A program made the position numbers and the translations under genes. A stretch of 36,475 nucleotides of DNA, from contig CALVJP010000063.1 in the NCBI GenBank assembly GCA_944332215.1, forward strand, positions 1 through 36,475. Reading direction: 5' to 3'. The notes under the pieces are model-generated. The model was given only the letters and a program-made list of their open reading frames with translations, was not told the origin of the DNA and did not search any database. The stretch comes from an uncultured Bacilli bacterium. GTDB lineage: Bacteria; Bacillota_I; Bacilli_A; RF39; UBA660. Positions 1 through 36,475 of the stretch are shown piece after piece (within the stretch, counting starts at the first letter, position 1; every line of letters begins with the position of its first letter).

Positions 1-403
1 TTATTAGCTTTAATTCTTCAATATCATCAACAGATATTATTACATTATTCTTAATTGAGTTGTTTAAATAATCCTTATCTTTTGCTGGACCAGAAGCAAT
101 TATTTTTTTTGTATATTTTAATGCATCTTTTAATTCATAATTACTCGACACTTCAATACCACAATTTTGTTCAGAAGCATATTTCAGTAAGGCATAGCTT
201 TTATTACATTTACATGAAAAAAAGATATTTTCATGCGAGAAATATTGCGTAAAAATACCTTTAAATTTGTTAATATTACTAATAAATTGGTCAGCAAAAA
301 TAACATTGGCTGGAAAGTCAAAAAGAGCAAACAAATTATACACATCAGCTAAACACTCTAAATGTTCACAGTTTTCAGCTTCAACTTTAGAATAATTAAC
401 CAT
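1..403 (-). CDS. LysA-like type III PLP-dependent decarboxylase, N-terminal part (runs off window)
   Basis: This open frame of 134 codons runs off the window start. After about 55 residues it contains FFSCKCNKS followed by a segment ending GIEVSSNYEL, then IIASGPAKD and VIISVDDIEEL. This is the order seen in the PLP-barrel domain of diaminopimelate/ornithine-type (fold III) decarboxylases: YAVKAN lysine, ASxGEL, then the GPxK loop. The lysine in SCKCN would form the PLP Schiff base. The motif departs from canonical LysA, so an amino-acid decarboxylase of a biosynthetic cluster is as likely as lysine biosynthesis. The ATG has an AAAGGAG site 5-prime of it. A possible promoter (TTGACT, 18 bp, TAAAAT) lies between it and the short ORF at 472-522. 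It sits in the AT-rich region that interrupts the SpoVD-type gene. The family call is fairly safe; the substrate is unknown. Confidence 0.7.
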   Translation of the reverse strand, partial: MVNYSKVEAENCEHLECLADVYNLFALFDFPANVIFADQFISNINKFKGIFTQYFSHENIFFSCKCNKSYALLKYASEQNCGIEVSSNYELKDALKYTKKIIASGPAKDKDYLNNSIKNNVIISVDDIEELKLI

Positions 404-471
404 ATACCCTAGCTCTCCTTTCAACATTTGCTATGTATTTTACCAAATTTTGTATAAATTAGTCAACTGTT

Positions 472-522
472 TTACGGTAATACACTTAAAACTAAATTTA
501 AAATTTTATTTTCATATTCCAT
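472..522 (-). CDS. possible 16-residue leader peptide or remnant ORF
   Basis: A tiny frame, MEYENKILNLVLSVLP then TAA, begins 8 nt after an AAAGGA site and directly follows the promoter/palindrome at 537-566. It carries a further copy of the TACACTTAAA half-site (481-490) inside it. It may be a translated leader, a signal-type micro-peptide, or the stump of a deleted regulator. No similarity can be claimed. Support is only the ribosome binding site and the position. Confidence 0.3.
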   Translation of the reverse strand: MEYENKILNLVLSVLP

Positions 523-536
523 GATTGCTTTCCTTT

Positions 537-566
537 TACACTTAAATTATATCATATTTAAGTGTA
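537..566 (-). promoter_or_regulatory. promoter embedded in a perfect inverted repeat
   Basis: TACACTTAAAT (537-547) and ATTTAAGTGTA (556-566) form a perfect 11-bp inverted repeat around an 8-bp spacer. Read on the minus strand, the spacer and right arm hold TGATATAAT, an extended -10. A repressor bound here would cover the -10 element of the promoter driving the short ORF and the decarboxylase. A third half-site lies at 481-490. Confidence 0.6.
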
Positions 567-581
567 TTCGAAAAACTTTTT

Positions 582-3149
582 TTAAATCTTATTAATAAAT
601 TTTGGCTCTGTTGTATAGATTGTATCGTTAAAATCATCTTTTTCAGATTTATAGTGTTCATAAATTTCTTTTATAAATTTCTCGTCTGTTGACAATTCTG
701 TTCCATGTTTTTTTATAAGTTCATCTATATCAATATTAGGTGCTAATGCTTCTATATTTTCTTTTCTAATTGAATATCCATATCCGTTAGTACCTATTGA
801 TCTTGATACTATATCATTTAATAATCTAAAAACATACTTGTCACAAATAATATTTTCTATATAGCATACTGTTTTATCTTTATCGTGATAATATAATCCC
901 CAAATATTTCTATAAGAATAGTTATCATCTGAATACAGATTAATATTATTATTTATAATATTTTGACAACAGTATTTATATGTTTCTTCCAACTTATTAA
1001 TATTTTTGTCATTGCTATTTTGGTCATGTTGCATCCAATATAATATTTGATGCATCTCATTAATCTTATTACCATTTGCAAACATATTACAAAATATAAT
1101 CATATCATCAGATGAAACTTTATTTAATAGATTTGCAATTATAATTATCGTTCTCTGTCTAGCATCTATTTCAAATAAATAAGGTATTGAAGGTAAATTA
1201 TCAAGAAGTTTATAAAGCGAATTTATAACAAAAGAGTACTTGTTTTTTTCTATTTTTTCAACATTCATTTCTAAAACTTCCATAAATACCTTGAGTTCAT
1301 CAGGAGTGTATTTTAATCTAAGCATTTCTAGTTCTTTAAAAATTTTACTTTCGTTTTTGCTATTTCCAATTACTTTGATTAATGATGCAACATCTGTATT
1401 AATTCTAATAAAATCATTACTATTCTTGGTAAAATATAAATCAAAATATCGTATATTATATATTTTGTTTTCTATAACTCCCTTTTTATATTGTTCTTTA
1501 TCGTTGTAATGACTGTTAAATATATCTTGTCCTTCTCTATATTTTTTTACATTGGGAAACAATAACGTTAGAATATTCAAAAATCTTTTATTTTTATCTG
1601 AAGAGAATAATTGTTCAAAATGCTCTTTAGCTGATTTATTTAACCTGTTGTAATCAAGTGTAAATAAATCTGTATCGTATTTTCTATCATCTGAAATATA
1701 AAAGTTTTTATTTTCCCATATATCATAATATAAATTGGGATTTTTACTTTTAATGAATTCTAAATTAATTAAGTCATTTTCATTTAAAAAATCAAGGACA
1801 TTGGAATTGTCTACATGATTATATGTTAATAAAAAATAATTACCAGTTAAAGAGGATAAAATATTGTTTATAAATCTTTTTAACTCTCTAATATCATTAA
1901 ACGTAATGTTACTTAATGAATCTTTTGGCATAATTGGTTCGTTATCATACATTAAATGATTAGATATTGTATTTTTTAAATCTTCTATTTTATTGCTATC
2001 TATTTCAGGAACATCTATTTTTAATTGAACAATCTTATCCATATACTTAACATTTAAACCTTCCGTACCAAAACATTTATCTAATTCTTTTTGGATGATT
2101 GAATCATCATATAATAAAAGATTTATTGTATTTTTTAAGTTTAAAGTAGTTGAAATTATTTTTAGCATAAATTTTATTTTATCAGAATCAATTCTATCTA
2201 AATTATCTATTATTAAAATCATTCTTTTACCGTGTTTAAGTAAATAATTGTTAATAATATTTTCAACTTTAATTTTACTTTGTATATTCTTAATACCTGA
2301 ATTTAAAATTGATTTAAAGGAATTTTTAGAATCAGAAAATACAACATCAATAATTGAATTAACTAATTGGTCTAAATCTTCAATTTCTGGATTTAAATCA
2401 ATATTTATCATAATCTGTTCTACCATTCCTTTTAACATAGCCCTTTCATCATTATATTTCCATGGATCAAATCTAACAATTACAAATAAATCTTCAATAT
2501 TATTGTCTTTTATTAATTTTAAAGCATTATTAATAATTGTTGTTTTTCCACTTCCCCATAGACCATTAAGTCCAATAGTAAACGATCTCGATGGATAACA
2601 ATTTATTATAGTGTTATATAATTGATTTATTACACTTTGTCTATCAAGTAAATCATAACTAACTTCGGCTTCTTCTAGTAATACAATGTTATTTTTTTTA
2701 ATATTAATTTTATTTAAATATATTTCTTGCAAATCAATAACGGTAGGCTTATTTGTTTGAAATTTATTATTAGTTATAAACATTCTCATAATAATAAAAA
2801 ATATAGTTAAAATCATTAATACATATACAAATGTAAATTTATAATTATTTTCAAATGTAGTAAATAAATATAACAATAGCACTCCTTCTGAAATAAACAT
2901 ACTAACTAAAATGACATCTAAAATACTTGTGCTTTTTAATGTTAACATTTTTAATGTTTTTTTATTTAATGGTTCAATCAAAAAAAATATTACTCCTAAA
3001 ACTAAAAGCCACAAATAATTGAGTTCCATTAATTTAGTAAATAAATTGATTTTATCCAAAAAAATAACAATAAAAGCTAACAATATTGATAATTTAATAA
3101 TCAACTTGTATCCATAAACTTTTTTGATTTCTTTGAAATAGCTAATCAT
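582..3149 (-). CDS. KAP-family P-loop NTPase with four N-terminal membrane segments
   Basis: The 855-residue protein has hydrophobic segments at about 17-32, 45-60, 80-97 and 106-124. They are followed by a Walker A GLWGSGKTT (196-204), the KAP-typical FDPWKY (228-233) and a Walker B MILIIDNLDRID (310-321). This is the KAP NTPase architecture (Kidins220/ARMS and PifA family), in which a cytoplasmic ATPase is tethered to the membrane. The remaining 500 or so residues are not assignable; they are Asn/Lys/Ile-rich and resemble C-terminal sensor regions of other KAP proteins. Bacterial KAP proteins such as PifA cause phage exclusion, so a defence role is likely but inferred. The start has AAGGAAGTGG four bases upstream and an extended -10 (TGGTATAAT). 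It lies in the element that interrupts the SpoVD-type gene, and its base composition is more AT-rich than the neighbouring core genes. Confidence 0.85.
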   Translation of the reverse strand: MISYFKEIKKVYGYKLIIKLSILLAFIVIFLDKINLFTKLMELNYLWLLVLGVIFFLIEPLNKKTLKMLTLKSTSILDVILVSMFISEGVLLLYLFTTFENNYKFTFVYVLMILTIFFIIMRMFITNNKFQTNKPTVIDLQEIYLNKINIKKNNIVLLEEAEVSYDLLDRQSVINQLYNTIINCYPSRSFTIGLNGLWGSGKTTIINNALKLIKDNNIEDLFVIVRFDPWKYNDERAMLKGMVEQIMINIDLNPEIEDLDQLVNSIIDVVFSDSKNSFKSILNSGIKNIQSKIKVENIINNYLLKHGKRMILIIDNLDRIDSDKIKFMLKIISTTLNLKNTINLLLYDDSIIQKELDKCFGTEGLNVKYMDKIVQLKIDVPEIDSNKIEDLKNTISNHLMYDNEPIMPKDSLSNITFNDIRELKRFINNILSSLTGNYFLLTYNHVDNSNVLDFLNENDLINLEFIKSKNPNLYYDIWENKNFYISDDRKYDTDLFTLDYNRLNKSAKEHFEQLFSSDKNKRFLNILTLLFPNVKKYREGQDIFNSHYNDKEQYKKGVIENKIYNIRYFDLYFTKNSNDFIRINTDVASLIKVIGNSKNESKIFKELEMLRLKYTPDELKVFMEVLEMNVEKIEKNKYSFVINSLYKLLDNLPSIPYLFEIDARQRTIIIIANLLNKVSSDDMIIFCNMFANGNKINEMHQILYWMQHDQNSNDKNINKLEETYKYCCQNIINNNINLYSDDNYSYRNIWGLYYHDKDKTVCYIENIICDKYVFRLLNDIVSRSIGTNGYGYSIRKENIEALAPNIDIDELIKKHGTELSTDEKFIKEIYEHYKSEKDDFNDTIYTTEPKFINKI

Positions 3150-3182
3150 ACTACCACTTCCTTAATTAGTTATTATACCATG

Positions 3183-3208
3183 AAAAAAGCACATTTCTGT
3201 GCATTTTT
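3183..3208 (-). terminator. intrinsic terminator after the orphan tail frame
   Basis: On the minus strand GCACA-GAAA-TGTGC is followed by six T. It lies just after the stop of the orphan frame at 3210-3304, so that frame once ended a transcribed gene. Confidence 0.6.
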
Positions 3209-3209
3209 C

Positions 3210-3304
3210 TTATATTTCTATAAAACATCTATACTCATACTCAACATCATATTTTTTAGTGTATTTACTATTTATTCCTCTAGTAATAGTAAGGGTATCA
3301 TTTA
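3210..3304 (-). pseudogene. orphan C-terminal coding remnant at the element boundary
   Basis: Directly beyond the truncated PBP, in a different frame, an open stretch begins near SLINDTLTITRG, ends YEYRCFIEI and stops at TAA (3210-3212). A rho-independent terminator follows. There is no start codon or ribosome site of its own. The charged beta-strand pattern is reminiscent of the tail of a large serine recombinase, but about 30 residues are too few to identify. It is most simply read as the 3' end of a gene brought in by, or deleted from, the inserted element. Confidence 0.4.
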
Positions 3305-4561
3305 TTAGACTACAAGGTGAATGGGTGTAACCGAAACGCCCTGTCCAAAAGCGGTTGTCGCCAGTTCTACGGGACCGACTTTATCAATATTAAATAAAAT
3401 TCCCGAGCTTTCACCGTTTAAGTCAATTCCGGTTTTACTGCCAAAACCAAAACGTTTTATATAATCAAATAGCTTCACTTTGCCTAGCTTTTGCCCTAAA
3501 ACTACAAAGCCCGGGTTACAAGAATTTTCCACGACTTCTAAAAATGTTTCATGACCATGGCCACCATGTTTCCAACAATGTAAAGTGGCATTTTCTACTT
3601 TAATACTCCCCGAATCATTATAAGTATCTTTTTCTAAGTCAACTTTGCCTTCTTCTAAGGCAGCCGCTAAAGTAATAATTTTAAAAGTACTTCCAGGCTC
3701 ATAAGTAGCCCAGATCGGTAAATTTCGATTTATCTCTTCCGTAGTATAATCTTGATAATGACTTGGTGAAAAATTAGGACGAGCTGACATTCCTAATATT
3801 TCCCCGCTATTGGGATCCATGGCTAAAGCAATTACCCTGTCGGGGTTATATTTGGTCACAGCGTTGTCCAATTCTCTTTCAATTGAATCTTGAATATCTT
3901 TATTAATGGTCAAAGTCAAATTCATGCCATTTTGAGGTTTTTCATAAACTTCCGATAATTGTAATTTATTACCTTTGGCATCACTAAAATATTTAATTGC
4001 TCCATCCTTTCCTGTTAAATATTTATCATACATGAGTTCAAGTCCACTTAATCCTTGATTATCAATTCCCACATAACCTAAAGTATGAGACATAAAAGTA
4101 TCAAAGGGATAATACCTTTGTGATTCTTTAACTAAATAAACTCCATCAAATTTTAAATTGCGAATTTTATCAGCAACTTCATAAGATAATCTTCGGCCTT
4201 CGGGATGCACTCTTTCAATTGATGTTTTTTTATTAATATGTTTATACATTTCTTCGTAAGTAACCCCTAGAATTTCGGCTAATTTCGTTGCGACTGTTTT
4301 TTTATCTTTTATTTGATTGGGAATAACAACTAACGAAGTCGTAGTAATATTATCGGCCAATATATTGCCACTACGGTCATATATTAAGCCGCGGTCAGCC
4401 TTAACTGGTAAATTGCGGCCCCATAAATTTTCAGCATAATCATTTAATTTACTATAATCTATCACTTGAATATAAAAAACTTTACCGATAATTACCACAA
4501 ACAAAATTATTATAATTACTAAAACGATTTTTATTCGCTTATGAATATTTTTAAAAAACAC
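3305..4561 (-). pseudogene. spoVD: SpoVD-type penicillin-binding protein, truncated before the KTG motif
   Basis: Class B PBP with an N-terminal membrane anchor (10-30), the dimerisation segment with RGLIYDRSGNILA (57-69), active-site STFK (291-294) and SCN (347-349). The stretch from the HCW/GGHG motif (328-336) through FLEVVENSCNPGF to FGQGVSVTPI closely follows SpoVD, the sporulation transpeptidase for spore-cortex peptidoglycan, rather than FtsI. The frame ends three codons after TPIH at TAA. About 150-200 residues of the transpeptidase domain, including the KTG(T) motif, are missing, so it cannot be a working transpeptidase as it stands. The break coincides with the start of accessory DNA. 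Start is GTG with only a weak GGTGATG site. It is either a pseudogene or a gene split by an element whose other end lies outside the window. Confidence 0.8.
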
Positions 4562-4684
4562 GAGTTCATCACCAATTAATTATATGTCCGAGCTTTTATA
4601 AACTTGACAAAAGATAATCACAAGAAATTTTTCAAAAACCTTTACCACGGAAAATAAAAACAAATTATTACTAACCAAAGCGTT

Positions 4685-4705
4685 AAAAAAGGACCTTAAT
4701 GGTCC
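4685..4705 (-). terminator. terminator of the LDH-family gene
   Basis: GGACC-ATTAA-GGTCC followed by six T on the minus strand, three bases after the TAG stop of the dehydrogenase. Confidence 0.8.
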
Positions 4706-4707
4706 GC

Positions 4708-5610
4708 CTATAATATCTTAGTAATAGCTTCTTTAATAATTCTAATCGAATTTTCCATTTTGACTGTTTCCTCAGCATTAAGATCTAAATAAATTCTTTC
4801 CTTAATGCCCTCTTTACCTAAGACACAAGGTGTACTGATATAAACATCATTGTTTTTATCATAATTAGATACGGGCATAATAAACTCTTCATCACTTAAG
4901 ATCGCTTCGGTAATACGAGCTAAACAAATGGCTATGCCATAATAAGTGGAGCCTTTGCGTTCCATAATTTCATAAGCAGCTGTTCGCACTTCCTCTTCCA
5001 TTCTATCCATTTCTTCCAAACTTAAAAACTTAGTAATTTCCTGCATGGCAATATTAGCCTTACTCCAAAAAGCAAACTGTGAATTACCGTGTTCCCCAAT
5101 CACATAAGCATGAACACTTTTTGGACTAATGTCTAATTTTTCGGAAATCAAATAACTTAATCTTGATGAATCTAAACTAGTCCCACTACCAATAACTCTA
5201 TTATATGGTAAGCCAGAATAGTATTGAGTCAAATATGTCATCACATCTAAAGGATTACTAGCTACTAAAAATATCCCATCAAATCCACTATCCATAACTT
5301 TAGCCACAATTTCTTTAAATAAAATATTATTTTTCTCTAAATCCTTTAACCGGTCATTCATCGTTTGAGGAATCCCCGCCGTGATACAAACAATATCAGC
5401 ATCATGACAATCACTATAATCGCCAACTTTAAGTTTAAGATTATTAGGGGCATAATTTAAAGTATGACATAAATCCATTAATTCCCCTTCTATTCTTTCC
5501 TCATTTACATCAATCATTACGATTTCATCAACATGAGTGTTTTGGTTCATTAAAGCAAATATATAGGCCATTCCCACATTACCACAACCAACTACGACTA
5601 TTTTTTCCAA
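4708..5610 (-). CDS. L-lactate dehydrogenase-family (L-2-hydroxyacid) dehydrogenase
   Basis: NAD-dependent LDH/MDH-family enzyme of 300 residues that would reduce pyruvate or a related 2-oxoacid to the L-hydroxyacid and regenerate NAD+ in fermentation. Visible are the Rossmann loop VVGCGNVG (6-13), Asp34 for NAD, a substrate loop AGIPQTMNDRL with Gln82 and Arg87, N119 in ASNP, D147 and R150 in LDSSR, and catalytic H174 in GEHGNS. Gln rather than Arg in the loop favours lactate-type over malate-type specificity. The loop between Gln82 and Arg87 is one residue shorter than in Bacillus LDH, so an L-2-hydroxyisocaproate-type substrate range is possible. Starts at TTG with GGGAGTGAGG upstream. It is monocistronic, with its own terminator. 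Confidence 0.85.
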   Translation of the reverse strand: MEKIVVVGCGNVGMAYIFALMNQNTHVDEIVMIDVNEERIEGELMDLCHTLNYAPNNLKLKVGDYSDCHDADIVCITAGIPQTMNDRLKDLEKNNILFKEIVAKVMDSGFDGIFLVASNPLDVMTYLTQYYSGLPYNRVIGSGTSLDSSRLSYLISEKLDISPKSVHAYVIGEHGNSQFAFWSKANIAMQEITKFLSLEEMDRMEEEVRTAAYEIMERKGSTYYGIAICLARITEAILSDEEFIMPVSNYDKNNDVYISTPCVLGKEGIKERIYLDLNAEETVKMENSIRIIKEAITKIL

Positions 5611-5675
5611 AAAACCTCACTCCCATCTTTATATTTTTTATTATACCATGATTTAGACTGCTTAAACTGAAAAAG

Positions 5676-5699
5676 GCAAAAAAAAGGACTCACGTCCTT
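5676..5699 (-). terminator. terminator of the surface-protein gene
   Basis: AAGGAC-GTGA-GTCCTT followed by eight T on the minus strand; the first stem bases include the TAA stop. Confidence 0.8.
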
Positions 5700-6630
5700 A
5701 ATTTTGTTTTACTAATTTTCTGGTGCCATAAGCCATAGCGCCAATACCAGCAATTGCCATAACGATATATAATGCTATACCATCAGCAGTTTCTGGATTT
5801 TTGATTTCTTCTTTTTTGTCAGTGTTAGGTTGATCATTATCAGTTGATTCCTCAACTTTTGGAGCTGAAGTAAATTCATTTCCATCAATTTCGACTATTG
5901 AACCTTCAGCAATGGTGTTTGATTTAGCAACAACAGTGCCATCAGCATTATTAATAGTTACAACATCACCATCTAAAGCAACTTTATTAGCTGAAGTTTC
6001 TGTATTTTCCACTACAAATTTAGTAACTTGGGCATTGTCGATATACACAGCATCTACTTGAGCAGTTGTATCGATAGTACCATCCATTATTAAAGCGGGT
6101 TCACCAGTAACATTTTCTCCGACTCCAAACTCAATTCCAGCTTTATTATCTACCATGGTTAAATCTTTAATTGTCAAAGTACCACCATTAATTAAAGCAG
6201 CTCCATAGGCACAATTTTGAATTGTAACTTTATCTAATATAACTTTACCACCATTATATGCCTGAACACCATATTTGGGTGAATTTTCCAAAGTAATGTT
6301 TTCTAAAGTAAGGGTAGCATTTGCTAAAGCTGTAATAATTGATCTATTGCCAGATCCTGCTTCAATAGTACTTGTAAGCGAATGCCCATTTCCTTTAATT
6401 GTTGTTTCTTTATCCGTGCTAAGTGGAGAGGTTACGGTAATCGAATCGGTTAATTCAATTTCCCCACCATTAGCTAAAGCAGCTACAAGTTCAGCTTCAT
6501 TAGCCACTTGCACTCCAGCGGCATCTGCATTGGCAAATGGAATACACATAGCACAGAATAGTAAAACACCTAACACACCTTTTAGCTTTCTTGACATTTT
6601 CCTATCAATCCTTTCTATAAACTTACCCAT
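5698..6630 (-). CDS. sortase-anchored surface protein with beta-helix-like repeats
   Basis: The 310-residue product has a signal peptide (about 12-38, cleavage near FANADAAG). A region at about 55-250 of regular Ile/Leu/Val-Thr/Asn strands with inter-strand Asn/Gly turns is typical of pectin-lyase-like right-handed beta-helices. A Glu/Lys/Asp linker follows, then the C-terminal sorting signal NPETAD (278-283), a membrane segment (284-302) and a basic tail RKLVKQ. NPxTx is the motif type read by class B sortases, and a class B-like sortase lies 2 kb away (8662-9513). An in-frame ATG at 6597, preceded by GAAAGGA and AGG, gives a more usual signal peptide and may be the true start. Upstream is an extended -10 (TGATATAAT, 6651-6659). 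No enzymatic residues are recognised; adhesion or wall binding is a guess. Confidence 0.8.
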   Translation of the reverse strand: MGKFIERIDRKMSRKLKGVLGVLLFCAMCIPFANADAAGVQVANEAELVAALANGGEIELTDSITVTSPLSTDKETTIKGNGHSLTSTIEAGSGNRSIITALANATLTLENITLENSPKYGVQAYNGGKVILDKVTIQNCAYGAALINGGTLTIKDLTMVDNKAGIEFGVGENVTGEPALIMDGTIDTTAQVDAVYIDNAQVTKFVVENTETSANKVALDGDVVTINNADGTVVAKSNTIAEGSIVEIDGNEFTSAPKVEESTDNDQPNTDKKEEIKNPETADGIALYIVMAIAGIGAMAYGTRKLVKQN

Positions 6631-6753
6631 AAGAAACCTTATGTAATATAATTATATCATATTTTTTAGCAAATCGTCTATGCATTCCATAAAATAGCTA
6701 CATATTACAGTACCTTGACAATTTTAAAATATCAACATTTTATTTTAGCCAAG

Positions 6754-7335
6754 TTATTTCAATTCTTTTTTATCATTTAAAACCGTCATAACCCCTTTCG
6801 TAGAAACTCTAAAAATAATATTTAATAATTGCTCAATCAAAATTTTACTTCGATTAATCGACCATAAATTGATCATGCCAACTATGGCCGACAAATGATA
6901 CTCTACTAAAAAATCAACTTCCAATTTATCCTGCTCAGAAATAATATTAAACCATTTATATATCACTGGCTTAATATTACTTTTTATCGCATTTACAAAT
7001 GATATATCTTGACGAATTAGGGGCACCACATATTTTTCATTTTCATTATAAAAATTGAATACTATTCTAAAAAATTGATCAAATTGTATTTCATTGTTTT
7101 CGGCTAAAAATTGATTGATTTTAAACTTCATTTTCTCGATTAAATCTTTTTTAATCCCCTCATATATATCATATACATCATAATAATGTAAATAAAAAGT
7201 CCCCCGGTTATAGCCAGCCTTATCCGTGATAGCCTTGACGGTAATATGTTCGATACTAGTTTCACTATATAATTCAATAAATGCTTCTGTCAATTTTTTC
7301 TTAGTTGCTTGGTTTTTTATTTCATGTTTATTCAT
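6754..7335 (-). CDS. TetR/AcrR-family transcriptional repressor
   Basis: After an N-terminal Lys-rich segment the helix-turn-helix reads HITVKAITDKAGYNRGTFYL, the TetR DNA-binding signature. The C-terminal half (about 80-190) is an all-helical ligand/dimerisation domain. The start is placed at the ATG with GGAGGAATATA upstream, which removes 17 residues of the longer frame. It is divergent from the YhgE-like membrane protein at 7472. The promoter (TTGACT at 7397-7402, 17 bp, TATTAT at 7374-7379) ends against a near-perfect 13+13-bp palindrome (7347-7375), so autorepression and control of the neighbour are likely. The inducing ligand is unknown. Confidence 0.9.
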   Translation of the reverse strand: MNKHEIKNQATKKKLTEAFIELYSETSIEHITVKAITDKAGYNRGTFYLHYYDVYDIYEGIKKDLIEKMKFKINQFLAENNEIQFDQFFRIVFNFYNENEKYVVPLIRQDISFVNAIKSNIKPVIYKWFNIISEQDKLEVDFLVEYHLSAIVGMINLWSINRSKILIEQLLNIIFRVSTKGVMTVLNDKKELK

Positions 7336-7346
7336 TATATTCCTCC

Positions 7347-7375
7347 ATTTTATCCAACACTCTGTTGGGTAAAAT
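7347..7375. promoter_or_regulatory. TetR-type operator
   Basis: ATTTTATCCAACA and TGTTGGGTAAAAT, separated by CTC, match at 12 of 13 positions as inverted arms. The site touches the -10 of the tetR promoter and covers the transcription start and leader up to the ribosome site. It is therefore well placed for autorepression. Confidence 0.8.
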
Positions 7376-7424
7376 AATAACATCATTTCTAAAAACAGTC
7401 AACAAATAACCCCCAAATTGTTTA

Positions 7425-7453
7425 TTGAATTTCCCCGTTTTATCACATATAAT
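7425..7453 (+). promoter_or_regulatory. promoter of the YhgE-like gene
   Basis: TTGAAT (7425-7430), a 17-bp spacer and TATAAT (7448-7453), 19 bases before the ATG at 7472. Confidence 0.75.
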
Positions 7454-7471
7454 TTATACAAGGAGGTAAAA

Positions 7472-8518
7472 ATGAAAAATAAAAAATGGTTAATGCCGAT
7501 TTTAGCCTTAGTCGGTTCTTTAATTTTAATCAGTCTAGTTACATATCCCATGCTTAGTATGAAAGTAAAAGATATTCCCGTGGGCATTTTATCATTAGAT
7601 GAAAGTATAGAAACGCCCAATGGGGCTATAAATGCAGGCGAAGAAATTGTTAAAAATTTAACTAAAAATAATGAAATCATTAATTGGCAATCAGCTAAAA
7701 ATATCCAAGAGTTAAATGACAATATGGATAAAGGTGAGTATTATGCCACCTTCTTAATTCCAAAAAATTTTACTAAAAGCCAATTATCTAGTCAAGACGC
7801 TAAAATAGAAGTGGTTATAAATCAAGGCAAACACCCAATGGTTTCGACCACTTTAACTCCAATGATCAATGCTCTAGCGGCTTCTAGTGGCCTCAGTTTG
7901 GATATAAAAACCATCAATAATATCCCAACAGACCAAGGAATGACTGTTATGCTATTACCTATGATGGTCGTATTATTAACTATTGTCTCTTCACTAGTAA
8001 CGGCTCTCATGACTACTTTATCATTTAAATTAAATGGCTCTAAAACAGAAAAACTAAAAAAATATTTGCTACAACTAATTTATATGCTAATAGCATCATT
8101 AGTGATTTCCTTTAGTGTCACCGGCCTTGTATCATGGATAACAGAAGTTAGTCTTGATATTTTAACAACAGCTTTATATTTAAGTACTGTTTCATTTAGT
8201 TTAATGTTATTAACTAATGGCTCTGTCAACTTGTTTGGCAAAAAAGGAATCGTAATTCCTGCTTTAATATTTATCTTCGGCATGGGGACTATTCAAATAC
8301 CATATGAATATTTAACCAGTGGCTATCAAACTTTAATTGCTTCTTGGGAGCCACTCAAATTTATTGGTGACGGCATTCGCGAAGTCTTATATCAAAATGC
8401 TGGACTTTGGAACAGTGCTTCTTTAGCACTTATAATAATGAGTGTACTTGGCATTTTATTAACCATATTGAAAATTTGCCGAAATTCACATGACAAAAAG
8501 CCAATTACTGAATCATAA
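7472..8518 (+). CDS. YhgE/Pip or ABC-2-permease-like membrane protein
   Basis: The 348-residue protein has one N-terminal membrane segment, an extracellular domain of about 150 residues, and a C-terminal block of about five to six hydrophobic segments (roughly 155-335). This is the layout of YhgE/Pip (phage infection protein-like), DUF3533 and ABC-2 type permeases. The start is the ATG preceded by AAGGAGGT; the frame extends further upstream but without a ribosome site. Such proteins next to a divergent TetR gene usually belong to stress- or drug-responsive export modules. No ATPase is encoded nearby. It is followed by a terminator. Substrate unknown. Confidence 0.7.
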   Translation: MKNKKWLMPILALVGSLILISLVTYPMLSMKVKDIPVGILSLDESIETPNGAINAGEEIVKNLTKNNEIINWQSAKNIQELNDNMDKGEYYATFLIPKNFTKSQLSSQDAKIEVVINQGKHPMVSTTLTPMINALAASSGLSLDIKTINNIPTDQGMTVMLLPMMVVLLTIVSSLVTALMTTLSFKLNGSKTEKLKKYLLQLIYMLIASLVISFSVTGLVSWITEVSLDILTTALYLSTVSFSLMLLTNGSVNLFGKKGIVIPALIFIFGMGTIQIPYEYLTSGYQTLIASWEPLKFIGDGIREVLYQNAGLWNSASLALIIMSVLGILLTILKICRNSHDKKPITES

Positions 8519-8536
8519 ATTTGATTATGAAATTTA

Positions 8537-8567
8537 AAATCATCAAACAAATCTGATGATTTTTTTT
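8537..8567 (+). terminator. terminator of the YhgE-like gene
   Basis: AAATCATCA (8537-8545) pairs perfectly with TGATGATTT (8554-8562) and is followed by a T run. Confidence 0.85.
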
Positions 8568-8601
8568 CTAAACAAAATATTTAAAAAATCAGCATAAATT
8601 A

Positions 8602-8610
8602 TGATATAAT
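8602..8610 (+). promoter_or_regulatory. extended -10 promoter of the sortase gene
   Basis: TGATATAAT lies 50 bases before the sortase ATG; no good -35 is visible, as expected for an extended -10. Confidence 0.6.
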
Positions 8611-8661
8611 TTTATAGTAAAGTTTTATTAAAAATTTGATTACTCATTAAAAGGAGGCCCT

Positions 8662-9513
8662 ATGATTAGCCGAAGAACATATCAAAAACATAAGAAACGC
8701 AAAAAAATGCTTAATAAACTTCTTTGTATTTTTATTATCATTCTTAGTCTTGGACTTCTAGTTATTTGTGCCTATAAAATATATCATTGGTTTAATGATA
8801 ATAAAAAAATTGAGGATATAAGCCAAGATATTAGTGAAGATACTGCTCAAGAAAAAAAAGCCAACGAAGAAAACACTACTAATATTAATCCGCCTGAAAA
8901 TAAAAGCGATGACTACTGGGACTATATTAAAATGGATATGTTAAGTGTTGATTTTAACGAATTAAAAAAGAAAAATCCTGATACCGTTGGTTGGATTAAA
9001 GTTAATGGGACTAATATCAATTATCCCGTCGTTCAAACTAAAGATAATGATTATTATTTAACTCACGCTTATGATAAAACCAAAAATGAAGCAGGCTGGA
9101 TTTTTGCTGATTACCGCAATAACATGACCACTTTCGATAGAAATACCATTATCTATGGCCATGGACGTTTAAATAACACGATGTTTGGTAGTTTAAAAAA
9201 TATTATCAATAGCAATTGGTATAACAATAAAAATAATTACATTATTAAATTTTCAACCCCAAGTGAAAATACTCTTTGGCAAGTTTTCAGCGTATATAGT
9301 ATTAAAGTCGAAAGTTACTATATCACTACTAATTTTGCCTCTGATCAAGAATATAATACTTTCTTACAAACTTTAAAAGGACGCAGTAAAAAAGACTTCA
9401 GTGCTAAAGTCAATGCTACCGACAAAATCATTACTCTTTCAACCTGTGAAGATGTAGCTGGTACTAAAAGAGTTGTTATGCATGCTAAATTAATAAAAAT
9501 TGAAAAAAGATAA
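8662..9513 (+). CDS. class B-like sortase
   Basis: Membrane-anchored transpeptidase (TM at about 19-40, 283 residues) that joins surface proteins to the cell wall. The catalytic triad is visible: His167 in IIYGHGRL, Cys262 in ITLSTCED and Arg270 in GTKRVVMHAKL. VGWIKVNGTNINYPVVQ (109-125) and the spacing between His and Cys are typical of the SrtB family. The start ATG has AAAAGGAGG five bases upstream and an extended -10. The likely substrate in this window is the NPETAD protein at 5698-6630; SrtB enzymes favour NPxTx signals. The gene is convergent with the CapA-like gene, 12 bp apart, sharing a hairpin. Confidence 0.92.
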   Translation: MISRRTYQKHKKRKKMLNKLLCIFIIILSLGLLVICAYKIYHWFNDNKKIEDISQDISEDTAQEKKANEENTTNINPPENKSDDYWDYIKMDMLSVDFNELKKKNPDTVGWIKVNGTNINYPVVQTKDNDYYLTHAYDKTKNEAGWIFADYRNNMTTFDRNTIIYGHGRLNNTMFGSLKNIINSNWYNNKNNYIIKFSTPSENTLWQVFSVYSIKVESYYITTNFASDQEYNTFLQTLKGRSKKDFSAKVNATDKIITLSTCEDVAGTKRVVMHAKLIKIEKR

Positions 9514-9541
9514 AGCTGGCTAAAATTAGCTGGCTTTATCT
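9503..9541 (-). terminator. hairpin between sortase and CapA-like genes
   Basis: GATAAAGC..GCTAA arms (15 of 17 positions paired) overlap both stop codons. The T run lies on the minus strand, so it best terminates the CapA-like transcript; plus-strand termination would be weak. Confidence 0.65.
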
Positions 9542-10692
9542 TCGCTAGGAGCATTAATATTAATACTATTATCATACATCTTAACTACTTGACTATATTT
9601 ATCAAATAATCTTTGATAATCACGATTATAACTACTATTCATTTGACTAAAAGGAATTACTTTAAAGTCATACCATCGATTGCCCTTTTTATAATAATTA
9701 TATAAAAGTTCATTATTCAAATTTTCCAATTTTATGGATGATTGCCCATTTTCCGTTGTTTTAACTACCTCCACAGAGCTCATTAATTCAACCATTGTAT
9801 TATAATCATTATTAGTCGACTGAGCAGAAATAAAATTACCTAGGGAATAAATAACCAAAGTATCACCAATATATGTCACTGGCTGAATAACGTGAGGGTG
9901 GGTTCCAATAATAATATCTACACCTAAGGAAGCCAAATACTCAGCTTCTCTTTGTTGTTCATCATTGGGTACAGCTTGATATTCGGTTCCCCAGTGCATT
10001 GATACCAATAAAAGATCAACTTTATCACGCACTTTTTCAATATCTGCTTTAGCTTTTTCATCACTGTATAAATTAACTAAATATTCTTTGCCTTCGGGAA
10101 CAGGTATCCCATTTGTGCCATAAGTATAAGCTAGTAAAGTATACTTAATGCCATTTTTCTCTTTGATTTTAACTTCATTACTGGACTCAAATGAGCAATA
10201 ACTACCCGCATAAAAAACATCTTTTGACTCCCAGTATTCACACGACTTCATAACCGCACTCTCACCCCGATCAAGGGTGTGGTTGGTGGCCAAATTAACT
10301 AGGTTAAATCCCGCATCAAGCATCGCATCACCAAATTCCCATGGAGAATTAAAAGTCGGATAATCCGAAAGGCCAAGACTGGTGCCCCCCAAAATTGTCT
10401 CTTGATTATAAAAGGCAAGATCATACTGTTGCACGATTGGCTTAATTAATTCAATTTGGCTAGTAAAATCATACACCCCATTTGTATAAGCATCTTTATA
10501 CACAGATGAATGTATTAAAGCATCCCCTACCATTACTAAACTTAATTTTTGAGTTTCCACTTTTTCTTCAGTAAATTTTTCTTTAGGCAGTTTTGAAGTT
10601 TCTTCTTCTTTAATATTTAACCAATAAATGTATAATCCTGCCCCTAATCCTATCAATATCAAAACTAATATAATCCATTTTATTTTTTTCAT
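9526..10692 (-). CDS. CapA-family (PgsA-like) metallophosphatase-fold protein
   Basis: One N-terminal membrane segment is followed by the CapA fold. The metal-site motifs in order are SLVMVGDALIHSS, DLAFYNQETILGG, NLVNLATNHTLDRG, LLVSMHWGTEY and IIIGTHPHVIQP. CapA/PgsA proteins take part in poly-gamma-glutamate or other capsule polymer export and belong to the calcineurin-like metallophosphatase superfamily. No capBC genes are nearby, so a capsule role is not shown here; an extracytoplasmic phosphodiesterase or wall function is possible. The start used is the second possible one (ATG), since GGAAAAGTGACT gives it better spacing than the GTG two codons before. A small lipoprotein and cardiolipin synthase follow upstream on the same strand with short gaps. 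Confidence 0.82.
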   Translation of the reverse strand: MKKIKWIILVLILIGLGAGLYIYWLNIKEEETSKLPKEKFTEEKVETQKLSLVMVGDALIHSSVYKDAYTNGVYDFTSQIELIKPIVQQYDLAFYNQETILGGTSLGLSDYPTFNSPWEFGDAMLDAGFNLVNLATNHTLDRGESAVMKSCEYWESKDVFYAGSYCSFESSNEVKIKEKNGIKYTLLAYTYGTNGIPVPEGKEYLVNLYSDEKAKADIEKVRDKVDLLLVSMHWGTEYQAVPNDEQQREAEYLASLGVDIIIGTHPHVIQPVTYIGDTLVIYSLGNFISAQSTNNDYNTMVELMSSVEVVKTTENGQSSIKLENLNNELLYNYYKKGNRWYDFKVIPFSQMNSSYNRDYQRLFDKYSQVVKMYDNSININAPSEDKAS

Positions 10693-10724
10693 AGTCACTT
10701 TTCCATTATAAAGCTTAAAAATAA

Positions 10725-11000
10725 CTATTCACAACTGCCACCAATACTTTGCATATATACTTTTAAAGCTTCCTTTCCTTCTTCATTATTTGTAGCACTC
10801 GTAAAGTACTCGCCATTTATTTCGGCAATTTCGGCTGGATTTTTTTGCTTACCGTCTATTTTATACATGCTAATTAGGCCATTGTTTAATACAACCTCAG
10901 CTGACTTTCCATTAACCGTGCAAGTAACTGTTTCGCCCCCAGTACTACATCCGGTTAATAAAACGACACTAATAATTAATCCAAACAATATATTTTTCAT
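10725..11000 (-). CDS. small lipoprotein of unknown function
   Basis: A 91-residue product with a lipoprotein signal peptide ending LLTGC, lipidated at Cys18, then a compact domain of about 70 residues with two further Cys (TCTVNGK and GGSCE ends) that could form a disulphide. AGAGG lies six bases before the ATG. It sits 14 bases downstream of cardiolipin synthase and 32 upstream of the CapA-like gene, so the three are probably co-transcribed as an envelope operon. I do not recognise the family. Confidence 0.75.
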   Translation of the reverse strand: MKNILFGLIISVVLLTGCSTGGETVTCTVNGKSAEVVLNNGLISMYKIDGKQKNPAEIAEINGEYFTSATNNEEGKEALKVYMQSIGGSCE

Positions 11001-11014
11001 TTTTTACCTCTTTT

Positions 11015-12562
11015 CTACATTAATGGGGCAAAAGCTTTTAAAATTTGACGTTTCAATTCATGTAATTTGGTTAGTTTTTCCTGGGTATTAATAAAAATTT
11101 CTTTGCTTTTTTCCAAGGTATCCATATAGTCTTTTTTAATATCTTTGATGACCCTAGCACCATATAACCATACACCATTTTCAAAATGTAAATATAAACT
11201 ACGATAATCCAGATTTACCGTCCCCACTGTGGCATATATATCATCAACAATAAATGTTTTTGCATGAATAAAGCCTGGCATATATTCATAAATTTTCACC
11301 CCGCACTCTAAAAGCTGATTATAATAAGCCTTAGTTACCTCATTAATCATTTTTTTATCAGGAATATTTGGGGTAATTATTCTTACATCAATGCCACTTT
11401 TCGCCGCATTGCATAAAGCTGTCATCATTTCATTATCAATAATAAGATAAGGCGTTGTAATATAAATATAATGATTAGCCTTATTAATTAAATTAAGATA
11501 AATCGTTTCTCCCGTAGCCTCATGATCCCATGGATTATCACAATATGGAATAACAAACCCATCCGACTTAATATTTTGTAAATCAGCCTTTTCTGGCAAA
11601 TAATTTCGATAACTATATTTATCACCAGTGACAAAATCCCATAATGTCATAAACATAATCGTCATATTCCAAGCAGCTTCACCTTTCAACATAATACCAT
11701 TATCTTTCCAATGCCCGTATTTGACTTTCGCATTAATATACTCATCTGCTAGATTAATACCGCCTGTAAAAGCCACATACCCATCAATGACAACAATTTT
11801 TCGGTGATCCCTATTATTAAACTTCGACCTTAAAACGGGAACAAAACGATTAAAAATAGTTGCTTTAATACCATAACTAGCTAAAATTTTCGGATAATTA
11901 CTCGGCAAAAGCATAATTGAGCCTAAATCATCATACATAAATCTAACTTCCACTCCAGCTCGCACTTTTTCTTTTAAAACCTCTAAAATACTATTCCACA
12001 TTTGGCCCTCTTCGACAATAAAAAATTCCATAAAAATATACTTCTTGGCTTTTTTTAATTCTTCAAGTAGCCTTTTATAGTATTCCTCACCTATTTTAAA
12101 ATATTCAGATTCGGTTTTTTTACAAACTGGTGATAGTGAATAACGGTTAATATATTTAGCTTGATTATACGCAATAATGTTTTCAGACTTTAACCCATCC
12201 AGTACCGTCTTATCCTGTTTAATATTTTTTAGTTGATGATAATAAATTTCTCGTAATTTTCTCTTTTCCCGCCGACTTAATTGATCACCACCAAATAATA
12301 GATAAATAATAAGCCCAACTACTGGTAAAATCAAGATTACCATAATCCAAGCTATTTTATAACCAGGATTAGTCTTGCCATTAATAATAAAAATGCTCAT
12401 TAAAATCCCTAAAATATAACTACCTATATAAAAATAAACAAAATAGTTGATGTTAAATTTCCAGACCATAAAAAGCACCATAATAACTTCTAAAATTATC
12501 ACTGTAGCCACAACAAATAAACGGTGAGTCAGAAAACCCATTAATTTTTTTATTGTTGTCAT
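11015..12562 (-). CDS. cls: cardiolipin synthase
   Basis: Two-HKD phospholipase D-type enzyme of 515 residues that condenses two phosphatidylglycerols into cardiolipin and glycerol at the membrane. Membrane segments lie at about 13-33, 40-60 and 70-90. HKD motifs are DHRKIVVID (His253, Lys255, Asp260) with the following GG-N, and IHAKTFIVD (His433, Lys435, Asp440) with GTVNLDYRS. Length and layout match bacterial ClsA. The Arg before His253 is encoded by AGG, which shows AGG is read as Arg. GGGGTGA precedes the ATG. First gene of the apparent cls-lipoprotein-capA unit. Confidence 0.95.
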   Translation of the reverse strand: MTTIKKLMGFLTHRLFVVATVIILEVIMVLFMVWKFNINYFVYFYIGSYILGILMSIFIINGKTNPGYKIAWIMVILILPVVGLIIYLLFGGDQLSRREKRKLREIYYHQLKNIKQDKTVLDGLKSENIIAYNQAKYINRYSLSPVCKKTESEYFKIGEEYYKRLLEELKKAKKYIFMEFFIVEEGQMWNSILEVLKEKVRAGVEVRFMYDDLGSIMLLPSNYPKILASYGIKATIFNRFVPVLRSKFNNRDHRKIVVIDGYVAFTGGINLADEYINAKVKYGHWKDNGIMLKGEAAWNMTIMFMTLWDFVTGDKYSYRNYLPEKADLQNIKSDGFVIPYCDNPWDHEATGETIYLNLINKANHYIYITTPYLIIDNEMMTALCNAAKSGIDVRIITPNIPDKKMINEVTKAYYNQLLECGVKIYEYMPGFIHAKTFIVDDIYATVGTVNLDYRSLYLHFENGVWLYGARVIKDIKKDYMDTLEKSKEIFINTQEKLTKLHELKRQILKAFAPLM

Positions 12563-12642
12563 TAACTCACCCCATTTCCTAACTCACTTAGATTATACAA
12601 CATTTAACTCAAATATACAAACATGACCAAAAAAGACAAAAG

Positions 12643-12670
12643 TTGACATTATAGTAAAACATGATATACT
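12643..12670 (+). promoter_or_regulatory. sigma-A type promoter
   Basis: TTGACA (12643-12648), 16 bp, then TATACT (12665-12670) with an upstream TG giving an extended -10. It drives the DUF1113 gene; the leader is about 58 nt. Confidence 0.85.
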
Positions 12671-12734
12671 ATGGGTAATGTGGACATATTTATCTTACAA
12701 CACATGGCCATATAATACTAAAAAGGATGGTAGT

Positions 12735-13385
12735 ATGAAAGCAAAAAAAGAAGTAATTTTTGCCGAAGGGTTTTGTCTAAAAAAAATCTTTTGGGTTTTC
12801 CTTTTTGGATGTGTATTTGGATGTGTCTTTGAAATGATCACTCATTTTCTGCAACACGGAGAATGGGTTTCTAGGCGTGGACTTATTTATGGCCCCTTAA
12901 ATCCGGTCTATGGTATCGGTGCCGTTTTATTCACTTTACTGACGAAGCAAAAAAACATCATACTTATTTTTATCAGCGGAGCCCTCTTAGGTGGTAGCTT
13001 TGAATATATTTGTTCTTTAATTCAAGAATATATTTTTGGGACTGTTTCATGGGATTATAGCCATAAATTTTTAAATATTGGTGGCCGCACCAGTTTGTTC
13101 TACATGGTCTGCTGGGGTATTCTCTCGGTGATATTTGTTAAATTAATCTATCCCCCTTTCTCAAATTGGATTGAAAAATTTCCTGTCAAATTTGGAAATA
13201 TCTTAACCCTTATTCTTTTAGCCTTAGTTGTTCTCGATTGCACCATTTCCATTTTAGCTTGTCATCGCCACGATGAACGCCGGCACAACGAAGAGCCAAG
13301 TAATCAATTTGAAGTTTTTCTCGATAAAACTTATCCTGATGAACGTTTGGCTAAAATATTTGAAAATGCGAAAGAAGCCAATTAA
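12735..13385 (+). CDS. DUF1113/CmpB-type multi-pass membrane protein
   Basis: The 216-residue protein has about five hydrophobic segments and the family hallmarks GLIYGPLNPVYGIGA, GALLGGSFEYICSL and WDYSHKFLNIGGR.SL. These mark the PF06541 (DUF1113) family often labelled putative ABC transporter permease; its true function is not established. The soluble C-terminus (about 175-216) is charged. The ATG chosen has AAGGATGG five bases before it; the longer frame has no such site. It is convergent with the division-PBP gene across a shared hairpin. Confidence 0.8.
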   Translation: MKAKKEVIFAEGFCLKKIFWVFLFGCVFGCVFEMITHFLQHGEWVSRRGLIYGPLNPVYGIGAVLFTLLTKQKNIILIFISGALLGGSFEYICSLIQEYIFGTVSWDYSHKFLNIGGRTSLFYMVCWGILSVIFVKLIYPPFSNWIEKFPVKFGNILTLILLALVVLDCTISILACHRHDERRHNEEPSNQFEVFLDKTYPDERLAKIFENAKEAN

Positions 13386-13396
13386 GGCTTCTTTTA
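13371..13396. terminator. bidirectional terminator hairpin
   Basis: AAAGAAGCC (13371-13379) and GGCTTCTTT (13386-13394) form a perfect 9-bp stem with a 6-base loop holding the DUF1113 stop. It lies between convergent genes; T runs are short on both strands. Confidence 0.75.
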
Positions 13397-15577
13397 TTGT
13401 TCCAAATTATCAACATCATATTTTTCTTCCAATTTTATTTTAACCGTACTATCATTAACTAAGGCACCGGGCTCTATAGATTGCTCTTTAACGTAACCAT
13501 AACCTTCAATTTCATACTTATAGCCTAAAGCTTCCATTAAATTAATGACTTCAGAACGAGAATACCCATTTAAATCAGGCATTTTATTTTGTCCTCCATT
13601 AGTAATTAGGAATACTTTATCATATGATAGAATTTTTTCCCCTTGGTTAGGATACTGATTAATGATTTTATCACCATCACCAATGACAACAGTTTTAATA
13701 TTACTCGCTTCCAACTCTTTTTTAACTTCAGTCAAGTTTTTATTAATATACGATTTTAAGGTCAGTGACGTCACATTACTATTGGTATTCGTCGTAGTAA
13801 ACATGCCTTTATATTTGGCAATATTCTTCATTAAATTAGTGACAGCATCACTTAGCATAATCGAAGTCCCTACATTAGGTCTTTTGACCGCGGCATAAAT
13901 AATAATTTCCGGATCATCTTTCGGAAACATACCAGCGAACGAATAAATATAGGCATTATCCCCTTTTAAATATCCGCCTTTTTCCGAAGCGATTTGGGCA
14001 GTTCCCGTTTTACCAATAACTTCAAAACCGTCTATTTTATAGCGTCTCCCCGTCGCCAAATTATCCTCGCTATTAACGACATCATACATTAAATCTTTAA
14101 TTTGATCAATCGTACTTTGACTGACCACCGCCTCCGATTTTTCCACCTTACGCTTATAAGTCGTTTTTCCCGTATTTGGATTAACTATTTTTGACACAAT
14201 ATGGGGCGTTAAAGCTTTACCATCATTAGCAATTATCGATAAAGCCTTTAAATGTTGAACCACCGTAGTATTAATACCTTGTCCAAAAGCGGCATTAGCC
14301 ACCTCTACGGGGTATTTAAAGCCTAATTTCCCACTGGCCTCACGTGCTAAATCAATGCCTGTAGTCTTGCCAAAACCATACTTATTAAAACACTCTTTTA
14401 AATCATTTTTATCGATGAATTTATTTATCATCGAGCTAACGCCCACATTACTAGAATATTCAAAACCTTTGTCATAAGTAATTGTCCCAAATCCTGTATT
14501 ATTCCAGTCTCTAATGGTTGCATCAGCAATATCAATGCTTCCTGATTTAAACGTATCTGTGCCATTATAAGTTCCTTTTTCAATTGCACACATATAAGTA
14601 TAAATCTTCATCGTACTACCGGGCTCAAACGCATTTGACACTAGTAAATTTTCATAATTAGTAATATCCCGTGTATTTGGATTAAACGATGGCGTTGAAG
14701 CCGAAGCTAAAATATCTCCCGTTTTAGCATCCATCACAGAAATAATCGCCCAATCAGGCTCATATTTCTCATCAATAGCTTTCACTTCCGTTTCCGTAAA
14801 TCTTTGAATATTGGAATCTAAAGTTAAATAAATATTACTGCCATCAATGGCATCTATTCGTTCTTCCGCCGTATCTGGAATTTTATAGCCAAATCGATCC
14901 TGCTGATATTTTTGATAACCATCTGTTCCTTTTAAAATGTTGTCAAACTTAGCCTCAATACCAAGTTCACCATCAATAGTCGTCGTCACTTTACCAGATT
15001 TACTGACTTTTTCATTGGTTTTAGCATAGCCTAAAATATAAGAGGCAAAATCACCATTTGGATAATAACGTTTATACGTTTCTGTAAAATCAATTCCTGG
15101 TAAATTAAGGGCTACAATTTCATCCTTTTTAAGTTCGGTAATATTTTTCCCAGCCAGTCCTAATTCCACTTGATATTTGTCCTCATCTTTCCCCTTTTGT
15201 AAACGTTCCTGAATACTACTAGCATCGGTTTCTAAAACCTCAGCTAAAGCTTTAGCTGTTCCCTCAATATCTTTAACATAATTAATCTTACTACCACTGC
15301 TACGAGATTCATCTAAATAAGCAATAATAGTATAAGAAGTCACGTTATGAGCTAAAACATCGCCCTCCATATCATAAATAGTTCCCCTTTTTGCAATTAA
15401 AGTTTTTGACACTGTATTACGATTAGAAGCAAACTGTTGAATATCGTGACCATTAACCGTTGGTGATAAGGCTAAATAACAATAACGACCAAAAAGAATA
15501 ATTAAGCAACCAAAAAAAACAAAAAAGACTTTTTTCGGAAATTTCCAATTGTTACTTTTTTGTTTTTTATTTGCCAC
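13394..15577 (-). CDS. ftsI: division penicillin-binding protein (FtsI/PBP2B type) with PASTA domains
   Basis: Class B transpeptidase of 727 residues for septal peptidoglycan. It has a membrane anchor (16-37), a dimerisation domain with RGTIYDMEGDVLA, STMK (321-324), SSN (375-377) and KTGT (523-526), all intact. Two PASTA-like segments follow (about 600-660 and 662-720). It lies directly after ftsL in the mraZ-rsmH-ftsL-PBP order, which fixes it as the division PBP. The start is GTG, 4 bases after GAGGTGTTAAA begins. The chain continues no further: mraY and murD are not downstream, and the convergent DUF1113 gene ends the cluster. Confidence 0.95.
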   Translation of the reverse strand: MANKKQKSNNWKFPKKVFFVFFGCLIILFGRYCYLALSPTVNGHDIQQFASNRNTVSKTLIAKRGTIYDMEGDVLAHNVTSYTIIAYLDESRSSGSKINYVKDIEGTAKALAEVLETDASSIQERLQKGKDEDKYQVELGLAGKNITELKKDEIVALNLPGIDFTETYKRYYPNGDFASYILGYAKTNEKVSKSGKVTTTIDGELGIEAKFDNILKGTDGYQKYQQDRFGYKIPDTAEERIDAIDGSNIYLTLDSNIQRFTETEVKAIDEKYEPDWAIISVMDAKTGDILASASTPSFNPNTRDITNYENLLVSNAFEPGSTMKIYTYMCAIEKGTYNGTDTFKSGSIDIADATIRDWNNTGFGTITYDKGFEYSSNVGVSSMINKFIDKNDLKECFNKYGFGKTTGIDLAREASGKLGFKYPVEVANAAFGQGINTTVVQHLKALSIIANDGKALTPHIVSKIVNPNTGKTTYKRKVEKSEAVVSQSTIDQIKDLMYDVVNSEDNLATGRRYKIDGFEVIGKTGTAQIASEKGGYLKGDNAYIYSFAGMFPKDDPEIIIYAAVKRPNVGTSIMLSDAVTNLMKNIAKYKGMFTTTNTNSNVTSLTLKSYINKNLTEVKKELEASNIKTVVIGDGDKIINQYPNQGEKILSYDKVFLITNGGQNKMPDLNGYSRSEVINLMEALGYKYEIEGYGYVKEQSIEPGALVNDSTVKIKLEEKYDVDNLEQ

Positions 15578-15590
15578 TTTAACACCTCAT

Positions 15591-15887
15591 TTATTCATTA
15601 ACGATAATGATATTATCATTATTATACGCTAGTCCCATTTCTTTGACAACACCTTTAACGTTTTCAAACGAAGTAAGTTCATTTACTTTCATTGTCAAAC
15701 TTTCATTTTTTTTCGTTTGACTATCGATATTATATTTAACTTCCTCGATACTCATCTTAAGTTCACTGATTGAAGCCCCGCAGAAAGTCTTAATTCCAAG
15801 TGAAAAAACAAATGCAAAAACAATTACCATATATAGTAATCTTTCACCTTTAGTAATTTTTGCTTTTCTTACCTTCTTTTTGGCCAT
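15591..15887 (-). CDS. ftsL: cell division protein FtsL
   Basis: A short bitopic protein: basic N-terminus (KKKVRKAK), one membrane segment (about 17-37), then a heptad-patterned extracellular coil of about 60 residues. The position between rsmH and the division PBP identifies it, since FtsL sequences are poorly conserved. An in-frame GTG three codons earlier (15896) is an alternative start; AAGGAAGGA lies upstream of both. FtsL forms a complex with FtsB/DivIC and recruits FtsW-FtsI to the septum. Confidence 0.85.
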   Translation of the reverse strand: MAKKKVRKAKITKGERLLYMVIVFAFVFSLGIKTFCGASISELKMSIEEVKYNIDSQTKKNESLTMKVNELTSFENVKGVVKEMGLAYNNDNIIIVNE

Positions 15888-15905
15888 ATTATCCACGGTC
15901 CTTCC

Positions 15906-16817
15906 TTACATTTTTTCTATCACTCTTAATCGGGCACTACGGGCACGGGGGTTTTGTAAAATTTCTTCCTCACAAGGTACAATATTGGCCACCACTTTAA
16001 ACTTTGGCTGATACGCCTCAGGAATAATTGGTAACTTAGCCAGTTCTTTTGGCACCTTACTCACTTCATTAAAAATTTGTTTACAAATTCTATCTTCCAA
16101 AGAATGAAATGTAATAACACATATGCGGCCTTTAGGCTTTAATAAATCCAAAGCATCTTTTAAAGCCGTTTCGAACACTTCTAATTCGTTATTAACTTCA
16201 ATTCTAATCGCTTGAAAAACTTTTCGCGCCGGATGACCTTTTTTGCGGTATTTTTCAGGTACACTATTTTTGATTATCTCAGCTAATTCAAGCGTTGTCA
16301 CAATTCTTTTGTTTTCACGGTATTTAACGATAGCTTCAGCAATACTACTCGCGTATTTCTCTTCACCATAACGATAAAATATTTTAGTTAATTTTTCATA
16401 GCTATAATTATTAACTACCTCGTCAGCTTTTAACTGATCATTTTGATTCATGCGCATATCCAGCGCAGCATCCTTATGAAAACTAAAACCACGCTCCGCC
16501 TCATCGAGTTGAGGCGATGACACCCCTAAATCAAATAAAATTCCGTTAACTTTAACTTTCCTTTTATTCATTTCTTCTTTTATATTTTTGAAATTAGTTT
16601 TAATAATTTCAAAATTAAAGCCAGCCTCTTCCAATCTTTTTTTAGCATTCTTTATAGCTTGATCATCTTGATCAAAAGCATAGAGAAAACCTTTTGGAAT
16701 TTTTTTTAAAATTTGGCTGCTATGGCCGCCATACCCTAGAGTACAATCGATAATAATACTATCTTCTTGTAAATTCAAATATCTAATACTTTCTTCTAAT
16801 AACACACTAGTATGCAT
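15906..16817 (-). CDS. rsmH: 16S rRNA (cytosine1402-N4)-methyltransferase
   Basis: The 303-residue SAM-dependent enzyme (MraW/RsmH) modifies the ribosomal P-site. It carries the SAM loop DCTLGYGGHS (about 24-33), FDLGVSSPQLD (about 96-106), HPARKVFQAIRIEVNNE and CVITFHSLEDR, all standard for the family. ATG with AGGAGGATTT upstream. It is 8 bases after mraZ and 9 or more before ftsL in one operon. Confidence 0.97.
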   Translation of the reverse strand: MHTSVLLEESIRYLNLQEDSIIIDCTLGYGGHSSQILKKIPKGFLYAFDQDDQAIKNAKKRLEEAGFNFEIIKTNFKNIKEEMNKRKVKVNGILFDLGVSSPQLDEAERGFSFHKDAALDMRMNQNDQLKADEVVNNYSYEKLTKIFYRYGEEKYASSIAEAIVKYRENKRIVTTLELAEIIKNSVPEKYRKKGHPARKVFQAIRIEVNNELEVFETALKDALDLLKPKGRICVITFHSLEDRICKQIFNEVSKVPKELAKLPIIPEAYQPKFKVVANIVPCEEEILQNPRARSARLRVIEKM

Positions 16818-16825
16818 AAATCCTC

Positions 16826-17260
16826 CTAGATATTTAAATTAGCTGAAAATAAATTATCGGCCATTTCTGATAGACTATCTTCATTTTGGGCAATAAAGTT
16901 ATTCCATCGTTCTTCACTCCAAATTTCTAAACGGTCCCCCACGCCGATCACGACACACTCTTTTTTTAAATCAGCATAGTTCATGAGGGGAGCAGCAATA
17001 TTAATACGCCCTTGCTTATCAAACTCCAAATTTACCGCTCCTGATAAGAAAAAACGCATAAAATTACGGGCTTCTTTTACATTCGGTAACTCTTGGTATT
17101 TACTAACAATATTTTCCCAAGTATTTTTAGGGTAAATAAACAAGCATCCATCAAGACCTCTAGTGATTATAAAGTTTTCGCCAATTTCATAACGAATTTT
17201 TGATGGAATAGTTAATCTTCCTTTGTCATCTAAGGTATGATGATATTCACCCATGAACAT
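16826..17260 (-). CDS. mraZ: transcriptional regulator MraZ
   Basis: It begins MFMGEYHHTLDDKGRL, the typical MraZ N-terminus, and has two SpoVT/AbrB-like repeats (DKGRLTIPSKIR and DKQGRINIAAPL). MraZ forms a ring that binds repeated TGGGN boxes before its own gene and controls the division and cell-wall cluster. The start is set at the ATG giving MFMGEY; the longer frame reads through the box region. Two consensus boxes plus two degenerate ones lie directly upstream (17267-17301). Confidence 0.96.
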   Translation of the reverse strand: MFMGEYHHTLDDKGRLTIPSKIRYEIGENFIITRGLDGCLFIYPKNTWENIVSKYQELPNVKEARNFMRFFLSGAVNLEFDKQGRINIAAPLMNYADLKKECVVIGVGDRLEIWSEERWNNFIAQNEDSLSEMADNLFSANLNI

Positions 17261-17266
17261 AAAATC

Positions 17267-17301
17267 ACCCACTTTCCCCCACAGTGTTACACCGTATACC
17301 A
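17267..17301 (-). promoter_or_regulatory. MraZ-binding box array
   Basis: On the minus strand TGGGT (17267-17271) and TGGGG (17277-17281) are spaced exactly 10 bp. TGTAA (17287-17291) and TGGTA (17297-17301) continue the same 10-bp phase in degenerate form. The array lies between the promoter and the mraZ start, as in other bacteria where MraZ represses itself. Confidence 0.8.
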
Positions 17302-17303
17302 CT

Positions 17304-17332
17304 ATTCTACTATTTCATGACCATTTTGTAAA
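17304..17332 (-). promoter_or_regulatory. promoter of the mraZ operon
   Basis: TTTACA (17327-17332), a 17-bp spacer and TAGAAT (17304-17309), read on the minus strand, directly upstream of the MraZ boxes. Confidence 0.7.
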
Positions 17333-17534
17333 GAGCTTTTTCATTTTTTTTCGCCATTTTACATGACAAATTTTACCAAAATAAAAGTCTTACTTAAACT
17401 AAGCAAACCTAAAAAAAGAAAAACTATTTTTTCACTTTATGATTGTAGCAGACTACAGCTCAAGAAACTCTCTAAATATTAATCAGCTGAGGATAATTTA
17501 TTTATTTAGACAAATAATAATATTAGGTGATTTA

Positions 17535-17816
17535 ATGGATAAGATTCTGATACACGAAGAAGCTCAATTAATTTTAAATAAACTGCTGACAATGTACCAT
17601 GACCACTTGGTTATTTGCAAATATATGCACGAACTTGTTTATCAAATGGTCTTACATAAAAAATATTATCTTGACATTCTCTATGAAGTCATCACTTTGA
17701 TCCCAGATGACTTATATATTACAACAGGTGAAATCTTTAAATTTGAAACCACCAATGAATTTATTGCGAAACATTGTAATCCTTATCAACAAACCATCTT
17801 TGATTTATTAAAATAA
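17535..17816 (+). CDS. small protein of unknown function
   Basis: The 93-residue product begins MDKILIHEEAQLIL after AGGTGATTTA. It is mostly helical in pattern, with no membrane segment, signal peptide or Trp. The longer frame to 17439 lacks a ribosome site. It is a lone plus-strand gene divergent from mraZ and convergent with the two YjcZ-like genes. No family is recognised; it could be a lineage-specific gene. Confidence 0.55.
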   Translation: MDKILIHEEAQLILNKLLTMYHDHLVICKYMHELVYQMVLHKKYYLDILYEVITLIPDDLYITTGEIFKFETTNEFIAKHCNPYQQTIFDLLK

Positions 17817-17844
17817 TGCTGTTGTTTTTTTACTCAATTGCCCT

Positions 17845-17868
17845 AAAAAAGAAGTCCATGGACTTCTT
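17845..17868 (-). terminator. terminator of the YjcZ-like pair
   Basis: AAGAAGTCC and its mirror form a perfect palindrome (core GAAGTCCATGGACTTC, 17851-17866) followed by six T on the minus strand, just past the stop of the 50-residue gene. Confidence 0.8.
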
Positions 17869-17872
17869 CCTC

Positions 17873-18025
17873 TTAATAGAAAATACAAGAGCCTAATAAA
17901 ATTGCAAGTAAAATATATAAAACTAATATAATTAAATACCCACAATTATTATTAGTTCTGCCACATGTGTCATTACATGAATTACCGCATGAGTTGCCAC
18001 ATGCTCTTTCATTATTGCAAGCCAT
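17873..18025 (-). CDS. Cys-rich micro-protein with C-terminal membrane segment, YjcZ-like
   Basis: A 50-codon frame starting four bases after a strong AAGGGGGT site. The N-terminal half is hydrophilic with repeated Cys-Gly pairs (ACGNSCGNSC, then DTCGR and NNCGY: six Cys in 30 residues). The C-terminal half, GYLIILVLYILLAILLGSCI, is one membrane helix. The C-terminal pattern is that of the YjcZ family of tiny sporulation-associated proteins. It lies just downstream of a second, shorter relative and ahead of a good terminator, so it is a real transcribed gene too short for most gene callers. Confidence 0.7.
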   Translation of the reverse strand: MACNNERACGNSCGNSCNDTCGRTNNNCGYLIILVLYILLAILLGSCIFY

Positions 18026-18040
18026 AATTACCCCCTTCTA

Positions 18041-18060
18041 GGAGCTTAAATCCAAGCTCC
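18041..18060. repeat. hairpin between the two micro-genes
   Basis: GGAGCTT and AAGCTCC pair across a 6-base loop and overlap the stop codon of the 27-residue gene. There is no T run, so it is more likely an mRNA stabiliser or partial attenuator than a terminator. Confidence 0.5.
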
Positions 18061-18129
18061 AAGTATGATTATTAAAAGAATAAATAGTACTAATACGATT
18101 GCTGCTGCGCTTACGCCAGAATTACACAT
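18046..18129 (-). CDS. 27-residue YjcZ-family micro-protein
   Basis: It begins MCNSGVSAAA after AAAAAAGGAGG, then VLVLFILLIIILGAW at the C-terminus. The VLFILLIIxGAxW ending is the signature of the YjcZ/small sporulation protein family of Bacilli. It is one membrane helix with a tiny N-terminal head. It is followed 20 bases later by the 50-residue relative. Upstream (about 18162-18170) CATAAAAT resembles a -10 for sporulation sigma factors E/K, but that is weak evidence. Confidence 0.75.
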   Translation of the reverse strand: MCNSGVSAAAIVLVLFILLIIILGAWI

Positions 18130-18219
18130 ATAAATCATCCTCCTTTTTTGTCTTTTCACATTATTTTATGGAAAACATGGATTTGTGTGAGTACTAATGT
18201 CAAAATTATTTCAAAAATA

Positions 18220-18248
18220 TTGTTTTTTCTACGGAAATTTGCTATCAT
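18220..18248 (+). promoter_or_regulatory. promoter of the prsA-like gene
   Basis: TTGTTT (18220-18225), 17 bp, TATCAT (18243-18248), 42 bases before the GTG start. Confidence 0.55.
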
Positions 18249-18290
18249 TATATATGTATGAAAAATTGTACATGAAAGGAAGAACATAGA

Positions 18291-19301
18291 GTGGAAAAAT
18301 CAATATTAAAAAAATCATTACTAACTGTCGGAGTTTGTGTTCTTATTGTTGGCTTGACTGGCTGCGGGAAAACTCCAACTTTAAAAAACGGCGAAGAAAT
18401 CGTTGCCACAATTGATGGCAAAAAATTTACGGCTGAAGATCTTTATGAAAAATTAAAAGCTCAAGGTGGGGAAACAACCTTAGTAAACATGATTGATAGC
18501 TACATTATCAACAAAGAAATCGAAACTGATGAGGATGCAGAAACATACGCTGAATCACAAATAGAATCTTACAAGTCATCTTATAAAAGCTATGGTAAAG
18601 ACTTCAACGAAGCCTTAACTCAAGCGGGTTATAAAGATGAAGAAGAATTCAAAGATGCTTTAATTTTAGATTACAAGAAAAATACTATCACTGAAAATTA
18701 CATCAAAGGTGAACTTACCGATGCTGAAATCGAAAAATATTATGAGGATAACATTTATGGAGACATTGAAGCCAAGCATATTTTAATTAGTCCTGATACT
18801 AATGATGATATGAGTGATGAAGAAAAAACTAAAGCCGAAGAAAAAGCCAAGGAAGAAGCCGAAAAATTAATTAAAAAACTTGAGAAAGGCGAAGATTTTG
18901 ATGAGTTAGCCAAAGAAAATTCCGATGATAAAGGTACGGCTTCAAAAGGAGGAAAACTGACCATCACTTATGGTGAAGTTGTCGATGAAGTATGGGATGC
19001 GGCTAGTGGCCTAAAAGATAAAGCTTATACCAAAGAACCCGTTAAATCAGAATATGGTTATCATATAATTTACCGTATCAGTCAAAAAGATAAACCAAAA
19101 CTTAATGAAGTTAGAGATGATATTATTGACAAATTAGTAGAAGAAAAAATGTCTACCGATGACACTTTGCAAACTGAGGCAATGGTTGAATTAAGAAAAA
19201 AATACAACATGGAAATCAACGATAAAGATATTAAAAAATCATACAATGAATCAATCAAAACAGCTTTAGCTACTAATACAAATGAAAACAGTTCAAATTA
19301 G
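18291..19301 (+). CDS. prsA: PrsA-like foldase lipoprotein (parvulin PPIase)
   Basis: The 336-residue lipoprotein has signal peptide and lipobox GLTGC (Cys25). An N-terminal chaperone region (about 40-145) is followed by a parvulin rotamase domain (about 158-248) with EAKHILIS at its start, DFDELAKENSDD and GYHIIYRI at its end. A charged C-terminal helix completes it. PrsA folds secreted proteins outside the membrane. The parvulin core carries a Lys/Glu-rich insertion (MSDEEKTKAEEKAKEEA). GTG start with AAAGGA about 10 bases upstream; no ATG alternative exists nearby. Monocistronic with a terminator shared with recX. Confidence 0.92.
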   Translation: MEKSILKKSLLTVGVCVLIVGLTGCGKTPTLKNGEEIVATIDGKKFTAEDLYEKLKAQGGETTLVNMIDSYIINKEIETDEDAETYAESQIESYKSSYKSYGKDFNEALTQAGYKDEEEFKDALILDYKKNTITENYIKGELTDAEIEKYYEDNIYGDIEAKHILISPDTNDDMSDEEKTKAEEKAKEEAEKLIKKLEKGEDFDELAKENSDDKGTASKGGKLTITYGEVVDEVWDAASGLKDKAYTKEPVKSEYGYHIIYRISQKDKPKLNEVRDDIIDKLVEEKMSTDDTLQTEAMVELRKKYNMEINDKDIKKSYNESIKTALATNTNENSSN

Positions 19302-19313
19302 AGCTGTTTTTTT
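19288..19313 (+). terminator. terminator between prsA and recX
   Basis: AAACAGTTC pairs with GAGCTGTTT (one G-T pair) across the prsA stop, followed by seven T. It lies between convergent genes. Confidence 0.75.
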
Positions 19314-20082
19314 ATAAATCACGCTTATCATTGATAAAGTCACTAATTTCTTCTGACTTAAAACCTTTAACATATAATTTGTTTTTCAGATGCAAGAAAA
19401 GCTCGTCACCATGATATTTTTTACTAAGTTTTTGATAAGCTTTTTCCATTTCACGCCAAGCTTGTTTATTATCAAACGAAAATTCACTTAAGACATTATT
19501 AATATCTTGATAATTATAACCTAAATTAATTAAATAAGCTGTTATTTTTTGTTTTAAAACAAAACCTGTATATTTTGAATTAGCCTTAACCTTTTTAGCA
19601 ATCAATTTTCTTAAATTTGCTAATATCAATTCCTCTGGAATTTTCGCTAAATTTTCATCAATAATACATGCATCAATTTGATGGGCCTCTAAACTTTGGC
19701 GAATTTTCTCTGGGCCATCCAAACTAAGGTTAATTTTATCATTCGTATAAGCCCGGGCGAAATTAGCATCATTAATTAACCCTATTCGCTTTAAAGTCCC
19801 TATTATTTTTTCCTGATCCTCCGGTATAACTTCACTTTTATTTAAAAACTCTCTTATTTCATATTCACTGCGAAGTCTGCGACTAATCATAGTCAAAACT
19901 TTATTATAACTTTGATAATAAAGCGTATCTGTATTTATTTTATTTAATAATTCACTATCAATATTTTTATCAAATAATAAATTGTTTTCTAAAATTACTT
20001 CATCAAACGTTTTAATAACCTCCCCGTTATCTAAGATTATTTGATATTGGGCTCCACTTTTTTTAATTTTCTTTAGTTTCAT
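19312..20082 (-). CDS. recX: RecX-family regulator of RecA
   Basis: The 256-residue protein is built of three-helix repeats, with LTMISRRLRSEYEIREFL (about 63-80), GLINDANFARAYTNDK and the later LKQKITAYLINLGY and KNKLYVKGF segments. RecX caps and inhibits RecA filaments. An N-terminal extension of about 55 residues is as found in Firmicutes RecX. Convergent with prsA; upstream is the rpoZ gene on the same strand. Confidence 0.88.
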   Translation of the reverse strand: MKLKKIKKSGAQYQIILDNGEVIKTFDEVILENNLLFDKNIDSELLNKINTDTLYYQSYNKVLTMISRRLRSEYEIREFLNKSEVIPEDQEKIIGTLKRIGLINDANFARAYTNDKINLSLDGPEKIRQSLEAHQIDACIIDENLAKIPEELILANLRKLIAKKVKANSKYTGFVLKQKITAYLINLGYNYQDINNVLSEFSFDNKQAWREMEKAYQKLSKKYHGDELFLHLKNKLYVKGFKSEEISDFINDKRDL

Positions 20083-20126
20083 TTTATCACCACAAGTATT
20101 ATACCAAACATTTGTTTAATGCACAA

Positions 20127-20152
20127 CAAAAAAAGATAAGTTTCCCTATCTT
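20127..20152 (-). terminator. terminator of rpoZ
   Basis: AAGATA and TATCTT arms surround an 8-base loop and end in seven T on the minus strand, overlapping the rpoZ stop. Confidence 0.65.
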
Positions 20153-20349
20153 CCTGCAATAATGTGAATTAAATCTTTAGACACTTCTTCAAGGGCACGC
20201 CCTAGTGGTTTATGCGATTTATATTCATTTTCTTTCATTTGATAATGATTAGTCTCTTCCATTTCTTTAGCCCGTTTAGCTACCACATTAACCAATAAAT
20301 ATTTTGAACCAACTTGATTTAGTAGCTTATCAATTGAAGGATATAGCAT
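20146..20349 (-). CDS. rpoZ: RNA polymerase omega subunit
   Basis: A 67-residue protein beginning MLYPSIDKLLNQVGSKYLLV with AKRAKEM and KPLGRALEEVSKDLI, the conserved omega core that clamps the beta-prime C-terminus. The length fits Firmicutes omega. gmk, its usual neighbour, is not present here. Own terminator. Confidence 0.93.
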   Translation of the reverse strand: MLYPSIDKLLNQVGSKYLLVNVVAKRAKEMEETNHYQMKENEYKSHKPLGRALEEVSKDLIHIIAGR

Positions 20350-20422
20350 TATGTATCACGCTCCTACTATTGATAATATACCATTTCATCATCAAATACA
20401 ACCAAAACACCAAAATTTGACA

Positions 20423-22303
20423 TTATTTAACACTCTCTAAAACACTTGCGCGCAAACCCTCTAAAACACAAAACATCGCCCAAGTATCTTGCTGACAGTA
20501 TTCTACTAATTTCTGGTATTTATGTTTATAGTCCAGTTCATTCATTTTAGGAAAATTGGCATATGTTACTAAGGCATCAATACCATTACCTACTTCCATC
20601 CCCTTATATGTTAAGTCTGAAAATAACGGCAAAACTTTTTTAATCGAAAATGAGCCATTCATATCGGCATGATAATAATTAAACATGGATGCCTCTTTTT
20701 TATCATAGCCTAAACTTTCATATAATGAAGATTTGGTTTTTACAATATTCATTAAATCAAAAATCATGGCTCTAATCTTTAATAGCTTCGTCCGGTAAGT
20801 TGGAAATAACTCCGCTAATTCCTTTAATCGCGTTTTTTCAAACGAATCATTATAAACTAACACCGTCCCCGTTTCCCCGATCCACTCACACATTTTTTTA
20901 ACTAATTCTTCGCGGTGATCTTTATGATCTGGAGCTAAATATTCATAATGATCCTTAAATTTATCACAAACACCTGGCTCTTTTTCAATATGTAAGGAAA
21001 ATTGAAATACTGACTGAGTATAACATTTCTCACCGCGGTAACGCGGCAAGGGACAAGGGAATGTTTCAAAATCCAAATGATATATCGGATATTCAATAGC
21101 TTTAATTCCATCACGGATTTTCGCCATATTCATATAAGGCTTCCCCGTGGCAACAGTTCTATGCTGAATAATATTTTTTTCACGATTTAATAAACTTTCT
21201 GGAACATCTAACATTTTTACATAACCATCATTTATTAAGTCAAAACGATCATACTTATTTCCCTCTTTGTCTTTAAACCCATGATGGCCATCTAAATAGG
21301 CCATAATAGAATTTTTCTCCGGCAAAATATTCCAGCATATTCCTGAATATTTACATTTTGTTGTTTTCTTTTTTTCACAATAAATGCCTAAAGGACATGG
21401 ATCAATGCAAAGTTTTTCGATATAACTGACAATTCTCTGCCGATCAAGCTCAACTCTTACCATATATTCTTCGGTTATTTTAGTTAAATCAAAATAGGCT
21501 ACAATATCATTACCTTGTTCGTCAGTCTCATAAACCGGCTCGCCACATTCATATTTTCCGTTAAACACATATTCACTATTTAAAACTGTCAAATAATAAT
21601 GAATTTTATCCACTAAAGCTAAAGAGGCGTGTTCTTTTAAATCGTTTTCAATAATATATCTTTGTACTGCCAAATCATAAACATAATGCCCGGGGCCACT
21701 ATATTTATCAAATAACTTGGCGCGCTGAACATCATATTTTTCTCTTGGCATATAATCTTCAATATTAACATCCATTTCCTCTAATAAACGGTATATACCT
21801 TTTTCATCTTTCATAAAAATTGAATGCACTTGACTATTACCAAAATCATCTTTAACTTTTACACCTAAATCCAAATACTTCTTCGTCGTCGTGGCCTTAG
21901 CTTCTATAATGTTAAAGCCATCAGCTGTTTCATTATAAATATCGACATAACATAAATAACGAATATTATCGATCATACAATCAAAACTCTCTTGATCTGT
22001 TGTCGATTTAGAATATTTAAATGTTCCTGGAAAATATTTTGGAGCTAAATCGCCAGCTAATAACTCCACCATATTATAATAAGGGAGCATCACTTCTAAA
22101 TGTTCATTTTTGGTATCAATTAAATCATTTCCCCCATCATCAAACATGTTACCTAAAATTTCTTTGATATATTCTTCTTCTTCCTCTTTTCTATATTCCG
22201 CCAAAGAAACCATGCTTTGCAATTTTTCTTTTTTCAAATCGTCCAGGGCCACATATCGTGGGCACCTACTATAATTAATAAAATTCGTTTTTGTTATTGC
22301 CAT
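20423..22303 (-). CDS. DUF2779 protein: Cas4/PD-(D/E)XK-like nuclease fused to DEDD-type exonuclease domain
   Basis: The 626-residue protein begins MAITKTNFINYSRCPRY, the start of DUF2779/Cas4-like proteins. Visible are Cys in SRCPRY, Asp and then FNIIEAKAT (Glu134, Lys136), and a later Cys cluster (PCPLGIYC..KCKYSGICW, about 303-323) that could hold an iron-sulphur cluster as in Cas4/AddB. A second catalytic region, IYHLDFETFPCPLPRY (about 408-423), carries the DxE of RNase H-fold exonucleases. Family members are widespread in Mollicutes and Firmicutes and are likely DNA repair or processing nucleases; the exact role is unknown. Start set at the ATG with GGGTGG upstream, six codons inside the longer frame. 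No CRISPR array is near. Confidence 0.8.
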   Translation of the reverse strand: MAITKTNFINYSRCPRYVALDDLKKEKLQSMVSLAEYRKEEEEEYIKEILGNMFDDGGNDLIDTKNEHLEVMLPYYNMVELLAGDLAPKYFPGTFKYSKSTTDQESFDCMIDNIRYLCYVDIYNETADGFNIIEAKATTTKKYLDLGVKVKDDFGNSQVHSIFMKDEKGIYRLLEEMDVNIEDYMPREKYDVQRAKLFDKYSGPGHYVYDLAVQRYIIENDLKEHASLALVDKIHYYLTVLNSEYVFNGKYECGEPVYETDEQGNDIVAYFDLTKITEEYMVRVELDRQRIVSYIEKLCIDPCPLGIYCEKKKTTKCKYSGICWNILPEKNSIMAYLDGHHGFKDKEGNKYDRFDLINDGYVKMLDVPESLLNREKNIIQHRTVATGKPYMNMAKIRDGIKAIEYPIYHLDFETFPCPLPRYRGEKCYTQSVFQFSLHIEKEPGVCDKFKDHYEYLAPDHKDHREELVKKMCEWIGETGTVLVYNDSFEKTRLKELAELFPTYRTKLLKIRAMIFDLMNIVKTKSSLYESLGYDKKEASMFNYYHADMNGSFSIKKVLPLFSDLTYKGMEVGNGIDALVTYANFPKMNELDYKHKYQKLVEYCQQDTWAMFCVLEGLRASVLESVK

Positions 22304-22411
22304 GATACCACCCAATACCATTATAACAAAAAAACATAGTTTTCACTATATTTTGCTTTTTCCAAATAAAATATTTAGGTTGTATTTTTAAAACTTCAAT
22401 CTATAAACTTG

Positions 22412-23677
22412 CTACTTTATAATTTCATAAATCAATTTAGGTTTTACAACGGGCTGCTCACTAAAGCAGAAACAATCTATTACGTCTAGTTCAGATATTT
22501 GTTTTTTATTATAATAAACACTAGCCAAACTGTCGCCCTGCTTAACTACGTCCCCGATTTTTTTATGTAAGACAATGCCCACTTCGGGATCAATTTGATC
22601 ATTTTTCGTCATTCTTCCGGCCCCAAGACGTCGAGCTAATTCACCGATTTTTAAAGCATCAATATGTTTGACAAAGCCCGAAGTTAAAGCTTTAACTTCT
22701 AAAATATTTGTACTAACAGGTATTTTGGTAATATCACCACCCTGATGCTTAACTAATTCAATCATTTTTTCATAACCAGTACCATTTTCCAAAGCATTCT
22801 GGACATACTCTATTGCCTTTTCAACAGCAAGATCTTTATCTAAAGCTAACATCAAAGATCCTAGATTAATCACTAACTCGTTAAGGTCACTTGGCCCATG
22901 ACCTTTAAGCGTTTCTAGGCTTTCTAAAACTTCTAAAGAATTGCCTACGGCATAACCAAGGGGCTGCTCCATATTAGTTAAGACACATATCGTCTTTCGG
23001 CCATTTAAATGACCAATTTTGACCATCACCCGGGCTAACTCTTTAGCTTCATCCAATGTTTTCATTAAAGCCCCCGCTCCCACTTTCAAATCAATAACAA
23101 TTTTAGAAGAGCCACTCGCTAGTTTCTTACTCATAATACTTGAAGCAATTAACGGAATGGAAGCTACAGTTCCTGTCACATCTCTTAAAGCATAAATTTT
23201 CTTATCCGCCGGACATAAATTACCCATTTGACCAACTATAGCTACATTAATATCTTCCACTTGTGTTTTTAATTCATCTAAACTCATACTGGTTTTAAAA
23301 CCCTCAATGGCTTCTAATTTATCAATAGTACCACCAGTATGTCCAAGTCCGCGGCCACTCATCTTAGCCACTTTTACGCCTAAAGAAGCCACTAAAGGAG
23401 CTAAAACCAAAGTTGTTTTATCACCAACTCCACCAGTTGAGTGCTTATCGACACTATCAAAACCTAATTCTAACACTTCCCCACTATGAAGCATAATATC
23501 CGTCAAATCGATAATTTCTTTGTCGGACATTCCTAATATCTTAATTGCCATCAAAAAAGCGCTCATCTGATAATCGGGAATTTCGGCATTTACATATCCC
23601 ATAACCACATATTCCATCTCAGCTTTATTAAGCTCTAAACCTTGTTCTTTTTTCGCAATGATATCTAGTATATTCAT
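22412..23677 (-). CDS. pdp: pyrimidine-nucleoside (thymidine) phosphorylase
   Basis: The 421-residue enzyme splits thymidine/uridine with phosphate into base plus (deoxy)ribose-1-phosphate. The nucleoside-phosphorylase signature SGRGLGHTGGTIDKLE is complete, and KHSTGGVGDKTTL binds phosphate. VGAGALMKT and the C-terminal alpha/beta domain are as expected. The start is placed at the ATG six bases after AAGGTG, giving MNILDIIAKKEQG like other family members; GTG and ATG codons just upstream are less well spaced. It stands alone, so nucleoside salvage is likely but operon evidence is absent. Confidence 0.94.
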   Translation of the reverse strand: MNILDIIAKKEQGLELNKAEMEYVVMGYVNAEIPDYQMSAFLMAIKILGMSDKEIIDLTDIMLHSGEVLELGFDSVDKHSTGGVGDKTTLVLAPLVASLGVKVAKMSGRGLGHTGGTIDKLEAIEGFKTSMSLDELKTQVEDINVAIVGQMGNLCPADKKIYALRDVTGTVASIPLIASSIMSKKLASGSSKIVIDLKVGAGALMKTLDEAKELARVMVKIGHLNGRKTICVLTNMEQPLGYAVGNSLEVLESLETLKGHGPSDLNELVINLGSLMLALDKDLAVEKAIEYVQNALENGTGYEKMIELVKHQGGDITKIPVSTNILEVKALTSGFVKHIDALKIGELARRLGAGRMTKNDQIDPEVGIVLHKKIGDVVKQGDSLASVYYNKKQISELDVIDCFCFSEQPVVKPKLIYEIIK

Positions 23678-23743
23678 ATCCATCACCTTCTAAATTATAT
23701 CACACTACTAAAGTTTATTCCATAAATACCTAAATTTTTAAAG

Positions 23744-23768
23744 AAAAAACAACACCCCAAAAGTGTTA
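23744..23768 (-). terminator. terminator of the first XRE gene
   Basis: AACAC and GTGTT arms with a 7-base loop and six T on the minus strand, overlapping the stop codon; a short stem. Confidence 0.5.
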
Positions 23769-24128
23769 TTTCATTCTTCTGTCAATTAACTCCGCTGTTC
23801 GCTCAGGATCTTCAACTAAAGCTCGATATATATCTTTATGTTTTTTAAGTTCTTTGACAATTTCCACATCTCTTTTTGACATTCTCGCCGTATAATCTGC
23901 ATTATTACTAGTCACTACACTAACTTCGCGACCGGCAAGTTCATCTAAAGATACCTGTAAAGTATCCGCTAATTTCAAAAAATTTTCTAAATTAGGCGTT
24001 CTCTCTCCAGTCTCATACCAGCAAACAGCTACTTTTGACACGCCTACCTCTTTAGCAACCTGAGCTTGTGACAATCCTAAGGTTTTTCTTTTTTCTCTGA
24101 TCAAATAACTATTTAAATTTTGCATCAT
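23766..24128 (-). CDS. XRE-family repressor (paralogue 1)
   Basis: A 120-residue regulator with a Cro/C1-type helix-turn-helix at about 10-65 (LGLSQAQVAKEVGVSKVAVC, then YETGERTPNLENFLKLADTL). The C-terminal segment of about 45 residues starts YTARMSKRDVEIVKEL. That tail is shared in pattern with the next gene (YTIYLSASDLKIIQEI), so the two are paralogues. The promoter region repeats that of the second gene over 28 bp. It may be part of a local regulatory circuit; targets are unknown. Confidence 0.85.
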   Translation of the reverse strand: MMQNLNSYLIREKRKTLGLSQAQVAKEVGVSKVAVCWYETGERTPNLENFLKLADTLQVSLDELAGREVSVVTSNNADYTARMSKRDVEIVKELKKHKDIYRALVEDPERTAELIDRRMK

Positions 24129-24134
24129 ATCACG

Positions 24135-24162
24135 TTATCCTTTCGTTAACGTAATTATAACA
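24135..24162 (-). promoter_or_regulatory. promoter/operator element, copy 1
   Basis: This 28-bp element matches copy 2 (24554-24581) at 24 of 28 positions. On the minus strand it contains TGTTATAAT (extended -10), GTTAACGA and the AGGATAA ribosome-site region. It therefore covers -10, transcription start and leader of the XRE gene. Confidence 0.65.
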
Positions 24163-24172
24163 GTAAGATAAC

Positions 24173-24198
24173 AAAAATAGGGGGTTTTTAACCCCTAG
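24173..24198 (-). terminator. terminator of the second XRE gene
   Basis: GGGGTT-AAA-AACCCC-type stem overlapping the TAG stop, followed by five T on the minus strand. Confidence 0.65.
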
Positions 24199-24542
24199 TT
24201 AACGCGTTTGTTCCAAGCCGAAACTTGTCTTTCCGTTTCTAAAACTAATCGTTTATATAAAGTGTGATATTTTTTGATTTCTTGAATAATTTTTAAATCA
24301 CTAGCCGATAAATAAATTGTATAAGGCGTATTATCACTTTTAACCATTAAGTCACGTCCGAGGATATAATCTGATGATACATGAAGAGCATCTGATAACT
24401 GAATTAAAACTTCTACACTAGGAACCCGCTCTTCATTTTCATATTGAGAAATTGCTGGAGCTGAAATTCCTAGTTCTTTAGCTAAAGCTTGTTGCGACCA
24501 GCCCAGTTCTTGCCGCGCTTTCCGCAATCTTTCTCCAATCAT
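24195..24542 (-). CDS. XRE-family repressor (paralogue 2)
   Basis: Starting at MIGERLRKARQELGWSQ, the helix-turn-helix fills about residues 1-65 (SQQALAKELGISAPAISQYE). The 45-residue tail matches that of the first XRE gene in pattern. The longer frame (to 24572) would start inside the -10 region, so the start at 24542 is preferred even though its ribosome site (GGTGATACTA) is weak. It is divergent from the third XRE gene. The element before it (24554-24581) is nearly identical to that before paralogue 1, which suggests shared or cross-regulation. Confidence 0.82.
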   Translation of the reverse strand: MIGERLRKARQELGWSQQALAKELGISAPAISQYENEERVPSVEVLIQLSDALHVSSDYILGRDLMVKSDNTPYTIYLSASDLKIIQEIKKYHTLYKRLVLETERQVSAWNKRVN

Positions 24543-24553
24543 TAGTATCACCA

Positions 24554-24581
24554 TTATCCTCTCGTTAACCACATTATAACA
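24554..24581 (-). promoter_or_regulatory. promoter/operator element, copy 2
   Basis: Second copy of the 28-bp element at 24135-24162, with extended -10 TGTTATAAT and the GTTAACGA core downstream of it on the minus strand. Confidence 0.65.
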
Positions 24582-24606
24582 ATATATTGCGAGGCAAAAA
24601 GCAAAA

Positions 24607-24657
24607 TTAACTTTAAGTTATCTTTTTGTTGATTTTAACTCCAAGTTAATATATAAT
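24607..24657 (+). promoter_or_regulatory. promoter with two operator palindromes for the third XRE gene
   Basis: TTAACT-TTA-AGTTAT (24607-24621) and TTAACT-CCA-AGTTAA (24635-24649) are near-identical palindromes whose starts are 28 bp apart. The second fits exactly between a -35 (TTGATT, 24629-24634) and a -10 (TATAAT, 24652-24657), which is ideal for repression. Confidence 0.75.
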
Positions 24658-24676
24658 ATAAACGGGAGGTCGAAAA

Positions 24677-24883
24677 ATGGAGAAATTAAAAGAGCTACGC
24701 GAAAAAAAGAAACTTTCTTACAGTAAAATGGCCGCACGATTAGGTATAAGTAAGCCTTTTTATTGGCAAATAGAAAATGGCCAACGCCGCTTATCATATG
24801 AAATGGCCGTGAAAATTGCCAAAGTATTTAGAAGTACCCCTGACAAAATTTTCTATCAAGAATTTAAAAACAAGGTGAAATAG
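24677..24883 (+). CDS. small XRE-family regulator
   Basis: A 68-residue protein that is little more than one Cro/C1 helix-turn-helix domain (LSYSKMAARLGISKPFYWQI, then ENGQRRLSYEMAVKIAKVF). GGGAGG lies just before the ATG. It probably represses itself through the palindromes at 24607-24649. It shares no tail with the two divergent XRE paralogues but is arranged head to head with them, 134 bp apart. It is convergent with ssb across a terminator. Confidence 0.85.
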   Translation: MEKLKELREKKKLSYSKMAARLGISKPFYWQIENGQRRLSYEMAVKIAKVFRSTPDKIFYQEFKNKVK

Positions 24884-24893
24884 CCTTGTTTTT
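24868..24893 (+). terminator. terminator between the small XRE gene and ssb
   Basis: AAACAAGG pairs with CCTTGTTT around an 8-base loop holding the TAG stop; five T follow. Confidence 0.8.
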
Positions 24894-25220
24894 CTAAGCT
24901 TTAGCTTTACTTGAAAGAAATGTGACTTTTTCGGCAATTACCTCGGTGATATAGCGCATACCATCTTCAGTCTCATAACGACTAGTCTGTAAACGTCCCT
25001 TTACACCGACTAGATCACCCTTTTTGCAATATTCTGTCGTACTTTCAGCAACGCCTTGCCATAATTTACACCCGATGAAATCTGTATCATATTCCCCATG
25101 AGAATTTTTATAGGTGCGAGGGACAGCTAGTGTTACCCGAGTGATTTTGCGCCCGCTTTCTGTTTCGAATAATTCAGGGTCATTCACTAATCTACCAACT
25201 AGAACTGTTTGATTTAACAT
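24894..25220 (-). CDS. ssb: single-stranded DNA-binding protein, short form
   Basis: The 108-residue OB-fold SSB starts MLNQTVLVGRLVNDPELFET and has RVTLAVPRTYKN, DFIGCKLWQGVAE and KGDLVGVKGRLQT. It ends SSKAKA without the Gln/Gly-rich linker or the acidic DDDIPF tip through which replicative SSBs recruit partners. This matches the short SsbB/YwpH type linked to competence in Bacillus, so another full-length ssb next to rpsF/rpsR is expected elsewhere. AGGAGGCCC lies upstream. Monocistronic. Confidence 0.9.
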   Translation of the reverse strand: MLNQTVLVGRLVNDPELFETESGRKITRVTLAVPRTYKNSHGEYDTDFIGCKLWQGVAESTTEYCKKGDLVGVKGRLQTSRYETEDGMRYITEVIAEKVTFLSSKAKA

Positions 25221-25274
25221 TTTGGGCCTCCTTTCTTGTTTTAACTATATAAAATTTTTTATCAAAACGCAAAC

Positions 25275-25313
25275 AAAAAAAGCTCTATATTTGATGGGTA
25301 AATATAGAGTTAT
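25275..25313 (-). terminator. terminator of the sufB operon
   Basis: CTCTATATTT (25283-25292) and AAATATAGAG (25300-25309) form a perfect 10-bp stem followed by seven T on the minus strand, downstream of the small membrane-protein gene. Confidence 0.85.
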
Positions 25314-25378
25314 TTTCCGAATTTATCGCTTAGAGAATTTGCCAAATTCATGCTAAGTTATACCAGCAAAATATAAAA

Positions 25379-25738
25379 TTAAAACTTTTTACAATCTAAT
25401 TTAACATCAGTCTTAGTGACTTGACCATTATAATAATCAATATTGATTAAAGCATAGGTTGACTGTGATTCGCATTTTTCCAAAGCACTTAAATTATAAT
25501 TTTCACCATTTTGGTTGGCTTTTTCCAGCATGGATAATGTGACTTTGTACGCTGAAGCCCCTGTATTGGCACTCATATATTTATCATAATAATCCAGTGC
25601 TGGCCCTTCCATGGCTTCAGTCATCTTTTTGGTATTTTGCCTATCATAAAAATATAAACCAGCTATAACAGCAGCAATTAAAATGATTATAACCGTTATT
25701 ATAATTAATTTCCCTTTGCCACTTTTTTTCTTTTCCAT
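25379..25738 (-). CDS. small membrane-anchored protein of unknown function
   Basis: The 119-residue protein has a basic N-terminus, one membrane segment (about 10-30) and an extracytoplasmic domain of about 85 residues with two Cys (near 86 and 116) that could form a disulphide. The pattern is that of a Cys-paired extracellular sensor or assembly factor. It lies 9 bases after sufB and ends at the same terminator, so it is co-transcribed with Fe-S assembly. The biological link is unknown and may be accidental. Confidence 0.7.
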   Translation of the reverse strand: MEKKKSGKGKLIIITVIIILIAAVIAGLYFYDRQNTKKMTEAMEGPALDYYDKYMSANTGASAYKVTLSMLEKANQNGENYNLSALEKCESQSTYALINIDYYNGQVTKTDVKLDCKKF

Positions 25739-25747
25739 AATATCCTC

Positions 25748-27061
25748 CTAAAAATAATTCTTTAATAATTGATTAAGTTCAACCGCATATTCCATCGGTA
25801 GGCTTTCTTTAAATTCATCAATGAAGCCCATAATCAATAGCTCCTGGGCTTTTTCTTCATCAAGGCCACGACTCATTAAATAAAATAATTTATCTCTATC
25901 GAGTTTTGACACGGTGGCCTCATGTTCAAGATAAGAAGAGTTATTTCCTACGACATTTTTGGGAATTGTATCACTTTTAGATTTATCATCTAATAATATT
26001 GTATCACATTTTACGATACTTTTGGAATTTTTCGCCAGTTTATCAATATAAACTGTCCCCCGATAACTAGCCTCACCACCTGAGGAGGCGATTGATTTGC
26101 TTATAATTTTACTCGTTGTTTGAGGGGCTAAATGGATCATCTTCGCCCCCGCATCTTGAATTTGTTCTTTAGTCGCTACAGCAATGGAAATGCAATTCCC
26201 GGTAGCTCCCTCACCTTTTAAAATGCAGGTCGGATATTTCATATTGATTTTAGAACCGATATTGCCGTCGATCCATTCCATTAAACCATTTTTTGCGACA
26301 ACGGCTCTTTTCGTCACCAAATTATAAATATTATCAGCCCAGTTTTGGATAGTTGTATAGCGGCAGCTGGCGTTTTCTCCTACATATATTTCTACTACGG
26401 CGGCGTGCAGGGAATCAGCTAAATGATAAGTGGCTGTACAACCTTCCATATAATGTAAATGACTATCATTATCGACAATAATAATTGTTCGCTCAAATTG
26501 TCCCATATTTTTAGTATCCAATCTAAAATAACTTTGTAATGGTCTATCAATTGTTGTATGTGGTGGTACATAAATAAAAGTCCCGCCACTCCAAACAGCC
26601 CCGTTTAAAGCTGTATATTTGTTTTCATTATATTTTACTAATTTGTTAAAATACTTCTTGAATAATTCTGGATATTTTTTTAAAGCATCATCGGTACTAC
26701 AAAAGATAACCTTTTTATCTTCTAATTCTTTGATCATATTATGGTAAACAACTTCGCTTTCATATTGAGCTCCAATACCATCTAAATATTTGGCTTCAGC
26801 TTCGATAAGTCCTACTTTATCAAAAGTATTTTTAATGTTACAAGCAACTTGTTGCCAATCATTTTCGACGCGCTTAGCCACTTTTTTGTAATAGTTAATT
26901 TTATCGAAATCGATTTTAAGTTCTGGCCCAAAATTAGGGTTGGGAATGTTTTTAAAAGCTTTAAAGGCTTCTAATCTAAAATCCGTCATCCACTTGGGCT
27001 CGTTTTTAATTTTGGAAATTGATTTTATTTTTTCTTCACTTAGTCCTAATTCCTCTACCAT
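25748..27061 (-). CDS. sufB: Fe-S cluster assembly scaffold protein SufB
   Basis: The 437-residue SufB/SufD-family beta-helix protein begins with the conserved MVEELGLSEEKIKSISKIKNEPKWM. It contains YVPPHTTIDRPLQSYFRL, HYMEGCTATYH with SSGG.ASYRG further on, and ends GFIDEFKESLPMEYAVELNQLL. These are SufB rather than SufD features. It would act with SufC ATPase and SufD, but none is adjacent; sufU lies upstream, separated by a terminator. Start is an ATG with AGGTGA; a GTG three codons earlier is possible. An isolated sufB outside a suf operon is unusual for Firmicutes. Confidence 0.93.
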   Translation of the reverse strand: MVEELGLSEEKIKSISKIKNEPKWMTDFRLEAFKAFKNIPNPNFGPELKIDFDKINYYKKVAKRVENDWQQVACNIKNTFDKVGLIEAEAKYLDGIGAQYESEVVYHNMIKELEDKKVIFCSTDDALKKYPELFKKYFNKLVKYNENKYTALNGAVWSGGTFIYVPPHTTIDRPLQSYFRLDTKNMGQFERTIIIVDNDSHLHYMEGCTATYHLADSLHAAVVEIYVGENASCRYTTIQNWADNIYNLVTKRAVVAKNGLMEWIDGNIGSKINMKYPTCILKGEGATGNCISIAVATKEQIQDAGAKMIHLAPQTTSKIISKSIASSGGEASYRGTVYIDKLAKNSKSIVKCDTILLDDKSKSDTIPKNVVGNNSSYLEHEATVSKLDRDKLFYLMSRGLDEEKAQELLIMGFIDEFKESLPMEYAVELNQLLKNYF

Positions 27062-27102
27062 GTCTTTCACCTATTTATATTATACTAGATTTAATTCAAA
27101 AT

Positions 27103-27125
27103 AAAAAGCCAATGGGCTATTTTAG
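27103..27125 (-). terminator. terminator between sufU and sufB
   Basis: AGCC-CATT-GGCT with flanking A/T pairs and a T run on the minus strand, upstream of the sufB promoter (TATAAT at 27079-27084). Confidence 0.55.
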
Positions 27126-27290
27126 ACAAATTATTCTCGTTTTAGTCTCGTTTTTTTGGCTTCTTTGTTTTTTTATAATTATTTTCCTAAACTTAATGTC
27201 TAATTAATAAATGTTTACCCTCTAATACGCGATTGCTTTTACTACTTAATTTATATTTTTTTTAGAATAAGACGTAATCTGCATTTTCAT

Positions 27291-27725
27291 CTATAAGTTT
27301 TCAACTTCTAAGCCTTTAATAATTTTTTCAATTCCCCACCAAGGTAGTAGTACGCATTTTTTACGGTTTGGTTGTTTATAAACATCGTCATAAACTGTAG
27401 CGCTTTCTAAAACTTCAGCATTATAATCTTGCTCATCAATCATCTTTAAAAAATTTGACAATATATTTTTAGCTTCTTCTATGGTTTTGCCAAGCAATGT
27501 CTCTACCATAATGGAAGAAGAGCTAATACACATGGCACAAGCTTCACCATCGAAGCGAATATCTTTAATAATACCATCTTCGATCTTCAACATTAAATTA
27601 ACTTCATCAATACAGCTTTCGTTATTCATATTAATTTTTAAATAGCTATCATCTTTAATTAATCCTTTATTTTTCGGATTTTGATAATGTTCTAAAATAA
27701 TGCTTCTTTTTAAATTTGCATCCAT
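27291..27725 (-). CDS. sufU: Fe-S assembly protein SufU (IscU-like)
   Basis: The 144-residue protein has all SufU zinc ligands: Cys38 and Asp40 in NESCIDEV, Cys63 in DGEACAMC, and Cys124 in RKKCVLLPWW. SufU takes sulphur from the SufS desulphurase through the zinc site and delivers it to SufBCD. An extra Cys66 three residues after Cys63 is not in Bacillus SufU. The usual sufS and sufC are absent nearby. It has its own promoter (TATAAT near 27755-27770) and a terminator before sufB. The start ATG follows GGAGGGATATA. Confidence 0.92.
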   Translation of the reverse strand: MDANLKRSIILEHYQNPKNKGLIKDDSYLKINMNNESCIDEVNLMLKIEDGIIKDIRFDGEACAMCISSSSIMVETLLGKTIEEAKNILSNFLKMIDEQDYNAEVLESATVYDDVYKQPNRKKCVLLPWWGIEKIIKGLEVENL

Positions 27726-27772
27726 TATATCCCTCCATCAGCAATTATACCGTTTATTATAACAAAAATCAA

Positions 27773-28041
27773 TAAAAGCACCGAATGGTGCTTACAATAA
27801 ATAGTTATCCCCCCCCGCCTTAAGTTTATTGCTGTTATTTTAACTAACATTAATTTCTTCTGGTAAGTTTAGTGTTTGACCGGTACAGCACGGCTGAATT
27901 TAATAGCTATAACAATTTCCTTATTTTTAAGTACCCACATAACTATTTATAATAGGTTTTTTGAAACTAGTTTTTTACTTTGACTGCTTCTATTTATTTT
28001 AGTTAATTATGATCTTTTAAAAACTAAATAATTCCTATTAC
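27773..28041 (-). ncRNA. putative structured non-coding RNA, about 265 nt
   Basis: The 436-base gap between sufU and spoVS carries a promoter, a structured non-coding stretch and a terminator on the minus strand. The promoter is TTGACG (28070-28075), 17 bp, TATACT (28047-28052). The first domain pairs TAATAGG (28034-28040) with CCTATTA (27950-27956) and encloses a TTTAGTT/AACTAAA hairpin. The second domain is closed by a perfect 12-bp helix, ATAAATAGTTAT (27939-27950) with its complement at 27797-27808; the two closing stems share one base. A run of eight G lies against the second helix. The RNA ends in a 7-bp hairpin plus T run (27776-27793). No coding frame with a ribosome site is seen. It does not show the hallmarks of tmRNA, RNase P, SRP RNA or a T-box. 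Confidence 0.5.
27776..27793 (-). terminator. terminator of the putative non-coding RNA
   Basis: AAGCACC-ATTC-GGTGCTT followed by TTATT on the minus strand. The nearest upstream coding gene ends 370 bases away, so it most likely ends a separate transcript. Confidence 0.7.
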
Positions 28042-28046
28042 CAAAC

Positions 28047-28075
28047 AGTATATCTTCAAGGCTAGCTTTCGTCAA
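28047..28075 (-). promoter_or_regulatory. promoter of the putative non-coding RNA
   Basis: TTGACG, 17-bp spacer, TATACT on the minus strand; no ribosome site or reading frame follows. Confidence 0.65.
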
Positions 28076-28161
28076 CCAAATACCGAAAACTCCGTTATAA
28101 AATATAAAGATTTTTAAATAAGGCATTAAAAAGCGCCTATCATAAAGATAAGTGCTTATTT

Positions 28162-28425
28162 TTATCTTGACTCTACGATCAATTTAATTGCCGTTCTTTC
28201 TTCACCATCAATTACAATATCTGTAAAAGCTGGAATACAAATTAAATTTTTCCCACTTGGGGCGACAAACCCTCGAGCTATCGCCACTGCCTTTATTGCT
28301 TGGTTAAGTGCTCCTGCGCCAATTGCTTGAATTTCCACAGTGCCTTTTTCTCTAAATACATTAGCAAGTGCTCCCGCAACTGAATTAGGGTTAGATTTTG
28401 CCCTGACTTTTAATGTTTCCATCAT
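28162..28425 (-). CDS. spoVS: stage V sporulation protein S
   Basis: An 87-residue protein, METLKVRAKSNPNSVAGALANVFREKG onward in outline, with the conserved AIGAGALNQAIKAVAIARG. SpoVS is a small Alba-like DNA/RNA-binding protein needed for coat assembly and septation timing in Bacillus, but it also occurs in non-sporulating relatives. Two ATGs in tandem follow AAAGGAGGAAATA; either may start. With the SpoVD-type gene and YjcZ-like genes it supports a sporulating lineage. Confidence 0.96.
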   Translation of the reverse strand: MMETLKVRAKSNPNSVAGALANVFREKGTVEIQAIGAGALNQAIKAVAIARGFVAPSGKNLICIPAFTDIVIDGEERTAIKLIVESR

Positions 28426-28586
28426 TATTTCCTCCTTTATTTTTATAATTTATTATATGAAACATTTATATTTTTTAGAAGATTTTTTTAACTTTTCCAA
28501 TAATTACTTTAAGCTTTAACTTTGGACAAACAAATGTGTTATAAAGACTTTTTTTATTTTTAATGCACTTGCCTTATAATAAAAAA

Positions 28587-28613
28587 CTCATAAAAAATGT
28601 TATGAATTTTTTA
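28587..28613 (-). terminator. terminator of the Cys-rich membrane protein gene
   Basis: TCATAA and TTATGA arms with A/T extension and a run of six T on the minus strand. Confidence 0.6.
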
Positions 28614-28625
28614 TAAATTATCATT

Positions 28626-29630
28626 TTACTCTTCTGCAATATTGCATAAAACTTCACCATCAGCTCCTATTGTAAATTCGCTGGCTGCTTTTTCATTAAT
28701 CGTCCCCACTATCCAACTAATTAACATAGGCAATAATAATAGCATTACCACGCATAAAATTCTAATAAGCGTATGTTTAAAAGCAACGCGCATTCCGTCG
28801 TCATCTTGGCCAGTAATAACTTTTATAAATTCTACACATGTAAAAATAATTAATAAAATAATGGCAATAATACAAATAATCCAGAAAAAAATACTTAATA
28901 GATTTCTAAAATTTTTGCCGTTTTCATATTCTTGCCATAATATACTGCAATCTGCTTTTCCATCAGAATCAAGTACATCATAGCCTAAATTACCCCAAGC
29001 CATTATTGAGGCAATGCATTCCTCATCACAATGCGATGAATTAATATGTCCTTGATCTATGGCTTCTTCAACCAACGAACTTGCATGTTTTAACTGCTCA
29101 TAATCTTTTCTATCAATAGCTTTTAAAGGGGATGTTGCACTAAAAATAGTATGGGAATAATCTTCCCCATTCTCGGCAGTATTTTTTTCAGAAACAATTT
29201 CTTTACTCTCGTTTTGAGACCAAAATAATATATGAGCTTGTGAGCAAGCTTCCACAGTACAATGTTGCTTAACTATCTCGTCTTGAATTTCTGCACTAAC
29301 AAAGGGATACCCTGCAACTGCTCCCTTTTGGCTTATGCAAGCACTAGAAGTATCCCCGTTTTCCCTCCATGCTTCACAAATATCAACTACATATCCTGGA
29401 GTAATTCCTTGAGCTCTCGAAGTGCAGTGTTGCTTATCCACACAAGTATCATTCGGTTCATCATCAGTATATTTTATTTTTACAGCATATACCGTATCAT
29501 GGCCAAGTACTACTTGATCATGTTGTCCGACATAATAACAATTACAGTTTTTTGCTTGAATTCTATCAACATTTATAAAAAACAAAAAGCCAAACACAAT
29601 TACTATAATAACCAAATGTCTTTTCCACAT
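28626..29630 (-). CDS. Cys-rich exported protein with C-terminal pair of membrane segments
   Basis: The 334-residue product starts with a signal or membrane segment (about 6-22). A hydrophilic domain of about 215 residues with 11 Cys follows (for example NCNCYY, DTCV, KQHC, VEAC, HCDEEC). Two membrane helices (about 244-265 and 287-309) are separated by a short charged loop (GQDDDGMRVAFKHT). That TM pair and loop resemble VirB2/TrbC-type pilin-like and related T4SS membrane proteins of Firmicutes, but no other T4SS gene is here. The ATG used has AGGAG eight bases upstream; a GTG six codons earlier exists. The promoter is TTTACA (29684-29689), 17 bp, TATAAT (29661-29666). Function unknown; I do not recognise the ectodomain. 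Confidence 0.7.
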   Translation of the reverse strand: MWKRHLVIIVIVFGFLFFINVDRIQAKNCNCYYVGQHDQVVLGHDTVYAVKIKYTDDEPNDTCVDKQHCTSRAQGITPGYVVDICEAWRENGDTSSACISQKGAVAGYPFVSAEIQDEIVKQHCTVEACSQAHILFWSQNESKEIVSEKNTAENGEDYSHTIFSATSPLKAIDRKDYEQLKHASSLVEEAIDQGHINSSHCDEECIASIMAWGNLGYDVLDSDGKADCSILWQEYENGKNFRNLLSIFFWIICIIAIILLIIFTCVEFIKVITGQDDDGMRVAFKHTLIRILCVVMLLLLPMLISWIVGTINEKAASEFTIGADGEVLCNIAEE

Positions 29631-29650
29631 AAATCCCACTCCTATCACCT

Positions 29651-29689
29651 AATGATTTTATTATACAATTAAATCATTATTTTGTAAAT
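29651..29689 (-). promoter_or_regulatory. promoter with inverted repeat flanking the -10
   Basis: TAATGATTT (29651-29659) and AAATCATTA (29672-29680) are perfect 9-bp inverted arms around TATAAT. The -35 TTTACA is at 29684-29689. A dimeric repressor, perhaps the divergent XRE protein, could occupy it. Confidence 0.6.
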
Positions 29690-29802
29690 AATAATTAGAA
29701 TTAAATAAATAATATTAAATAGGTATACATTTTTATGGACTGATAATAAAGTGGTAAAAAAATTATAATTATTATAATATATAGATATTTTTGGAGGTTA
29801 TT

Positions 29803-30039
29803 ATGGAAGAAACAGTTTACACCTTAAAAGATTATGGAAAAGTCAATGTCAATTTAAAACATATCATTGACAAAAAAGGCATAAGTAGAAGCAAATTAAG
29901 CAAAATGGTTGCTATGAATTATGATTTAGTAAATCGTTATTATAACAATAAAGTTACTCGAGTTGATCTTGATGTAATTGCGAGATTTTGTTATGTATTA
30001 AAATGCGACGTAAATGACATATTAAAATATAGTGAATAA
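29803..30039 (+). CDS. small XRE-type transcriptional regulator
   Basis: The 78-residue protein begins MEETVYTLKDYGKVNVNLKH and carries one Cro/C1-type helix-turn-helix (GISRSKLSKMVAMNYDLVNR then a recognition-helix neighbour YYNNKVTRVDLDVIARFCYVL). The ending CDVNDILKYSE is typical of the HTH_26 type. The start is the ATG after GGAGGTTATT. It is divergent from the Cys-rich membrane protein and probably controls it through the inverted repeat at 29651-29680. Confidence 0.85.
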   Translation: MEETVYTLKDYGKVNVNLKHIIDKKGISRSKLSKMVAMNYDLVNRYYNNKVTRVDLDVIARFCYVLKCDVNDILKYSE

Positions 30040-30328
30040 AATTTTTAATAATACATATGATTTTAAATCAGCGCTTATTTGTAGCCCCAAATTTATCATC
30101 GCTTATTTTAAGGATGTTGAATTAGGTCTTACTTTGCTAATTGATTATCCCTTATTATATTAAGTAATATAAAAGGGGCTGTTACGAAATTAAAGAATTA
30201 ATTACGTAACAGCCTCTTTTTCTAAAATTATCACAAAACATTAATCAATTCAAAAAAAGAAAGATATAAATAATACCTTGCTTTTTATCAGCTTTATTAA
30301 TAGCCTAGAAAAATTAATATATTTTTTA
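30040..30328. other. intergenic, contains one long hairpin
   Basis: 289 bases between convergent genes with no credible frame. The only structure is the hairpin at 30171-30220; the rest is AT-rich without recognisable sites. Confidence 0.5.
30171..30220. terminator. very long bidirectional hairpin, possibly fused transposon ends
   Basis: AAAAGGGGCTGTTACG (30171-30186) pairs with its complement (30205-30220) over 16 bp with one G-T. After a mismatch it continues for about six A/T pairs. T runs on both strands make it a strong terminator between convergent genes. The GGGGCTGTTACG arms look like terminal inverted repeats of some insertion sequences, so an excision scar or MITE remnant is an alternative. 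Confidence 0.65.
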
Positions 30329-31468
30329 CTAATAATTATGTTTATAAACTTTAGCCGGTGATTCAGTAAGGGTTTTATAATTCACATAAAAGAAATCATG
30401 TGGTCCTCTCTCCCTTAAATATTCACGTAATCTTTGATTAAATATGCTTTGACTTTCTTCATCACCAAGAACATTATAGCATTTATCATATAACAGCACT
30501 AAAATATCTGGATCAATTTCACTATTTTTTGCCGCAGGATTGGTAAACTCGTTTGTATTATTTAAATGAAATAAAATACGGTCTAGTTCAATTAAAGCAT
30601 GATTGGCTAAATAATTTTGAACAATAGCTTCCAAAATATTATTATTTAATTTTAAATATTCTAATTCGTCATGATGAATATCGACACCCCAGCCAATTTT
30701 TTCATCTTTATTAGCAGGAAGTCTACGATACAATCCCTTAGCTTTTACTGATGGGACATAGGTCGTATTGGCATATAATTTTGATATTCTTTTTAATTTT
30801 GAGTTAATTAAATTAGTAACCTTAAACCCTAAAATATCTGGTGCTCCGCACAGATATATTTGAGTATTCGCTCCCCCAATACGATTATTATTTTGAATTT
30901 GATTTAATATGGCTTGAATACTGGTAATATCACGATTAACTCCATACATAAGATGGTATTTAATTTTACCATTTCTAGTCCATATATCCAAAAACGATCC
31001 CGTGGCTCCATTATAAACTATAACATTAGCTAAATCATCACATGACTCAAAAACAACATCTTTAAGTCCAATATTATTTTCCGGATTTTGAGGAAAATAT
31101 TTATCCAATTCTGCCTCTGGATATTCACGCATTGATAACTCCGAATTACCATAATCAGCTCGATTGCGACGATAGATTTCAGCTATTTTAATATTACTAT
31201 TTAACCAATCGTTTATATGTTCATCACAGTTGTTTTGGGCACGAGCAAAAGTAAAAGTTTCATAATCTATGCCTTGCACCTGCATTATTCCTTGAATACT
31301 TTCATTACGAAGTAATAAAGGTTTAATTGTTCTCAAAAATGAAAAACCTGAGGAAATAGAGTTTCCAAGGGCAGTTAACCTAAATTTAGTAATCCCTTGT
31401 GCATGAAATATTTCCGCAACTTGTTGATTTAATTGTTTTTGACGATTTAATACTTTTCTTTCTTCCAT
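30329..31468 (-). CDS. SGNH/GDSL-hydrolase-like protein
   Basis: The 379-residue protein has FRLTALGNSISSGFSFLR (about 29-46), where GNSIS matches SGNH block I (Ser37 or Ser39 as nucleophile). NGATGSFLDIW (153-163) is in the block II/III position, and GVDIHHDELEY (261-271) supplies an Asp-x-His-like block V. Together these suggest an SGNH fold esterase/acyl hydrolase without a signal peptide, so cytoplasmic. The assignment is from motifs only. It lies 200 bases after the type III restriction genes on the same strand, without a clear promoter between; a shared accessory region is plausible but a functional link is not shown. Confidence 0.6.
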   Translation of the reverse strand: MEERKVLNRQKQLNQQVAEIFHAQGITKFRLTALGNSISSGFSFLRTIKPLLLRNESIQGIMQVQGIDYETFTFARAQNNCDEHINDWLNSNIKIAEIYRRNRADYGNSELSMREYPEAELDKYFPQNPENNIGLKDVVFESCDDLANVIVYNGATGSFLDIWTRNGKIKYHLMYGVNRDITSIQAILNQIQNNNRIGGANTQIYLCGAPDILGFKVTNLINSKLKRISKLYANTTYVPSVKAKGLYRRLPANKDEKIGWGVDIHHDELEYLKLNNNILEAIVQNYLANHALIELDRILFHLNNTNEFTNPAAKNSEIDPDILVLLYDKCYNVLGDEESQSIFNQRLREYLRERGPHDFFYVNYKTLTESPAKVYKHNY

Positions 31469-31670
31469 ATAGTCCCCTCAATTGAGCTATATATTAACAG
31501 ATTATTTTGGAAAAGTCAAATTCTGACATTGACAAAAGCAAGCACCATATTAATAAACTTTTTAACAATTTACCATTCCCATAAATAATTATTTTAAAGC
31601 CTATAGATACCACTATAAATTATTTTTCTAAACAATGGCTATTTTATTAACTATTTGCATGTCTTTACAG

Positions 31671-33917
31671 TTATTTTATAACTTCTTCAATAGGCCTCCA
31701 TACGTTTCTATTCATCACATTTTCATCCCATTCGGTATTAGATATATAAATTTGTGTACCAACAGCTCTGACAAATCCCCACTTAATATTAGAATGCTTT
31801 GAGGCATATTCCTTTAGAGCCTTAAATTTATTTTTAGCATATCGATCAATGTTATTTGAATTTCCATCAGCAGTTAAGCCACCTTTAGCCTCTATTATCC
31901 AAACGTCACCATTATTAAGTTGAATTACATAATCTGGATAAAAATTATTTCTTCTAAATGCCCGTCTATATACTATACTAAAATAGTCATCTCCTTTATC
32001 CCCATTTTTATATATCCATTTAACCAAATCATAACTTTCACACCATTTTTCAAACTCAATTTCGGTAAATGTTCTATTTGGATTTATTAAAATATTATTA
32101 CCATATTCAGCAAAAACATTTTTATTCATAATCTTAGTACTATCGATTTTCTTTTGCTGTTTATAATACTGTTTATTAGGAATAACCCATTCTTTTTTTA
32201 ATATTTCAGTTTCTTTAATATCAGCAATTTGATCTTGACTTATCTTGCTAAACACGTCAATAAGTCTTTCCCTATTGTTTACCAAAAAAGCATTATATTC
32301 CCTTAATTTCATATCCTTTAATATTTTATTTTCATGTTCAAAATCTTTTTCTTCTTGAGACAATAAAGACATTTGCATATCTTCAGGTCCAAATAAAATC
32401 CTTAATGCATTATTAGATATATTTTCATCTATGCCCATGGCCCTAGCAATTCTTCTTTTGGCATCTCTAATTATAAAACCATCATCATGATTATTTATTT
32501 CGTGTTCTCCGCCAAACACTTTATTTAAAGAAAGCATATCATGTGTAGTTCTAGCAACTCCTTCTATAGCTTCAATTTTTAATTTAGTACTAAATATATA
32601 TCCTTTTGCTACTTCTAATTCATGTTTATCCAATTCACCATTTTCATTAATATCACATTCTTCAAGCATAGTTTTTCTTGCAATATCCACCACTGCTTTG
32701 GGATTAACAGCGTATCTATCGCTGCCATCCAAGGATTCTTTTTCTAAAAAAAATGATGGAGCATTATCTTTTTTCTTGTATTGATATGTATAAAATGAAT
32801 CACTTAAACTACTAGTTAAGCCTTCTTTAAATTCACTATCTAATGTATAAACATAGCAATTATCTAATAATTCATTATCATAGTGCTTTCTTTCTGGCAT
32901 TCTTCTAATTCTGCCAACTGTTTGAATATTAAACTTTTCTGTTCCCCCTTCACGAAGTTTAACCAATATTTTAGCTCGAGGACAATCCCATCCTGTGGCA
33001 ATTGCTTGTTTAAACAATAGAAAAGCATATTGTCCATTTAATTTTTTTATTTCTTCAGGGTTGTCAGGATGATCTCCACTAAACCAGGAAGTAACTAAAC
33101 CAGATCTTTCAGAATATCCCATATTAGTTAACTCTTGTTTAATTCTGCTGATCCACTCTTCAGAGCCATTGGGAAATTGGATTAATACAAGAGGTCTTAT
33201 ATTTATGCCTAACCTATCATATTCAGCCTGAATTTCTTTTCTTTTTTTATCTGCTAAATTTAATAATAATAGATCATCGTCTAAATTATTATTATCCTCA
33301 ATCGCTTGAGATAAACCATTATTAATTGAAATACCTGAAGCGATTAAGCCCGAAGCAATAACCTCATTATCTTCAATAATTTCTGTATAGTTTCCTTTAC
33401 TAACTGGAGTAGCAGAAATTCTTAGAACATGGATTGGCTCTATATTCGCGATATAATTATTTGCTGTCTCTCTATATTTATGTTCTTCATCAATAATCAT
33501 AAATATATCTATATTGCTATTATGGCAATAGTGCACTTTAGCCATTAAATCCTTATATTCACCTTCTCGCAAAACAATGTTAGATGAGCGATTTATTTTA
33601 TCCCAGTTGATAAAATAAACACTGCCCGCTGGATTTGATTCATTTATAAAATCATAAACATCTCCATATTGAATTCCAGATGTTACTTCCACAAAGCTTT
33701 CTTGTGATTGCTTTTGTAAACCTCCAGCCCCTGGACAAAGCCAGAGAAATACTGTATTAGGATTTTCATCTAAATAATCATCTATAAATTTACAAGTTAA
33801 AACCGTTTTCCCTGATCCAGTTGGAGCATAAAGAACGATTTCTTCATTATCGGCACATTTCATCAACAAATTCTCTTCATGTTTTTCTTGAAATTTCAAT
33901 AAATTAATTTTAAACAT
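31671..33917 (-). CDS. res: type III restriction endonuclease subunit Res
   Basis: The 748-residue SF2 helicase-nuclease has Walker A APTGSGKT (31-38), DEEH box IIDEEHK (141-147), SAT (168-170) and motif VI QTVGRIRRMPER. A C-terminal PD-(D/E)XK nuclease has YPDY (Asp662) followed by WIIEAKGG (Glu676, Lys678). This is the order of type III Res proteins, which cut after ATP-dependent communication between two unmethylated sites and require Mod. It is shorter than EcoP15I Res (about 970), mainly in the middle. The ATG overlaps the mod stop (TAATG), so expression is translationally coupled. Confidence 0.93.
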   Translation of the reverse strand: MFKINLLKFQEKHEENLLMKCADNEEIVLYAPTGSGKTVLTCKFIDDYLDENPNTVFLWLCPGAGGLQKQSQESFVEVTSGIQYGDVYDFINESNPAGSVYFINWDKINRSSNIVLREGEYKDLMAKVHYCHNSNIDIFMIIDEEHKYRETANNYIANIEPIHVLRISATPVSKGNYTEIIEDNEVIASGLIASGISINNGLSQAIEDNNNLDDDLLLLNLADKKRKEIQAEYDRLGINIRPLVLIQFPNGSEEWISRIKQELTNMGYSERSGLVTSWFSGDHPDNPEEIKKLNGQYAFLLFKQAIATGWDCPRAKILVKLREGGTEKFNIQTVGRIRRMPERKHYDNELLDNCYVYTLDSEFKEGLTSSLSDSFYTYQYKKKDNAPSFFLEKESLDGSDRYAVNPKAVVDIARKTMLEECDINENGELDKHELEVAKGYIFSTKLKIEAIEGVARTTHDMLSLNKVFGGEHEINNHDDGFIIRDAKRRIARAMGIDENISNNALRILFGPEDMQMSLLSQEEKDFEHENKILKDMKLREYNAFLVNNRERLIDVFSKISQDQIADIKETEILKKEWVIPNKQYYKQQKKIDSTKIMNKNVFAEYGNNILINPNRTFTEIEFEKWCESYDLVKWIYKNGDKGDDYFSIVYRRAFRRNNFYPDYVIQLNNGDVWIIEAKGGLTADGNSNNIDRYAKNKFKALKEYASKHSNIKWGFVRAVGTQIYISNTEWDENVMNRNVWRPIEEVIK

Positions 33918-35869
33918 TATTCTGCTGCCTCCTTTAATTCTTGACTAAAATATTCCCCTGGAAGATATTTAAAATCTTTTTCACTTAGCAATTTGATTTC
34001 ATTTGCATCAAATATAATATTTTGATTTACCCAAAGTTTTTTTATTTTTTTAAATTTATTTTCATCAAGTACATATTTTTTAAAATCATCTCTATTAAAA
34101 ATCACCACATATCTTTCATTATCTATATCAATTGCATTTTCTAATTCAATCATTTCTTTAATATAAAAACACAAAGCATTACTTAATAAATAGTCTTTAG
34201 GTTTCCTAGGGGTCCAATCACATTTAAAATATTTTAAGTTATGCGGAATACCTTTAATTTTTTCCTTTTTTTGGTTTAAACCAATTATTTTGATCGAGTT
34301 ATTTTCATAGACTTTTTTTACCTCATCATACTTAGATAAATTTTCATTGATTGTTCTTTCGATTTTGTTTTTTTCTTCCTCTATTTTATTCAAAAATTGA
34401 TTGTTAAATTTTTTTTCATATAAAATTTCTTTGAAATCTTTTGAATGAGTATAACCTTTAATAACAGCTAACAATCTAGGATATGTTATAGATGAACATA
34501 TTCCATATTTTTCCTCATATTCCATATATTTTTGAGGATAATCTTCAGGTTTCCCATATATTTTTTTAAACTCTTTTTCTTTTTTTTCGCCGATAGCATT
34601 ATTTGTAACTAAAATATATTTTCTATTCCCGCCATACAGTTTATTAAGAAGTTCAACAGCGTGCCCCGTGGTGCCAGAGCCAGCAAAAAAGTCTAAAATA
34701 ATAGCATCGCGTTTATGTCTTGTTGTTGCAAATAAACACTCATAAACATTCCAAAGAGACTTTGGAAAATCAAAATCATTATTAGGTACCATGCTATTGA
34801 TTAGTTGAGTGCCATACTCATTTGCATCATATTTTTTATCCGTCCAAACCGTTTTATAAGGAGCATAGGGTTTCCCTAAATAAATATCCCAAACACCATT
34901 TTTTTCTTCAGCCTTTAAAATATTTACAATTGATTCGACAGTTTGTCTAGCATATCGCCATTTTCTTTCAACATTATTATTATCAACTGGGTAAATTGTA
35001 ATTTCCCCATTGGAATTAACTTCATTTTTCTGAGGGTGAATATTATCATCCAGTACATCGTCAAAGCCCACAATTTTGCCATTTTTAATCCTAATGCCAT
35101 AAAAACAATTTTTAGCATCGGTCCTTAACGACTCACTTCCCCAATTTCTAAGTGGACTCCAATCGACTTCCGTTTCTTCAACCTCCTTATCGCAAATAAC
35201 TTTATAATGTTTTTTATAAACAAATAATGCATATTCATTTGTATAAGAAAAGTTATCTCCTTGTATTCCTCTAGGATTTTGAACAATAGATATAACATCA
35301 ACTTGATAAGAAATGCCAAAAACACTCTCATCTTCTATTAATAGTTTTAAGGTGGCAAGTTCATTTTCATCTATAGCACAAATTAAAACACCATCATCTT
35401 TTAGTAATTTTTTAGCAAGTCTTAAGCGTTTACTCATCATTGATAACCATTTACTATGTCTATAATTGTCATTGCTGTCTACATAATCATTATTGTATTT
35501 CCAGTTTTTAGCCCCCGTATTATATGGCGGATCGATGTATATACAATCTATTTTTCCTCGATGGGTTTTTTGAAGAAGATATAATGCTTGTAAATTATCT
35601 CCTTCTATTATGAAATTATAAGGTTGGTTTTGATCTTCACAAATTTGTCTTGTTGCATCAGCACAAAATACAGGAATATTTTCTTTTAAATGCTCGTCCA
35701 CTTCTTCCATATGTTCCTCAAATATTAACCCAAACCTTTTACTTGTTAATGCATTTTCTATTTCATTAAAAGCTCTTATTGATTTATCATCCATATGTGC
35801 CTTTTTTAAAATTTCTAAAAATTTTATCATTTCATCTCTTTTAATTTTAGATAAGTTAGTTGTTGCCAT
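33917..35869 (-). CDS. mod: type III DNA methyltransferase subunit Mod
   Basis: The 650-residue N6-adenine methyltransferase of beta class has catalytic DPPYNTG (about 113-119) before the SAM motif LDFFAGSGTTGHA (about 392-404). A variable region between (about 180-330) is the target-recognition domain. A C-terminal part of about 250 residues interacts with Res. Start is the ATG after GAGGTGG; it lies 14 bases inside the end of the controller gene. The recognition sequence cannot be deduced. No simple-sequence repeat typical of phase-variable mod genes is present. Confidence 0.94.
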   Translation of the reverse strand: MATTNLSKIKRDEMIKFLEILKKAHMDDKSIRAFNEIENALTSKRFGLIFEEHMEEVDEHLKENIPVFCADATRQICEDQNQPYNFIIEGDNLQALYLLQKTHRGKIDCIYIDPPYNTGAKNWKYNNDYVDSNDNYRHSKWLSMMSKRLRLAKKLLKDDGVLICAIDENELATLKLLIEDESVFGISYQVDVISIVQNPRGIQGDNFSYTNEYALFVYKKHYKVICDKEVEETEVDWSPLRNWGSESLRTDAKNCFYGIRIKNGKIVGFDDVLDDNIHPQKNEVNSNGEITIYPVDNNNVERKWRYARQTVESIVNILKAEEKNGVWDIYLGKPYAPYKTVWTDKKYDANEYGTQLINSMVPNNDFDFPKSLWNVYECLFATTRHKRDAIILDFFAGSGTTGHAVELLNKLYGGNRKYILVTNNAIGEKKEKEFKKIYGKPEDYPQKYMEYEEKYGICSSITYPRLLAVIKGYTHSKDFKEILYEKKFNNQFLNKIEEEKNKIERTINENLSKYDEVKKVYENNSIKIIGLNQKKEKIKGIPHNLKYFKCDWTPRKPKDYLLSNALCFYIKEMIELENAIDIDNERYVVIFNRDDFKKYVLDENKFKKIKKLWVNQNIIFDANEIKLLSEKDFKYLPGEYFSQELKEAAE

Positions 35870-36080
35870 TTTTATCCACCTCACGTTTTACTTCTACAAT
35901 ATCGTTTAAATTGCATTCTAAAATGGCACATACTTTAACTAATGTTTCCAATGATACCGATTCATTTTTCCCCATTTTGGCCATTGCATTTGTACTGATT
36001 TTAGCTCTCTTACAAAGTTCTGTTTTATTAATATTTTTATCAATCATTAATTTCCAAAGCTTATTATAATCTAACACCAT
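35856..36080 (-). CDS. XRE-type controller of the type III R-M operon
   Basis: The 74-residue regulator begins MVLDYNKLWKLMIDKNINKT. A HTH follows (KTELCKRAKISTNAMAKMGK, then SVSLETLVKVCAILECNLND), of the HTH_26/YozG type. GGAAGGTTTAAAT precedes the ATG. Its last codons overlap mod by 14 bp, and it is first in the operon. A palindrome before the promoter (36153-36167) is a likely binding site. Small regulators of this kind delay or limit R-M expression on entry into a new host, as C proteins do in type II systems; that role is inferred. Confidence 0.85.
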   Translation of the reverse strand: MVLDYNKLWKLMIDKNINKTELCKRAKISTNAMAKMGKNESVSLETLVKVCAILECNLNDIVEVKREVDKNGNN

Positions 36081-36117
36081 ATTTAAACCTTCCATCCTAA
36101 GTTTTTAGTACATCAAT

Positions 36118-36167
36118 ATTGTATCATTTATATTTTTATATATCAAGTAATTCTTGAAAGCTTCAAG
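36118..36167 (-). promoter_or_regulatory. promoter and operator of the type III R-M operon
   Basis: TTGATA (36141-36146), 17 bp, TACAAT (36118-36123) with an upstream TG. Just before the -35 is a perfect palindrome CTTGAA-AGC-TTCAAG (36153-36167), well placed for a controller protein. Confidence 0.7.
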
Positions 36168-36306
36168 ATTACAATTTAAAAAAACTAATTAAAATTAAAA
36201 AACAATTCTCTATAAATTGTAGAAATCATTCATTTTAATTTGTCGCGTTTTTGCATCTCAATAATAACTAAAATAATTTTAATTTAACTATCACCACTAA
36301 AGCCTG

Positions 36307-36342
36307 AAAAAATCCATAGTAGCAAATACTATGAATTTTTTT
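36307..36342. terminator. bidirectional terminator
   Basis: CATAGTA and TACTATG arms with flanking A and T runs on both sides, between the minus-strand partial gene and the R-M operon. Confidence 0.75.
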
Positions 36343-36363
36343 ATACAAAAGTTGTGTTCAACT

Positions 36364-36475
36364 TTATGACTGATTAACATATTCAGCATAGGCAACATTT
36401 AGGTCAATAGGCATTTTAATATGAAGAATATCTTTAGTGTTAATATAGTTATCATCTATTAATAAATTGGAATAA
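36364..36475 (-). CDS. C-terminus of an unidentified protein (runs off window)
   Basis: An open minus-strand frame enters from the window end and stops at TAA (36364-36366). The visible 36 residues end KMPIDLNVAYAEYVNQS. The pattern IxxIKxPIxLxVxYxEYVN is reminiscent of the ends of specificity (HsdS-like) or related DNA-modification proteins, but this is a guess. A terminator follows, so it is the end of a separate transcript from the type III genes. Confidence 0.5.
   Translation of the reverse strand, partial: YSNLLIDDNYINTKDILHIKMPIDLNVAYAEYVNQS

Follow-up and report, generated by a model that had tools for sequence, protein, structure and literature searches.

A spoVD gene divided by a large serine recombinase element in an uncultured RF39 bacterium: a probable skin-like system

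A gene for a SpoVD-type class B penicillin-binding protein (PBP) breaks off inside its transpeptidase domain in the window, the whole 36,475-nucleotide stretch of DNA analysed here. Is such a gene lost, or is it kept in pieces that a sporulating cell could rejoin? The first-pass annotation had proposed a split gene of the skin type, with simple inactivation by a mobile island as the alternative. The window is contig C63 of genome G000 (1.08 Mb, 74 contigs, 86% complete), in which Spo0A, SpoIVA (itself split) and SpoVE/FtsW are present. The order RF39 is predicted to sporulate, the organism here being uncultured, and spoVD is among the genes reported as reduced or absent in RF39 (PMC10868615).

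Both halves of spoVD and the boundaries of the element

The open reading frame (ORF) that contains the 5′ exon (Table 1) encodes 418 aa with GSTFK (SxxK) and NSCN (SxN) and without KTG, as the first-pass annotation had read it. It covers the first two thirds of a class B PBP from the N-terminus, reaches GQGVSVTPI and then ends with HLVV and a stop. These last codons are element DNA and the host sequence stops at the core CA; the AT-rich accessory DNA does begin exactly at the break. The predicted KTG-containing half was found on another contig of the same genome (G000:C57:5150-5812, minus strand), where a Pfam transpeptidase search of the genome located the missing profile positions 164-299. 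This half reads VTAVSAAINGGILYKPYIVK...KTGTAQ... with a PASTA-like tail, and is followed by mraY and then by an ftsW/spoVE-like gene. Immediately before this half, and overlapping it in a different frame, is the C-terminal end of a large serine recombinase (LSR), a type of gene that had been predicted as well; its C-terminal 216 aa are present, and its N-terminus lies past the contig end and is absent from the assembly.

When joined at the core CA, the halves give an in-frame protein of 634 aa, which matches TIGR02214 (spoVD_pbp) over its full length with 755.3 bits, above the curated equivalog cut-off of 688. The intact PBP of the window reaches only 358 bits with the same model, and the 86% complete assembly yielded no other gene of SpoVD type. 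With the 3′ half present and no second intact spoVD found, neither condition that the first-pass annotation had named as refuting a split gene holds. The presence of this intact PBP together with ftsL, rsmH and mraZ nearby places the split spoVD among wall and division genes.

Table 1. Positions of the features in the window
Feature	Position	Strand	Remark
Intervening mobile element (one end; continues beyond the contig)	1..3317	.	junction homologous to whole elements
Cargo: PLP-dependent decarboxylase-like N-terminal part (Orn_Arg_deC_N)	2..427	(-)	cut by contig end
Cargo: membrane KAP-family P-loop NTPase, PifA/QatA-like (PADLOC)	582..3149	(-)	
Hairpin GCACA-TTTC-TGTGC + T-run	3189..3208	.	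probable terminator between cargo and exon
Element-side inverted-repeat arm GTCTAATAAATG	3299..3310	(-)	mirror arm at the C57 end: CATTTATTAGA
Crossover dinucleotide CA	3318..3319	(-)	codon positions 1 and 2 of the Gln following GQGVSVTPI; TG on the plus strand
5′ exon of spoVD (SxxK + SxN)	3318..4561	(-)	ORF 3305-4561 includes element-derived tail codons
Other class B PBP, PBP2X/PbpB-like, intact, dcw region	13394..15577	(-)	
dcw neighbour ftsL	15591..15896		
dcw neighbour rsmH	15906..16817		
dcw neighbour mraZ	16826..17302		
Type III restriction-modification pair (Res + Mod)	31671..35884	(-)	

With a slash at the boundary, the window junction reads CA/CCTTGTAGTCTAATAAATG (ATT-CA/CCTTGTAGTCTAATAAATG with its 5′ side), and the junction on C57 reads TTTATTAGAAAGCGATA/CA-GCAAGTAACT. 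The arms are inverted repeats symmetric about CA in our element, in the loci L021, L041, L043, L054 (of one genome with L182) and L062, and in genome G022; attL and attR thus have the short common core and inverted-repeat arms of a skin-like element. A repeated core had been placed near CTTGTAGT, and this location was right to within 10 bp; the crossover is the CA dinucleotide rather than a repeat at CTTGTAGT. Another core, GTA, was suggested by by-eye comparison of the ends and was ruled out in favour of CA by arm symmetry, intact genes and tandem joints. Joining at CA restored a full SpoVD ORF with SxxK, SxN and KTG in each case compared at this site (site A below), and all three motifs are found in the joined ORFs of whole elements where a single element splits the gene.

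Tandem elements offer a natural test of these boundaries. Joints of the form right-end/CA/left-end occur between tandem elements at three loci (L077, L038 and L059), and that of L077 has a right end 96% identical to the C57 end and a left end 87.5% identical to window positions 3224-3319. The att boundaries are therefore confirmed independently. The L077 junction (4096-5750) lies behind a broken LSR copy, in a metagenome-assembled genome (MAG) that also has a site-A spoVD element (L024); its contig ends do not overlap, which speaks for a tandem array containing a broken LSR and against a circle. Neither an excised circle nor a rejoined allele was found for any one strain, and the exact attP pattern had no hit in 386 genomes of the family or in viral contigs, attP-like joints being present only in tandem arrays. 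Assemblies from growing cells may be unable ever to sample the excised state.

Whole elements with homologous junctions lie on one contig at L021, L041, L043, L054 and L062, and the full LSR homologue of L021 has 559 aa with Resolvase, Recombinase and zinc-ribbon domains. The only genes recurring throughout the site-A elements read are the LSR and, directly upstream, a helical ORF of 68 aa (conserved in 31 aligned loci, AlphaFold pLDDT 79, no Pfam match), which is a candidate recombination directionality factor (RDF). Cargo varies, comprising the KAP NTPase of our element, AbiEi/AbiEii, PDC-S01, Fic, a HAD hydrolase and others, of which several are defence-like. Prophage identity was rejected: none of the whole site-A elements read contained a recognisable phage gene, and viral contigs included no relative of the LSR. 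The candidate RDF/LSR pair is preceded by a highly conserved leader, seen at L022:8574-8713 and in 24 homologues (alignment A2), in which an invariant terminator hairpin overlaps an alternative pairing (TTGAAAACTTAATA...TATTAAGTTTTCAA); the one example scanned, that of L021, has no Rfam match. This leader is possibly an attenuator or operator that controls excision.

Recurrence of insertions across the family

Searching GTDB genomes with the C-terminal part of the LSR yielded 62 loci, almost all of them in Bacilli MAGs; at 56 of these the LSR lies directly against the spoVD 3′ half, at the identical base. An identical junction in dozens of independent genomes excludes a chance origin. The 3′ exons compared, our own included, are all open over their entire length (57/57; a contig end truncates one of them). 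Identity between LSRs hardly correlates with identity between exons (Spearman 0.08, 1,596 pairs), and in two pairs of near-identical hosts the exon and downstream DNA are 98% identical in nucleotides, yet the elements at the site differ, with LSRs only 90% identical. These observations indicate that elements move horizontally and are replaced, and that the host gene persists; vertical ancient inheritance of one element is ruled out by the decoupled histories of LSR and exon. At the level of sequence comparison, integration is thus shown to be site-specific, precise to the base and reversible in evolution.

Hand tallies show how common the split is. Of 58 genomes sampled at one per genus of the family, 29 have an intact spoVD, 19 a split one and 9 none, with 1 ambiguous; among 40 genomes of our own genus the gene is intact in 25, split in 7, fragmentary in 4 and missing in 4. 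Three sites are used, each by a separate LSR subfamily: site A, that of our genome, with core CA just after GQGVSVTPI; site B with core AA within the Asn codon of SxN; and site C with core AA within the Lys codon of SxxK. Elements whole on single contigs measure 3.7-7.9 kb at site A, 6.5-15.5 kb at B and 5.8 kb at C. Two elements occupy one spoVD in G050 (B and A), and in G023 and G056 three elements (C, B and A) leave the gene in four pieces. The identical three sites were found in a further 70 genomes, all of the same family, the order-level search having yielded genomes of this family only. Stray pieces covering only the spoVD stretch between sites B and A were also seen in L306 (G074:C1, 6237-6461), 3.6 kb upstream of an intact spoVD, and in L293 (G077:C41, 284-508); such a piece could be a relic, a captured mini-exon or a strain mixture.

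Other sporulation genes are split as well. Residues 1-406 of SpoIVA lie on G000:C35:8182-9399 (minus strand) of our genome, and the SpoIVA_C end is on C39 (3487-3762), immediately following a different LSR with 45% identity (locus L016, G000:C39:1857-3765). The contigs on either side of the split spoIVA also carry several small serine recombinase genes. Relatives show a second spoIVA site near residue 120, and the largest intervening stretch seen separates spoIVA halves by 44 kb on one contig (G073:C9:17442-62999). Start-less fragments behind LSRs in relatives, with truncation judged by reading, include SpoIVA, CotE (two), FtsW/SpoVE and a CwlD-like amidase, as well as a manganese-catalase/CotJC-like protein and LysM-repeat and collagen-like proteins, the last two being only possibly spore proteins. 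A single clear non-spore target was seen, a ZIP transporter, and many LSRs of these genomes have no identifiable split neighbour gene. The first-pass annotation had therefore been right about the split in spoVD, and the single split gene that it described is part of a family-wide pattern with three spoVD sites and further split sporulation genes.

Competing explanations and proposed mechanism

The two halves lie on different contigs of a 74-contig assembly, which would suit a misjoining of unrelated contigs by assembly or binning. However, exon, element, LSR and exon lie on a single contig with the same junction bases in five other genomes, and the junctions recur in dozens of independent assemblies, so that we find an artefact scarcely credible. 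Plain inactivation of spoVD in lineages that are losing sporulation deserves more attention, since the gene is broken as sequenced, spoVD is absent from 9 of the 58 genomes and sporulation has been lost several times in related orders (PMC10868615). Against it, a decayed exon appears in 0 of 57 site-A loci, and insertion is repeated at the identical base. Values of omega for close pairs of split exons are mostly 0.02-0.11, and those within the genus are 0.02-0.08 from split to nearest intact gene (0.052 for ours), equal to the 0.03-0.07 between intact genes, which we take as absence of decay and not as function while split, because dS is saturated in deeper pairs and insertion ages are not fixed. 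Intact spoVD in close relatives means that each insertion may be young. SpoVD and SpoIVA also occur together (48 genomes with both, 1 and 2 with a single one, 7 with neither; Fisher P = 9e-7), and split genomes, unlike those without spoVD, keep spo0A (strong Spo0A_C match in 17/19) and spoIVA (SpoIVA_C in 19/19). Intact constrained exons and retained sporulation genes thus disfavour the simple inactivation that had been left as the alternative, and we consider it improbable.

A more serious competitor treats the insertions as ordinary integrative elements that use spoVD and spoIVA codons as att sites, with rare excision that serves transfer and is untied to sporulation, and with spores formed by the few element-free cells. 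Elements at the site turn over rapidly by horizontal transfer, close relatives have intact alleles, tandem arrays occur and cargo is often defence-like, as in genomic islands, all of which agrees with it. It does not explain why the identifiable split targets are nearly all spore genes. Moreover, two interrupted sporulation genes per genome and three elements per gene occur, and with several elements per genome or gene, rare independent excisions would almost never yield a sporulating cell. Hence we regard this explanation as unlikely, though well ahead of inactivation.

With reasonable confidence we favour a skin-like system in which the mother cell would excise the gene-intervening element, a reading to which both halves, the LSR and the matching junctions that rejoin in frame lend support. 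The LSR-carrying element would integrate by attP x attB recombination at CA inside spoVD and split the gene between its SxN and KTG motifs. During sporulation, the LSR and a directionality factor, for which the 68-aa ORF is a candidate, would excise the element in the mother cell; spoVD would be rejoined, the cortex could be made, and the forespore would retain the element. In B. subtilis, spoVD, spoIVA, spoVE, cwlD and cotE are sigma-E mother-cell genes (PMC517825), and established targets of intervening elements are likewise mother-cell genes (PMC4191935). Because the assignable targets here (spoVD, spoIVA, spoVE-like, cotE and cwlD-like) correspond to genes of this class, the element would be lost only from a dying cell.

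Relation to known intervening elements

The spoVD elements would work like skin, gin or vfbin, and they are small, non-phage and often carry defence-type cargo. Like skin in sigK of B. subtilis and C. difficile (skinCd, PMC5025042), they split a sporulation gene in frame and encode an LSR. Skin reconstitutes sigK in frame by excision, a step that we infer for the spoVD elements. Differences from skin are the target (spoVD and spoIVA instead of sigK), the absence of recognised phage genes in the elements read, the LSR beside the 3′ half and the several LSR subfamilies that strike one gene. The gin element in gerE of B. cereus (PMC5595907) is similar in being non-phage, in its serine recombinases, in its horizontal spread and in its defence-type cargo (R-M in gin), whereas its target differs and it has 28.6 kb and three recombinases, against 3.7-7.9 kb with one LSR and the 68-aa upstream ORF at site A. 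Sporulation genes interrupted by serine-recombinase elements are also known from vfbin (spoVFB), vrin (spoVR), SP-beta (spsM, PMC4191935) and yin (yabG, PMC10747680); each of these four was described at one site in one strain or species, in contrast to the three sites per gene, the several genes and the family-wide occurrence here.

Reported targets of intervening elements are sigK, spoVFB, spoVR, spsM, gerE and yabG. ICEBs1 is an ICE with a tyrosine recombinase. It has been found inside spoVD as well, but as a laboratory secondary-site insertion from which excision was undetectable (PMC3715440), and this was the only interruption of spoVD or spoIVA by such an element that searches of the open-access literature found. 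Known intervening elements are scattered single cases. Here a single gene, spoVD, is struck at three sites that coincide with catalytic motifs or lie close to them, and about 40% of the sampled genera possessing the gene are affected; an occurrence on this scale is not known to have been reported before. The family is also a natural source of site-specific serine integrases, together with att sites and a candidate directionality factor.

These results suggest a rule that integrase elements settle in genes of terminal cells, since loss there costs nothing. They may also partly explain why spoVD appeared reduced or absent in an annotation survey of RF39 (PMC10868615), as the gene may exist in pieces. 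We lean, by a narrow margin of belief, towards a broader reading in which sporulation in this family of gut Bacilli with reduced genomes would be a DNA-assembly programme: several mother-cell genes would be kept in pieces and rejoined by separate recombinases in each mother cell, and the pieces would be held by competing, horizontally moving and often defence-carrying integrase elements, in spoVD at as many as three positions on or close to catalytic motifs, in spoIVA at two sites, and in the cotE, spoVE-like and cwlD-like genes of relatives. To form a spore, the cell probably has to excise element DNA and rejoin its genes.
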